NCBI GenBank assembly: GCA_017404665.1
Contig: JAFRBX010000055.1
Location: 1-47,759, forward strand
Source: Ruminococcus sp.
GTDB taxonomy: Bacteria > Bacillota > Clostridia > Oscillospirales > Acutalibacteraceae
Direction of reading: 5' to 3'
DNA length: 47,759 bases
Part shown: in pieces, positions 1 to 47,759 of the stretch
Position numbering within the stretch: position 1 is the first letter of the stretch
Layout of the letters: each line of letters begins with the position of its first letter
Notes under the pieces: generated by a model
Database searches by the model: none
What the model was told of the DNA's origin: nothing
Seen by the model: only the letters and a program-made list of their open reading frames with translations
Made by a program: the position numbers and the translations under genes

Positions 1-173
1 ATCCCGAAGTTAAGAAGCAACTTTGGGGAGGAGAACTCTGGTCCGACGGCTATTTTGTCGCAACGGTAGGCAAGAATACCAATGAAGATGTAATAGCGCA
101 GTACGTCAAGGAACAGGGTAAACAAGATTACGGTGAATCTCAGCAACTTTCCATATTCAATCGTAATCCGTAG
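1..173 (+). CDS. tnpA: IS200/IS605 family transposase TnpA, C-terminal part (5' end outside window)
   Basis: The reading frame starts at base 3 and ends at TAG 171-173, giving about 56 residues. The visible sequence has the family's C-terminal signature: LWGGELWSDGYFVATVG, then a helix with AQYVKEQ. The tyrosine of YVKEQ corresponds to the usual position of the single catalytic tyrosine in this HUH (Y1) transposase family. The HUH histidine pair lies upstream, outside the window. The enzyme would cut and rejoin single-stranded DNA at the hairpin ends of its own element. Whether the copy is intact cannot be judged from this end. No frameshift is visible in the part present. Confidence 0.85.
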   Translation, partial: PEVKKQLWGGELWSDGYFVATVGKNTNEDVIAQYVKEQGKQDYGESQQLSIFNRNP

Positions 174-250
174 AGCAAAGCGAAGTGATACCCCGCCCGC
201 GCTGTGCGCGGGTAAAATGTCCGGTGGACATTTTAGTGCTTGCACCGGGG
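1..250 (+). mobile_element. IS200/IS605-type insertion sequence, right portion
   Basis: The 3' end of a Y1 transposase gene is followed by a terminal region rich in hairpins. A perfect 9-bp stem lies at 214-222/226-234 (AAAATGTCC loop GGT). A 6-bp stem lies at 196-201/207-212. CCCCG at 191-195 can pair with CGGGG at 246-250, enclosing both. Subterminal hairpins without terminal inverted repeats are what TnpA of this family recognises. No tnpB follows, so it looks like an IS200-type element carrying tnpA only. The left end is outside the window, and the exact right cleavage point, probably just after 250, is inferred. Confidence 0.8.
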
Positions 251-321
251 ATGTTCATTATTACCATACAATAGAATAGATACGTCCGCGTTTGCATTAG
301 CATACGTATTTCTTCTTAATT

Positions 322-418
322 GAACGCTTATACTGTAAAAAACACAGGCTCTAGGCGTTCATCTGAAGCTGTATGCTGTATGGTAATGTGAAAATGTGTA
401 GCAACATTAAACGAGCCG
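322..418 (+). other. possible structured 5' leader of the receiver-like gene
   Basis: The 238-base gap between the IS end and the next gene contains several pairable segments: GAACGC 322-327 with GCGTTC 355-360, and GGCTC 347-351 with GAGCC 413-417. An intrinsic terminator (429-464) follows, before the start codon. The arrangement resembles a terminator-controlled leader, but it matches no riboswitch class I recognise. It could equally be the end of an unrelated transcript. Confidence 0.25.
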
Positions 419-428
419 CGTGTTTTTT

Positions 429-464
429 GCGCAGCTCACATTTCTGTGTTGCTGCGCTTTTTTT
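429..464 (+). terminator. intrinsic terminator upstream of the receiver-like gene
   Basis: A GCGCAGC/GCTGCGC stem (429-435/451-457), extended by CACA/TGTG, is followed by TTTTTTT (458-464). It lies only 23 bases before the ATG at 488. It therefore either ends an upstream transcript or attenuates this gene. Confidence 0.75.
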
Positions 465-487
465 ATTGTACAAAAGGAGTTGCATCG

Positions 488-829
488 ATGACTGTTTTGA
501 TCTTGGACTTGAACAACGAATCGCTGATACAATTGCTCAGACAGAACAAATATCTGAAGATCATCACAGGAACAATTTGTCGACCGAAGCTGTATCCGCT
601 GCCCGATGTGATTATTCTTGATTTTGATCAGGTATTCGGTCATAGCGACAGAGAAGACACATTAATCATGCTGGCATCAAAGCTGCATCCACAGGTTATG
701 ATTATTGCCTGTTCGAGAAAATGGAGTGACGGCACACGAAAATTTGCGAGGTTGTTTGGTGCTGATGAGTGCATTGAAAGCAATAAGATCGTTGAGATAG
801 TCGACAGAATCAAACTATTCTTTTCTTGA
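488..829 (+). CDS. small receiver-like (CheY-fold) protein, degenerate, unknown function
   Basis: A 113-residue protein. The start at 488 is chosen because AAGGAG (474-479) lies 8 bases upstream; the longer reading frame from 446 would begin inside the terminator. The pattern is that of a response-regulator receiver domain without an output domain: a first strand MTVLILDL, a central strand PDVIILDFDQ whose aspartate sits where the phospho-acceptor lies, a strand VMIIACS, and a closing segment GADECIESNKIVEIVDRIKLF. The acidic pair expected after strand 1 and the lysine of the fifth strand are not clear, so phosphorylation is doubtful. No sensor kinase is adjacent. Its stop codon overlaps the -35 box of the CRISPR promoter. 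The receiver assignment is from pattern only. Confidence 0.6.
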   Translation: MTVLILDLNNESLIQLLRQNKYLKIITGTICRPKLYPLPDVIILDFDQVFGHSDREDTLIMLASKLHPQVMIIACSRKWSDGTRKFARLFGADECIESNKIVEIVDRIKLFFS

Positions 830-854
830 CAAAGCTATATCAACGAAATATAAT
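826..854 (+). promoter_or_regulatory. consensus SigA promoter of the CRISPR array
   Basis: TTGACA at 826-831, a 17-base spacer, and TATAAT at 849-854: a perfect match to the housekeeping consensus. The expected transcription start, near 861, is about 18 bases before the first repeat. The -35 box overlaps the TGA stop (827-829) of the upstream gene, so the leader is either very short or includes the 3' end of that gene. Confidence 0.85.
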
Positions 855-878
855 AAAATCGGAACATAAAATGTTGTT

Positions 879-1088
879 CTTTACCGTACCCATAGGGAAT
901 TGAAACGTCAGATAATCTGTAATACCTTCCATGAATAACTTTACCGTACCCATAGGGAATTGAAACTTAAAGTTCGTATGCGATTTGATTCCTTTTTTAC
1001 CCTTTACCGTACCCATAGGGAATTGAAACATTCCGACGTTGAACCATTTTCTCATTTTCTTTTTAAGCCTTTACCGTACCCATTGAAA
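879..1088 (+). CRISPR. short CRISPR array, three perfect repeats and one deleted terminal repeat
   Basis: The 28-base repeat begins CTTTACCGTACCC and ends GGGAATTGAAAC. Perfect copies lie at 879-906, 939-966 and 1002-1029. The fourth (1069-1088) keeps the first 15 bases but has lost seven internal bases and ends TGAAAA. Spacers are 32 bases (907-938), 35 (967-1001) and 39 (1030-1068), all different. The GAAAC end is typical of type I-B and type III repeats, with CCC-ATA-GGG as a small internal hairpin. The orientation (leader promoter left, degenerate repeat right) agrees with plus-strand transcription. No cas gene is present in the window, so the effector must act in trans or be lost. Confidence 0.92.
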
Positions 1089-1142
1089 ATCCCAAAGCAG
1101 AAAAGCCCGCCGCTTTTGAGCAGATCAATAATTGCGGACAGC

Positions 1143-1188
1143 AAAACACCCCTTATGGCAGAATTCAAGCTGCCGCAAGGGGTGTTTT
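1143..1188. terminator. bidirectional terminator-like hairpin after the CRISPR array
   Basis: A perfect 12-bp stem AAAACACCCCTT (1143-1154) / AAGGGGTGTTTT (1177-1188), with an inner GGCAG/CTGCC stem. The A/T-rich outer ends supply U runs on either strand. It can end the array transcript and the minus-strand gene to its right. A second perfect 11-bp stem at 1237-1247/1261-1271 (TTGCGGCTTGC) lies between it and that gene and has no T run. Confidence 0.7.
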
Positions 1189-1291
1189 GTATAGCAAGGA
1201 TATTAGATTGTATACATCTCAAAAAGGGTCATAACCTTGCGGCTTGCCGTTAAGGCACCCGCAAGCCGCAAAACGTTTGCAACAAGTGCGC

Positions 1292-2875
1292 TCATTCGAA
1301 CAGAATGCCGCTCTTTTTCACCAGCGCGCGCACGCTTTCGATAAATCCGTACGCCGCGAAGGGCACGAGCAGGATAAAATAGGGGAGGATGTACTGGCTC
1401 TTTCCTTCAAATATCATGTGATACAGGATCGCGCCCAGCAGTGCGACGGGCAGGATCAGCGAAGCGGGATTGAGCTTTTTGCGGAATATCATCCAGATCA
1501 TCGCCGCGGTGAAGGATAGATAAATCATCATCGTATAGTAGTTGAACCAGTTATCCAGCACCTTTTGCAAGCCGCCCGTATAGACAGAGGTGACCAGCTC
1601 CGGCAGCTGCTGTCCCTCGGGATAATTGTGATTGCGGACCTGACTGATCCAGATGGATTCGAAGCTCGGCTCGTTGAACTGGCTGAGGAATTTTTTCTTG
1701 TAAAACTCGCCCAGACCGTGATTGGTGCTCAAATAGGTCAGTCGGTCGCCGATGCCCTGTTTAGCAGTCTCATTCGCCTTCTTAACATCCATCTGGGCGT
1801 CCCGCAGGGTCTCCATCGCTTTGCCGTTGTACCATCCCGGCGCCATACCGGAGTCGCTGATGCCCATATAGGCGTACAGGGTTTGTGATACCTGCGTGTT
1901 CAGCTCGGCGCCGCTTCTGGCTGAATAGCTGTAGATCACCAGCTTCTGCAGCCCTACGGAGCAGAGGATCATCACTGCCGCTACTGCCAGAGCCAAAAGC
2001 TTCTTCTTGTCGATCACATGCAGGATCAGCGCGATGCATACCGCCGCCAGCACGATCATGTTGTTGTATTTCAGCAGAACCGATACCGCCATCAGCAGCA
2101 CGGCAAAAACAGCGTTTTTGATCTTATTTTCCTGTATGAAGCGGATCACATGATACACGCTCCACGAAGAGAACGCGATGCCTAAGATCAGCCCGTAGGT
2201 GAAGGTCGTCATGAACATCGGCTGCAGGCATACCGTCAGGAGGATCGCCGTCAGATTGGTGACGGATCTGCGATTGAACAGGCGCTTCGCGATCATCACC
2301 ATCGCGACATAAGTGCAGTCCAGCGCGATCACGTTCGGAATCTGGAAGAGCGTATCCGCGCTGCCGGTTCCGAAAATGCGGTACAGAATCTCAGCAAACA
2401 GCACATAGCCCAGCTGGAAGGGATAATAGAGATAATAGCTGTAGTTACCGTAGTATTCCCATGAGGTGAAAAAGCTGTTATATCGGTTTTGCGCCGCGTC
2501 GCGCGCGGTGTTCAGCAGGATCATTGCGTCGCCGCTGGCGACGGATTGTACCAGATTGATCCACGCGAGCGACAGGATGGTGGTCACCATCAGCATCACG
2601 ATCACCACAAAGCTCGTGTTGACCTTTGAGATGCTGATATTTTTACGCAGCATAACGAGCGCCGCTAAGATGCTCAGCGCGATGAGCGCGATGTTGGTCA
2701 GCACCAGATCGTTGTCGTAGTTGACGATCTCAGAGTAGGGATTTGCCTGATCGATCCGGCAGGTCTGCAGGATTGCCGCAAAGGACAGCACCGCGAAAAG
2801 GACAGCGATCAGATAGATCGCGATGCACGAGCAGAGCTGTACAAACTTGTTTCTTCCTCTTAATGTGTTATCCAC
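1292..2875 (-). CDS. polytopic membrane protein, GT-C glycosyltransferase-like
   Basis: A protein of about 527 residues with roughly 11-13 hydrophobic helices. It has a soluble extracytoplasmic segment of roughly 120 residues around positions 330-450 and a basic C-terminus. The overall plan resembles dolichyl/undecaprenyl-phosphate-sugar dependent GT-C transferases (PMT_2-like), which transfer a sugar from a lipid carrier to surface polymers. An acidic first outer loop (IDQANPYSEIVNYDND) fits, but no diagnostic motif is certain. Start choice: the first ATG at 2899 lies inside a dispersed repeat. The AAGGAG downstream of it is followed six bases later by GTG at 2875, which I take as the start. 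It is monocistronic on the minus strand. Confidence 0.55.
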   Translation of the reverse strand: MDNTLRGRNKFVQLCSCIAIYLIAVLFAVLSFAAILQTCRIDQANPYSEIVNYDNDLVLTNIALIALSILAALVMLRKNISISKVNTSFVVIVMLMVTTILSLAWINLVQSVASGDAMILLNTARDAAQNRYNSFFTSWEYYGNYSYYLYYPFQLGYVLFAEILYRIFGTGSADTLFQIPNVIALDCTYVAMVMIAKRLFNRRSVTNLTAILLTVCLQPMFMTTFTYGLILGIAFSSWSVYHVIRFIQENKIKNAVFAVLLMAVSVLLKYNNMIVLAAVCIALILHVIDKKKLLALAVAAVMILCSVGLQKLVIYSYSARSGAELNTQVSQTLYAYMGISDSGMAPGWYNGKAMETLRDAQMDVKKANETAKQGIGDRLTYLSTNHGLGEFYKKKFLSQFNEPSFESIWISQVRNHNYPEGQQLPELVTSVYTGGLQKVLDNWFNYYTMMIYLSFTAAMIWMIFRKKLNPASLILPVALLGAILYHMIFEGKSQYILPYFILLVPFAAYGFIESVRALVKKSGILFE

Positions 2876-2894
2876 GTCATGCTCCTTTATCATA

Positions 2895-2954
2895 GTCATT
2901 GCTTATGCCCTTGACGCATATGGAAAACGTGTCAAGAGCTGTGGCAGTCTCAAC
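2895..2954. repeat. dispersed GTCATTGC...GTGGCA repeat, diverged copy
   Basis: It begins GTCATTGCTTATGCCC and ends GCTGTGGCAGTCTCAAC. The ends match the copies at 4216, 19829, 30760, 33185 and 35788, while the middle differs. It overlaps the first in-frame ATG (2899) of the minus-strand membrane protein gene. Confidence 0.55.
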
Positions 2955-2966
2955 TGAAATGTTGAA

Positions 2967-3173
2967 TCACAGAGAAAAATCTTCTTTCTGATAGCTTTTC
3001 AGCGGCGCCATGCCCTTCGGCTCGCGCATAATGGGATTATATTTAAACTTTTTGCATTTGCCGTTTTTCAGCGCCTTGTGCACCGTGCAAAACTGGGAGG
3101 AACCCTCTGTTTTGGAGTGTTCACAGTAGACACAGGACGGAGCGATGCTGTTTCCGAATAATTGTTTTTTCAT
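2967..3173 (-). CDS. small cysteine-containing hypothetical protein
   Basis: 68 residues from ATG 3173; a GTG at 3182 would add three. It has CxxC near residues 14-17 and two further cysteines near 29 and 40, suggesting a four-cysteine metal site, and a basic stretch NGKCKKFKYNP. The C-terminus carries PKGMAPLKSY. I do not recognise the family with certainty. It has its own promoter (TTGCAA-17-TATACT, minus strand, see 3210-3261), which argues that it is a real gene. It reads away from pgeF. Function unknown. Confidence 0.6.
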   Translation of the reverse strand: MKKQLFGNSIAPSCVYCEHSKTEGSSQFCTVHKALKNGKCKKFKYNPIMREPKGMAPLKSYQKEDFSL

Positions 3174-3209
3174 TTTGTTCACCGTTTCTGTCTTATACTA
3201 TGCCAATTC

Positions 3210-3261
3210 AGTATAGCATTATATTTTCACTATTGCAAGTCAAAGGTTGCCGTAGTATAAT
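3210..3261. promoter_or_regulatory. divergent promoters sharing one palindromic -35 box
   Basis: TTGCAA at 3233-3238 is its own reverse complement. Rightward it is followed by 17 bases and TATAAT (3256-3261), pointing to pgeF. Leftward it is followed by 17 bases and TATACT (3215-3210), pointing to the small cysteine protein. Both spacings are ideal. Confidence 0.65.
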
Positions 3262-3294
3262 AATTTTCAAAATCATGCGTTTGATGGTGAGAAT

Positions 3295-4119
3295 ATGGAT
3301 TGTCGTTCTGACGTTTTTACACTGAATACCGTTTATGGGGTCAAATACCTGACTTATGACCGATTATCTCAAATACCTTTTATCCGACATGCGTTTTCGA
3401 CAAAGGTCGGTGAGGGCACCCGTACCGTACATCCGATGGATATGAGCTTTGATCATGACGACTTTGACGCGGTGACGGAGAATTATCGGCGCTTCTGCCA
3501 TGCCGCAGGCTTTGATTATGATTCGCTGGTCGCCTCGTCGCAGGATCACCATACCTTTGTCAGGGTTTGTTCTTCCGCCGAGAAAGGGATCGGCATCTAT
3601 CGCGAGAAGGACATCGAGAGTGTAGACGGATTGGTCACCAACGAGCCGGGCGTTACGCTGTGCACCTATTATGCCGACTGCACGCCGCTGTTCTTTGTCG
3701 ATACCGGTACGCATGCGATCGGGCTGGCGCACGCGGGATGGCGCGGTACGGTGGGCAGGATAGCGCAAAAGGTAATTGAGACGATGCGCGACAGCTTTGG
3801 TACCGATCCTGCCGATCTGGTGTGTGCCGTCGGTCCGAACATTTCCGTCTGCTGTTACGAGGTAGACGAGCCCTGCGCGCGTGAATTCTACGCGCTGGGA
3901 CTCGACAGCGACCGATTCGTGTTCCCGAAGGACGGCGGCAAATATATGGTCGATATGCTCGAATGCAACCGTCAGATCTTGATTTCCTGCGGCGTCAAGC
4001 CTGAGAATATTACGCTCAGCGATATCTGCACCCGTCATCACAGCGACCTGTTGTGGAGCCACCGCGCTACAGGCGGCGACCGCGGCACCATGTGCGCGAT
4101 GATGCGGATCAACCCTTAA
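3295..4119 (+). CDS. pgeF: PgeF/YfiH-type multicopper polyphenol oxidase / purine nucleoside phosphorylase
   Basis: 274 residues, the usual length for the DUF152/YfiH (YlmD) family. Members bind a zinc or copper ion and phosphorolyse purine nucleosides; the E. coli protein edits peptidoglycan precursors. Family signatures are visible: SSQDHHTF (first histidines), YADCTPLFF with the conserved cysteine, GLAHAGWRGTVG with the active-site histidine, then GPNISVCCYEV and RHHSDLLWSHRATGGDRGTM near the C-terminus. The ATG at 3295 follows GGTGAG. It is driven by the TTGCAA-17-TATAAT promoter at 3233-3261 and ended by a strong terminator at 4152, so it is probably monocistronic. There is no signal peptide; the protein is cytosolic. 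Confidence 0.9.
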   Translation: MDCRSDVFTLNTVYGVKYLTYDRLSQIPFIRHAFSTKVGEGTRTVHPMDMSFDHDDFDAVTENYRRFCHAAGFDYDSLVASSQDHHTFVRVCSSAEKGIGIYREKDIESVDGLVTNEPGVTLCTYYADCTPLFFVDTGTHAIGLAHAGWRGTVGRIAQKVIETMRDSFGTDPADLVCAVGPNISVCCYEVDEPCAREFYALGLDSDRFVFPKDGGKYMVDMLECNRQILISCGVKPENITLSDICTRHHSDLLWSHRATGGDRGTMCAMMRINP

Positions 4120-4151
4120 TATCGAAGAAAAATGCAAACGAATAATAAAAG

Positions 4152-4190
4152 AAAGTCATCCGGCGGCAGATCGCTTGGGATGACTTTTTT
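4152..4190 (+). terminator. intrinsic terminator of pgeF
   Basis: Stem AAAGTCATCC (4152-4161) / GGATGACTTT (4178-4187), continuing into TTT. Confidence 0.85.
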
Positions 4191-4215
4191 CTTGGTAATA
4201 CCACATGGCTACGAT

Positions 4216-4258
4216 GTCATTGCGAGGGGCATAGCCCCGTGGCAATCCCACAAAGAGG
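4216..4258. repeat. dispersed GTCATTGCGAGG...GTGGCAATCCCAC repeat
   Basis: Starts GTCATTGCGAGGGGC and ends CCGTGGCAATCCCACAAAGAG. ATTGC/GCAAT and GGGGC/GCCCC pair to form an interrupted hairpin. It lies between the pgeF terminator and the end of the convergent pseudouridine synthase gene. Confidence 0.75.
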
Positions 4259-4278
4259 AGCAGGACATTTCTACCCTT

Positions 4279-5241
4279 TCAGGTCTTTGCGATTTGACCT
4301 ATCTTATCAAGAAACGCGACCTTCTTCACTTCAAAGCTTTTCCCGTTGAGGCTTTCCAGACAGCCCGCAGGCGTTGAAAAATCGAATCGCAGCTTGTACG
4401 AGTACAGCGCCTGCCGCCTCATGCGAACCCTTGCGTTGAGCTTTCTGTCTCCGTATTTTTCATCCCCCAGTAGCGGATGACCGATATGCGCCATATGCGC
4501 GCGGATCTGGTGCGTCCTGCCGGTGTGCAGCAGCACCTCGCAGACAGAGATATCCGCGGAGGGTCTGATCACCGTATACTCTGTAATGATCTTTTTGTAT
4601 CCCTCGCGCTCCTTGTCCGTAATCCGCACCGTGTTGGTCTTTTCATCCTTGTAATGATACGCAGTCAGGATCGCGTGAGGCGGCTTCGGACAGCCTTTTA
4701 CCGCGCAAAGATAATATTTCTGAAGTTCGTTATCGCGTATCTTCTGATTCATCACCCGCAGCGCCTCGGCGTTTTTGGCGGCGATCACGATCCCGCCGGT
4801 ATTGCGGTCGATTCGGTTGCACAGCGCGGGGGTAAAGCTCTTGTCCGCGTCAGGGTCGTATTCGCCCTTTTCGTACAGATAGCGCAGCACCCTCAGGTTC
4901 AGCGCGTCGGCGTCGTAGCGGTTGTCCTGATGACAGATCACGCCGACCTTTTTGTCGATCAGGAGGATGTTGTCATCCTCATAGACGATATCGAGCTCTT
5001 TTCCTGCCTTGAGGAAGTCATAGCTTTTTTGCTCTTCAAAGAATTCGTCTTTGATATAAAAGGTCAGAATATCGCCTTCGCTTAGAAACACCTCCGGCGA
5101 CGCCTTTTTGCCGTTGCGCTTGATATATTTGGTTCTGAGATATCTGTACATCAGAGATTTGGGCATGGTTTTGAAACGCTTGGAAAGATATTTATCCAAG
5201 CGCTGACCCGCATCATTTTTATTGATCGTGATCTGTCGCAT
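4279..5241 (-). CDS. RluA/RluD-family 23S rRNA pseudouridine synthase
   Basis: About 320 residues. An N-terminal S4-like RNA-binding segment (NDAGQRLDKYLSKRF) is followed by the RluA-type catalytic domain. The catalytic aspartate lies in NRIDRNTGGIVIAAKN, where the usual HRLDxxTSG is changed to NRIDxxTGG, a variant in the same superfamily. GRTHQIRAHMAHIGHPLLGDEKYG is the second family signature. It isomerises specific uridines in rRNA or tRNA; the target cannot be fixed from sequence. The start at 5241 is preferred because AAAGG lies 7 bases upstream, whereas the ATG at 5268 lies inside the dispersed repeat at 5264. Confidence 0.88.
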   Translation of the reverse strand: MRQITINKNDAGQRLDKYLSKRFKTMPKSLMYRYLRTKYIKRNGKKASPEVFLSEGDILTFYIKDEFFEEQKSYDFLKAGKELDIVYEDDNILLIDKKVGVICHQDNRYDADALNLRVLRYLYEKGEYDPDADKSFTPALCNRIDRNTGGIVIAAKNAEALRVMNQKIRDNELQKYYLCAVKGCPKPPHAILTAYHYKDEKTNTVRITDKEREGYKKIITEYTVIRPSADISVCEVLLHTGRTHQIRAHMAHIGHPLLGDEKYGDRKLNARVRMRRQALYSYKLRFDFSTPAGCLESLNGKSFEVKKVAFLDKIGQIAKT

Positions 5242-5263
5242 CATATTACCTTTATCATTATCC

Positions 5264-5312
5264 GTCATTGGGAGGGTAAAGCCCGCGGCAATCTCATGAA
5301 GAGAGGCGCAGC
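5264..5312. repeat. dispersed hairpin repeat, diverged copy
   Basis: Begins GTCATTGGGAGGG and contains CGCGGCAATCTCATGAAGAG, matching the ends of the family seen at 4216 and elsewhere. Its left end overlaps an in-frame ATG (5268) upstream of the likely start of the pseudouridine synthase. Confidence 0.6.
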
Positions 5313-5404
5313 TTTTCTGCTGAACTCAGTATACCAAAAATACCGCGGCAATTCAACTGTAACATTTTCTGCTTTGCCGCGTATGATGTAAAGAGGTGAT
5401 GATC

Positions 5405-5539
5405 ATGAGACGATGTAAAAGCTGCAGCGTACCGATAGCGTTTTCCGCAGGGCTGTTGGTCGCTTCGCTTCTGCCGACTAAGGCGGTGTGCGTGATCGCG
5501 GCGGTCGTCCTGATCATTACCTGTATCGCGCGGCGGTGA
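5405..5539 (+). CDS. 44-residue hydrophobic small protein upstream of spoVM
   Basis: The gene begins at ATG 5405 behind AGAGGTGATGATC and ends at TGA 5537-5539. The product starts MRRCKSCS (a CxxC pair) and continues as two short hydrophobic stretches split by PTK, ending in ARR, so it could sit in a membrane as a small hairpin. It lies 25 bases before the spoVM-like gene and reads the same way, so the two are probably cotranscribed. I do not recognise a named family. The good ribosome site and the conserved-looking partner are the evidence that it is real. Confidence 0.6.
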   Translation: MRRCKSCSVPIAFSAGLLVASLLPTKAVCVIAAVVLIITCIARR

Positions 5540-5564
5540 TCGCCGTGTTATCAAGGAGGCAGCG

Positions 5565-5657
5565 ATGAAGGTAATCGTGCTCGATCATCCAAAGGTACTG
5601 TCGTTTTTTCTCAGGAGGATCTACGGCATCAAAAAGGTCAAGGACAAACAGCAGTAG
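5565..5657 (+). CDS. spoVM: stage V sporulation protein M-like amphipathic peptide
   Basis: Only 30 residues, behind AAGGAGG (5553-5559) with a five- to six-base spacer. Aligned with B. subtilis SpoVM (26 residues), the family anchor positions agree without gaps: M1-K2, P9, K10, L12, R17 and G21, followed by a lysine-rich tail (here IKKVKDKQQ). SpoVM is an amphipathic helix that recognises the positive curvature of the forespore outer membrane and anchors the SpoIVA coat basement layer. Its presence implies an endospore former. I saw no clear SigE promoter. The stop codon TAG is the first part of a GTAGGGACG repeat. The assignment is by residue pattern on a very short peptide. Confidence 0.75.
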   Translation: MKVIVLDHPKVLSFFLRRIYGIKKVKDKQQ

Positions 5658-5667
5658 GGACGTTCAT

Positions 5668-5704
5668 AAGGGCTGTCGCGTGAAACGATGCGATAGCCCT
5701 TTTA
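5668..5704 (+). terminator. terminator after spoVM
   Basis: Stem AAGGGCTGTCGC (5668-5679) / GCGATAGCCCTT, with one G-U pair and a TTTT run at its end. Confidence 0.75.
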
Positions 5705-5733
5705 CCTTTTCCGGTGAGGAAAGCAACGTCATC

Positions 5734-5842
5734 GTAGGGACGTTCATTGACCGTCCGTTTGACAGATGCGTCTTTGTTTTATCTCACGCTTACGATCACA
5801 GAAACGCTCGTCATTCTGCGGACGAGCAATGCTCGTCCCTAC
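5734..5842. repeat. MITE-like element with GTAGGGACG inverted ends
   Basis: The left end, GTAGGGACGTTCATTG plus CCGTCCG (5734-5757), matches the reverse complement of the right end (5819-5842) at 20 of 24 positions. The right arm is itself a near-perfect palindrome (GGACGAGCAATGCTCGTCC). A further partial copy, GTAGGGACGTTCAT, overlaps the spoVM stop at 5654-5667. The interior, about 60 bases, has no coding signal. Confidence 0.6.
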
Positions 5843-5929
5843 AACAGAGGCGGATAAGTCGCGTTATATTATCTTGACAAGCCATTAATATGATCAATTC
5901 ACTTTTCTTCACATATAAAAATTGATGAT

Positions 5930-5963
5930 ATACCGCCGCCCGTGTCGTTACAAGCGGCGGTAT
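5930..5963 (-). terminator. terminator of the LysM gene
   Basis: Perfect 10-bp stem ATACCGCCGC (5930-5939) / GCGGCGGTAT (5954-5963). Leftward on the minus strand a T-rich stretch follows after a few bases. Confidence 0.65.
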
Positions 5964-5966
5964 TCT

Positions 5967-6272
5967 TCATCTTGTCAAGCGGATGATCTGACCCGGATAG
6001 ATCGTATTGGGATCCTCCAGACGGTTCAGCATCAGGATATCGTTGATTTCCAGCCCGTAGCGGTCCGCGATGCTGACCAGCGTATCTCCGGGACGCACTA
6101 CATAGTAGCGCGGAGAACTGATTTCCTCGATCGGCAGCACCAGCTCCTGCCCCGGATAGATTGTGTAGGGACAGCGAAGCCCGTTCGCTTCGGCAATCTC
6201 CCTCACCGTTGTGCCGAAAAACTGCGCGATCGCATACAGCGTGTTTCCCGGTCGGACGGTATATGTTACCAT
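5967..6272 (-). CDS. two-LysM-domain protein
   Basis: 101 residues made almost entirely of two LysM repeats. The first, about residues 3-47, reads YTVRPGNTLYAIA...YPGQELVLP. The second, about residues 55-100, reads YYVVRPGDTLVSIADRYG...YPGQIIRL. LysM domains bind N-acetylglucosamine-containing glycans such as peptidoglycan. There is no signal peptide or catalytic domain. It may act inside the mother cell in spore envelope assembly, as SafA-like LysM proteins do, or be exported by another route; nearness to spoVM makes the first idea attractive but unproven. The start is firm: AAAGGAG lies eight bases upstream of ATG 6272. Confidence 0.85.
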   Translation of the reverse strand: MVTYTVRPGNTLYAIAQFFGTTVREIAEANGLRCPYTIYPGQELVLPIEEISSPRYYVVRPGDTLVSIADRYGLEINDILMLNRLEDPNTIYPGQIIRLTR

Positions 6273-6450
6273 TGTTGATTCTCCTTTCCGGTGTTCGGTA
6301 TTATATCCTATGCGTCAAGGCACTGAACGGTGCGGAAAATACGGAAAATTTTATCGAAGTTTATTATCTATAATTCTGAATAAGAATTAAGTTTATACAC
6401 TTTTTTGTTATGATAATCATGTACAATACCGCCAAATTGGGGTTGTTAAA

Positions 6451-9390
6451 TTGTTGTTTAAACGTATAATTTCACTATTTTTCGTGTTGATTTTAGCGTT
6501 CTCTGTTACGGTTACCTGCGTTTATGCCGATGAGGAGGACGGAGAGGAGCTCGCTGTGGAAGAAGTCCTCGCAGAAGAAGAGACTGAAGAAGAGACCGAA
6601 GCCTCCACCGAAGCTCCTACGCAGCCTCCGACAGAGCCTCCCAAGCCTGATCCGAATAAGCTCGGCTATGCCGCCTACGCAAAGAAGCTCGACGAGACAG
6701 TCTATACCGACTCGGATCTCGGCGCGACCTATATCGAAGACCACACCACCTTCAAGGTCTGGTCGCCTGCCGCTAAGGACGTGAAGGTCTGCATCTACAA
6801 GACCGGCTCCGATGAGGAAGAGGGCTTCAACACTATCGCTGTCAAGCCGATGAAATACTCCAAGAGCGTCGGCACGTGGTACATCACGCTCGACGGCGAT
6901 TATAAGAATATGTACTACACCTATAAGGTGACGGTAGGGGACAGCACCTACGAGGTCGTAGACCCCTACGCTAAGGCTGTCGGCGTCAACGGCAACCGCG
7001 GCATGATCGTCGATTTGCGCGAGACCGATCCCGAGGGCTGGGCGGACGACAGCTTCAGCCGCGCGGATTATGCGACCGACGCGGTCGTATGGGAGGTCAG
7101 CGTGCGCGACTTTTCCGCCGCCGCGTCCTCCGGCGTCAGCGAAGCGAACCGCGGCAAGTTTCTCGCGTTCACCGAGGATGATACCACGCTCGACGGCGCT
7201 GAGGGCGGCGCTTCCACTTGTGTTGCGTACCTTAAGGAGCTGGGCGTCAACTATGTCCAGATCAATCCGTTTTATGATTTTGCCTCGATCGACGAGGCGG
7301 AGCCGCTCGACGAGCAGTATAACTGGGGCTATGATCCCAAGAACTACAACGTTCCGGAGGGCTCCTATTCGTCTGATCCCTATGACGGACGCATCCGCAT
7401 CAAGGAATGCAAGCAGATGATCCAAGCGCTCCATAACGCCGGCATCGGCGTCATCATGGACGTTGTCTATAACCATACCTATTACTCTGAGGATTCGTTC
7501 TTCAATCAGCTCGTGCCGAGCTATTATCACCGCATCAAAGAGGACGGAAGCTGGTCGAACGGCTCAGGCTGCGGCAACGACGTCGCGACCGAGCGCACGA
7601 TGGTAAGCAAATTTATCCGTGAATCCGTCGCCTACTGGGCACAGGAATATCATATCGACGGCTTCCGCTTCGATCTGATGGGCTTGATGGATGTGGACAC
7701 CATGAACGGTATCCGCACCGATCTGGACGCTTTGCCCGACGGTAAAAGAATCATCATGTACGGTGAAGCGTGGAACATGACCACATCTGTTTCCTCCGAC
7801 ACCCTGCTCGCAACACAGGATAATCTGTATCAGCTCAGCCAGCGGATCGGCGCGTTCAACGATACCGGGCGCGACGCGATCAAGGGTTCCAACTTCAACG
7901 CGGCTGAAAAAGGCTTTGTGCAGGAGGGCTCCGGAAAAAGCGGCGTGCGCGACGCGATCGACGGCAGCGGCGCGGGCTGGGCGCAGGTGCCCAACCAGTG
8001 CGTGAACTACGCCTCCTGCCACGATAACCTGACTCTATATGATAAACTGACCGCTTCGGTCTATAATGATAAAAAGTACACCCTGCGGCGCGACGATCTG
8101 GTCGCGATGAACCGTCTTTCGGCGGCGACCGTGCTGATGTCGCGCGGCATGCCGTTCATGCTGGCGGGCGAGGAGCTCGGCAGGACAAAAGAGGGCGATG
8201 AGAACTCCTATCAGTCGTCGGTAGAAATCAATCAGATCGACTGGAAGAGCCGCTATCGCTTTACCTCGCTGACCGACTATTATCAGGGCTTGATCAAGAT
8301 CCGCAAGGCGATCCCCGCGCTTCGCGACGCGACAGGCAAAAATTCTGACATTGAATATCTGGAAACATCCGAAAAGAATGTGATCGCCTATTCTATCGGC
8401 GGCAGCGGTTCGACGACCTTGATTGTCGCGCTCAACGGCGATCCCGAGAATTCGGCTAAGATAAGTTTGCCTGACGGCGATTGGGTCGTCATCGCGGATG
8501 AAAACCGCGCGGGCTTAGTCTCTCTCGGCGCTGTGAGCGGCAGTGTCAATGTGTCCGCATCCTCCGCCTGTATCCTGATCGACGCCGAAAGCTTTTCTGC
8601 TGTTGAGGAGAGCGCCGAAGAATGCCTGATGTACATCCGTTATAAAGAAAAAAACAGCGGTGCGATCGTTTGTGAAGAACGACTGACCGGTCAGATGAAG
8701 GACAGCTATGTAGCGGCGACGCCGTCCGAGATACTGTTCAATTATAATATCCTGTCTCGTTCCGCACTCAGCGGCACCTTCAGCAAGGCTTTCGATGTCA
8801 TCGAGGTGGAGTGTGAAGCCTACGAGGGTGATTATTCCACCGTGACCGTCAAATATCTCGACGAGGAGGGTGATCCCCTCGCCAATACTGTCGTCATGAC
8901 CAACCGTGTAGGTCAGCAGTTTTTTACACCGTCTATCCCCGGCGTCAAGGGCTACGCGCTCAATCTTGATGAGCTCCCCGACAACGGCGCGGGCAAATAC
9001 ACCGAGGAGCCGATCGAAGTCATCTATCGCTATGTGAAAGCGGAAGACGGCGGCGAAGGAGAGGATGAAGCCATCTGCTCTGCCAACGTCATTTATCTGG
9101 CTGACGACGGCACGATCCTTGAGCTCAAGTCTTATCAGGGCGTCGAGGGCGATAAGCTCATGATCGAGGATATGGAATTCGACGGCTATGAATACTACGA
9201 TATCTCCAACGAAAACGCGCTGTTCGATCAGACCGAGCTCAACGTTCTGCTCTATTATCAGACTCCGAAAGCGAATTACCTGATCTATCTGATCGTCGCG
9301 GGCGCCGCGATCGTCCTTTTGGGCGGCATCGCTTTGATTGCCGGAACATCCAAAACGCGCAAAATGAAGGCGATCGACATCGAGGAGTAA
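6451..9390 (+). CDS. membrane-anchored type I pullulanase (GH13) with MucBP-like repeats
   Basis: 979 residues, TTG start. Signal peptide (KRIISLFFVLILAFSVTVTCVYA), then an acidic Glu-rich and Pro/Thr linker (about 27-70), a CBM48-like module (about 80-180) and a GH13 barrel. Pullulanase signature YNWGYDP is present; the nucleophile is D408 (DGFRFD), the acid/base E439 (MYGEAW) and the third carboxylate D525 (SCHDN). Two MucBP-like beta domains follow (about 790-930), then a C-terminal membrane helix with a basic stop-transfer tail (SKTRKMK). There is no LPXTG, so the membrane helix is the anchor. It would cleave alpha-1,6 branches of pullulan, amylopectin and branched dextrins at the cell surface. 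Close paralogue of the next gene, same strand, 120 bases apart. Confidence 0.92.
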   Translation: MLFKRIISLFFVLILAFSVTVTCVYADEEDGEELAVEEVLAEEETEEETEASTEAPTQPPTEPPKPDPNKLGYAAYAKKLDETVYTDSDLGATYIEDHTTFKVWSPAAKDVKVCIYKTGSDEEEGFNTIAVKPMKYSKSVGTWYITLDGDYKNMYYTYKVTVGDSTYEVVDPYAKAVGVNGNRGMIVDLRETDPEGWADDSFSRADYATDAVVWEVSVRDFSAAASSGVSEANRGKFLAFTEDDTTLDGAEGGASTCVAYLKELGVNYVQINPFYDFASIDEAEPLDEQYNWGYDPKNYNVPEGSYSSDPYDGRIRIKECKQMIQALHNAGIGVIMDVVYNHTYYSEDSFFNQLVPSYYHRIKEDGSWSNGSGCGNDVATERTMVSKFIRESVAYWAQEYHIDGFRFDLMGLMDVDTMNGIRTDLDALPDGKRIIMYGEAWNMTTSVSSDTLLATQDNLYQLSQRIGAFNDTGRDAIKGSNFNAAEKGFVQEGSGKSGVRDAIDGSGAGWAQVPNQCVNYASCHDNLTLYDKLTASVYNDKKYTLRRDDLVAMNRLSAATVLMSRGMPFMLAGEELGRTKEGDENSYQSSVEINQIDWKSRYRFTSLTDYYQGLIKIRKAIPALRDATGKNSDIEYLETSEKNVIAYSIGGSGSTTLIVALNGDPENSAKISLPDGDWVVIADENRAGLVSLGAVSGSVNVSASSACILIDAESFSAVEESAEECLMYIRYKEKNSGAIVCEERLTGQMKDSYVAATPSEILFNYNILSRSALSGTFSKAFDVIEVECEAYEGDYSTVTVKYLDEEGDPLANTVVMTNRVGQQFFTPSIPGVKGYALNLDELPDNGAGKYTEEPIEVIYRYVKAEDGGEGEDEAICSANVIYLADDGTILELKSYQGVEGDKLMIEDMEFDGYEYYDISNENALFDQTELNVLLYYQTPKANYLIYLIVAGAAIVLLGGIALIAGTSKTRKMKAIDIEE

Positions 9391-9396
9391 ATTAGC

Positions 9397-9414
9397 CTTC
9401 CCCTCAAGGGGAAG
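9397..9414. repeat. CTTCCCCT/AGGGGAAG hairpin
   Basis: A perfect 8-bp stem with a CA loop directly after the pullulanase stop. It resembles the start of intergenic GCCTTCCCCT...AGGGGAAGG repeats and has no T run, so termination is uncertain. The rest of the gap to 9510 shows only the AAGGAGG site of the next gene. Confidence 0.5.
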
Positions 9415-9510
9415 ATGTGCTTTACGTTGACTTCGCGCGGTGTATCCGCCGATCCATATGCTTATGATCATGTTTTTCATAAAATATTAATCTTTTAAGG
9501 AGGAAAACGC

Positions 9511-12500
9511 ATGAAAAAAACAAGAAAACTCATATCTCTGCTCTTGTGTGTCGCGCTTGTTGTTTCGGTGATGTCCGTTGCGGTCGTATCGACCTCCGCT
9601 GCGGCTAATCCCTTCAGCGACGCCGCGATGGCGCTGGATCAGGAATATGCCTATGACGGAGAATTAGGCGCGATCTATTCTCCCGACGCGACCACCTTCA
9701 AGGTGTGGGCGCCGCTGGCGACTGAGGTAACGCTCAACCGCTATGCCACCGGCTCCGACGATGAGAATGGCGCTGAGGACCTCGGCACTGTTCCCATGGA
9801 AAAGCTGATGGACGGCGACACTTGGACAGGCGTTTGGACTGTCACCGTAGAGGGCGACATCGTCAACACCTACTACACCTACTCTATCACCAACCCTAAT
9901 CACATCTACGGCGCGACCGCTAACGTGACCCGCGAAACACAGGACGTCTATTCCTATGCTGTCGGCGTTAACGGCAACCGCTCCATGGTAGTCGATCTCG
10001 ACGCTACCGATCCCGAGGGCTGGGATAACGATTCTCACGTCTTCACCGACACCCAGACCGACGCGATCATCTGGGAAGTTCAGGTCAAGGATTTCTCCTA
10101 TGCGGAGAATTCCGGCGTCAGCGACGCGAACCGCGGCAAGTTCCTCGCGTTCACCGAGAACGGCACCACTCTCAACAACGAGGGCAATATTGCGACCTGT
10201 ATCGACTATCTGAAGAATCTGGGCGTTACCCATGTTCAGATCAACCCCTTCTATGATTTTGCGACCATCGACGAATCCGGCGACGACAGCCAGTTCAACT
10301 GGGGCTATGACCCGAAGAACTACGGCGTTCCCGAGGGTTCCTACTCCACCAATCCCTACGACGGCAACGTCCGCATCAATGAGTGCAAGCAGATGATCCA
10401 AGCGCTGCATGACGCGGGCATCGGCGTTATCATGGACGTGGTTTATAACCACACCTACTCGGTCGACTCGTGCTTTACCGCCTGTGTTCCCGAGTATTAC
10501 TACAGAATGGCTGCCGACGGCGGCTACAGCCAGCAGTCCGGCTGCGGCAACGATACCGCCTCCGAGCGCGCAATGTACCGTAAGTATATGCGCGAAATGC
10601 TCAACTACTGGACAACTGAGTATCATATCGACGGTTACCGCTTCGACCTGATGGGCGTTCACGACGGCGAGACCATGAACATGATTCGCGACGATATGGA
10701 CGCGATCGACAGCCGTATCATCATGTACGGCGAGGGCTGGGCAGGCGACACTGTATACGATCCCACCACCTGTGCCGGTACAGAAACCTTCATGACCACA
10801 CAGGGCAACTCCGCGAAGCTCTCTACCCGCATCGGCTTCTTCAATGACCAGATCCGTGACGCCATCAAGGGCAATGTCTTCCACAAGGAAGAGGGCGGTT
10901 TTGTACAGAACGTCAAGACCTCCGCTCCCGGCGTCAACTACGGTATCCGCGCGAACACCATCGGCAAGGCGAGATGGCACGCGCAGTCGCCCGAGCAGTG
11001 TCTGACCTATGCTTCCTGCCACGATAACTACACGCTTTATGATAAGCTCGCTTACGTCGATCAGGGCGGCACCGTTGCCAACTACCGTCAACGTTTTGCG
11101 AACGTTGTCAAGCAGAACAAGCTGACCGGCGCTATTATCAGCTCCTGCCAGGGCATGGACTTCATCCTCGCGGGCGAGGAGATGGGCCGCTCGAAGGACG
11201 GCGACGAGAACTCCTACAAGAGCGCTGCTACCCTGAATATGATCGACTGGTCGCTCTTAAAGACCAATGCCGATATCGTATCCTATTACAGAGGCTTGTT
11301 CGAGCTGAGAAAGGCGTTCTCTCCCTTTACCGCAAATGTTACCGACACGGATGATGACAGCTACGAATATATCTTTGAAACCTCCTCTACAGGTTCCGTG
11401 AACCCCATCGCATATACGATCCATAACAACGTTGAGGGTGAGTGGAACAAGATAGCTGTGATCTACAACGGCGGCGATAAGCAGACCACCTTCACCTTCA
11501 AGGGCAAGAAGGACAATACCATCAACGCCGACACCGAATGGGTCATCGTCGCGAACGATCAGGTAGCAGGCGTACAGAACCTCGGCGAGACCAAGGGTCT
11601 GTCCTTTACCGTTCCCGCGTATTCCGCTCTGATCGCAGTCGAAAAGAGCACCTATGAAGAAGCTGCTATCGCTTCCGATTTCTCCACCCTGACCATCAAC
11701 AGTGTGGATAAGAACGGCAATAGCCTTTCGACCAACACCCTGATCGGTAAGCCCGGCGAAGGCTATGAGGTATCTCCCGACGGCTCTATCCCGATCGAGT
11801 ATGAGCTGAACGCCGTCGAAGGCGACGAGATCGGTACTTTCTCTGACGAGCCTACGACAGTTACCTACAAATATGTTGATTACGTTCCCGAGAGATTCCG
11901 CGCGCCTGACGGTGACATAAACGACGACGGTGTTGTCGATATCATCGACGTGACCGTTCTCCAGAGATATCTCGCTCGTTTCATTAAGCTCGATGAAGAG
12001 CATGCGGCACGCGGCGACTACGATCAGGACGGCAAGACCGATTCTCCCGACGTCACCCTGCTCCAGCGCTGGCTTGCCGGTTCGATCGCTCCCACAAACA
12101 CCGTTACCACCCGCTATCTCGGCAGACTGGACGACGGCACCGTGAGAGCCATCGGTTCCGCTACCGTTGAGAAGTATCGCTACGGCGAGGCGTACACAAC
12201 CGAGCCGCAGACGATCGCTTACTATAAGCTTACCGAAACTCCCGCCAATGCTTCCGGCTTTGTCACCAAGAAGACGGTCGTCACCTACTGGTATGCCTAC
12301 AGCGTGGCAAGCCCGAAGATGCACGTCAAGCACAGCGGCGATCTGGATTGGGCACCCAACCTCTGGGCGTGGGCGTATGACGGCTCCGGTCAGGCAATCA
12401 ATTGCTATGACGGATGGCCGGGCTTACTGCTCACCGATCCCGACGGCGACGGCTGGTACGATGTGACCTTCCCGATCCCCGGAGGCCTCAACTACTACTT

Positions 12501-12681
12501 CATCATCAGCAACAACGCGAATCCGCAGACCAAGGACTACGGAGTAATCGACGGTCAGAACGTCGGTATCTCCTACGATGAGTATCCCGAGATCTGGGTT
12601 GTCATTCAGGACGATCTGGTCGGCAAGAACAACGGCGACTGGTGCAAGTACTATAATTACAATCCCGATTTGGAAAATTAA
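9511..12681 (+). CDS. secreted type I pullulanase (GH13) with dockerin and starch-binding module
   Basis: 1056 residues behind AAGGAGG. Signal peptide (KKTRKLISLLLCVALVVSVMSVAVVSTSAAA), CBM48-like module (about 45-150), GH13 barrel with FNWGYDP, nucleophile D379 (DGYRFD), acid/base E408 (MYGEGW) and D505 (SCHDN). A MucBP-like domain (about 723-792) is followed by a type I dockerin (about 800-862) with two intact calcium loops, DINDDGVVDIID and DYDQDGKTDSPD. A second MucBP-like segment comes next, then a C-terminal CBM26/CBM25-like module (about 935-1050; WAPNLWAWAYDG, GWPGLLLTDPDGDGWY). The dockerin implies attachment to a cohesin scaffold, as in the R. bromii amylosome; no cohesin gene is in the window. 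Confidence 0.93.
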   Translation: MKKTRKLISLLLCVALVVSVMSVAVVSTSAAANPFSDAAMALDQEYAYDGELGAIYSPDATTFKVWAPLATEVTLNRYATGSDDENGAEDLGTVPMEKLMDGDTWTGVWTVTVEGDIVNTYYTYSITNPNHIYGATANVTRETQDVYSYAVGVNGNRSMVVDLDATDPEGWDNDSHVFTDTQTDAIIWEVQVKDFSYAENSGVSDANRGKFLAFTENGTTLNNEGNIATCIDYLKNLGVTHVQINPFYDFATIDESGDDSQFNWGYDPKNYGVPEGSYSTNPYDGNVRINECKQMIQALHDAGIGVIMDVVYNHTYSVDSCFTACVPEYYYRMAADGGYSQQSGCGNDTASERAMYRKYMREMLNYWTTEYHIDGYRFDLMGVHDGETMNMIRDDMDAIDSRIIMYGEGWAGDTVYDPTTCAGTETFMTTQGNSAKLSTRIGFFNDQIRDAIKGNVFHKEEGGFVQNVKTSAPGVNYGIRANTIGKARWHAQSPEQCLTYASCHDNYTLYDKLAYVDQGGTVANYRQRFANVVKQNKLTGAIISSCQGMDFILAGEEMGRSKDGDENSYKSAATLNMIDWSLLKTNADIVSYYRGLFELRKAFSPFTANVTDTDDDSYEYIFETSSTGSVNPIAYTIHNNVEGEWNKIAVIYNGGDKQTTFTFKGKKDNTINADTEWVIVANDQVAGVQNLGETKGLSFTVPAYSALIAVEKSTYEEAAIASDFSTLTINSVDKNGNSLSTNTLIGKPGEGYEVSPDGSIPIEYELNAVEGDEIGTFSDEPTTVTYKYVDYVPERFRAPDGDINDDGVVDIIDVTVLQRYLARFIKLDEEHAARGDYDQDGKTDSPDVTLLQRWLAGSIAPTNTVTTRYLGRLDDGTVRAIGSATVEKYRYGEAYTTEPQTIAYYKLTETPANASGFVTKKTVVTYWYAYSVASPKMHVKHSGDLDWAPNLWAWAYDGSGQAINCYDGWPGLLLTDPDGDGWYDVTFPIPGGLNYYFIISNNANPQTKDYGVIDGQNVGISYDEYPEIWVVIQDDLVGKNNGDWCKYYNYNPDLEN

Positions 12682-12700
12682 ACATTCACGATAGCTTGTG

Positions 12701-12726
12701 TGAGCCCATCCGCACGGATGGGCTCA
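12701..12726 (+). terminator. hairpin after the dockerin pullulanase
   Basis: Perfect 11-bp stem TGAGCCCATCC (12701-12711) / GGATGGGCTCA (12716-12726), GCAC loop. The following TCGGCTATTCTT is only weakly T-rich. The rest of the 240-base gap before the next gene holds a CCGCTTG/CAAGCGG hairpin (12832-12858) and no clear promoter. Confidence 0.5.
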
Positions 12727-12920
12727 TCGGCTATTCTTCATCAGGCGAAAAATGTCATTTTAAGTATCAGATCCTATTTTGATCCGTTTAACAAAATATG
12801 TTCTGCTGCCGTGAACGGCTTTTTGCTAAAACCGCTTGACCCATTCGGAAGCAAGCGGCTTTCGCAAAAAGTCTGCGCAAAACCGATTATCCTGCCATCG
12901 CTTTTTCAAAGGGAGTATCC

Positions 12921-15900
12921 ATGAGTAATAAAGCAAACAACAGCCTTACGCCGCAGCAGTATATCCGATCACAGGGATATACCTACTTTGCCTTCATCAG
13001 CTATCGGCATCTGGACAAAAAATGGGCGATATGGCTCAAGAGAAAACTGCAGTCATACCGTTTGCCCGTCAAAACGCATGAGCAATACAGCGACCTGCCC
13101 TCGCGGATCAGCCCGATTTTTCTGGACAGGGACAACATGCGCTCGGGAGAACTGAAAAAGCTTGAGCGGGAAGAGGTGCAGTCCTCCAAATTTCTGATCG
13201 TCATTTGTTCCAAAAACGCTTTTCGGCATTCTGATAACATTGATGATGAAATTCATTATTTTATCGAGGGCGGCGGCGATTTGTCGCACATCATCCCGTT
13301 TGTCATAGATCAATCCGAGCATCCCGAGGAGGAGTGTTTCCCCGCAAAGCTTCAGGAACTGTACAAAGCGGCAGCGTCATCGAAAAAAACATCAGAACAT
13401 AAACCGACAGACAGTCCGGAAGTTAAGCCGGAAGAAAAAGCATCAGGTAAGCCGGTCGTCTTCAATATTCATGATTTCGGCAAAAACGACGCTTTTTTGA
13501 AGGTTGTCGCCAAGATGCACGGCATCAAGTCCGACGAGCTGGAAGCAGAAGAAAAAATCAGAAGAAAAAAACACAGAATCATCAATACCGCTGTCGCCGC
13601 GGTTCTCGCGGTCGCGATGTGCGCAGCGGCATATTATTGCTGGGATTACTATGTTCCCAAGCGACACTATTATCTGGACTATACCGAGGTATACGGACTG
13701 CCGAAGGGAATAGGAGAACTGCAGCGAGCAGAAACGAAGTCGTTGAATCAGTTTTTTACGATCGTCTCACGCGGCGGGAAGATCCGGGAGCTCAGGCTTG
13801 AAAATGCTTACGGTCAAATCGTCATATCGAGCTGGACGAAAAGCGACGACGGGGCTATCCATGCCGTGTACGGCTACACGGATGACGGAACGCTGAGCAC
13901 GGTGACCCATTACGACGCTAATGATAATCCGATCGGTGAATACAGCTATTCCGGCGCAAATCTGAAAACGATCGACTTAAGGAATCATGTCGCCGAAAAC
14001 AGCAGTGATTATGACAGAAGCACGTCGCTTTCTGCACACTCTACGGGTTGGCTGAGCACAAACAGCGATCAGACGTCTCAAAACGGAAACGTGATGCGTT
14101 ATTTGGTCGATTATGATGAAGACGGCTATGTCAAAGAAATTCGCTATGCCTGTAACACCATGAATTATGTTGCTGCGGACGCCGACGGCGTCAGCGGCGT
14201 CAGATTCGAGCGCGACGAATGGGGGCGGGTGATTCGCGAATCATATCTGATATTTACCGGAGAGGGAAAAACTGCGGAAAACCCTGAGGACTATGAGATC
14301 ATCGGCTCGCGGACAGGCGTAGCGGCGGTCGAATATGACTATGATGGCTTTGACGGAGTTGAAACACGCTTTTTGGACGTCAGCGGCAAACTGACGACCG
14401 GGTTTCTTTCCGTCTGTGTCGATCGGTTGGAATACAAGGACCATAATGTTGTGAAAAGTTCTTACTATGACGCTGACGGCAGACCGATGTTCAGCTCAGG
14501 CGGTTACGCGTCGTATGAAGCTGTGTATGACGATCACGGGAACGAAATCAGAGAGAGCTACTGCGGGACCGACGGCGAGCTTGTGATGCTGGACGACGGT
14601 TACGCGTTTACCGAAAGTGAATTTGATGACTGCGGAAATATCATCAGGCTTTGTTATTACGGGACCGATGGCACGCCCGTGACGAACAGCGACGGCTATG
14701 CGTCGTTTGAGAGAACGTATGACGCGAACAGGAATCCAATCAAGATTTCTTTCTTCGGCGTTGACGGAAGTCCGGTTATGCATAAAGACGGATACTCGTC
14801 AAGTGTGCTCGCTTATGACGACCGCGGAAACGCGACTTATCAGGCGTTTTTCGGCACGGACGGCGCTCCGGTGCTGATTAATGAGGGGTACGCGTGCGTA
14901 AAAATCGAATATAACAAGCAGGACCTGGAAATCAAAGATAGTTATTTCGGCACTGACGGCAACCCCGTTTTAAGCAGTATCGGAAACGCGTCATGGGAGT
15001 TCGAGTATGACGAATGGGAAAACAAGATCAAAGCGAGCGCCTTCGGAATACGCGGAGAGCCTGTCGTCATCAATGACGGATACTCCTATTGGGAATGTGA
15101 ATATACCAATCGCGGCAGCATCCGGAGAATGTGCAGCTACGGAACCGACGGGGAACCGGTGCTGTCAAAGAATGGTTACGCGGCGGTTGAAATCGATTAC
15201 GACGATTGGGGGAACGAGATCGGGAAGCGCTTTTACGGCGCGGACGGAAAGCCTGTCATCATCAATGACGGCTTTGCGTCGTTTGAGAGTGAATTTGATA
15301 ACAGAGGGAACGTCATCAAGATGACATTTTACGGCACGGATGATGCTCCGATTTTAACCGGCAGCGGTTATGCCGCGGCAACATGCGAATATGATAAGAG
15401 AGGCAATCGGACCAAGCTGAGCTGTTACGGCGTTGACGGAAGACCGATACTGAGCGCGGCCGGCTACGCTGTTATGCTCAAAGAATACAATGACAAGGGC
15501 AAAGAGATCAGATCAAGCTATTACGGTATAGACGGTGAACCGACCCTCATTGATAACGGTTATGCTTCGAACGTGACTGAATATGACGAGAGAGGCAACA
15601 GTATCCGACTGAGCTATTACGATATCAAAGGAGATCCGGTACTGACCGCCGACGGCTATGCTTCAGTCAAACAAGAGTATGACGAAAGGGGCGGCGTTAC
15701 CAAAATGAGCTTTTTCGGTACTGATGACAAGCTCTTGATAAACGCGGGCGGATACGCGGTAATGGAAAGTGAATACGACGAGAGAGGAAATGAAATCAGG
15801 AGGAGCTATTACGGCGCCGACGATCAACTGATTATGAGCAGTGAGGGCTTTGCGTACGCCGAGGTCCAATATGATGAAAAGGGAAGTCCCGTTTCATTGA

Positions 15901-15935
15901 TCAGATACGACGCGGACGGTAATATCATAGAATGA
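12921..15935 (+). CDS. TIR-domain receptor-like membrane protein with 32-residue tandem repeats (paralogue 1)
   Basis: 1004 residues; AAAGGGA lies six bases before the ATG. An N-terminal TIR domain (about 17-150) has FAFISYRHLDKKWAIWL, SPIFLDRDNMRSGEL and KFLIVICSKN. E110 of IDDEI is at the position of the catalytic glutamate of NAD-cleaving TIRs. A Pro/Glu/Lys linker leads to a juxtamembrane KVVAKMHGIKSDEL segment, a basic RRKKHR stop and one membrane helix (about 219-240). The outer part has a proximal domain (about 245-525) and 14 full plus one short tandem repeat of exactly 32 residues (528-1004), pattern GYAxxExEYDERGNxIxxS, then YYGxDGxPV. The repeats resemble RHS/YD-type strands but carry no toxin domain. 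Inferred topology is TIR inside, repeats outside. Ligand and output are unknown. Confidence 0.8.
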   Translation: MSNKANNSLTPQQYIRSQGYTYFAFISYRHLDKKWAIWLKRKLQSYRLPVKTHEQYSDLPSRISPIFLDRDNMRSGELKKLEREEVQSSKFLIVICSKNAFRHSDNIDDEIHYFIEGGGDLSHIIPFVIDQSEHPEEECFPAKLQELYKAAASSKKTSEHKPTDSPEVKPEEKASGKPVVFNIHDFGKNDAFLKVVAKMHGIKSDELEAEEKIRRKKHRIINTAVAAVLAVAMCAAAYYCWDYYVPKRHYYLDYTEVYGLPKGIGELQRAETKSLNQFFTIVSRGGKIRELRLENAYGQIVISSWTKSDDGAIHAVYGYTDDGTLSTVTHYDANDNPIGEYSYSGANLKTIDLRNHVAENSSDYDRSTSLSAHSTGWLSTNSDQTSQNGNVMRYLVDYDEDGYVKEIRYACNTMNYVAADADGVSGVRFERDEWGRVIRESYLIFTGEGKTAENPEDYEIIGSRTGVAAVEYDYDGFDGVETRFLDVSGKLTTGFLSVCVDRLEYKDHNVVKSSYYDADGRPMFSSGGYASYEAVYDDHGNEIRESYCGTDGELVMLDDGYAFTESEFDDCGNIIRLCYYGTDGTPVTNSDGYASFERTYDANRNPIKISFFGVDGSPVMHKDGYSSSVLAYDDRGNATYQAFFGTDGAPVLINEGYACVKIEYNKQDLEIKDSYFGTDGNPVLSSIGNASWEFEYDEWENKIKASAFGIRGEPVVINDGYSYWECEYTNRGSIRRMCSYGTDGEPVLSKNGYAAVEIDYDDWGNEIGKRFYGADGKPVIINDGFASFESEFDNRGNVIKMTFYGTDDAPILTGSGYAAATCEYDKRGNRTKLSCYGVDGRPILSAAGYAVMLKEYNDKGKEIRSSYYGIDGEPTLIDNGYASNVTEYDERGNSIRLSYYDIKGDPVLTADGYASVKQEYDERGGVTKMSFFGTDDKLLINAGGYAVMESEYDERGNEIRRSYYGADDQLIMSSEGFAYAEVQYDEKGSPVSLIRYDADGNIIE

Positions 15936-16005
15936 GATGCCGATCGCTGCATAATAATGAAGTTTTTGTTGTTACCATACGCTCATCAGAAGAGGGAGGA
16001 CGATT

Positions 16006-19000
16006 ATGTCAAAAAAACAGGCATTATCACCGGAACAATATTTGAATGCGCAGGGCTACACCTACTTTGCCTATATCAGCTGCATGCATGCGGACAGGAA
16101 GTGGGCGATATGGCTTAAACGCAAGCTGCAGGCGTACCGACTGCCGGTCAGAACGCAGGAGTATCACAGTGATCTGCCCTCGCGGATCAGTCCGATCTAT
16201 CTGGATTTGGGCGACCTGCGGTCCGGAGATCTGACCCGTTCGGAAGGGGAAGAGCTGCACTCCTCCAAATTCCTGATCGTTATCTGTTCCAAAAACGCGT
16301 GCCGGAACTCTCGTGTTATCGACGATGAGATCCGTTTTTTCCTCGAAAGCGGCGGCGACTACTCGCGTATCATCCCTTTTATCGTCAACAAATCCGAGCG
16401 TCCGGAGTGGGACTGCTTTCCGCAGTGTCTGCAGGAGCTGTGTCAGATCACCAACATCGTCGGCACCAACATCTATGATTCCGGTAAGTCCGACGCTGTC
16501 CTGAAGGTCGTCGCCAAGATGCATGGCATCAAGCTCGAAGAGCTGGAAAGCGAGGAAAAAAGAAGAAGGAAAAAGCAAAGGAGGATCAAAGCTGCCGTCG
16601 CCGCAGTTCCGGCGGTCGCTGCGATCGCTGCCGGCGTCATATGCTGGAATTATTATGTTCCCAAGGTCAGCCATTATCTGGATTATACGACGGTCAAGGG
16701 ATTGCCGCAGGGTATCGGCAAGCTGTCAAAAACGCAGACCGAATCGCTCGACGCGTTTTACACGATTATCTCGCGGTACGGAAAGATTCAGGAGCTCCGT
16801 CATGAGAATCCATCCGGGAATATCGTCGGAACAGATGATAGTGTGAAGAATAACGGCGCTGTCCATGCGGTCTACGGTTATTCGAAAAACGGTATATTGT
16901 CCGATGTGACGTATTATGACGCGTTCGATAATCCCGAATATCAGCAGAACTATTCCGGAGATAATCTTAAAACGATCGATATCAGGAGGTATGTCGACGC
17001 GAACAGCGCCGGATATGAAGGCGGCTCATCGCTCAATGCCCATACGGTGACTGTCTTGGACATTGACGTTTTAACTGATAATCGAAGCAATAACGTTGTC
17101 AGGTATCTTATCGATTATGACGATAAAGGCTTTATTTCCGAGATCCGGTATGCCAGCAGCACCACGACGAATTACGTCGGCGTTGACGCCGACGGGATCA
17201 GCGGTATCCGATATGAGCGCGATGAGCTCGGCAGAGTGACCCGTGAATCCTTCCTGACATTTATCGGTGAAGGAAAAACGGCGACGAACCCCGAGGATTA
17301 TCAGATCGTCGGTACAAGCACGGGCTTAGCTTCAATCGAATATGACTATGACGGCTTTGACTGTGTAGAAAAGCGCTATCTGAACGCCGAAGGACAAGCT
17401 ATCCCTGCAGACAAGAACGTATCTGTCTTCAAAACAGAATTCGCCGACCACAAACCGGTAAAGGAATCCTATTATAATCCCGACGGTTCGTTGATCATGT
17501 CAGATGACGGCTTTGCTTTCTGCGAATGTGCTTACGACGAACACGGAAATCAGATCGAGCTGCGCTATTATGACGCCGACGGCGAGCCTGTGCTGAACAA
17601 GGAATGGTATGCTTCACAGAAATCAGAATTTGACGCCGACGGAAATATGCTTCGGACAGCCTTCTATGATACTCACGGCGACCCTGTATTGACGTCCGGA
17701 GGATTTGCCGCGCTGCAGAGAGAATATGATGAGAGAGGCAACGCGACCAGAACAGATTATTACGATGCCGACGGCAAGCTGACCTTGCTCAAAGAAGGGT
17801 ACGCGACAATTAAAAACGAATATGACGATCAGGGTAATATGACATATATCGGCTTTTTCGGCGTCGACGGCTCTCCCGCGATACACAGCGACGGTTATTC
17901 TTTCTGCAGATACGATTATAATGCTAAGGGTTACGAAACAAAGAGGTCATATTACGGAGTGAACGATAAGCCCGTGTTGAAAAACGGCGGTTATTCAACT
18001 TGGGAAAGCGAGTATGATGAATGGGGAAATCTGACCAAGGCGAGCGCTTACGGAATTGACAGTGAGCCTATCCTGATTGACGCCGGTTATTCATACTGGA
18101 AAAGTGAATATAATGACAGAGGACTTATTACAAAAATGAGCTTCTACGGGATCGACGAAGAACTGATCGAGACCGCGGACGGTTATGCCATGATCACTTC
18201 CGAGTATGATGATTGGGGAAATAATACCGAGAAAAGCTTTTACGGAGCAGACGGCAAGTTCATACTGTCAGACGGCGGTTATGCGACGCAAAAGAACGAG
18301 TATGACGCGCGAGGCAATATAGTGAAGGCGAGCTATTGCGGCGCTGACGGTGAGCCGATCGTGGTAAAAGAAGGCTATGCTTCGGTCGTGTTAGAATACG
18401 ACGAGAGAGGAAACACCGTAAAAATGACAACCTTGGATCTTGACGGCAATCCTGTTGCGGCGGATGCAGGCTACGCTTCACACGAGATCGAATATGATGA
18501 CCGGGGACGGACGATCAAGGCAGCCTTTTATGACTCCGACGGCAAATTGACAATGATCGAGGACGGTTACGCGATAGGGACGATCGAATACGACGAGAGA
18601 GGTCATAATATCAAAACGTGCTATTATGATACCGACGGTGAGCTTATCGCTGATGAAAACGGCGATGCGTACATCGAATATGAATATGACGAGAGAGGAA
18701 ACCTGATAAAAGGCAGCTGCTACGGCGCTGATGAAAAGCTCCGCATGAACCAATATAACTATGCCGTGTGTACCTCCGAGTTTGACGGAAGAGGCTATGA
18801 GATCAGAAGGGCGTACTATGACGCCGACAACAAACCGGTCATATGCAGCGCGGACTATTTCTCGTGGGATGCGGAATATGACGCGCGCGGCAATCGGATC
18901 AGGCAGTGCTTCTACGATACCGACGGCAATCCGGTCATGAGTCAAAACGGCTGCGCCGCATGGGAAGCCTATTATGATCAGCAGGGGACTTTAAGAGCCT

Positions 19001-19053
19001 ACGCTTACTACGACGCAGAAGGCAATATCATTGAGCAGAGCTCAAATAATTGA
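16006..19053 (+). CDS. TIR-domain receptor-like membrane protein with 32-residue tandem repeats (paralogue 2)
   Basis: 1015 residues; GAGGGAGG precedes the ATG by seven bases. It has the same plan as the preceding gene: TIR (about 17-145), KVVAKMHGIKLEEL, basic RRRKKQRR, one membrane helix (about 193-216), proximal outer domain, and 16 repeats of about 32 residues from 502 to the C-terminus. The TIR has diverged at signature points: box 1 reads FAYISCMHAD instead of FAFISYRHLD, and box 2 reads LDLGDLRSG instead of LDRDNMRSG, so the conserved arginine is gone, while VIDDEI (E108) is kept. It may be a pseudo-TIR partner. The genes are 70 bases apart without a terminator and are probably cotranscribed. 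Repeat units differ between the paralogues, so the duplication is not recent. Confidence 0.8.
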   Translation: MSKKQALSPEQYLNAQGYTYFAYISCMHADRKWAIWLKRKLQAYRLPVRTQEYHSDLPSRISPIYLDLGDLRSGDLTRSEGEELHSSKFLIVICSKNACRNSRVIDDEIRFFLESGGDYSRIIPFIVNKSERPEWDCFPQCLQELCQITNIVGTNIYDSGKSDAVLKVVAKMHGIKLEELESEEKRRRKKQRRIKAAVAAVPAVAAIAAGVICWNYYVPKVSHYLDYTTVKGLPQGIGKLSKTQTESLDAFYTIISRYGKIQELRHENPSGNIVGTDDSVKNNGAVHAVYGYSKNGILSDVTYYDAFDNPEYQQNYSGDNLKTIDIRRYVDANSAGYEGGSSLNAHTVTVLDIDVLTDNRSNNVVRYLIDYDDKGFISEIRYASSTTTNYVGVDADGISGIRYERDELGRVTRESFLTFIGEGKTATNPEDYQIVGTSTGLASIEYDYDGFDCVEKRYLNAEGQAIPADKNVSVFKTEFADHKPVKESYYNPDGSLIMSDDGFAFCECAYDEHGNQIELRYYDADGEPVLNKEWYASQKSEFDADGNMLRTAFYDTHGDPVLTSGGFAALQREYDERGNATRTDYYDADGKLTLLKEGYATIKNEYDDQGNMTYIGFFGVDGSPAIHSDGYSFCRYDYNAKGYETKRSYYGVNDKPVLKNGGYSTWESEYDEWGNLTKASAYGIDSEPILIDAGYSYWKSEYNDRGLITKMSFYGIDEELIETADGYAMITSEYDDWGNNTEKSFYGADGKFILSDGGYATQKNEYDARGNIVKASYCGADGEPIVVKEGYASVVLEYDERGNTVKMTTLDLDGNPVAADAGYASHEIEYDDRGRTIKAAFYDSDGKLTMIEDGYAIGTIEYDERGHNIKTCYYDTDGELIADENGDAYIEYEYDERGNLIKGSCYGADEKLRMNQYNYAVCTSEFDGRGYEIRRAYYDADNKPVICSADYFSWDAEYDARGNRIRQCFYDTDGNPVMSQNGCAAWEAYYDQQGTLRAYAYYDAEGNIIEQSSNN

Positions 19054-19077
19054 CGGCAATCGGTTCTCAACATCTGC

Positions 19078-19106
19078 TTGACATTTTTCAAGCGCTGTAG
19101 TTTAAT
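19078..19106 (+). promoter_or_regulatory. SigA promoter of thrH
   Basis: TTGACA (19078-19083), 17-base spacer, TTTAAT (19101-19106): six of six and five of six consensus bases. Confidence 0.75.
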
Positions 19107-19138
19107 ATGTATGTAAAAAACAAAAGGAAGGTTATGCT

Positions 19139-19738
19139 ATGAATATCGTTTGTTTGGATTTAGAGGGCGTATTGGTACCGGAAATATGGATCGCGTTTGC
19201 AGAAGCCTCGGGTATCCCGGAGCTTAAGCGTACCACCCGCGACGAGCCCGACTACGACAAGCTGATGAAGTACCGTCTGGATATTCTCGACGCTCACGGA
19301 TTGGGACTCAAAGAGATTCAGGAGACCATCGCGAAGATCGACCCGATGCCCGGCGCTAAGGCGTTTTTGGATGAGCTTCGTTCGATCACGCAGGCGGTCA
19401 TCCTCAGCGACACTTTCTCTCAGTTCGCAAAGCCACTGATGGAAAAGCTCGGCTGGCCGGCGATCTTCTGCAACGAGCTTGTCGTGGATGAAAACGGCAA
19501 AATCACTGATTATAAGCTCCGCTGTGAAAAGACCAAGCTGACCACTGTCCGCGCGCTCCAGAGCTGCGGCTTTGAGACGATCGCCTCCGGCGACAGCTTC
19601 AACGACCTCGCCATGATAAAGGCGAGCAAGGCGGGTTTCCTGTTCCGCGCTCCCGACAGCATCAAAGCGGATTATCCCGATATCCCCGCGTGCGAGACCT
19701 ACGACGAGCTGCTCGCGCTGATCAAATCGGCTCTGTGA
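19139..19738 (+). CDS. thrH: ThrH-type phosphoserine phosphatase / homoserine phosphotransferase (HAD)
   Basis: 199 residues, close to the about 205 of Pseudomonas ThrH. HAD motifs in order: DLEGVL (nucleophile and acid aspartate/glutamate variant typical of ThrH, residues 7-12), LSDTFSQF (motif II), the lysine in RCEKTKL (motif III), and SGDSFNDLAMIK (motif IV metal aspartates). Known members dephosphorylate phosphoserine and can pass the phosphate to homoserine, linking serine and threonine metabolism. AAGGAAGG lies upstream of the ATG at 19139. It has its own promoter and a strong terminator, so it is independent of the TIR genes before it. Confidence 0.88.
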   Translation: MNIVCLDLEGVLVPEIWIAFAEASGIPELKRTTRDEPDYDKLMKYRLDILDAHGLGLKEIQETIAKIDPMPGAKAFLDELRSITQAVILSDTFSQFAKPLMEKLGWPAIFCNELVVDENGKITDYKLRCEKTKLTTVRALQSCGFETIASGDSFNDLAMIKASKAGFLFRAPDSIKADYPDIPACETYDELLALIKSAL

Positions 19739-19788
19739 ATTGTAATATGTATGGGAGGGGTGTGACACGCGTGTCTGCTCCTCCCGAA

Positions 19789-19816
19789 AAAAAGCGCCTC
19801 GGCCGAGGCGCTTTTT
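19789..19816. terminator. strong bidirectional terminator between thrH and folT
   Basis: A perfect 14-bp stem with AAAAA on the left and TTTTT on the right (AAAAAGCGCCTCGG / CCGAGGCGCTTTTT) serves the convergent genes. Just before it, GGGAGG...CTGCTCCTCCCG (19754-19785) forms another hairpin resembling the one at 25145. Confidence 0.9.
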
Positions 19817-19828
19817 GTCATTTTTGCT

Positions 19829-19870
19829 GTCATTGCGAAGTCCTTCAGAGCAGTGGCTATCCCACAAACA
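19829..19870. repeat. dispersed GTCATTGCGAAG...GTGGCTATCCCAC repeat
   Basis: It begins GTCATTGCGAAGTCC and ends CAGTGGCTATCCCACAAAC, the same ends as the copies at 4216 and 30760. Confidence 0.7.
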
Positions 19871-19922
19871 GGGAAAGATCTCATAATACTTTAGATTCTT
19901 CTTAAATAGGTACAAAACATAT

Positions 19923-20696
19923 TTAGATAATAATTGTAAATGTAATAACAGATACCAAGCAAAGTGATATGATTGATAAAACTAAGCAAGTTTTGCCGAC
20001 TTGTTTTTTATCTTCTGTTTCTTTGGATAACAGGATTGAGCCGATTATTATCCCTGCAAGTGGTACTAAAAAACTGATAAAATAATGAAAACCGTAATTT
20101 TCTTCTTGATTGCTTGATGGTGAGGAAGAATTGAACTGATAGTTTCGATTCTGAACATTGATCCTATCGAGCAGCGGTTTTATCAATCGTGTAATCAATA
20201 CTTCAACTACGCCGAACGGCACCAGCACAGCCGCGCGATACAGCAGCAGCGTGAGATAGGGGATGTTCATCATCCCGCTGAGCACCAGCGTGTTCAGCGG
20301 CAGCGCGCACAGCACCAGCACCGCTGTTTTCGCGATAATGATCTCTTTGAGGCTGAACGCGCTCTTGTAGAGCACGACGCCGTAGATGATTCCTTCCCAT
20401 ACATAGCATGCCGTCAGCGCGGGATTCATCGAAAAGGCGGTGGGATTCGCCAAGATGATCGACAGGATATCTCCTGCGCCCGATACGATCGCGGCGCAGA
20501 CCGGTCCGTACAGATACGCGGTAATGACGATCGGGATAAAGGTGAAGCCGATCTTGACGAACGGCATGAAAGCCAGTGTAAAATTAGAGAAGATGCCCAG
20601 CACGACCCGCAGAGCCAGCATCATCGCGCACACAGCGAGCGTCTGCACATGGCTCAGCTCTTTGGATGAATCGGCAAACTTTTTGAAAAATGACAT
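19923..20696 (-). CDS. folT: folate ECF transporter S component FolT with an extra AT-rich C-terminal domain
   Basis: 257 residues; AGGGAGG lies before the ATG at 20696. The first about 180 residues are a six-helix ECF substrate-binding subunit of the FolT type (LAVCAMMLALRVVLGIF, GFTFIPIVITAYLYGPVCAA, GDILSI, ALTACYVWEGIIYG). It binds folate or 5-formyl-THF and uses the shared EcfA1/EcfA2/EcfT module, whose genes lie about 17 kb away. Unusually, a Ser/Asn/Gln linker and two further hydrophobic helices follow (about 200-257; FISFLVPLAGIIIGSILL, a charged loop, and a last helix). That tail is encoded by visibly AT-rich DNA (19923-20150). Regulation: a THF riboswitch and a consensus promoter lie upstream. 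Confidence 0.85.
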   Translation of the reverse strand: MSFFKKFADSSKELSHVQTLAVCAMMLALRVVLGIFSNFTLAFMPFVKIGFTFIPIVITAYLYGPVCAAIVSGAGDILSIILANPTAFSMNPALTACYVWEGIIYGVVLYKSAFSLKEIIIAKTAVLVLCALPLNTLVLSGMMNIPYLTLLLYRAAVLVPFGVVEVLITRLIKPLLDRINVQNRNYQFNSSSPSSNQEENYGFHYFISFLVPLAGIIIGSILLSKETEDKKQVGKTCLVLSIISLCLVSVITFTIII

Positions 20697-20702
20697 AATA
20701 AT

Positions 20703-20762
20703 ACCTCCCTGTGCATCTCGTTTTCACCGCAATCAGCGGTGATCGTTATCGCATAAGGAGGT
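20703..20762 (-). promoter_or_regulatory. hairpin that can hide the folT ribosome binding site
   Basis: On the minus strand ACCTCC (20762-20757) can pair with GGAGGT of the folT Shine-Dalgarno (20708-20703). A TCACCGC/GCGGTGA stem lies between them. This would be the expression platform for translational control by the riboswitch. The pairing is visible; the switching is inferred. Confidence 0.5.
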
Positions 20763-20888
20763 TTCCGTATGCAACAGCGGGATGCAAAGAATACACCGCA
20801 AGGGCACGGGCACGTGTGTCTTTATCTGTCACAGACTGACGCTTTCCGAATGCAATTGATTCATGCTTCGAAAACTGATACTTCAGTC

Positions 20889-20976
20889 CGAGAAAGAAAA
20901 AGCGATACGCCGCCGCTTTTCGTTTTGCCGTCAACTCCCCGTACGGCAAACACTTGACGCGTATTCTTTTACTCTG
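20889..20976 (-). promoter_or_regulatory. tetrahydrofolate (THF, class I) riboswitch upstream of folT
   Basis: Read on the minus strand from 20976: CAGAGTAAAAGAATACG, then CGTCAAGTG, a TTTGCCG...CGGCAAA helix, ACGAAAAGCGG, then CGTATC pairing back to the start, and CTTTCTCGG. The order and core bases match the THF riboswitch (GAGUAGAUGAUUCGCG, UUAAGUG, ACGAAGCG). It sits between a consensus promoter (20998-21025) and folT, the expected partner gene. Between it and folT about 125 bases hold only the RBS-masking hairpin. Confidence 0.82.
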
Positions 20977-20997
20977 TTTATATTTTAACTGTATAAC

Positions 20998-21025
20998 ATT
21001 ATACTCTCAGCAAGGATAATGTCAA
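20998..21025 (-). promoter_or_regulatory. SigA promoter of the THF riboswitch-folT transcript
   Basis: On the minus strand TTGACA (21025-21020), 16-base spacer, TATAAT (21003-20998), both hexamers perfect. Transcription would start near 20990, just ahead of the riboswitch. Confidence 0.85.
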
Positions 21026-21029
21026 GCGA

Positions 21030-21875
21030 TCATCGGCACGGCGTATCCAGATCCAGCGCGACCAGATCGTGGTGCGGTACCTGTTTGTCCTCCGGCGGCA
21101 GCGCCATATAGTCGCCGAACGCCATCCTCAGGTAGGCGTCATAGCCCTTCGGGATCGGCATCTGCAATCCTTCAAATTCGTGATACACCACTTCTTTGAA
21201 AGCAATCTGCGGATATTCGTTCATCATGTAGTGCGGTCCCGCGCACAGCTCCGTACACTTTTTATGTGTGTTGAAGGCGTAGCGGGTCATCTTTTTCTCA
21301 TGCTTTTTCCAGATCTTGGTGCGCCTTTCGCGGGAGGGCGCCAGCTTGAGCAGGATCGAACTGACAAGCTTGATCAGCCCGCCGTGTTTGCTCGGTACTA
21401 CCTCGGTGATATACAGGCTGTACATCATCGCGTGATAGTACTGCATATATCGCTGCAGCTTTTTATCCGGACAGCCGTCCAGCGGAAAAACGTCGGTGAC
21501 AATACCATGCGGTACGTCGATATCCTTCTGGTTCTCCTTGACCATCGTTGCCGAGGTATCTACCAGCGTTGCAAAGCTGTTGCCGGTAAAGACCTTTTCG
21601 CCGTCGGTTTTCAGCATCAGGAACCGCTCTCCGCTTTCTTCCGTTTTCCACAGTCGGAGCATCCGTTCATAATCCCTGCGCGGCATCATGACGTCGATAT
21701 CGTCGTCCCACGGGATGAAGCCGTTGTGCCTGACGGCGCCGATCACACAGCCGCCCAACAGAAAATAGGTCAGGTCGTGCTCCTTGCAAAAATTGTCGAA
21801 GTAGACGAGAGACTCCAGCTCCTTTAACTGTAACCGACGCAGGGTATCTCTGTCTACTGTTATGATCTCACTCAT
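21030..21875 (-). CDS. LicD family phosphotransferase
   Basis: 281 residues. The LicD core is clear: FLLGGCVIGAVRHNGFIPWDDDIDVMMPRRDYE, containing the DDDID metal-binding cluster of this nucleotidyltransferase-fold family, then HGIVTDVFPLDGCP. LicD proteins transfer phosphocholine or similar phospho-groups to teichoic acids or capsule sugars. The C-terminal FGDYMALPPEDKQVPHH is the common closing motif. The ATG overlaps the stop of the upstream glycosyltransferase by four bases (ATGA), so the two are translationally coupled. It is the last gene of the minus-strand surface-polymer cluster. The acceptor is unknown. Confidence 0.9.
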   Translation of the reverse strand: MSEIITVDRDTLRRLQLKELESLVYFDNFCKEHDLTYFLLGGCVIGAVRHNGFIPWDDDIDVMMPRRDYERMLRLWKTEESGERFLMLKTDGEKVFTGNSFATLVDTSATMVKENQKDIDVPHGIVTDVFPLDGCPDKKLQRYMQYYHAMMYSLYITEVVPSKHGGLIKLVSSILLKLAPSRERRTKIWKKHEKKMTRYAFNTHKKCTELCAGPHYMMNEYPQIAFKEVVYHEFEGLQMPIPKGYDAYLRMAFGDYMALPPEDKQVPHHDLVALDLDTPCR

Positions 21876-22966
21876 AATACTACTTCTTGATCGTCGTCAT
21901 AGATGACGGTATTATTGATAACTGCTTCCTTGACCTCTTCAATGCGCTTCTGCGCGCTGCCGTCCAGACTATGCTTCCAGAACGGCAGCTTGATCAGCCC
22001 GACCAGCGTGCCGATGCCGTAGCTGATATGCAGCACGGGGAAGAGGAGCGGCAGGATCAAAAACAGCGGATTGATAGATTTTTTCAGCACAAACGCGCCG
22101 ACCGTGTTGACAAAGTTGAACATGGTGTACATCGCCATAATGATCGCGAAGTAGACCGGTTGTCCTGCCAGCGCCCATATGAGCAGACTTCCCGCAACAG
22201 CCAGTAAAAAGACAAACGGAATGAAGTGAAAATAGCTCAGGCACCCGGGGCATACGCCCAGCGTCAGCCCGATCCAGTAGCCGTTGCCGTACTTCTGCTT
22301 GATCATGCGCTTCAACGTGCTTCTGGTATGCTGAAAGGAAATGATCTCCGGGCAGCAGCACATCTTGTAGCCTGCCTGACGGATGCGGTAATGCAGCTCA
22401 TTGTCCTCGGTACGACCCAGATCCTCGTTGAATCCCCCGACCTTTGAGAACACCTCGCGCTTGTACGCGGCGTGGAAGAGGCTGTCGTGATATTCCTTCT
22501 GCGCCGCAGGTCTGCGGTAATCCGCGACCGAGGAGCCGAACAGGCTTTCCTCCGCCGCGAGCAGAGTCTTTGTCCACGGATTGGGGTTGGCGCAGATGTT
22601 GGGACGCCCTCCACCGACGATATCCTCGCCCTCCTGGATATTGAAAACGTTGCGGGATACGAACTGCCGCGGGATTTTCGAGTGCGCGTCAACCCGGATG
22701 ATGATATCGCCCGTGGCGTGTTCAATGGCTACATTCCACGCCGACGCCTGATTTTTGCCGTTGGATTCGTATATCTTAACGTCGTAAAAACCGTTGTCGG
22801 CTTGCTGAAAATCCTCCATGACCGCGCGCGTATCGTCGGTAGAGCCGGAGTCGATCATGATGACTTCAATTTTTTTATGAGGATAATTCTGATCTCTGAA
22901 ATCGCGGAGAAGCCCCTTGAGCGCATCTTCTTCGTTTCGCGCGATCGTACACAGCGATACTCTCAT
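21872..22966 (-). CDS. membrane-associated family 2 glycosyltransferase
   Basis: 364 residues. A GT-A domain (about 1-235) opens with VSLCTIARNEEDALKGLL and carries the nucleotide-binding DSGSTDDT, the DAHSKIP metal motif, and EDNELHYRIRQAG with the likely catalytic acidic residues. Three or four helices follow (about 240-330; FHFIPFVFLLAVAGSLLIWAL), placing it at the inner face of the membrane. Such enzymes build lipid-linked sugars or surface polysaccharide. AGAGGTGA lies within the end of the preceding gene, one base separates the two genes, and licD overlaps downstream. Confidence 0.88.
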   Translation of the reverse strand: MRVSLCTIARNEEDALKGLLRDFRDQNYPHKKIEVIMIDSGSTDDTRAVMEDFQQADNGFYDVKIYESNGKNQASAWNVAIEHATGDIIIRVDAHSKIPRQFVSRNVFNIQEGEDIVGGGRPNICANPNPWTKTLLAAEESLFGSSVADYRRPAAQKEYHDSLFHAAYKREVFSKVGGFNEDLGRTEDNELHYRIRQAGYKMCCCPEIISFQHTRSTLKRMIKQKYGNGYWIGLTLGVCPGCLSYFHFIPFVFLLAVAGSLLIWALAGQPVYFAIIMAMYTMFNFVNTVGAFVLKKSINPLFLILPLLFPVLHISYGIGTLVGLIKLPFWKHSLDGSAQKRIEEVKEAVINNTVIYDDDQEVVL

Positions 22967-22967
22967 T

Positions 22968-23738
22968 TCAGTTCACCTCTAAAGAAGCTTTTGTCATCCA
23001 CTTTGCGCTGACGCACATCGACTGCGTCATATAGGGGATGACATACAGCATCGGAAGGATCAGCAGACACAGCAGCATCCAAGGCGTAAAGCTGAAGATC
23101 AGCTTCGCCGCGCTGCCGGTGCGGTTTTGCATAATATATTTGTTATATGCGAACACCTGCTCCGGTGTGAACTGCGGATTGTCCGCGCTGACCGTAAAAA
23201 CAGTGAAGTACCGCAGCGAATACAGCGTGGTGGTAACAGTGGACAATACCGCGAAGAGGAAGCGGCAGTTGTTGTATAATACGGTTCCGGCAAAATCCGA
23301 TCCGGAGTTCGCGACGATGATATCAAAGATGATCAGCGGAGAATACAGGATCAGCGCCGGCAGCAGCATGCGCAGAATGATGCGGATGTTCAAACTCAGC
23401 GCGCTGCCGTAACGGCCGCGTTCAAAGTGGTAGAAGACGTCCCTGAGATCGATTGTGTCACTATATGCGGCTTTGTAAAACGCACGCACATAACCGTTGA
23501 TGACCGGAGAGAGCAGAAAGAACATGATGAACTCAACAGGGTAGCCGATCGAATAGACGAGAATGGAATAGAGTCCTTCGTCGGAAATGCTTTCGATCAG
23601 GACGCACGAGATCGCGGTGGTTGTACCGTCTATGATGTAAAACGGCAATATGAGAATCAGCAGTGCGACAATCGCTTTGACAAAATTGTGCTTGAGCAGG
23701 CTGCGTGCCTGCGATTTGATGATGGCTTCTGCAGTCAA
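22968..23738 (-). CDS. polytopic membrane protein of unknown function
   Basis: About 257 residues with five or six hydrophobic helices and an amphipathic N-terminus (AEAIIKSQARSLLKHNF) like that of DUF975-type membrane proteins; the family call is tentative. The start is set at TTG 23738, because AAGGGA lies seven bases upstream and an upstream start would run 50 bases into pepV. It follows the pepV stop by four bases and precedes the glycosyltransferase by one base, so it belongs to the same operon. No catalytic motif is visible. Confidence 0.65.
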   Translation of the reverse strand: MTAEAIIKSQARSLLKHNFVKAIVALLILILPFYIIDGTTTAISCVLIESISDEGLYSILVYSIGYPVEFIMFFLLSPVINGYVRAFYKAAYSDTIDLRDVFYHFERGRYGSALSLNIRIILRMLLPALILYSPLIIFDIIVANSGSDFAGTVLYNNCRFLFAVLSTVTTTLYSLRYFTVFTVSADNPQFTPEQVFAYNKYIMQNRTGSAAKLIFSFTPWMLLCLLILPMLYVIPYMTQSMCVSAKWMTKASLEVN

Positions 23739-23742
23739 AAAA

Positions 23743-25104
23743 TCATCCCTTGGTGTAAAGATTGTACATGGCCTCCAGACAGATCTGGGCATGCTTGAAG
23801 AATTTATCTACATTGATGCATTCGTTGGCGTTGTGGATGTTGCTCACTTCTCCCTCAAACACAGGGCCGAACGCGACGCCCTTGCCGCCCAGCTTGCGCG
23901 CGTAGGTGCCGCCGCCGGTGGTGTACAGCGTGGGCTTTTCACCCATGATTGTCTCATAGGATTCACTGAGAATCCGGATGATGTCGGAATTCTCGTCAAG
24001 ATACAGAGGCTTTTGATGCGCCAGCACCTTGACATGAATGTTTTCGCTGTTTGCTTGTGCGGTGAGCTTCTCGATGATCTCGTCACCGTTAGCCGTTACG
24101 GGATAGCGGATGTCCATCGTGCAGGTCGCGTAGCCCTCGTCAATATGGACGGTGCCGACGTTGACGGTCAGCGCTCCGGATTCTTTATCTCGCATTTTCA
24201 GTCCCAGCATTACGCCGTCGGTGTCGAGCCCGACATAATGGCTGATGAACGAGGGCAGAGAGCCCATCGACGACAGGGAGAAGTTGGAGGTCAGCAGATC
24301 GATCAGCGCGGTTGCGGCGTTCTGCCCCTGAGCGGGGTCGGCTGCGTGAGCCGCCTTGCCGCGCGACAGTACCATCATACCGTCGATGGTATAATAGAAC
24401 TCGAAGGAGCCCTTTTTGGCGTCGGCAAGCCGCGCCAGCTGATGATCTTCGTTTTCGGAACAGTCCAGCAAGGCATAGGCGGTATCGGGGACTGCGTTTA
24501 CGGTCTTGCCGGAGTGCAGCTGTGTCAGCGTGGTGCCGTCATGCGTATCGGCGTACAGCTCCAGCTGAATGATGCCCTTCTCACCCTTGCAGATGCCGTA
24601 TTCGGAGTCGGGTGTAAAGGACAGGTCGGGGACAGGTTCATATTTGAAATACTCGTCCATGTCGGTCATGCCGCGTTCCTCGCTGGTGCCGTAGATCGCG
24701 CGCAGGGTATTTTTGCCTTTGACGCCGTTGTCCTTGAGCGCTTTCAGACAGTAGAGGTTGATCAGCGCGGCGCCCTTGTCATCGGCGATACCTCTGCCGT
24801 ACATATACCCGTTGTCGCCCACGGAAAGCTCGAACGGCAGCGAATCCCAGTTGTTGCCCTCGGGAACAACGTCCAGATGCGACAGCACGCCGCAGAGCTT
24901 GCCGCCCTCGCCTAACTCAACATGACCGGCGACATTATTGATGCTCTCCGCCTTCAGACCGAAGGAGATCGCTTTTTTCATCACCCAGTCCAGCGCCTCC
25001 TTGCAGCCCTCCTGAATACCGGTTACGGATTGGATGGCAATCAGTTCGGCAAGGTCCGTGATGATATCTTCTTTATAGTCCAATATTTTTTCACCAAAGC
25101 TCAT
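23743..25104 (-). CDS. pepV: M20 family dipeptidase (PepV/Sapep type)
   Basis: 453 residues, the normal length. Zinc-site signatures of the M20 family in order: LSHLDVVPEGN (His/Asp), GRGIADDKGAA (bridging Asp), GTSEERGMTDMD (catalytic and metal Glu), PDSEYGICKGEKG, and a C-terminal His in VSNIHNANE. A lid/dimerisation domain is inserted between. It hydrolyses a range of dipeptides, often with an N-terminal beta-Ala or D-amino acid. CTTAAGGAGGG precedes ATG 25104. It sits between yfhO and the membrane protein; the coupling to surface-polymer genes may be only positional. Confidence 0.92.
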   Translation of the reverse strand: MSFGEKILDYKEDIITDLAELIAIQSVTGIQEGCKEALDWVMKKAISFGLKAESINNVAGHVELGEGGKLCGVLSHLDVVPEGNNWDSLPFELSVGDNGYMYGRGIADDKGAALINLYCLKALKDNGVKGKNTLRAIYGTSEERGMTDMDEYFKYEPVPDLSFTPDSEYGICKGEKGIIQLELYADTHDGTTLTQLHSGKTVNAVPDTAYALLDCSENEDHQLARLADAKKGSFEFYYTIDGMMVLSRGKAAHAADPAQGQNAATALIDLLTSNFSLSSMGSLPSFISHYVGLDTDGVMLGLKMRDKESGALTVNVGTVHIDEGYATCTMDIRYPVTANGDEIIEKLTAQANSENIHVKVLAHQKPLYLDENSDIIRILSESYETIMGEKPTLYTTGGGTYARKLGGKGVAFGPVFEGEVSNIHNANECINVDKFFKHAQICLEAMYNLYTKG

Positions 25105-25144
25105 ATAGCCCTCCTTAAGTTTGGCAGTTGATTAGTGATTGATA

Positions 25145-25178
25145 GGGGAGGATGGCATCAGAAATGCTTGCTCCTCCC
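25145..25178. repeat. GGGGAGGA...GCTCCTCCC hairpin between yfhO and pepV
   Basis: GGGAGGA (25146-25152) pairs with TCCTCCC (25172-25178) around an inner GCAT/ATGC stem. It has no T run on the minus strand. The right arm CTTGCTCCTCCCG resembles CTGCTCCTCCCG at 19774-19785, so this may be a second small dispersed repeat. Confidence 0.45.
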
Positions 25179-25216
25179 GCAGTAATAAGCGTTCAGATTG
25201 TAAACAGAGTAATCAT

Positions 25217-27706
25217 TTATTTATTGTTTTGTTTCTGTTTAATTCGATATATCCTGCGCGATCTGCGCTGTGCACGGAACCCCTGATTCAGTATCAGGTA
25301 CAGGATGAATACCGCTGCAGCGGCGCCGGAAACGATACAGCCTGTTTTCAGGTACGGCGTACGATAGGTGAAGCGGACCTCACTGGTCTCGTGACCCTTG
25401 ACCCTTACCGCCATAAAGCCGATGTTCACCTCTTCGATGTCAGCATCCTCGCCGTTGACGGTCGCTGTCCAGCCCTCGTCATACGGAACGCTGAAGAAAA
25501 GCAGATTATCGTCGCCGCTGTTGTTGAATGTCGCGGTAAAGCCGTCGCTTGTATATTCAAAAGATGAGCAGGTATGCTGTTTCAGCATTTGAGCATCTTC
25601 AAAATAGGCGTTCTTGTCATAGCGAAAATCAGTCGTGATGCTGTCGAGTCCAACATATTTCGGGTTATTGACGTCCAGCGGTTCTCTGGTGTCGTAGGTT
25701 TCGTTCAGCCAGTCGTACATCCCAGCCTTATAGCCGGTGATATCGGCGTATTTTTCCATTTGAGCCTGCGTCAGGACCATGCTTTTCAGCAGGGTCAAAT
25801 GACGGACCTTCTCGCTGATGTCATAGAATTCTTCCTGACAAATGAATTGATCATAGGTGAAGCCCATCGGGATGTAGTATTCGTTTTCATAAATATTGAA
25901 GCCGTTTTGGGTATCGACGTAGCGGTATCCGGGCATCAGCTCGGTAGTTTCGGGCGGCTTCACGTCTTCCTTGTGTTCAATAAAGAAGTACTTTACCGAC
26001 AACAGCCCCCGCAATCCGTAATACTCAACAGCCGGTCGCGAGCCGACGTTGCGCTCGACGCCTACGCTGTTATAGAAGTTCATCAAGGAGCCGGGAACGA
26101 TGCTGTGGAAAGCCTGTATGTTCGGCACCTGCCAGAACATTCCCATATTGTCCGAGGTGTTGTAGAAATCCGAACGCACGTCCTTGATATCTCTCAGCGT
26201 GATATCCTCGCCGCCGTTGAGCGCATAGCTGATCATGAAGTCGTCCTTGCGGTCGGCGTATCTTCTCGCGACCCACAGATATGTTTCTGTGTACATCAGG
26301 ACAAAAACGGTCAGGCAGATAACGGCGATCCTGAAAAACAGCTTCGGCTTTTTTCGGTAGAAATACCAGATCAGATAGGTCAGCGCCAGTCCGACGATTG
26401 CGAAGGCAGCCATGATCCAGTAATCCATTGTCGATGATTCGATGCCGATGCTGTATTGCCCTGCTTCCGTTCCCTCTTTTATCTTTTCCGGCATGAATCC
26501 GATCAGGGTAGCCGTGATGAGCGTGATGATCGCCGTCGGCATAAAGCCCTTGTTAAAATCGACTTTATCCGGCTCATCCAGCGAGCGCACGGTGACAGCG
26601 GTCATCATCAGCGTCAGCATATAAAACCATCTGGCGTAATAAGCGCTGTTGAGAAGCTGGAAAAGACTGTTCAAACCGGGAACAGCAGCCATCAGCAGCA
26701 GTATCAGCACCAGCCTGCGGAAGAACGCATGTTTCCTTGTGCGCAGATAGCCGATCACGAATGTCATGGAGAACATCGGCAGATATGCCGCGACCGATGA
26801 CCACTTGCCGCCCGCAGAAGGGGTAAAATTGTTTTTCGCCGGTATATCGCCGGGAAAGAACAGGCTGACAAAGATCTGCACATATCGCTGTGATTTAGCG
26901 TATAACAGGACATCCCAGCCGTTGATAATATCGGATAAGCGCGAATTGCTCATGATCGCCGCGATGGACGGCAGGAACAGGAAGAAGGACATGCAAAAGC
27001 CCAGTATGCACTCGATTGCCAGATAAATGAAATCCCGTAATCGGAAGCGATACGATTTGGATATCATCTTGATGACATAATAGATGATGACAAAAATGAC
27101 CTGTCCGATGAAAAAATAGTAGTTGACCGTCGCGGACAGAAATACCGCCAGCGTCATGACACCTCTGCGCTTGGTATCATGAAAATCGTCCAGCGCCGCC
27201 AGCAGCAGCGGGAAAACGATGATCGCCTCGTGAAAATGGAAGAAGAAGATATTGTAGACGGAAAACGATGAAAACGCATAGATGACGCCGCCGATCATAG
27301 CGGATCTTTGCTGACGGACATATCTTCTCAGATAAATATAAGCGGATAGGGAGGAGAAAGCCAGCTTGAGCATCAGCAGCGGTCCGAACGTGTACGCGAC
27401 CCATGAGGAGGGCAGCGGTACGGTCAGCCAGAAGAACGGCGACCCCAGCAGATAGAAGCTGTAGCTGCCGACAAAGTTTGAGCCTAAATCGGTCAGGTGG
27501 CTCCAGCCCGTGTTGCCGCTGCGGATAGAATCGTGCGCCAGCTGATAGAACGGTATCTCCTGAACGTTGAAATCACCGTAGTATAAAAAGTACCCCTTAT
27601 CATATACCATAATCGGGATGATGATGACCGCAGACAAAAGAAACGCCCACAAAAAGGCATAAAGCGCGTAAGGTCGTCGGTCGTTTTTCAGCCGATTGAG
27701 TACCAT
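25217..27706 (-). CDS. YfhO family membrane protein
   Basis: About 829 residues. There are ten to twelve N-terminal helices (about 15-500), then an extracytoplasmic segment (about 500-790), one last helix (about 795-815) and a basic tail. The GDFNVQEIPFYQLAHDSIRSGN loop after the first helix is the hallmark of YfhO proteins. Bacillus members help add GlcNAc to lipoteichoic acid from undecaprenyl carriers, and a similar GT-C-like role is likely here. Start: GGAGGT lies six bases before ATG 27706, so an ATG six codons upstream is rejected. Together with the GT2 and LicD genes it suggests decoration of a surface polymer. Confidence 0.85.
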   Translation of the reverse strand: MVLNRLKNDRRPYALYAFLWAFLLSAVIIIPIMVYDKGYFLYYGDFNVQEIPFYQLAHDSIRSGNTGWSHLTDLGSNFVGSYSFYLLGSPFFWLTVPLPSSWVAYTFGPLLMLKLAFSSLSAYIYLRRYVRQQRSAMIGGVIYAFSSFSVYNIFFFHFHEAIIVFPLLLAALDDFHDTKRRGVMTLAVFLSATVNYYFFIGQVIFVIIYYVIKMISKSYRFRLRDFIYLAIECILGFCMSFFLFLPSIAAIMSNSRLSDIINGWDVLLYAKSQRYVQIFVSLFFPGDIPAKNNFTPSAGGKWSSVAAYLPMFSMTFVIGYLRTRKHAFFRRLVLILLLMAAVPGLNSLFQLLNSAYYARWFYMLTLMMTAVTVRSLDEPDKVDFNKGFMPTAIITLITATLIGFMPEKIKEGTEAGQYSIGIESSTMDYWIMAAFAIVGLALTYLIWYFYRKKPKLFFRIAVICLTVFVLMYTETYLWVARRYADRKDDFMISYALNGGEDITLRDIKDVRSDFYNTSDNMGMFWQVPNIQAFHSIVPGSLMNFYNSVGVERNVGSRPAVEYYGLRGLLSVKYFFIEHKEDVKPPETTELMPGYRYVDTQNGFNIYENEYYIPMGFTYDQFICQEEFYDISEKVRHLTLLKSMVLTQAQMEKYADITGYKAGMYDWLNETYDTREPLDVNNPKYVGLDSITTDFRYDKNAYFEDAQMLKQHTCSSFEYTSDGFTATFNNSGDDNLLFFSVPYDEGWTATVNGEDADIEEVNIGFMAVRVKGHETSEVRFTYRTPYLKTGCIVSGAAAAVFILYLILNQGFRAQRRSRRIYRIKQKQNNK

Positions 27707-27730
27707 TTTTATACCTCCGGTCAAAAAAAC

Positions 27731-27759
27731 TTTACCTCGCGTGAAAAGTGTGATAGAAT
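27731..27759 (+). promoter_or_regulatory. possible promoter of yfbR
   Basis: TTTACC (27731-27736), 17 bases, TAGAAT (27754-27759). It is four and five of six consensus bases, and 80 bases before the gene. Confidence 0.45.
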
Positions 27760-27839
27760 TAACTTAAGTATTATAGCATACATTATTTGAAAATGCACGA
27801 TTTATTTTCAGATTTTGTCAAGAAAAAGGAGTTTTTTCA

Positions 27840-28412
27840 ATGAACCGCTTTTTTGCCATGCTTTCCAGGATGAAATACATCGACCGCTGGGGGCTGATGA
27901 ACAACACCAAAACCGAGAATATTTCCGAACACTGTCTTGAGACCGCCATTCTCGCGCACGCTTTGGTGAACATCGCCAACATCCGCTTGGGAGAGGATCT
28001 CGACACCGACAGAGCCGCGGTGATCGGGATGTTTCATGACGCCGGCGAGATCATCACCGGCGATATGCCGACGCCTATCAAATATTTTAACCCCGCGATT
28101 AAAGACGCTTACAAAGCGGTCGAAAAGGTCGCGCAGGACAGGCTCATTTCCATGCTGCCCGAAGATCTGCAAGAGATATACAGCCCGCTGATCTCAAACG
28201 AAGACGAGGTGCTGGAGCGCTATGTCAAGGCGGCTGACAAGCTGTCCGCGCTGATCAAATGCATCGAAGAGGTGCGAATGGGGAACAACGAATTTCTGAA
28301 GGCGAAGGAAGCGACGGAGCAGTCGCTGATTTCGATGCAGCTGCCTGCACTGGATATCTTTATGGAAGAGTGTCTGCCGGCGTATTACCTGACGCTGGAT
28401 GAATTAGGCTAA
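27840..28412 (+). CDS. yfbR: YfbR-like HD-domain 5'-deoxynucleotidase
   Basis: 190 residues; AAAAAGGAG lies before ATG 27840. It has the HD superfamily metal ligands: SEHCLETAILAHAL (first His), GMFHDAGEIITGDMPTP (the HD pair plus the following Glu and Asp typical of YfbR), and VKAADKLSALIKCIEE (last Asp). YfbR removes the 5' phosphate from dNMPs, with preference for dUMP/dAMP/dTMP in the E. coli enzyme, and takes part in pyrimidine salvage and dNTP balance. It is divergent from yfhO and alone on its transcript. Confidence 0.9.
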   Translation: MNRFFAMLSRMKYIDRWGLMNNTKTENISEHCLETAILAHALVNIANIRLGEDLDTDRAAVIGMFHDAGEIITGDMPTPIKYFNPAIKDAYKAVEKVAQDRLISMLPEDLQEIYSPLISNEDEVLERYVKAADKLSALIKCIEEVRMGNNEFLKAKEATEQSLISMQLPALDIFMEECLPAYYLTLDELG

Positions 28413-28514
28413 TTATACAGTATTCGTTTCTATATTTGCCGTGTTGTACCATAACATGTAAAAAAACTGTTAATTTCGACATTATTTCTTTTTCAGAAAA
28501 TTATTTAACCTGTT

Positions 28515-28579
28515 TTGAGTATAATTATACTGTATATTTATGATGTAAGAGTATGTCTGCCCATTGATTATCAATGGGC
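28515..28579 (+). promoter_or_regulatory. possible promoter and leader hairpin of the LCP gene
   Basis: TTGAGT (28515-28520), 18 bases, TATGAT (28539-28544) is a fair promoter. Just downstream GCCCATTGA (28559-28567) / TCAATGGGC (28571-28579) is a perfect 9-bp stem with a 3-base loop. It lies 25 bases before the ATG and could serve as an operator or a 5'-end stabilising hairpin. Confidence 0.45.
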
Positions 28580-28604
28580 AAAACCACGAAAGGCGGCAGC
28601 TTTT

Positions 28605-29795
28605 ATGGCAAATAATCATGACGATTTCGTTGATATCAATTCAACAAAAGACGTCAGACAGGTATATGGCAGAAACAGGGAGCAAAGACCCGTGAAACGT
28701 AAAAATAAAGGACTCGGACGCAGAATCTTTGTGCTGGTCCTGTCGCTGATCATGCTGCTGGTCGGTTCCGGTCTGATCTTCTACTATAAGATTCTCGACC
28801 AAATGACCTTTAAAGCGCTGGATCCTGCTCCGACTGTGACCTCCAACATTTCCGAGACGACGACCTACTCCGTCGCGAACGGCGGCGCTACGCTGCTGTC
28901 CAGCGATAATGTTCTGAATATCCTGCTGTTCGGTCAGGATACTCCCGCCAGCGAGCAGGATCACGGACGTTCCGACACGACGATCCTGCTGTCTATCGAT
29001 AACGTCAATAAGAAACTCAAGCTGACCTCTTTCCAGCGTGACACCTATGTTACGATCCCCGGCTACGGTGATAACAAGATCAACGCCGCATTTACCTTCG
29101 GCGGCGAGAGACTGTCCATCGATACCATCGAGACCAACTTCGGCGTTAAGGTCGATAAATACGCGACTGTTGACTTTTCGTCCTTCCGTAAGGTGATCGA
29201 GGCGCTGGGCGGTGTCGATATCGAGCTGACCCTGGAAGAGATCAAGTATATCAACGCTCAGATAGACGTCAATGATCAGCTGGACGTCACCAGCTTCCTG
29301 ACCTATGACGAGACCAAGGAAAAGCAGATGGTGCATCTCGACGGCTATCAGGCGCTTTGGTATGCCCGCGACCGCGGCGAGGATAGCCTCGGCGGCAATC
29401 CCGAGTACAGCTTTTCCGGCGACGACTGGGACCGCACCTCGCGTCAGCGCAATCTGATCGAAACCATCATCAAGAGTCTGCGTGAGGACGCCTCGCTGAC
29501 CGAGCTGGTATCTATCGCGAACAAGATCGGTCCGCTGATCACGACTAACTTAAAGAAAGGTGATATCACCTTCCTCGTATCGAATATGATGACCTATATC
29601 AACTATGATATGGAAGAAATGTCCCTGCCGACGCTGGGCACTTGGAGATACGGCACGACCAACGACGGTCAGAGCGTTATCGCCATCGACGATTGGGACG
29701 GCGTTCGCAAAGAGGTGGCTAAGTTCATTTTTGAGGATTCCGTTTCCACAGGCTCTTCGTCAACATCCCCTACCGCTGCGGCAGGCGTACAGTAA
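28605..29795 (+). CDS. LytR-CpsA-Psr (LCP) family cell-wall polymer ligase
   Basis: 396 residues from ATG 28605 (AAAGGCGG upstream); a longer reading frame from 28515 lacks a ribosome site. A basic cytosolic tail (about 20-40, RPVKRKNKGLGRR) is followed by one membrane helix (about 41-60) and an outer LCP domain (about 105-330) with LLFGQD, RSDTTILLSID, SFQRDTYVTIPGYGDNKINAAF, GGVDIEL and DWDRTSRQRNLIETI, holding the conserved acidic and arginine residues that bind polyprenyl pyrophosphate. The C-terminal tail is Ser/Thr-rich. The enzyme attaches teichoic acids or capsule polymers to peptidoglycan. It is followed by a strong terminator. Confidence 0.92.
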   Translation: MANNHDDFVDINSTKDVRQVYGRNREQRPVKRKNKGLGRRIFVLVLSLIMLLVGSGLIFYYKILDQMTFKALDPAPTVTSNISETTTYSVANGGATLLSSDNVLNILLFGQDTPASEQDHGRSDTTILLSIDNVNKKLKLTSFQRDTYVTIPGYGDNKINAAFTFGGERLSIDTIETNFGVKVDKYATVDFSSFRKVIEALGGVDIELTLEEIKYINAQIDVNDQLDVTSFLTYDETKEKQMVHLDGYQALWYARDRGEDSLGGNPEYSFSGDDWDRTSRQRNLIETIIKSLREDASLTELVSIANKIGPLITTNLKKGDITFLVSNMMTYINYDMEEMSLPTLGTWRYGTTNDGQSVIAIDDWDGVRKEVAKFIFEDSVSTGSSSTSPTAAAGVQ

Positions 29796-29805
29796 ACGAA
29801 TCATT

Positions 29806-29843
29806 TCGCGGAAGTTCGTGTATACGGGTTTCCGCGATTTTTT
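29806..29843 (+). terminator. intrinsic terminator of the LCP gene
   Basis: TCGCGGAA (29806-29813) / TTCCGCGA (29830-29837) followed by TTTTTT. A partial dispersed repeat (GTCATTGCGTGTCCCAACCTC, from 29850) comes next. Confidence 0.85.
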
Positions 29844-29940
29844 GCGGCAGTCATTGCGTGTCCCAACCTCAGTATTTGAAGAGATACGGTACGAAGCGCC
29901 TCAGGTCAGAGGCGATCTCAAGCGAAACAGCGAGGTAACT

Positions 29941-30432
29941 ATGAGCAACCAACAAAGCAACAACAAGAAAGAACTGATCCGTTCTTTGAAATTCGTGTTA
30001 TTCTCCATATCCGCCGGAGTGATCCAGATCGTTTCCTTTACGCTGATGACGGAGTTTTCCGGTCTCAGCTATTGGCCGTGCTATCTGATCTCACTGGTGC
30101 TGTCTGTGCTGTATAATTTTACGATCAACCGCAAATTCACCTTCCATTCTGCGGCGAACGTTCCCCTCGCGATGTTTAAGGTGTTCCTGTATTACTGCGC
30201 GTTTACGCCGCTTTCCACGATCGGGGGCAATTATCTGGTTGAATCGCTGATGTGGAACAAGTACATCGTCGAGCTGCTCAGCATGCTGCTGAATTTCATC
30301 ACCGAATTCCTGTTTACGCGATTTGTTGTATACGGCAAACAGGTGGATAATGATCAGCGCTACATAGAGAAGGAAAGTAAAAGATCAAAAAACACACTTG
30401 AAAAAGCCGCTGAGGAAATGAATCAGATTTAA
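29941..30432 (+). CDS. GtrA family membrane protein
   Basis: 163 residues from ATG 29941, behind GAGGTAACT. It has four helices in the GtrA layout: FVLFSISAGVIQIVSFTLM, CYLISLVLSVLYNFTINRKFTF (the typical NFTxNRKFTF motif), a third with the PLSTIGGNYLVE loop, and LLSMLLNFITEFLFTRFVVY. GtrA proteins are thought to help flip or transfer lipid-linked sugars. The C-terminal 30 residues are a charged cytosolic helix. It stands between two terminators and may have its own promoter within 29844-29940, which I could not identify. Confidence 0.88.
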   Translation: MSNQQSNNKKELIRSLKFVLFSISAGVIQIVSFTLMTEFSGLSYWPCYLISLVLSVLYNFTINRKFTFHSAANVPLAMFKVFLYYCAFTPLSTIGGNYLVESLMWNKYIVELLSMLLNFITEFLFTRFVVYGKQVDNDQRYIEKESKRSKNTLEKAAEEMNQI

Positions 30433-30443
30433 ATAGACGCAAA

Positions 30444-30480
30444 AAGGAACCGGTCACGATGCCGGTTCCTTAGATTTTAA
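30444..30480 (+). terminator. terminator of gtrA
   Basis: AAGGAACCGG (30444-30453) / CCGGTTCCTT (30462-30471), then AGATTTT. Confidence 0.85.
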
Positions 30481-30556
30481 CAGACTTATTCAGCCCCCTC
30501 TGACGAGGGAATGCCGAATAAAACATAGGATAGAAAATTAAACACAAAAACGGCAG

Positions 30557-30680
30557 GGGAGAGATAACGCAGCTTTATAGTAATATAATAGCACGTGATT
30601 CTATACTTTGAAAAATGACACCGATAATGCGGCTTGAGTCAAAAAGCGGAGTGTAATTGTAAAGCTGCGTTATCTCTCCC
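30557..30680. mobile_element. 124-bp MITE-like element with perfect 21-bp inverted ends
   Basis: GGGAGAGATAACGCAGC plus TTTA (30557-30577) is the exact reverse complement of 30660-30680. The interior, about 80 bases, is AT-rich and has no coding signal. It sits in the 463-base gap between gtrA and the GH13-DUF1653 gene. No target duplication is obvious. Confidence 0.7.
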
Positions 30681-30683
30681 TCC

Positions 30684-30725
30684 GAGTTCGCGTTTGGCGA
30701 ACTCACCTCCCTCGTCTGAGGGAGG
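30684..30725. repeat. double hairpin next to the MITE
   Basis: GAGTTCGC (30684-30691) / GCGAACTC (30697-30704), then CCTCCCTC (30706-30713) / GAGGGAGG (30718-30725). A related CCCCCTCTGACGAGGGA lies on the other side of the MITE, near 30492-30508, suggesting that the MITE is inserted in, or bounded by, this repeat. Confidence 0.6.
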
Positions 30726-30759
30726 CGTTGAAACGATCTACTCCTTTTTGGTGCCCATT

Positions 30760-30820
30760 GTCATTGCGAGGGCAAAAATGCGTCTGAGCGCACTTTTGCC
30801 CGTGGCAATCCTACAAAGAG
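30760..30820. repeat. dispersed GTCATTGCGAGGG...GTGGCAATCCTAC repeat
   Basis: A well-formed copy whose centre is a long stem: GGGCAAAA with a bulge and TGCG pairing to CGCA and TTTTGCCC, then CGTGGCAATCCTACAAAGAG. It lies 75 bases beyond the end of the minus-strand GH13 gene. Confidence 0.75.
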
Positions 30821-30895
30821 CAGCAGTACATATTGTATTTCAAATCCGTTTGAACGGTGTTTTCTTCCATAGAATTGCACCCGAAGCCATACCGA

Positions 30896-32551
30896 TCAAT
30901 CAATTTTTTCAAATCTTCTCATTTTTTTGCCGTCGCGTTCGATGATCTCGCGGAACATTTCATACGGGCGTACCCACAGGTCGTGCTCTCCGTACAGCGC
31001 GCGGTAAACGACCATCTTCTCGGCAGTTTCGCTGTCCTTTGCGAAGTCGATCACTTCGTACTCGCCGCCCTTGAAATGCCTGTATCTGCCCTTGACAATC
31101 TCCTCGGGAACTAACGCGGGTTCTTCAACCCGCGTTTCGACGGGTTCGGAAGTCGCTTGAGTCGGAGCGATCACCGTTTCAGCCTGTTCATCCGGATAAT
31201 CGACGCGGAAGAAACCGTCGTTTTCCACCAATATCATTGAGCTCATCGGCGGCACGCTGATTTCGACCCAGCCGTTACAGCCGTACTGCTGATTGTCGTT
31301 GAGCACGTCGGTCAGCACTCCGTTAAAGTTGGTGTTGATCCCGATAATGCGGTACTCACCGCTCTGGTTGAGCAGGACATACACCTTCTGACCGTCGGTT
31401 TTCATTGAAAAGCACATATGCTCGAGCTGTATCAGCTCATTTTTATATTTTCCGCATTGCAGCGCTTCCAGACGATGCTTGAGATGCCCCAGCCTGCAGA
31501 TGTGTTCAAAGAGATCATAGTCGGGATTCTCGAGCGCGTTCAGGTCGAGCGGACGTCTGAGATCGTCATCGGAGTGACGCTGCTTGACGCCCTCCATAGC
31601 GAACTCACTGCCGTAGTAGACCGACGGCACGCCGGGCATACAGTACAGCATGGTGTAGACGTTCTTCTGCAGCCTTTTGTCGCGGAGGATGCTCGCAAGT
31701 CTTGTGACGTCATGATTGTCCGCAAAATTGTACATGTAGATATTCTTGTACATGCCCCAGTCGCCGACCTGACGGTCTACGGAATGGGCAAACTCAAAGT
31801 AGTTGCGGTCGTTGTGGCTGGAGAACAGTCCCTTGTAGATCTCATAGTTGGTAACGGAATCGAGCGTATCCGGGTTCGCCAGACGGTTGTAGTCACCGCC
31901 GACGATCTCTCCGTACATCCAGAAATCCGGCTTCTTATCCTTGCAGACGGTTCTCAGACGCTTGAAAAAGTTGACGTCCATCACATTCGCGGCGTCCAGA
32001 CGAAGTCCGTCGATATCGAACTCGTCTATCCAGAAACGCACCGCGTCAAGCAGATATTCGATGACGTCGTTGTTCTGCAGATTGAGCTTGACGAGGTCGT
32101 AATGTCCCGCCCAGCCCTCATAGCTGAAGTGATCGCCGTAGGGGCTCTGCTGATCGAAGCGCACGTTTTGGAACCACGCGGTATAGCTCGATCCCATACC
32201 GCGCTCCTGAATATCTCTGAAAGCGAAAAATTCGCGTCCGACATGATTGAAAACGCCGTCGAGCATCACGCGGATGCCGTTCTGATGCAGAGCGTTACAT
32301 ATGCGCTTAAAGCTCTCGTTGTCGCCCAGACGGCTGTCGATCTTTTTGTAGTCGATGGTATCGTAACCGTGGCGGCTGCTCTCGAATACCGGATTGAAAA
32401 CGATGCAGTTGACGCCCATTTTCTTGAAATGGGGGATAAAGTCATACAGCTTGTCCAAGCGGTAGGTCAGCTGAAAATCGTTTTGCTTCGGCGCTGAGCA
32501 GAAGCCGAGCGGATAGATGTTGTAGATAACGGTGTCGTGGATCCAATGCAT
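30896..32551 (-). CDS. cytosolic GH13 alpha-glycosidase fused to a DUF1653 domain
   Basis: 551 residues behind AGGAGG. No signal peptide. A GH13 barrel (about 1-365) has VFNPVFESSRHGYD, LDGVFNHVG, nucleophile D186 (GLRLDAAN), acid/base E215 (MYGEIVGG) and D281 (ADNHDV), followed by a beta-sandwich domain (about 375-455). A Pro/Glu/Thr linker (about 455-485) leads to about 60 residues of DUF1653: GRYRHFKGGEYEVIDFA, VVYRALYGEHDLWVRP, then EMF. DUF1653 is usually a free-standing small protein. The barrel most resembles cyclomaltodextrinase/neopullulanase-type enzymes, suggesting breakdown of imported maltodextrins. The fusion is continuous in one frame; what the extra domain adds is unknown. Confidence 0.85.
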   Translation of the reverse strand: MHWIHDTVIYNIYPLGFCSAPKQNDFQLTYRLDKLYDFIPHFKKMGVNCIVFNPVFESSRHGYDTIDYKKIDSRLGDNESFKRICNALHQNGIRVMLDGVFNHVGREFFAFRDIQERGMGSSYTAWFQNVRFDQQSPYGDHFSYEGWAGHYDLVKLNLQNNDVIEYLLDAVRFWIDEFDIDGLRLDAANVMDVNFFKRLRTVCKDKKPDFWMYGEIVGGDYNRLANPDTLDSVTNYEIYKGLFSSHNDRNYFEFAHSVDRQVGDWGMYKNIYMYNFADNHDVTRLASILRDKRLQKNVYTMLYCMPGVPSVYYGSEFAMEGVKQRHSDDDLRRPLDLNALENPDYDLFEHICRLGHLKHRLEALQCGKYKNELIQLEHMCFSMKTDGQKVYVLLNQSGEYRIIGINTNFNGVLTDVLNDNQQYGCNGWVEISVPPMSSMILVENDGFFRVDYPDEQAETVIAPTQATSEPVETRVEEPALVPEEIVKGRYRHFKGGEYEVIDFAKDSETAEKMVVYRALYGEHDLWVRPYEMFREIIERDGKKMRRFEKID

Positions 32552-32647
32552 AATATACCTCCTGTGATACAGTCCGATCGGTTGACGATTGGACCGATGA
32601 TCCTATATGAGTATATCATTTTTCGTTATAAAGTCAAATGATAGATG

Positions 32648-32676
32648 TTGAATTTGTCGGAATAATGTGTTAAGAT
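32648..32676 (+). promoter_or_regulatory. possible promoter of the four-helix membrane protein
   Basis: TTGAAT (32648-32653), 17 bases, TAAGAT (32671-32676), 42 bases before the gene. Confidence 0.45.
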
Positions 32677-32718
32677 AGGGAGCGAAAAACAAAGCTAACT
32701 CAATGCAAGAGGTGCGAT

Positions 32719-33180
32719 ATGGCAAATTATGTCGTTGTAGAAGAAAACGTAGAATCAAAATCCGAGAAAAGGATACGTATTTTTTTGGCGGTCATGTATT
32801 TTATACAGGTCATCCTGATTCCGCTGCCGCTGATGCACGGTGAGGTCGAGGGCGGCATTGCCTATCGTACCGCCTTGAACCTGCTGATCCAGTATAATGG
32901 CTACAACAGCGTCTCCGAGGTGATCGTCGCATTATACGGCGCGGTTTTGGTCGTCCTGCCTGTCGTCGCTTTCTTCTTTTTCCTGCTCGATAAAAAATCC
33001 AAGAAAAAGTATGTGGTCAGCATCATCAGCTGCTTTTTATGCGCTTTCATCATCTGCTTCGGTACAGAGGACACGATCGCGATCGGCGGCGTGCTGACCC
33101 TGATCCTGATCATTGTCACGCTGTTCATGACCGCTCAGGGCTTTCAGGCGACCCGCATGAGAGAAAGGAATTCAAAATAA
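32719..33180 (+). CDS. small four-helix membrane protein, unknown function
   Basis: 153 residues; AAGAGGTGCG lies before ATG 32719. The charged N-terminus (VVEENVESKSEKR) is followed by helices near residues 20-38, 68-90, 98-112 and 118-138, and a basic tail (ATRMRERNSK). There is an outer loop HGEVEGGIAYRTALNLLIQYNGYNSV between helices 1 and 2. I recognise no family motif. Its transcript probably ends at the hairpin at 33261. Confidence 0.65.
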   Translation: MANYVVVEENVESKSEKRIRIFLAVMYFIQVILIPLPLMHGEVEGGIAYRTALNLLIQYNGYNSVSEVIVALYGAVLVVLPVVAFFFFLLDKKSKKKYVVSIISCFLCAFIICFGTEDTIAIGGVLTLILIIVTLFMTAQGFQATRMRERNSK

Positions 33181-33184
33181 TCAT

Positions 33185-33240
33185 GTCATTGCGAGGGAGC
33201 GAACACGCGTAAACGCATGTTCAGCGACCGTGGCAATCCC
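33185..33240. repeat. dispersed GTCATTGCGAGGG...GTGGCAATCCC repeat
   Basis: It starts five bases after the preceding stop codon. Inner stem GAACA-C-GCGT / ACGC-A-TGTTC; closing CCGTGGCAATCCC. Confidence 0.75.
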
Positions 33241-33260
33241 TTTGTCATAAATTTGTTCTT

Positions 33261-33303
33261 CGCGCATATACATGTTCCGGTGATGTATATGCGCGTTCTT
33301 TTT
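33261..33303 (+). terminator. terminator hairpin overlapping the lipoprotein start
   Basis: Perfect 13-bp stem CGCGCATATACAT (33261-33273) / ATGTATATGCGCG (33283-33295), then TTCTTTTT. The start codons of the next gene (33283 and 33289) lie in the right arm. Confidence 0.75.
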
Positions 33304-33639
33304 CGTATGGCAGTATTGGCAGCAGTTGTAATGACGCTTGTTTCCTGTACAAGGATCATCAGCAGTCCTGCCGATGAGCTGAGGATGTACAGCTGGCGCG
33401 GTGAAGCGGAAAACGGCAGTACTGCAGCGTTGACCTTTGATGATACCGACGGCAGCTTTGTGATCGAAAACGATGATTCTTCCCTGACGCTCAGCGGATT
33501 GTGCTTTGCTGATGATGAAAAGATCATTATCTGCGACGATGAAAGCGGTCAGAATTATACCTTTGCATACCGTCTGTACGGCGATAGGGTAGAGCTGACC
33601 TATGACGGCAGTACCTTGACACTGGATAAAACCGATTGA
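33289..33639 (+). CDS. small predicted lipoprotein
   Basis: About 116 residues. The N-terminus MRVLFRMAVLAAVVMTLVSC is a lipoprotein signal with lipobox LVSC, so the mature protein starts at cysteine 20 and is held in the membrane by a lipid. The mature part is about 97 residues, mostly predicted beta-strands (ALTFDDTDGSFVIENDDSSLTLSG, FAYRLYGDRVELTYDGSTLTL), like small lipocalin-like or DUF-type outer proteins; I do not recognise the family. The start is not certain: ATG 33283 and 33289 both lie in the terminator stem, and GGTGA is the only nearby ribosome-like site. An upstream start at 33217 would destroy the signal peptide. Confidence 0.6.
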   Translation: MRVLFRMAVLAAVVMTLVSCTRIISSPADELRMYSWRGEAENGSTAALTFDDTDGSFVIENDDSSLTLSGLCFADDEKIIICDDESGQNYTFAYRLYGDRVELTYDGSTLTLDKTD

Positions 33640-33646
33640 GCTTTTC

Positions 33647-33804
33647 ATACTAATATTCAATAAAACCCTTTAATATCTATTGCGTAAAATTCCGCATAGC
33701 TTTGTTGTCGGTCTTGACAGGCGCCAGCCTGCCTGCGACCTCCGCCGTGCTCTGCGAAATTTTCCGCTAATATCTATTTTAAGTCTTTTATTGAATACTA
33801 GTAT
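33647..33804. mobile_element. 158-bp MITE-like element with imperfect inverted ends
   Basis: The left end ATACTAATATTCAATAAAAC (33647-33666) matches the reverse complement of the right end (33785-33804) at 18 of 20 positions. Similarity continues inward: AATATCTATTGCGTAAAATTCCGCA against TAGATATTAGCGGAAAATTTCGCA. The centre is GC-rich (GGCGCCAGCCTGCCTGCGACC). No coding signal. It accounts for most of the 244-base gap before the FNT gene. Confidence 0.65.
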
Positions 33805-33819
33805 AATTCTCTAACGCTA

Positions 33820-33848
33820 TTGAAATCCCTTTGCGTATTTGATAGAAT
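33820..33848 (+). promoter_or_regulatory. promoter of the FNT gene
   Basis: TTGAAA (33820-33825), 17 bases, TAGAAT (33843-33848). Five of six in each hexamer, 35 bases upstream of the ATG and just after the MITE. Confidence 0.7.
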
Positions 33849-33883
33849 ACTGTCATATTAAATCCTGAAGGAAGCGATAGCTG

Positions 33884-34522
33884 ATGAAATTCGTTAAAAA
33901 TCTGTTTTCCGCCGTACTGGCGGGCGTCATGATTTCTTTCGGCGGCGCGGTGTATCTGGCATGCGTCGCTGCCGAAAAACCTCAGCTCGGTGCTGTGCTG
34001 TTCTCGCTGGGATTGTCGGTCATCCTGATCATGGGTTTTCTTCTGTTTACCGGAAAAACTGCTTATCTGCTCGAAAACAAGCCGTCCTATATCCCATATC
34101 TTTTGACTATCTGGCTTGGCAATATTCTCGGATGCATGCTGATGGGTCTGCTCGTTTCGCTCGCAAAACCCAATCTCGGCGAAACGGCAAAAACGCTGTG
34201 TGAAGCAAAACTCGGACAAGCTCCGTGGCAGACATTGATCTTAGGCGCGTTATGCGGCGTCCTCGTCTATATCGCGGTGGATTATTTCAAGAGCGACGAT
34301 GATAAAAAATCTCTCCCGAAATATCTCTTGGTGTTCACCTGTGTACCCGCGTTCATTCTCTGCGGCTTTGAGCACAGCGTAGCGGATATGTTTTATTTTG
34401 CCGCATCCAGTGCGTATTCGCTCTACACTGTCAAGGGTATCGTTTATATCCTGCTGGTATCGGCGGGCAACCTGATTGGCGCGGTCGCGTTCCACTCCTT
34501 GAAGAAAGCTGTTCTTAAGTAA
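33884..34522 (+). CDS. formate/nitrite transporter (FNT) family channel
   Basis: 212 residues, shorter than the usual 260-285. It has six helices with FNT signatures: ISFGGAVYLAC near the start, LFTGKTAYLL for the broken helix, and CGFEHSVADMFYF, which contains the central pore histidine. The family conducts formate, nitrite, lactate or hydrosulfide; no formate-lyase or nitrite gene is adjacent, so the substrate is open. The short form lacks the longer N-terminal helix and the C-terminal extension. GAAGGAAGCG lies before ATG 33884. It has its own promoter and terminator. Confidence 0.85.
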   Translation: MKFVKNLFSAVLAGVMISFGGAVYLACVAAEKPQLGAVLFSLGLSVILIMGFLLFTGKTAYLLENKPSYIPYLLTIWLGNILGCMLMGLLVSLAKPNLGETAKTLCEAKLGQAPWQTLILGALCGVLVYIAVDYFKSDDDKKSLPKYLLVFTCVPAFILCGFEHSVADMFYFAASSAYSLYTVKGIVYILLVSAGNLIGAVAFHSLKKAVLK

Positions 34523-34544
34523 ATTATCACCGAAATATCCGTTC

Positions 34545-34574
34545 AAAAAGGTCGCAGTTTGTTGCGACTTTTTT
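34545..34574 (+). terminator. terminator of the FNT gene
   Basis: AAAAGGTCGCA pairs with TGCGACTTTT (core 34551-34556/34563-34568), followed by a T run. Confidence 0.85.
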
Positions 34575-34584
34575 ATTTTTTGTG

Positions 34585-34613
34585 TTGCTATAGCGGTGTA
34601 TTTGTGTTATAAT
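34585..34613 (+). promoter_or_regulatory. promoter of ruvC-ruvA
   Basis: TTGCTA (34585-34590), 17 bases, TATAAT (34608-34613). Confidence 0.7.
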
Positions 34614-34664
34614 AAACTGTCAAATTATGCATATTAGAAGTAATGGTCACGAGGAGTTGAGCTT

Positions 34665-35174
34665 TTGATTGTTCTCGGCATTGACCCGGGCTACGCGATC
34701 GTCGGCTGGGGCGTCATCGAATTTCAGGGTACTGCGCACCGTCCTGTCGCGTTCGGCGCGATCACGACCGAAGCGCATACGGATTTCAACGTCCGCTTGA
34801 AGCACATCTACGACGATATGGTCGAGCTGATCGGAAAATCCAAGCCCGACGTGATGTCGATCGAAAAGCTCTATTTCAACACCAATACGACAACGGCTAT
34901 TCTGGTTGCTCAGGCGAGAGGTGTTATCCTCCTCGCCGCCGAGCAGGCGCATATCCCCGTCTATGAATACACGCCCCTGCAGGTCAAAACGGCTGTGACG
35001 GGCTACGGCAAGGCGCTTAAGCCGCAGGTGATGGAGATGACGAGACGGCTCCTCCACTTGAAGGAGGTGCCTAAGCCCGACGATACTGCCGACGCGCTGG
35101 CGCTGGCGATCACACATACGCAGGCTGCGGGGACCGGACTGCGCGACCAAATGATGAAGAGAGGTATCAAGTAA
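34665..35174 (+). CDS. ruvC: Holliday junction resolvase RuvC
   Basis: 169 residues, typical length. TTG start, with GAGGAG (34651-34656) eight bases upstream. The RNase H-like active site is complete: D7 in GIDPG, E67 in MSIEKLYF, and D139/D140 plus D143 in DDTADALALAITH. It cuts four-way junctions symmetrically after RuvAB branch migration. The stop TAA overlaps the ATG of ruvA by one base, so the two are coupled. It is the first gene of the cluster behind a good SigA promoter. Confidence 0.95.
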   Translation: MIVLGIDPGYAIVGWGVIEFQGTAHRPVAFGAITTEAHTDFNVRLKHIYDDMVELIGKSKPDVMSIEKLYFNTNTTTAILVAQARGVILLAAEQAHIPVYEYTPLQVKTAVTGYGKALKPQVMEMTRRLLHLKEVPKPDDTADALALAITHTQAAGTGLRDQMMKRGIK

Positions 35175-35764
35175 TGATCTATTCTGTCCGCGGAAATCTG
35201 ATCCTGATGGACGCAGGCTTCGCCGTAGTAGAGTGCGGCGGCGTCGGCTATCGGGTACAGACCTCGCTGAACACGCAAAAGCAGCTCAAGCTCAACGCCG
35301 AGACCACGCTGTATACCTATATGAACGTCCGTGAGGACGCGATGGAGCTCTTCGGCTTTTCGACGAAAAGTGAGCTTTCCACCTTTAAAATGCTGATCGC
35401 GATCACGGGCGTCGGTCCCAAGGTCGCGCTGGCGATCCTGTCTGAGCTTACCTCTGAGCAGATTGCGATGTGCGTATCCTCCTCCGACAGCAAGACTCTG
35501 ACCCGCGCGTCGGGCGTCGGTCCCAAGCTCGCCCAGCGCATCGTGCTCGAGCTGAAGGACAAGATCAAGGGCGTTGTCGAGACAGAAGGCTTTGACGTCA
35601 ATAAGGGCAGCGTGATTGTTGATACAGGCAACATCCCGAAGGCGGTAGCGGCGCTGGCGGTCTTAGGCTACTCGGCGGCGGACGTCACGCCGATCCTCTC
35701 CAAGCTCGACCCGAGTATGTCGGTCGAAGCGATGATCGCCGCGACCCTGAAACAGATGGCATAG
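35174..35764 (+). CDS. ruvA: Holliday junction branch migration protein RuvA
   Basis: 196 residues. Domain I is an OB-fold (1-62, [28 protein letters not shown]). Domain II has two helix-hairpin-helix motifs ([17 protein letters not shown] and [19 protein letters not shown]). A short linker leads to the three-helix domain III (about 148-196), which contacts RuvB. It binds the junction as a tetramer and loads the RuvB rings. Start overlaps the ruvC stop. Confidence 0.95.
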
Positions 35765-35787
35765 GCAGGCTCCCTTTATTATCATTA

Positions 35788-35829
35788 GTCATTGCGAAGT
35801 CCCATTAGGGGGGCTGTGGCAATCTCAAC
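35788..35829. repeat. dispersed GTCATTGCGAAGTCCC...GTGGCAATCTCAAC repeat
   Basis: It lies in the 106-base gap between ruvA and ruvB, so the junction-processing genes are split by a repeat. Ends match the other copies; the centre is CATTAGGGGGG. Confidence 0.75.
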
Positions 35830-35870
35830 CTATTATCAGACAAAACCACTTTTTCGAAAGGATAAGTGTA

Positions 35871-36938
35871 ATGGATTATAACACTGATTTTGAAATGGAT
35901 TTCGAGGACAGGATCATGGATTCATCCGAGATCCCTTCCGACGCTTCCGATTCCGATAACCCTCTGCGTCCCAGAACGCTGGACGAATACATCGGTCAGG
36001 AAAAAGCCAAGGAAAACCTGAAGGTATTTATCGAAGCGGCAAAAAAACGCGGCGAATCTCTCGACCACGTGCTGCTGTACGGTCCTCCCGGACTGGGCAA
36101 AACCACATTATCCGCGATCATCGCCCATGAGATGGGCGTCAATATCCGCATCACCTCGGGGCCTGCGATCGAAAAGCCCGGCGATCTGGCGGCGCTGCTG
36201 ACCAACCTCAATCCCGGTGACGTGCTGTTTATCGACGAGATCCACCGCCTGTCGCGGGCAGTGGAGGAGATCCTCTATCCGTCGATGGAGGACTTCGCGA
36301 TCGACATCATCACCGGCAAGGGTCAGATGGCGGCGTCCTATCATCTGCCGCTGCCGCGCTTTACGCTTGTCGGTGCGACGACGAGAGCCGGTCAGTTGAC
36401 AGCTCCGCTGCGCGACCGCTTCGGCGTGGTGCTGCGTCTGGAGATGTACTCGCCCGAGGAACTGGCGCAGATCATCACGCGTTCCGCGGGCATCCTAAAC
36501 ATCAGGATCGACGAGGAAGGCGCCTTGGAGCTTGCTTCGCGTTCCCGCGGCACACCCCGTATCGCTAACCGCCTGTTGAAGCGAGTCCGTGATTTTTCCG
36601 AGGTCATGTCGGACGGCGTGATCACGGTAGAAGTGGCGCAGACGGCGCTCGACCGACTGGAGATCGACGAGCTCGGTCTCGATCAGAACGACCGCCGCAT
36701 GCTCGAAACGATGATCAAATACTATAACGGCGGTCCTGTGGGGCTTGAAACGCTTGCCGCCGCGATCGGCGAGGAAGCTGTCACGATCGAAGACGTCTAT
36801 GAGCCGTATCTGATGCAGATCGGATTTTTGTCCCGTACTCCGCGCGGCCGCTGTGTGACCGCCGCGGCGTATGAGCACCTCGGCTATAAGGCGCCCGCCA
36901 ATACCGCCGCCGCACAGGGCAGCTTGTTTAGTGATTAG
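35871..36938 (+). CDS. ruvB: Holliday junction branch migration ATPase RuvB
   Basis: 355 residues with an acidic N-terminal extension of about 25 residues. AAA+ motifs: Walker [10 protein letters not shown] (71-79), Walker B FIDEIHRL, sensor 1 GATTRAG, and sensor 2 in [17 protein letters not shown], then the winged-helix C-terminal domain (about 270-340; [14 protein letters not shown]). Two hexamers pump duplex DNA through RuvA to drive branch migration. GAAAGGATAAG lies before the ATG. Probably read from the ruvC promoter across the repeat, or from a promoter I could not identify. Confidence 0.95.
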
Positions 36939-37037
36939 TAACCAGTGGCAAGTGACCAGTTTGAATAATTGAAGCATGTGTCCAATCTATTTTTGACGCA
37001 CGCGTCCAACATCAACCTTATATAAGTGAGTTATCAT

Positions 37038-37901
37038 ATGCGAAAAACAACCTATTGGAGCGATTATGAGCTCATCGATTCCTCCTGCGGCGAGCGTCTG
37101 GAGCGCTGGGACGATATCATTCTGATCCGTCCCGACCCGCAGGTTATCTGGAACACCGAGCGTAAGAATCCGCTTTGGCACAACGCGCACGCGCGCTACA
37201 TCCGTTCCAGCACCGGCGGCGGCAAATGGCAGATGTATAAAAAAGTACCCGCCTCATGGCAGGTCAAATACCGCGATCTGGTTTTAAACGTCAAGCCGAT
37301 GGGCTTCAAGCACACAGGCGTGTTTCCCGAGCAGGCGGTCAACTGGGATCTGGCGGCGGATATCATCCGTCGGTCTGACCGTAAGCTGAACGTGCTGAAT
37401 CTGTTCGGCTACACGGGCTGCGCGACGATCTCCTGCCTGAAGGCGGGAGCGAAGGTCTGTCATGTGGACGCGGCTAAGGGCATGGTCGGCTGGGCAAAGG
37501 AGAATGCGATCGCCTCCGGCGTCGCGGACGCGCCTGTCCGCTGGATCGTGGACGACTGCGCCAAGTTCGTGTCGCGCGAGATCAGGCGCGGACACAAATA
37601 TGACGGCGTCATCATGGACCCTCCGTCCTACGGGCGCGGTCCCAACGGTGAGGTCTGGAAGCTCGAGGAACGTATTTATGAGTTCGTCGACCTGTGCGCG
37701 GGCGTGATCGCCGACAATGCCGAATTTGTGATTTTGAATTCTTACACGACGGGACTGTCTCCGTCGGTCATGGAGTACTTACTGGGTACGGTGATACAGA
37801 GCCGCTTCGGCGGCACGGTCTCTTCCGACGAGATCGGTCTGGACGTCACCGAAACAGGACTGACCCTCCCGTGCGGTTCGACCGCGATCTGGCGAAGATA
37901 A
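37038..37901 (+). CDS. class I SAM-dependent methyltransferase, RlmI/RlmK-like
   Basis: 287 residues from ATG 37038 (GTGAG upstream; a GTG at 37026 would add four). The N-terminal part is a small beta domain (about 1-90). The Rossmann methyltransferase has motif I VLNLFGYTGCATISCLKAGA, the acidic HVDAAKG, and motif IV IMDPPSYGRG, typical of RNA m5C/m2G enzymes of the RlmI-like group. There is no N-terminal PUA domain. The RNA target is unknown. It lies between ruvB and ecfA1, only 17 bases before the latter, so it may be the first gene of the ecf operon. Confidence 0.8.
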   Translation: MRKTTYWSDYELIDSSCGERLERWDDIILIRPDPQVIWNTERKNPLWHNAHARYIRSSTGGGKWQMYKKVPASWQVKYRDLVLNVKPMGFKHTGVFPEQAVNWDLAADIIRRSDRKLNVLNLFGYTGCATISCLKAGAKVCHVDAAKGMVGWAKENAIASGVADAPVRWIVDDCAKFVSREIRRGHKYDGVIMDPPSYGRGPNGEVWKLEERIYEFVDLCAGVIADNAEFVILNSYTTGLSPSVMEYLLGTVIQSRFGGTVSSDEIGLDVTETGLTLPCGSTAIWRR

Positions 37902-37918
37902 ATTAACTTGGAGCGTAT

Positions 37919-38761
37919 ATGGATTTTATTTCTGTACAAAACGTTACATTTCGATATGATGAGCAGAGTGAAAACGAACGTCCCGTGCTCGACGATATCT
38001 CCTTCGGTGTAAAGGAGGGCGAGTTCGTCGCGGTTCTGGGGCATAACGGCTCGGGCAAAAGCACGGTCGCAAAGCACCTCAACGCGATGCTCATGCCGTC
38101 CTCAGGCAAGGTGACGATCGACGGGATGGATACCGCCGACGAGACGCTGATGTATGACATCCGGCGCAAGGTCGGACTGGTGCTGCAAAATCCCGACAAT
38201 CAGCTTGTCGCTAGCATTGTAGAGGAGGACGTCGCTTTCGGACCTGAAAACCTCGGGATCCCTCCCGAAGAGATCCGAAAGCGGGTAGATGAGGCGCTCA
38301 AAGCAGTAGATATGTATGAGCACCGCCTGAAAGCCCCTTACAAGCTCAGCGGCGGTCAAAAGCAGCGCATCGCCATCGCGGGCATCATCGCGATGAAGCC
38401 CGACTGCATTGTGCTCGACGAGCCTACCGCGATGCTCGACCCCAAGGGCAGACAAGAGGTGCTCGACACCATCCTCAAGCTCAACCGAGAAAACGGAATA
38501 ACCGTCGTGATGATCACCCATTATATGGAAGAGGCTGTCCTCGCCGATAAGGTCTATGTGATGGACAGCGGCAAGCTGCTGATCTCCGGCACGCCGAGAG
38601 AGGTATTCTCTCAGGTGGAGCTGATGAAAAAGCATCGTTTGGATGTGCCTCAGGCAACGGAGCTGTGTTATAAGCTTCGCGCCTGCGGCGTGGATATTGG
38701 GGATTTACCTTTGACCGAGGATGAATGTACCTCGATGCTCAAGGAGGTGCTTCTGCGATGA
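37919..38761 (+). CDS. ecfA1: energy-coupling factor transporter ATPase EcfA1
   Basis: 280 residues. ABC ATPase motifs: Walker [11 protein letters not shown]-loop LVLQNPDNQ, signature LSGGQKQR, Walker [13 protein letters not shown], and switch His in ITHYMEE. The C-terminal extension is typical of EcfA. It pairs with EcfA2 and EcfT as the shared energizing module for vitamin S components, such as the FolT encoded in this window. Its stop overlaps the ecfA2 start (ATGA). Confidence 0.95.
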
Positions 38762-39621
38762 GTCTGCTTTCTGTAAAAGAGCTGTCCTATGTATACTCGC
38801 AGGGTACGCCGTTCGAGCATAAGGCTGTCGATAATGTCAGCTTTGAAGTCAGCCGCGGCGACTTTATCGGCATCATCGGGCATACCGGCTCGGGCAAAAG
38901 CACTCTGGTGCAGATGCTCAACGGTCTTTTGAAGCCCTCAAAGGGCAGCATCATCCTCGACGGCGTCGATATCTGGGACAAGCCCAAGGAGATACGGCGG
39001 ATCCGTTTCAAGGTAGGGCTGGTATTCCAGTATCCCGAATATCAGTTATTTGAAGAAACGGTGGAGAAGGATATCGCCTTCGGTCCGACAAATATGGGAC
39101 TGAATGAGGAAGAGATAAAGGAACGCGTCAGAAGCGCGGCGCAGTTTGTGGATCTGAAGCCCGAACTGCTGCCGAAATCTCCCTTTGACCTCTCCGGCGG
39201 CGAAAAGCGCCGGGCGGCGATCGCCGGTGTGATCGCGATGGATCCCGATATCCTGATCCTCGACGAGCCCTGCGCCGGTCTTGATCCTCTCGGCAGAGAT
39301 ATCCTGCTGGCGCAGATCTATCAATATCATAAAGAACGCGGCAATACCGTGCTGCTGGTATCCCACTCGATGGAGGACGTCGCGTCTGTCTGCGACAAGG
39401 TTCTTGTGATGAATCATTCACGCCTTGAGATGTTCGATACCTGTGAGAGGGTGTTCTCTCAAGGGGAACGGCTGGCGTCCATGGGACTGCGCATTCCGCA
39501 GATCACTGCGATCGTCGATGCGCTGATCGATGCCGGAATTCCGCTGCAAAAGGGCACTTTGACGGTTGAAAACGCTGTTTTGGATATCACGGAGTATCTG
39601 AAAAAGGAGGGGCGGCTATGA
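38758..39621 (+). CDS. ecfA2: energy-coupling factor transporter ATPase EcfA2
   Basis: 287 residues from ATG 38758, with AAGGAGGTG lying inside the end of ecfA1. Walker [11 protein letters not shown]-loop LVFQYPEYQ, signature LSGGEKRR, Walker [13 protein letters not shown], switch SHSMED. A longer frame from 38725 is rejected. It forms the ATPase heterodimer with EcfA1. Stop and next start overlap by four bases. Confidence 0.95.
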
Positions 39622-40448
39622 GAGATATCACCCTCGGTCAGTACTTTCCCGCAGATTCGGTGATACACCGCTTGGATCCCCGCGTCAAGATACTCAGCCT
39701 GATTGCCTATATTGCGCTGATTTTCTGTACGTTCAATTACGCGGCGCTCGCGTTTACGGCTGCTGCCGTACTGGTTATCGTTCTGATGTCCAAGGTGCCG
39801 CTGAAAATGTATATCAAGAGCCTGAAGGTTATTATCATCATTGTGATCATCACCTCGGTACTGAACCTGTTCTACGGGACGGGCGAGCCGATCTTTCAGT
39901 GGTGGATCATCAAGGTTACGCCCGCTGGCATTCGCAACGCGATCTTCGTCTGTGTGCGCATCGTATGTCTGATCCTGCTCAGCTCCGTGCTGACGTTCAC
40001 TACCTCTCCGACCGATCTGACCGACGCTTTGGAACGGCTGATGAAGCCGCTGAAAGTATTTCATATCAAGGTGCATGAGATCGCGATGATGATGACCATC
40101 GCCCTGCGGTTTGTCCCGACGCTTTTAGAAGAGACCGATAAGATCATGTCGGCGCAGAAGGCGAGGGGCGCCGATATGGAGAGCGGCAATCTGATCACGC
40201 GTATCCGTGCACTGGTGCCCGTACTGGTGCCGCTGTTCGTGTCCGCGTTCCGCCGCGCTTATGAGCTGGCGACTGCCATGGAATGCCGCTGTTATCGCGG
40301 CGGCGAGGGCAGAACGCGCATGAAGCAGCTGCATTTGGCAAAACGCGATTGGCTGAGCCTGCTGTTTTCGGCGGCGGTGATCGCTTGCGTCGTTTTATTA
40401 AATATCTTCGCCTATCTGATTTACGGATTGGTTGGTATATATTCATGA
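39618..40448 (+). CDS. ecfT: energy-coupling factor transporter transmembrane subunit EcfT
   Basis: 276 residues with five or six helices and the two coupling-helix motifs that grip the ATPases. The first is AQKARGADMESG (consensus ARG). The second reads AMECRCYRGGEGRT, where the middle triplet is CRC instead of ARG. EcfT links the S component to EcfA1/EcfA2. The ATG overlaps the ecfA2 stop, and its TGA overlaps the truA ATG. Confidence 0.93.
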   Translation: MRDITLGQYFPADSVIHRLDPRVKILSLIAYIALIFCTFNYAALAFTAAAVLVIVLMSKVPLKMYIKSLKVIIIIVIITSVLNLFYGTGEPIFQWWIIKVTPAGIRNAIFVCVRIVCLILLSSVLTFTTSPTDLTDALERLMKPLKVFHIKVHEIAMMMTIALRFVPTLLEETDKIMSAQKARGADMESGNLITRIRALVPVLVPLFVSAFRRAYELATAMECRCYRGGEGRTRMKQLHLAKRDWLSLLFSAAVIACVVLLNIFAYLIYGLVGIYS

Positions 40449-41197
40449 GAAATTTACTTTTGACTTTGTCCTACTGCGGGAAAAACCTTCACGGATGGCA
40501 GATACAGGATAACGCCCTGACGGTACAGCAGGTCTTTCAGGAGGCGCTGCATCAGATCATCCGCGAGCGCCCCGATATCAAGGGCTGTTCTCGCACCGAC
40601 AGCGGCGTCCACGCCAACATGTACTGTGTTTCGATGAAGATCGGGCATCCCATCACTGAGGATCACCTGATGATGGCGCTCAACCGCTATCTGCCTGATG
40701 ATGTAGCGGTCACCGCCGTTCGCCGGGTGCCGGATGATTTTCACGCGCGTTATTCCTGCAGGGGCAAGGAGTATGTTTATAAGGTCTGGAACAGCCGTGT
40801 GCGCAACCCGTTTTTGCACGGACTGGCGCTGCACTACCGCTATGAGATGGATGTTGACAGGATGAACAGGGAAGCGCAGGCGTTTGTCGGCGCGCATGAT
40901 TTCACATCGTTCTGTACGCTGGATAAGCGCGAAAAAGGCGATTTCTCGCGGACGGTACGCTATTTTAATGTCGATTGCGACGGTGATCTTGTCACCTTTA
41001 CGGTTGCTGCGGACGGCTTTTTGTACAACATGGTACGGATCATGGTCGGCACGCTGCTCGCGATGAACAACGGCAGGATCCCGTTCGGTACGCTGGACGA
41101 GATCATCAAGGCTGAGGATCGCAAGAAAGCCGGTCCGACCGCGCCGCCCTGCGGCTTATATTTGAATCAAGTTTTTTACGACGATACTATTATCTGA
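40445..41197 (+). CDS. truA: tRNA pseudouridine(38-40) synthase TruA
   Basis: 250 residues from ATG 40445. Catalytic aspartate in SRTDSGVHANMY; other signatures are YCGKNLHGWQIQ, HDFTSFC and FLYNMVRIMVGTLLAMNNGR. It makes pseudouridine in the anticodon arm of many tRNAs. ecfA1-ecfA2-ecfT-truA is a classic Firmicute gene order. The usual flanking ribosomal genes (rplQ before, rplM after) are absent here. Confidence 0.95.
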   Translation: MRNLLLTLSYCGKNLHGWQIQDNALTVQQVFQEALHQIIRERPDIKGCSRTDSGVHANMYCVSMKIGHPITEDHLMMALNRYLPDDVAVTAVRRVPDDFHARYSCRGKEYVYKVWNSRVRNPFLHGLALHYRYEMDVDRMNREAQAFVGAHDFTSFCTLDKREKGDFSRTVRYFNVDCDGDLVTFTVAADGFLYNMVRIMVGTLLAMNNGRIPFGTLDEIIKAEDRKKAGPTAPPCGLYLNQVFYDDTII

Positions 41198-41249
41198 CAA
41201 TCTGCACCTTGTACGATGCGGAATTGCCAAACAGAAATCGGGTGAGAAA

Positions 41250-42644
41250 GTGGACGAGAAGGGAAAACGCTTTGCCTCTGAGGATGAAGCTGTCAACGAG
41301 AGCGAGTTTTCCGAGGAACGGGATGAAGCTCCCGCGCCGGCAAAGCATAACAAAGATAAAAGACTCAAAGAGAAGAATTCAAAGAAGCTCGAAAAGCAAT
41401 TAAAGAAGCAGCAGCGACGTGAAAAGCACTCGCACCGTGAGACACTGACTTATGAGGACATGCCGCTCGAAGAACGCGAGGATGATGATACCGTTCCGGT
41501 GCGCCGCAAAAATATCTCCGGCAAGAAGCTGACAGCGGTCGCGGTGATCGTTCTGCTGCTGTTCGGAATCGTATTTTATGCGTTCAATTCCGATAAGCTT
41601 TCTTTTCATAATATTTCAAATTTCTTCCGTTACGGTCTGCTCAACAGCCGCAGTGAGGAACAATTCCCGCTGGATATCAAGGGCATGAGCGTAACCCCCG
41701 GCAACTTTACGCGTGTCGGACAGGATATCTGCTATACGTCCGATACCAAAACGCAGCTGCTGAACAACTACGGCAGATCCGATTTTACAACCCAGCACGC
41801 GTTCATCACGCCTGTTTTGACGGTCGGCGAAAAGGGTGCTCTGGTGTATAATCTCGGCGGCACCGGCTATCAGCTGATCGACAGAGAGGGTACGGTGTTC
41901 AGCGCTGAGATGCAGGACGATATCCTCACGGCGGATTACGGAGATAACGGCGTGTACGCCATCGTCACGGAAAGCAGCGGATATCTGTCTAAGCTTTATG
42001 TTTTCAGCGAGGAAAACGAACAGATCTTTGCATATTCATTTGCCGATTACTATGTGACTGCCGTCAGCCTGAACTCTTCGGGCAGCAAAGCGGTGGTGTC
42101 CGGCATTTCGGCGCTCAACGGGATGGAGATCTCGTCGCTGTATGTCCTTGATTTCACCAAGGATACCCCTCTGTATTTCCTGGAGCTGGAAAACAACATC
42201 ATCTATGACGTAGAATATCTCAGTGATAAATACGCCTGCGCGGTGGGACGCAACGCGTCTTATTCGCTTAATACGTATAACGGAGAGATCACAACAAACG
42301 AGTATGAGGGTCGTGATCTTACCGCGTTCGATATCAATACCGATACCAACACCTATACCGTATCGCTGTCAAGCTCCGGCGACGGCAGAAACTGCGATAT
42401 CGTATCGTTCTCGATCAACGGTAATCAGGATAAATCCTTTACCGTTGATGAAAAAATCATCGATCTTTCCACCTATAAGGGCAGGGTCGCGCTGCTGACC
42501 GACGAATCGGTGATGCTCTATTCCAAGTCAGGGAACGCCTATTCGGAGAAAGCGCTCAGTTCCGATCCTCACTCGGTCGTTTTATATACGACGTCCGATG
42601 TTTATGTCCTTTGTACCGGATATATCAACGCTCTGTCGCTGTGA
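41250..42644 (+). CDS. DUF5711 family membrane-anchored beta-propeller-like protein
   Basis: 464 residues, GTG start behind GGGTGAGAAA. A highly charged Lys/Glu-rich cytosolic N-terminus (about 1-85, coiled-coil-like around KKLEKQLKKQQRREKHSHRE) is followed by one helix (about 92-112) and an outer domain of repeated beta-blades (for instance VLTVGEKGALVYNLGGTGYQLIDREG and GVYAIVTESSGYLSKLYVFSEENEQ). This matches the DUF5711 architecture seen next to cvpA in Clostridia; the function is unknown. The stop is 11 bases before cvpA. Confidence 0.8.
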   Translation: MDEKGKRFASEDEAVNESEFSEERDEAPAPAKHNKDKRLKEKNSKKLEKQLKKQQRREKHSHRETLTYEDMPLEEREDDDTVPVRRKNISGKKLTAVAVIVLLLFGIVFYAFNSDKLSFHNISNFFRYGLLNSRSEEQFPLDIKGMSVTPGNFTRVGQDICYTSDTKTQLLNNYGRSDFTTQHAFITPVLTVGEKGALVYNLGGTGYQLIDREGTVFSAEMQDDILTADYGDNGVYAIVTESSGYLSKLYVFSEENEQIFAYSFADYYVTAVSLNSSGSKAVVSGISALNGMEISSLYVLDFTKDTPLYFLELENNIIYDVEYLSDKYACAVGRNASYSLNTYNGEITTNEYEGRDLTAFDINTDTNTYTVSLSSSGDGRNCDIVSFSINGNQDKSFTVDEKIIDLSTYKGRVALLTDESVMLYSKSGNAYSEKALSSDPHSVVLYTTSDVYVLCTGYINALSL

Positions 42645-42655
42645 GGTCTTAAAGC

Positions 42656-43354
42656 ATGCTGTTTGATGTCATTCTGATACTGATTTTCATCGTTCTGATC
42701 ATCGTCAACGTATGGCGCGGGATCGCGCGGTCGCTTGCAAACGTGCTTGCCTGCGTCGCGTCTTATTTCGCCGCAACGGCGGTCGGCAAGCTGCTCGCGG
42801 ATTATGTGTATGAGGCGTTCGTACAGCCTGCTGTGACGAAAGCGGTGAGTGAAGCGATTGTGAACGTGAGCTCCGATACTGCGAACAGCGTCGTCTCCGC
42901 TCTGCCGTCTTGGCTGACGGGACTGCTGAATATCTCGGCTCAGGATCTTTCCGGTATACTGGAGGAGCCGCTTTCCAACGCTTCATCTGTGGTATCCGAC
43001 GCGGTCAATACGGCGATTCGTCCCGTTGCGACCGGTATGCTGGTCGTCTGTATCACGGTGATCCTGTTTTTGCTGCTGTTTTTGATACTGCGGCTCATCC
43101 TCAGAAAACCGCTGGAGCTGATCTTCCGCTTCCCGATTCTGAACGCGGTCAACCGCCTGCTGGGCGCCGTTCTCGGCTTTGTCGACGCATTTTTGCTGGT
43201 CAGCATGCTGGCGTATCTGACAAAGGTGATTATCACGAATTTACACCCGCAGTCCGCGTGGTTTAATGAGTCGATAATTTACAATTCTTTCATATTTTAT
43301 CATTTTTACAGTGGTAATATATTCTCGTGGATCGTTTCATTGATTGCGGGATAA
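42656..43354 (+). CDS. cvpA: CvpA family membrane protein
   Basis: 232 residues with four helices. The first carries the CvpA feature DVILILIFIVLIIVNVWRG, with the arginine-glycine turn, followed by ALANVL-like and ASYFAATAVGKLLADY segments. A long outer loop (about 50-115) separates helices 2 and 3, and there is a final FVDAFLLVSMLAYL. CvpA proteins are envelope proteins needed for colicin V export in E. coli; in Firmicutes the role is unclear. Likely in one operon with the DUF5711 gene before and the pgsA-like gene after. Confidence 0.82.
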   Translation: MLFDVILILIFIVLIIVNVWRGIARSLANVLACVASYFAATAVGKLLADYVYEAFVQPAVTKAVSEAIVNVSSDTANSVVSALPSWLTGLLNISAQDLSGILEEPLSNASSVVSDAVNTAIRPVATGMLVVCITVILFLLLFLILRLILRKPLELIFRFPILNAVNRLLGAVLGFVDAFLLVSMLAYLTKVIITNLHPQSAWFNESIIYNSFIFYHFYSGNIFSWIVSLIAG

Positions 43355-43383
43355 TTCCATCAAAATATCCGAGGAATGCTATT

Positions 43384-44025
43384 ATGAGTGAAGAAAAAAG
43401 AAATGAAGTGATCAGCAAGGATCTGATGACGATCCCCAATGCTATATCGTTTATCCGAATTCTGCTGATCACTCCGTTCGTAGCCTTTTTTATCGCGGGT
43501 AAGTATATCACCGGCGATTATACGCCCGCTATTATCGTGATCGCCCTGTCGGGTATTTCCGATCTGTTCGACGGCATGATCGCCCGCAAATTCCATCAGG
43601 AGTCCGAGCTGGGCAAGGTGCTTGACCCCTTGGCGGATAAGCTGACCCTGATCGCCGTCGGCGTTTGCCTGATATTTCTCGAACCGTATGTTCTGCCATT
43701 GATGATCATTATGGTGCTCAAGGACGTTTTGATGATCATCGGCGGCACGATCGTCATCAACAAGGGCGTCATCCCGCCAAAGTCCTCATGGTACGGCAAA
43801 GCCAGCACGTTTATGTTTTATATCTCGGTTGCTATGGTAGTGGGGATGGAGATTTTTCATTATCATAACGAGACCCTGTCGCTCGTGGTGCTGGGCGTGA
43901 CGGCGGGCATGATGATTTTTTCATTGATCAATTACGCGATCATTTTCTTTAAGATACAGAAGCAATTAAAGGATAAGAACGAAAGCAGCGCTTCCGTTCA
44001 GGCTTCCATCACCGGTAAACACTAA
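43384..44025 (+). CDS. pgsA: CDP-alcohol phosphatidyltransferase, PgsA-like
   Basis: 213 residues from ATG 43384 (GAGG upstream). The CDP-alcohol transferase signature DGMIARKFHQESELGKVLDPLAD fits D-G-x2-A-R-x8-G-x3-D-x3-D exactly. Six helices. LMTIPNAISFIRIL at the start is typical of phosphatidylglycerophosphate synthase, which joins CDP-diacylglycerol and glycerol-3-phosphate; other phosphatidyltransferases of the family cannot be fully excluded. It starts 30 bases after cvpA. Confidence 0.85.
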   Translation: MSEEKRNEVISKDLMTIPNAISFIRILLITPFVAFFIAGKYITGDYTPAIIVIALSGISDLFDGMIARKFHQESELGKVLDPLADKLTLIAVGVCLIFLEPYVLPLMIIMVLKDVLMIIGGTIVINKGVIPPKSSWYGKASTFMFYISVAMVVGMEIFHYHNETLSLVVLGVTAGMMIFSLINYAIIFFKIQKQLKDKNESSASVQASITGKH

Positions 44026-44041
44026 ACAAAGGAGAAGGTAT

Positions 44042-46375
44042 ATGATTTGTTCCAGATGTCAGAAAAGACCCGCGGTCGTATTTGTATCCAGCAATAAGGA
44101 TGATCAACAGCCCCGCGGTTACTGCCTGCTGTGCGCCAAGGAGCTGGGAATCAAACCGGTCGAGGATATCATCAAAAAGATGGGTATCTCGCCGGAGGAT
44201 CTCGAATCGGTGCAGGAGCAGATGGATTCCATTATGGAAAACATGGGCGATATGGGCGATATGTCCCAGCTCGCCGAAAGCATGGGCATGCAGAACCCCG
44301 AAACCGAGTTGGCTGAAAAGGAAGAGAACGAAGAGGACGGCTTCACTCCCGGCGGAGCGCCTTCCTTTCCGAACTTTTTTAACATGTTCGGCGGGCAGCC
44401 CGCTCAGAACGGCGGCAGCCAGAAGAACGGCGAAAAGAAGAGCAAGGAAAAGCGCCCGCAGAAGAACCGCAAGCATATCAGTCTCTACTGTGAGGATCTG
44501 ACCCAAAAGGCCCGCAGCGGCAGGATCGACAACGTGATCGGCAGAGAAAAGGAGATCGAGCGCGTGATCCAGATCCTGTCCCGCCGCACCAAAAACAATC
44601 CCTGCCTGATCGGCGAACCCGGCGTCGGCAAAACCGCGATCGCCGAGGGGCTCGCCCTGCGCATCGCGCAGGGCAGGGTACCGCACCGTCTGAAGGATAA
44701 GGAGATCCAGCTGCTCGATCTGACCGCGCTGATTGCCGGCACCCAGTTCCGCGGACAGTATGAGAGCCGCATCAAAGGACTCACCAAGGAGGTCAAGGAA
44801 GCCGGCAACATCATTCTCTTTATCGACGAGGTGCACAACCTTGTCGGCGGCGGCGACAGCGAGGGCACTATGAACGCCGCGAACATCCTCAAACCCGCGT
44901 TGTCCCGCGGTGAGATTCAGGTGATCGGCGCGACGACCTTCAACGAATACCGCAAGTACATCGAAAAGGATTCTGCGCTGGAGCGCCGCTTCCAGCCCGT
45001 TAAGGTCGCAGAGCCGAGTATCGGCGATACCATCGATATCCTGATGGGCGTCAAGAGCTACTATGAGAGCCATCACAACGTCAGGGTAGGGGAGGACATC
45101 ATCCGCAAGGCGGCTGTTTTCTCCGAGCGTTATATCACCGATCGTTTTCTGCCCGACAAGGCGATTGATCTGCTCGACGAGGCGTGCGCCTGCGCCTCGC
45201 TGCGCAACAAAGAGCGCGAGACCTATGAAAGTCTGATGGATGAGAAAAAGGCTTTGCTGCTCTCCAAAGAGGAGATCTCCGGCGAAGAGAGCATCGATTA
45301 TGAGGCGCTCGCGACCGTTACCTCAGAGCTGGCGCGCGTCGAAGAGCACCTCAAGGGCTTTGATGAAGCAACGCTCACCGCCGAGGTCACCGAGGAGGAT
45401 CTGGCGAATGTGATCGAGCTGTGGACGGGTATCCCGCAGTCGAGAGTGCGCGAAAACGAACTGCTGAAGCTGAAGGATATCGAGGTCTCGATGAAGAAAA
45501 AAATCATCGGACAGGATGAAGCGGTCGACGCGCTTGCAAAGGCGATCAAGCGCTCGCGCGTGCAGATCTCTCCCCGCCGCAGACCTGCGTCTTTCATCTT
45601 TGTGGGACCCACCGGCGTCGGCAAGACCGAGTTGGTCAAGGTGCTGTCGCTCGAACTGTTCGATACGCCCGAGACCCTGATCCGTCTGGATATGTCCGAA
45701 TTCATGGAGAAGCACTCCGTCTCGAAGATCATCGGCTCTCCTCCCGGCTATGTCGGCTATGACGAGGCGGGTCAGGTCACCGAAAAGGTGCGCCGCAGAC
45801 CGTATTCCGTGCTGCTGTTCGACGAGATCGAGAAGGCGCATCCCGACGTCATGAACATCCTGCTGCAGATTCTTGACGAGGGCAAACTGACCGACGCGCA
45901 CGGCAGAACGGTCGATTTCTCCAATACAGTCATTGTTATGACCTCCAACGCAGGCTCCAATAACCGCGAGAACGCGCTTGGCTTCGGCAAAACGCAGGAG
46001 AATGCTGAGCGCGACAGAGTGATGAAGGGTCTGCGCGAGTTTCTCCGTCCCGAGTTCCTCGCCCGCGTGGATGAGATCATCGTATTCAAGAGCCTCACAA
46101 AAGAGGATTTCGTTAAGATTGCCGACCTCATGCTCGGCGAGTATGTGGAGACCCTGCGCGAGAAGGGCATCGAGTTCCGTTATGATGAAAAAGCCTGTGC
46201 GTATCTCGCCGAAAAATCCTGTAACGGTCAGTCGGGCGCGCGCGATCTGCGCAGCCTGATCCGCAGAGAGGTGGAGGATACGATCACCGAGCAGCTGATC
46301 CTGCACGGCGAGGGCGGCATCGCCGCGATCGCGATCTCTTCCGACGTCGAAAAACTGATTGTCGAAACTATCTGA
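44042..46375 (+). CDS. ClpE/ClpC-like AAA+ unfoldase with an N-terminal zinc ribbon
   Basis: 777 residues; AAGGAGAAGG precedes the ATG. The N-terminus is a C3-x2-C6-x21-C28-x2-C31 zinc ribbon in place of the double Clp_N repeat, then a Met/Gly/Asp-rich linker with GDMGDM and an NGGSQKNGEKK stretch (about 65-150). AAA+ module 1: Walker A GEPGVGKT (191-198), FIDEVHNL. A short UVR-like/M-domain region (about 390-440) comes next. AAA+ module 2: GPTGVGKT (522-529), FDEIEKAHPDV. L646-G647-F648 in NALGFGKT is at the position of the loop that docks on ClpP, so it probably feeds a ClpP protease. No CtsR, McsA or McsB gene is adjacent. Confidence 0.88.
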   Translation: MICSRCQKRPAVVFVSSNKDDQQPRGYCLLCAKELGIKPVEDIIKKMGISPEDLESVQEQMDSIMENMGDMGDMSQLAESMGMQNPETELAEKEENEEDGFTPGGAPSFPNFFNMFGGQPAQNGGSQKNGEKKSKEKRPQKNRKHISLYCEDLTQKARSGRIDNVIGREKEIERVIQILSRRTKNNPCLIGEPGVGKTAIAEGLALRIAQGRVPHRLKDKEIQLLDLTALIAGTQFRGQYESRIKGLTKEVKEAGNIILFIDEVHNLVGGGDSEGTMNAANILKPALSRGEIQVIGATTFNEYRKYIEKDSALERRFQPVKVAEPSIGDTIDILMGVKSYYESHHNVRVGEDIIRKAAVFSERYITDRFLPDKAIDLLDEACACASLRNKERETYESLMDEKKALLLSKEEISGEESIDYEALATVTSELARVEEHLKGFDEATLTAEVTEEDLANVIELWTGIPQSRVRENELLKLKDIEVSMKKKIIGQDEAVDALAKAIKRSRVQISPRRRPASFIFVGPTGVGKTELVKVLSLELFDTPETLIRLDMSEFMEKHSVSKIIGSPPGYVGYDEAGQVTEKVRRRPYSVLLFDEIEKAHPDVMNILLQILDEGKLTDAHGRTVDFSNTVIVMTSNAGSNNRENALGFGKTQENAERDRVMKGLREFLRPEFLARVDEIIVFKSLTKEDFVKIADLMLGEYVETLREKGIEFRYDEKACAYLAEKSCNGQSGARDLRSLIRREVEDTITEQLILHGEGGIAAIAISSDVEKLIVETI

Positions 46376-46397
46376 CGTTTTTAATAGGTTACAGTTA

Positions 46398-46430
46398 AGC
46401 CCCGGCGTGTACGCTGTGTATGCCGGGGCT
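46398..46430. other. hairpin after the clp gene
   Basis: AGCCCCGGC (46398-46406) / GCCGGGGCT (46422-46430) is a strong 9-bp stem, but GAAAACC follows on the plus strand, so it is not a standard terminator. Confidence 0.5.
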
Positions 46431-46491
46431 GAAAACCTGACCGGATGAATCAATTCTAATTCCCGGTGTACTCTTTGTCAGATGTTTTTGG

Positions 46492-46519
46492 TTGACATAT
46501 TCAAAAAATGTGTTATACT
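46492..46519 (+). promoter_or_regulatory. promoter of tRNA-Gln
   Basis: TTGACA (46492-46497), 16 bases, TATACT (46514-46519), 13 bases before the mature tRNA. Confidence 0.75.
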
Positions 46520-46531
46520 GTAAACTGTTGT

Positions 46532-46606
46532 TGGGAAGTAGCCAAGCGGTAAGGCAACGGACTTTGACTCCGTCATTCGTGGGTTCGAACCCCGCCTTCC
46601 CAGCCA
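46532..46606 (+). tRNA. tRNA-Gln (anticodon TTG)
   Basis: Acceptor TGGGAAG (46532-46538) pairs with CTTCCCA (46596-46602). Discriminator G, with CCA encoded (46604-46606). D arm AGCCAAGCGGTAAGGC; anticodon loop CTTTGAC with TTG at 46564-46566; T loop GGGTTCGAACCCC. It reads CAA/CAG codons. Confidence 0.96.
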
Positions 46607-46612
46607 ATGATA

Positions 46613-46650
46613 AAAGCTGTCGAATCAAATCGGCAGCTTTCATTTTTATT
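46613..46650 (+). terminator. terminator of tRNA-Gln
   Basis: AAAGCTGTCGA (46613-46623) / TCGGCAGCTTT (46630-46640) with one wobble pair, then CATTTTTATT. Confidence 0.85.
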
Positions 46651-46657
46651 ATTTTAC

Positions 46658-46693
46658 TTGAATGATAGAAGAAACTATGATAGAATACTATCA
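46658..46693 (+). promoter_or_regulatory. promoter and palindromic operator of the MNT/HEPN pair
   Basis: TTGAAT (46658-46663), 17 bases, TAGAAT (46681-46686). The -10 box lies inside a perfect palindrome TGATAG-AATA-CTATCA (46678-46693). Another TGATAG half-site is in the spacer (46663-46668). This is a likely autoregulation site. AGGAGG (46693-46698) follows immediately. Confidence 0.65.
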
Positions 46694-46707
46694 GGAGGCG
46701 AGCCTCT

Positions 46708-46998
46708 ATGAAGAAATACCTTCCCGAAAGAGTGCTGAAGGATATTGAAGCCTATTCAAAACAGCATAACATCTATAGAGTAATATTATTTGGTTCCCGT
46801 GCAAAAGGAACCAATACAGAGAGAAGCGACGTAGATATTGCTGTGAGCGGCGGAGATTTTGATGCTTTTTATTGGGATATTAAAGAAAATCTACACTCGC
46901 TTTTAATGTTTGATATCGTCAATATGGATGATAGCATTTCCGATGATTTAATAGCAGAGATAGCAAGGAACGGTGTAACGATATATGAAAAAACTTGA
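46708..46998 (+). CDS. mntA: MNT-type minimal nucleotidyltransferase (MntA antitoxin)
   Basis: 96 residues. Nucleotidyltransferase core GSRAKGTNTERSDVDIAVSG, with G29-S30 and the metal-binding D41/D43. In characterised MntA/HepT pairs the MNT protein neutralises the HEPN toxin by adding AMP to it. AGGAGG is nine bases upstream. It overlaps the next gene by 14 bases, the usual two-gene order. The promoter carries a palindrome over its -10 box. Confidence 0.88.
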   Translation: MKKYLPERVLKDIEAYSKQHNIYRVILFGSRAKGTNTERSDVDIAVSGGDFDAFYWDIKENLHSLLMFDIVNMDDSISDDLIAEIARNGVTIYEKT

Positions 46999-47398
46999 TA
47001 ATTTTTCTAAATGTCTGGGTGTATTGCAAAGGGCTGATTTTGAATTGGCAAGCAATGATGAAATCTACAGAACCGGCGTGATCGGACAGTTTAACTTAAC
47101 TTTTGAACTTGCTTGGAAAGCACTGCAGGCAGTATTACGCGTTCATGGCGTGCAGGATGCTCAGACCGGTTCACCGCGCGAGATCATTCAGCTCGGATAC
47201 AAAGTGGGAATGGTTGATGATTCGGCTGTTTGGCTTCTTATGCTGAAAAAGCGTAATACGTCCGTTCATATTTATAATGAAGATGAAGCGGATGAAATGC
47301 TGCTTTTGATTCGCGATAGTTTTATTCATGCATTTGACAGATTGAGAACAACTTTACAGACTAAGTTATCGGAAGCAGAAGATTACAAGGATTTGTAA
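46985..47398 (+). CDS. hepT: HEPN-domain toxin / nucleotidyltransferase substrate-binding protein (HI0074 type)
   Basis: 137 residues, all-helical. Family features: QFNLTFELAWKALQAVL, GSPREIIQLGYKVGMV, and the HEPN R-x4-H motif at R90-H95 (RNTSVH), which in active members is the RNase centre. Known HepT proteins cleave RNA and are silenced by AMPylation near this motif; some HI0074 members have been described as substrate binders only. The conserved R and H suggest an active or recently active toxin. The start lies inside mntA. Confidence 0.85.
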   Translation: MKKLDNFSKCLGVLQRADFELASNDEIYRTGVIGQFNLTFELAWKALQAVLRVHGVQDAQTGSPREIIQLGYKVGMVDDSAVWLLMLKKRNTSVHIYNEDEADEMLLLIRDSFIHAFDRLRTTLQTKLSEAEDYKDL

Positions 47399-47456
47399 TA
47401 TAATTCTTCTTGTGATGAAAATATTTGAATGAGACTCAGGACCTTTTGTTCTGGGG

Positions 47457-47478
47457 TTCAAAACTGTACAGTTTTGAA
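47457..47478. repeat. TTCAAAACTG-TA-CAGTTTTGAA palindrome
   Basis: A perfect 10-bp inverted repeat with a 2-base centre, between hepT and the terminator at 47516. It may be an operator or the remnant of an IS end; a T-rich stretch (TCTTTTTTTG) follows 12 bases later. Confidence 0.5.
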
Positions 47479-47515
47479 ACGAAAAAATCTTTTTTTGTAC
47501 ACTAAGCACAAAACG

Positions 47516-47550
47516 AAAATCCTGTCATGAAAGTGGCGGGATTTTTGCTT
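47516..47550 (+). terminator. terminator downstream of the MNT/HEPN operon
   Basis: AAAATCCTGTCA (47516-47527) / TGGCGGGATTTT (47534-47545) with two wobble pairs, then a T. The remaining bases to 47630 show no gene. Confidence 0.75.
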
Positions 47551-47630
47551 TGTATGATTCACTTTTTAGTTGGTTCAGTCAAGAAAAGTGCCTAAATAAC
47601 GGAACGTGAATTAATAGGTAATACTAAGTA

Positions 47631-47759
47631 TCAATTAAATGCTTTAACAATCCAGTCTCTTGCAGTAATGCTCTTAATGGTTTCAGGGGAAATAATGCGG
47701 ATGGTATCACACAAGCGATCAACGACTTTGTTGAGAGTCTGAAAGATCTCGTTTCTGAA
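47631..47759 (-). CDS. transposase C-terminal fragment, IS630-like (5' end outside window)
   Basis: The frame is open from the window edge to TGA (47633-47631), 42 residues: NEIFQTLNKVVDRLCDTI, then SPETIKSITARDWIVKAF. The LNKVVDRLCDTI...TIKSIT ending is that of IS630/Tc1-type DDE transposases. No DDE residue is in the visible part. The element end should lie between about 47550 and 47630; I could not place it. The family call is from pattern alone. Confidence 0.6.
   Translation of the reverse strand, partial: FRNEIFQTLNKVVDRLCDTIRIISPETIKSITARDWIVKAFN

What the first reader, a model, noticed from the sequence alone, without database searches (positions are those of the whole stretch)
12921..19053. 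Tandem pair of TIR receptor-like proteins with long repeat ectodomains
Two adjacent paralogues each place a TIR domain at the cytosolic N-terminus, then a juxtamembrane KVVAKMHGIK segment, one membrane helix and about 480-510 residues of exact 32-residue repeats. The topology is that of a receptor: outer repeats, one helix, inner TIR. Bacterial TIRs are known mainly as soluble NAD-cleaving or NAD-signal enzymes in phage defence or as effectors. A membrane TIR pair with a long repeat array outside and no separate effector gene nearby is unusual and may be a signalling or abortive-defence sensor.
Basis: partly seen in the sequence, partly recalled or inferred. Interest (0 to 1): 0.75.

Follow-up and report, generated by a model that had tools for sequence, protein, structure and literature searches.

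The report
Membrane TIR receptors linked to channels
Two neighbouring bacterial genes look like cell-surface receptors with an inner TIR enzyme domain, and over a third of the related loci studied also carry genes for channel-like proteins or for the domain found in animal ryanodine receptors, hinting at a bacterial receptor-to-channel alarm pathway that has not been tested.

Summary
A (12921-15935) and B (16006-19053) are intact sister paralogues: N-terminal TIR, stalk, one predicted membrane helix, cap region, then repeats of period 32 that are not exact copies (mean 12/32 identical). The pair sits between an amylase and a HAD gene that are directly adjacent in 3 of 5 same-genus genomes examined. 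The catalytic Glu is kept in both; the modelled TIR matches SARM1 TIR best; the ectodomain models as a YD/Rhs-type beta-repeat array. They belong to a large family with exchangeable ectodomains (194 relatives, 78 loci studied). New: 29 of 78 loci carry channel-like and/or RyR-domain genes, concentrated beside the TIR gene; one protein fuses TIR and RyR; of 27 genomes with RyR, 25 carry TIR_2, and 12 of 28 RyR loci have one within about 10 kb. The window locus itself has no such neighbour; its genome carries RyR and channel-like genes elsewhere, and four further TIR genes. Best reading: an envelope sensor whose TIR makes an NAD-derived messenger that gates a RyR/RCK-type channel. The signalling is inferred; phage defence is unproven.

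The parts
12921..15935 (+). gene A, 1004 aa TIR-TM-cap-repeat protein
12987..13361 (+). TIR domain of A (about residues 23-147)
   Evidence: AF2 pLDDT 91.3, pTM 0.87 for residues 1-218; best Foldseek hit SARM1 TIR
13248..13250 (+). Glu110 of A, aligned with the Glu of AbTIR and related NADases
13500..13529 (+). KVVAKMHGIK segment of A (residues 194-203), predicted helix
13578..13634 (+). predicted membrane helix of A (residues about 220-238)
13653..14465 (+). cap region of A, conserved in YD-type relatives
14502..15929 (+). 14 full plus one partial 32-residue repeats of A
16006..19053 (+). gene B, 1015 aa paralogue of A
16327..16329 (+). Glu of B (residue 108) aligned with Glu110 of A
16504..16533 (+). 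KVVAKMHGIK segment of B
16585..16647 (+). predicted membrane helix of B (residues about 194-214)
17509..19044 (+). 16 repeats of 32 residues in B
12730..19075 (+). two-gene cassette absent from the syntenic site in three same-genus genomes (G012, G801, G023)
9511..12681 (+). left flank: amylase/pullulanase-type gene with dockerin
19139..19738 (+). right flank: HAD hydrolase

Best explanation
A and B are single-pass, N-in membrane receptors. The outer cap and YD/Rhs-type repeat array senses something at the cell envelope (ligand unknown: phage, neighbouring cell, wall or glycan). Sensing clusters the inner TIR domains, which cut NAD+ and release an ADP-ribose-type messenger. That messenger is read by RyR-domain proteins and by RCK/TrkA-like channel proteins that carry a RyR-like C-terminus; channel opening changes ion flow and stops growth or kills the cell. 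In many relatives receptor and channel genes are adjacent; in the window genome they would act in trans. Shown (by computation): domain content, topology signature, conserved Glu, modular family, genomic association of TIR with RyR/channel genes. Inferred: NADase activity, identity of the messenger, its binding to RyR, channel gating, and the biological trigger.
For: TIR fold and Glu; Glu in 98 of 102 aligned TIR rows. Ectodomain fold. The same repeat type occurs on a Ser/Thr kinase-TM protein, L109 (Pkinase 1.4e-36), and on lipoprotein L110. Neighbours: Ion_trans_2 plus RyR in L114:8385-9899 and L118:8428-10002; a TTVGYGD-type filter in the channel gene of L114, L115, L117, L118, L120 and L121. 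29 of 78 loci have a channel-like or RyR gene, 18 of them within 100 bp on the same strand; density falls from 1.26 per 10 kb at 0-2 kb to 0 at 8-10 kb. TIR-RyR fusion L222:8799-10805. 25 of 27 RyR genomes have TIR_2 against 42 of at most 183 others. 12 of 28 RyR loci have TIR_2 within about 10 kb, about 2.6% expected from TIR density in those genomes. All 4 order genomes with a strong (E < 1e-30) TIR match carry RyR against 23 of 390. RyR domains of phage RyDEP proteins bind and cleave 2'cADPR/3'cADPR (PMC13232231, abstract and passages). The window genome encodes a 93-aa RyR protein next to an 828-aa channel-like ORF.
Against: No channel or RyR gene lies beside A/B; 49 of 78 related loci show none in the fetched flanks (contigs often short). 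The channel profile was built from neighbours of these loci, so its hits are partly by construction; my RyR profile was seeded from 4 of them. Of 33 strong channel-profile rows listed only 8 (6 loci, two seen twice) show the K-type filter; the window genome's two (L197, L198) do not, and they match no Pfam family, so calling them channels rests on my profile. The window genome has four further TIR genes (C16, C55, C19, C53) that could serve its RyR module. 16 of 28 RyR loci show no TIR_2 within about 10 kb, and the TIRs that do lie there are mostly not of this receptor family. RyR genomes G503 and G683 have no TIR_2 at E 1e-6, though G503 has a TIR by my profile. B has SCM where most rows have a Tyr second. 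Two tandem relatives have Val at the Glu position. The p-values ignore relatedness; the 4-of-4 test includes the own genome, which helped build the profile (3 of 3 without it, p 2.6e-4).
Confidence: 0.42

Rival explanations
1. Membrane TIR NADase as its own effector: ectodomain sensing triggers direct NAD+ depletion and abortive death; RyR/channel neighbours belong to other modules in the same regions.
For: No channel next to A/B; Glu conserved; RyR and RCK-like genes also occur without a TIR nearby.
Against: Overlapping channel and TIR genes in L117, L118, L121; TIR-RyR fusion.
Confidence: 0.22
2. Cell-cell or kin recognition (adhesion) receptor, like teneurins in topology, with the TIR as a scaffold rather than an enzyme.
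For: YD-type fold as in teneurins (their type 2 topology from an abstract); tandem paralogues with divergent ectodomains.
Against: Catalytic Glu kept in 98 of 102 rows; no TIR adaptor seen among the neighbours scanned.
Confidence: 0.13
3. Glycan or cell-wall sensor regulating polysaccharide use, since A/B follow two amylase-type genes and the same repeats occur on polytopic membrane proteins.
For: Window neighbours; L106 and L108, polytopic by eye.
Against: Relatives G012, G801 and G023 have the amylase-HAD neighbourhood without A/B; by eye none of the 12 recurrent neighbour clusters printed looks like an amylase.
Confidence: 0.1
4. Rhs-derived toxin or its remnant.
For: Foldseek top hits are Rhs cores.
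Against: No Rhs core, cleavage or toxin domain over cut-off by Pfam/NCBIfam; N-terminal TIR-TM.
Confidence: 0.04

Closest known systems
Thoeris (ThsB TIR, ThsA)
   Same: TIR as maker of an NAD-derived messenger; A also matches ThsB_TIR above cut-off
   Different: Membrane-anchored with a large ectodomain; no SIR2/Macro-SLOG ThsA among the window neighbours scanned; candidate effector is a RyR/RCK-type channel in trans
Animal Toll-like / IL-1 receptors
   Same: Ectodomain, one helix, cytosolic TIR
   Different: Reversed order (TIR at the N-terminus), YD-type repeats not LRR/Ig, catalytic Glu kept; similarity of plan, not shown to be homologous as a whole
Teneurins and Rhs proteins
   Same: YD-type beta repeats; teneurins are also N-in single-pass
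   Different: No Rhs core or toxin end; cytosolic TIR
Bacterial TIR-TM-WD40 proteins
   Same: Related TIR and helix; RyR/channel genes near some of them too
   Different: WD40 ectodomain instead of cap plus YD repeats
Phage RyDEP (RyR-domain proteins that cleave or sequester cADPR isomers; PMC13232231)
   Same: RyR domain linked to TIR messengers
   Different: Phage evasion protein; here RyR genes are the bacterium's own and often lie by channel-like genes
RCK-gated channels (CASTOR/POLLUX, K+ channels)
   Same: Pore plus RCK/TrkA-like cytosolic part in some neighbours
   Different: RyR-like C-terminus and TIR operon partner

Membership tests
TIR domain (Pfam TIR_2) | Profile match over the curated cut-off | tested here: met
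   39 and 31.8 bits against cut-off 28
TIR NADase | Catalytic Glu in the TIR fold | tested here: met
   the role of this Glu is recalled
TIR NADase | NAD+ cleavage | not testable with these tools
   needs assay
Thoeris | Adjacent ThsA-type SIR2/Macro-SLOG effector | tested here: not met
   None among nine window neighbours scanned by Pfam and no PADLOC hit for A/B; the whole genome was not scanned for ThsA
Toll-like receptor | LRR ectodomain with C-terminal TIR | tested here: not met
   TIR is N-terminal; no LRR match in Pfam
Rhs/teneurin | YD-type beta repeats | tested here: met
   Foldseek E 6.9e-27 to Rhs cores, teneurins next; NCBIfam YD_repeat_2x over cut-off in B only; Pfam RHS_repeat below cut-off in B, not listed for A
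Rhs/teneurin | Rhs core/cleavage domain or toxin end | tested here: not met
   No such match over cut-off
TIR-RyR-channel module (proposed here) | RyR/RCK channel gene next to the TIR-TM gene | tested here: not met
   Absent beside A/B; RyR and channel-like genes elsewhere in the genome and in 29 of 78 related loci
Known anti-phage systems (PADLOC) | PADLOC profile match | tested here: not met
   0 families for A and B; 0 for the three channel-like and two RyR proteins tried, while the WD40-type relative L153 gave weak matches, among them a SAVED-TIR model at 4.8e-9

The most novel reading that the evidence does not exclude
Gut bacteria have Toll-receptor-like membrane TIR enzymes with interchangeable, duplicating ectodomains that signal through a cADPR-family messenger to bacterial ryanodine-receptor-domain ion channels: a bacterial forerunner or parallel of both Toll-type receptors and cADPR-ryanodine-receptor signalling.
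Probability: 0.3. Interest if true: 0.92.

Novelty: new variant of a known kind. Interest (0 to 1): 0.72.

Why it matters
Bacterial TIRs known to me are mostly soluble or tied to intracellular sensors. An outside-in receptor form, spread over several phyla with swappable ectodomains and linked to RyR/RCK-type channels, would give a new route from envelope sensing to a nucleotide signal and ion flow. It would also make the long-debated cADPR-ryanodine receptor link testable in a small bacterial system.

Tried and rejected
First genome-contig scan with A2 gave 167 pattern hits, none confirmed. A viral-contig scan and a phage search found none; plasmids gave 4 TIR-only matches in rhizobia, at most 20% coverage. 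Prophage or plasmid origin is therefore unsupported. Exact-repeat idea rejected. Simple toxin reading rejected. Promoter and terminator counts did not exceed shuffles. Repeat profile against PDB sequences: one match, E 0.1, not meaningful. A strict pairing of A/B with a neighbouring effector was rejected for the window itself. Exclusive coupling of RyR to this TIR family was rejected: RyR genes also sit by other TIRs, a DUF4062-ATPase protein, FtsH-like AAA/M41 proteins and Card1-like genes, or alone. Burroughs et al. 2015 (recalled as relevant) is not held, so an earlier description of TIR-RyR links cannot be excluded. Held literature searched (capped listings): no listed title or abstract start describes TIR-TM-YD proteins or membrane TIRs with RyR channels.

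Counts and dropped rows: only 78 loci from 194 confirmed relatives were returned and studied. L039, L102, L103 and L040 duplicate L125, L121, L117 and L184 and were left out of the tree, as were L159 and short or broken rows (L142, L151, L179, L180). In one search, ORFs under 300 aa matching only the channel profile, and matches weaker than 1e-5, were not counted. Ectodomain classes in the tree other than YD32 were set by length and a crude motif count. At a hydropathy threshold of 1.5 no helix was called in five YD-type rows (L123, L144:585, L150, L151, L163:4395). Of five same-genus genomes compared for an empty site, G004 ended at its contig end and G006 matched only the HAD gene. An earlier tally of 14 of 14 RyR genomes with TIR_2 counted only genomes listed as TIR-positive and was biased; it is replaced by 25 of 27. 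That the 394 genomes are the same set is inferred from their handles.
Full report
WHAT IS THERE. Window 12921-15935 (A, 1004 aa) and 16006-19053 (B, 1015 aa) are two intact ORFs on the + strand, 70 bp apart. They are 51% identical overall. Pfam TIR_2 matches residues 25-136 of A (E 1.3e-9) and 23-133 of B (E 2.2e-7), and ThsB_TIR matches A at 6.6e-5, over its cut-off. A stalk with LKVVAKMHGIK, a run of basic residues and one hydrophobic helix follow. Then comes a cap region of about 270 residues and a repeat array with consensus GYA....EYD.RGN.I..S.YG.DG.PV. The period is exactly 32, but the 30 tiled units average only 12.05 of 32 identical positions, maximum 18, and no DNA tandem array is seen. 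So 'exact repeats' in the finding is right as to length and wrong as to sequence.

THE CASSETTE IS ACCESSORY. A protein search of 59 genomes (own included) had hits in 3 at E <= 1e-5: the own genome, G050 and, of 35 other same-genus genomes, G025 alone, a distant TIR match. In same-genus genomes G012, G801 and G023 the same flanks are kept but the amylase gene is followed directly by the HAD gene; the missing part corresponds to window about 12730-19075, between the amylase terminator and the HAD promoter-like site. Two further genomes compared, G004 and G006, were not informative. The simplest reading is gain of a two-gene unit; loss in the others is possible.

STRUCTURE. The A TIR model (residues 1-218, 46 sequences) has mean pLDDT 91.3 and pTM 0.87. 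Foldseek's best PDB hit is SARM1 TIR, E 1.1e-4, with EcThsB2, PdTIR and AbTIR lower. In a profile alignment Glu110 falls on the Glu of the AbTIR-type W..xE motif (that this Glu is catalytic is recalled). It is kept in 98 of 102 aligned TIR rows; 2 have Val, 1 Trp, 1 a gap. B keeps the Glu but has SCM where 94 of 102 rows have Tyr at the second position. The ectodomain model (A 243-1004, 23 sequences) has mean pLDDT 88.2, pTM 0.81, and is an array of paired strands. Foldseek's best hits are Rhs cores (E 6.9e-27), then teneurins and Tc shells; global TM-scores are low (query-normalised 0.13-0.40 for these), so the repeat fold matches, not the closed shell. The outer location of the repeats is inferred: the basic residues lie on the TIR side of the helix, and the same repeats occur on L110, which has a canonical lipobox by eye, and on L107, a possible lipoprotein.

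A LARGE MODULAR FAMILY. A genome-contig scan with A5 confirmed 194 relatives; the best 80 gave 78 loci. Many record titles name gut or rumen sources, some do not; the organisms include Clostridia, Bacteroidota, Akkermansia, Spirochaetaceae, Synergistaceae, Planctomycetia and Kiritimatiellae. 40 of 78 loci have a TIR with at least 5 such repeats. Of 43 further members scanned, nearly all without the repeats, 43 match TIR_2 and 20 match WD40. In a 114-row TIR tree, ectodomain class (YD32, short, other large) needs at least 14 changes against 44.9 in shuffles: clustered, but exchanged repeatedly (quick method, class labels crude). A and B are sisters (support 92) and join L129 (98), which shows a single gene near a contig end, so their duplication looks recent. 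Tandem TIR genes recur: 15 of 78 loci hold two or more. In two of them (L122:5466, L126:380) one member has Val at the Glu position. The same repeat type also occurs on a protein kinase-TM protein, L109 (Pkinase 1.4e-36), and on polytopic membrane proteins L106 and L108 (polytopic by eye; RHS_repeat over cut-off in L108 and L110).

THE CHANNEL AND RYR LINK. Clustering of neighbours around 41 YD-type loci gave a channel-like family in 13 loci as the top recurrent cluster, and RyR-domain proteins in 7. Pfam confirms Ion_trans_2 (6.2e-13) plus RyR (2.4e-6) in L114:8385-9899, Ion_trans_2 plus RyR in L118:8428-10002, Slo-like_RCK in L163 (L148 just below cut-off), and RyR in L124 (9.7e-33) and L148 (6.6e-34); L114:6512-8380 and L146:8032-9972 match nothing. 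Six loci (L114, L115, L117, L118, L120, L121) have the order channel-like, K-type channel with TTVGYGD, TIR-TM-YD; in L117, L118 and L121 the last two genes overlap. The other strong channel-profile rows, 25 of 33 listed, lack that filter. Over all 78 loci, 29 hold a channel-like or RyR gene (17 of 40 YD, 12 of 38 other); 18 have one within 100 bp on the same strand (15 and 3). Density per 10 kb falls from 1.26 (0-2 kb) through 0.49, 0.38 and 0.12 to 0 (8-10 kb). RyR-like hits alone occur in 24 of 78 loci (E <= 1e-3). Bias: the channel profile was built from such neighbours and my RyR profile was seeded from four of them; Pfam's PF02026 is independent.

REVERSE TEST. PF02026 was found in 27 of 394 genomes of the order, in 28 distinct loci (29 rows; two share an ORF), and in 0 of 14 control genomes. 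TIR_2 was found in 25 of these 27 (14 listed, 11 of the other 13; G503 and G683 had none at E 1e-6). In a sample of 197 genomes 56 had TIR_2, so among those without RyR it was 42 of 181 to 183; Fisher p about 2e-12, relatedness ignored. TIR_2 lies within about 10 kb in 12 of 28 RyR loci (G056, G450:C1, G464, G466, G494, G534, G559, G673, G721, G756, G772, G783); from 83 TIR matches in about 65 Mb of these genomes 2.6% would be expected per 20 kb. Most of these neighbouring TIRs are other TIR types, not this receptor family. One is a single protein, L222:8799-10805, with TIR_2 (8.8e-12) and RyR (4.2e-18). The G701 locus has a DUF4062-ATPase protein instead. All 4 genomes with a strong (E < 1e-30) match to the A4 TIR profile (G000, G503, G721, G756) have RyR against 23 of 390, p 1.8e-5; without the own genome 3 of 3, p 2.6e-4. 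With the looser cut-off it is 5 of 10 against 22 of 384. G721 and G756 share a genus.

THE WINDOW GENOME. It has a 93-aa RyR protein on contig C40 (PF02026 2.1e-34; 1.8e-30 to the solved 'putative ryanodine receptor' 3nrt) right after an 828-aa channel-like ORF with a weak RyR-like end (E 8e-4), and a 593-aa channel-like ORF on C39. Neither large ORF matches Pfam or shows the K-type filter. It also has four TIR genes besides A, B and the C9 receptor-like gene. So a trans link between A/B and this module is possible but not specific.

MECHANISM AND NOVELTY. The most likely chain is envelope sensing, TIR clustering, NAD-derived messenger, RyR/RCK-type channel. The messenger step gains weight from a 2026 preprint (PMC13232231; abstract and passages seen) in which phage RyR-domain proteins bind and cleave 2'cADPR and 3'cADPR and resemble the R12 domain of animal ryanodine receptors. 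Everything after the TIR fold is inference. The searches of the held library (capped listings) showed no description of this receptor family or of its channel partners; the passages seen of the TIR survey PMC7075850 and of PMC7159879 do not describe it. A key earlier paper is not held. I file it as a new variant of a known kind (TIR nucleotide signalling), with a bolder reading that the data do not exclude.

Noticed in passing
6451-12681: Two tandem amylase/pullulanase-type genes with CBM48 and MucBP; the second also has dockerin (amylosome-like).
   Followed up: no
L109:7586-10456 (G283): Protein kinase with one membrane helix and the same type of outer repeats: a second signalling output on this ectodomain type.
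   Followed up: partly
L122:5466-6842 and L126:380-2569: TIR-TM paralogues with Val in place of the catalytic Glu, in tandem with intact ones: possible pseudoenzyme partners.
   Followed up: no
L153, L166, L190, L191: TIR-TM proteins whose WD40 repeats are 62-71% identical at lag 42-43, suggesting recent repeat amplification.
   Followed up: no
L222:8799-10805: One protein with both TIR and RyR domains.
   Followed up: partly
L209:3845-5095, L213:7173-8405, L208:11247-14618, L217:4928-8443, L219:4281-8795: RyR genes also sit beside Card1-like genes, FtsH-like AAA/M41 proteins and a DUF4062-ATPase protein, so RyR may read several nucleotide signals.
   Followed up: partly
L138, L142, L149, L150: YD-type ORFs split over frames; decay, phase variation or assembly error.
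   Followed up: no
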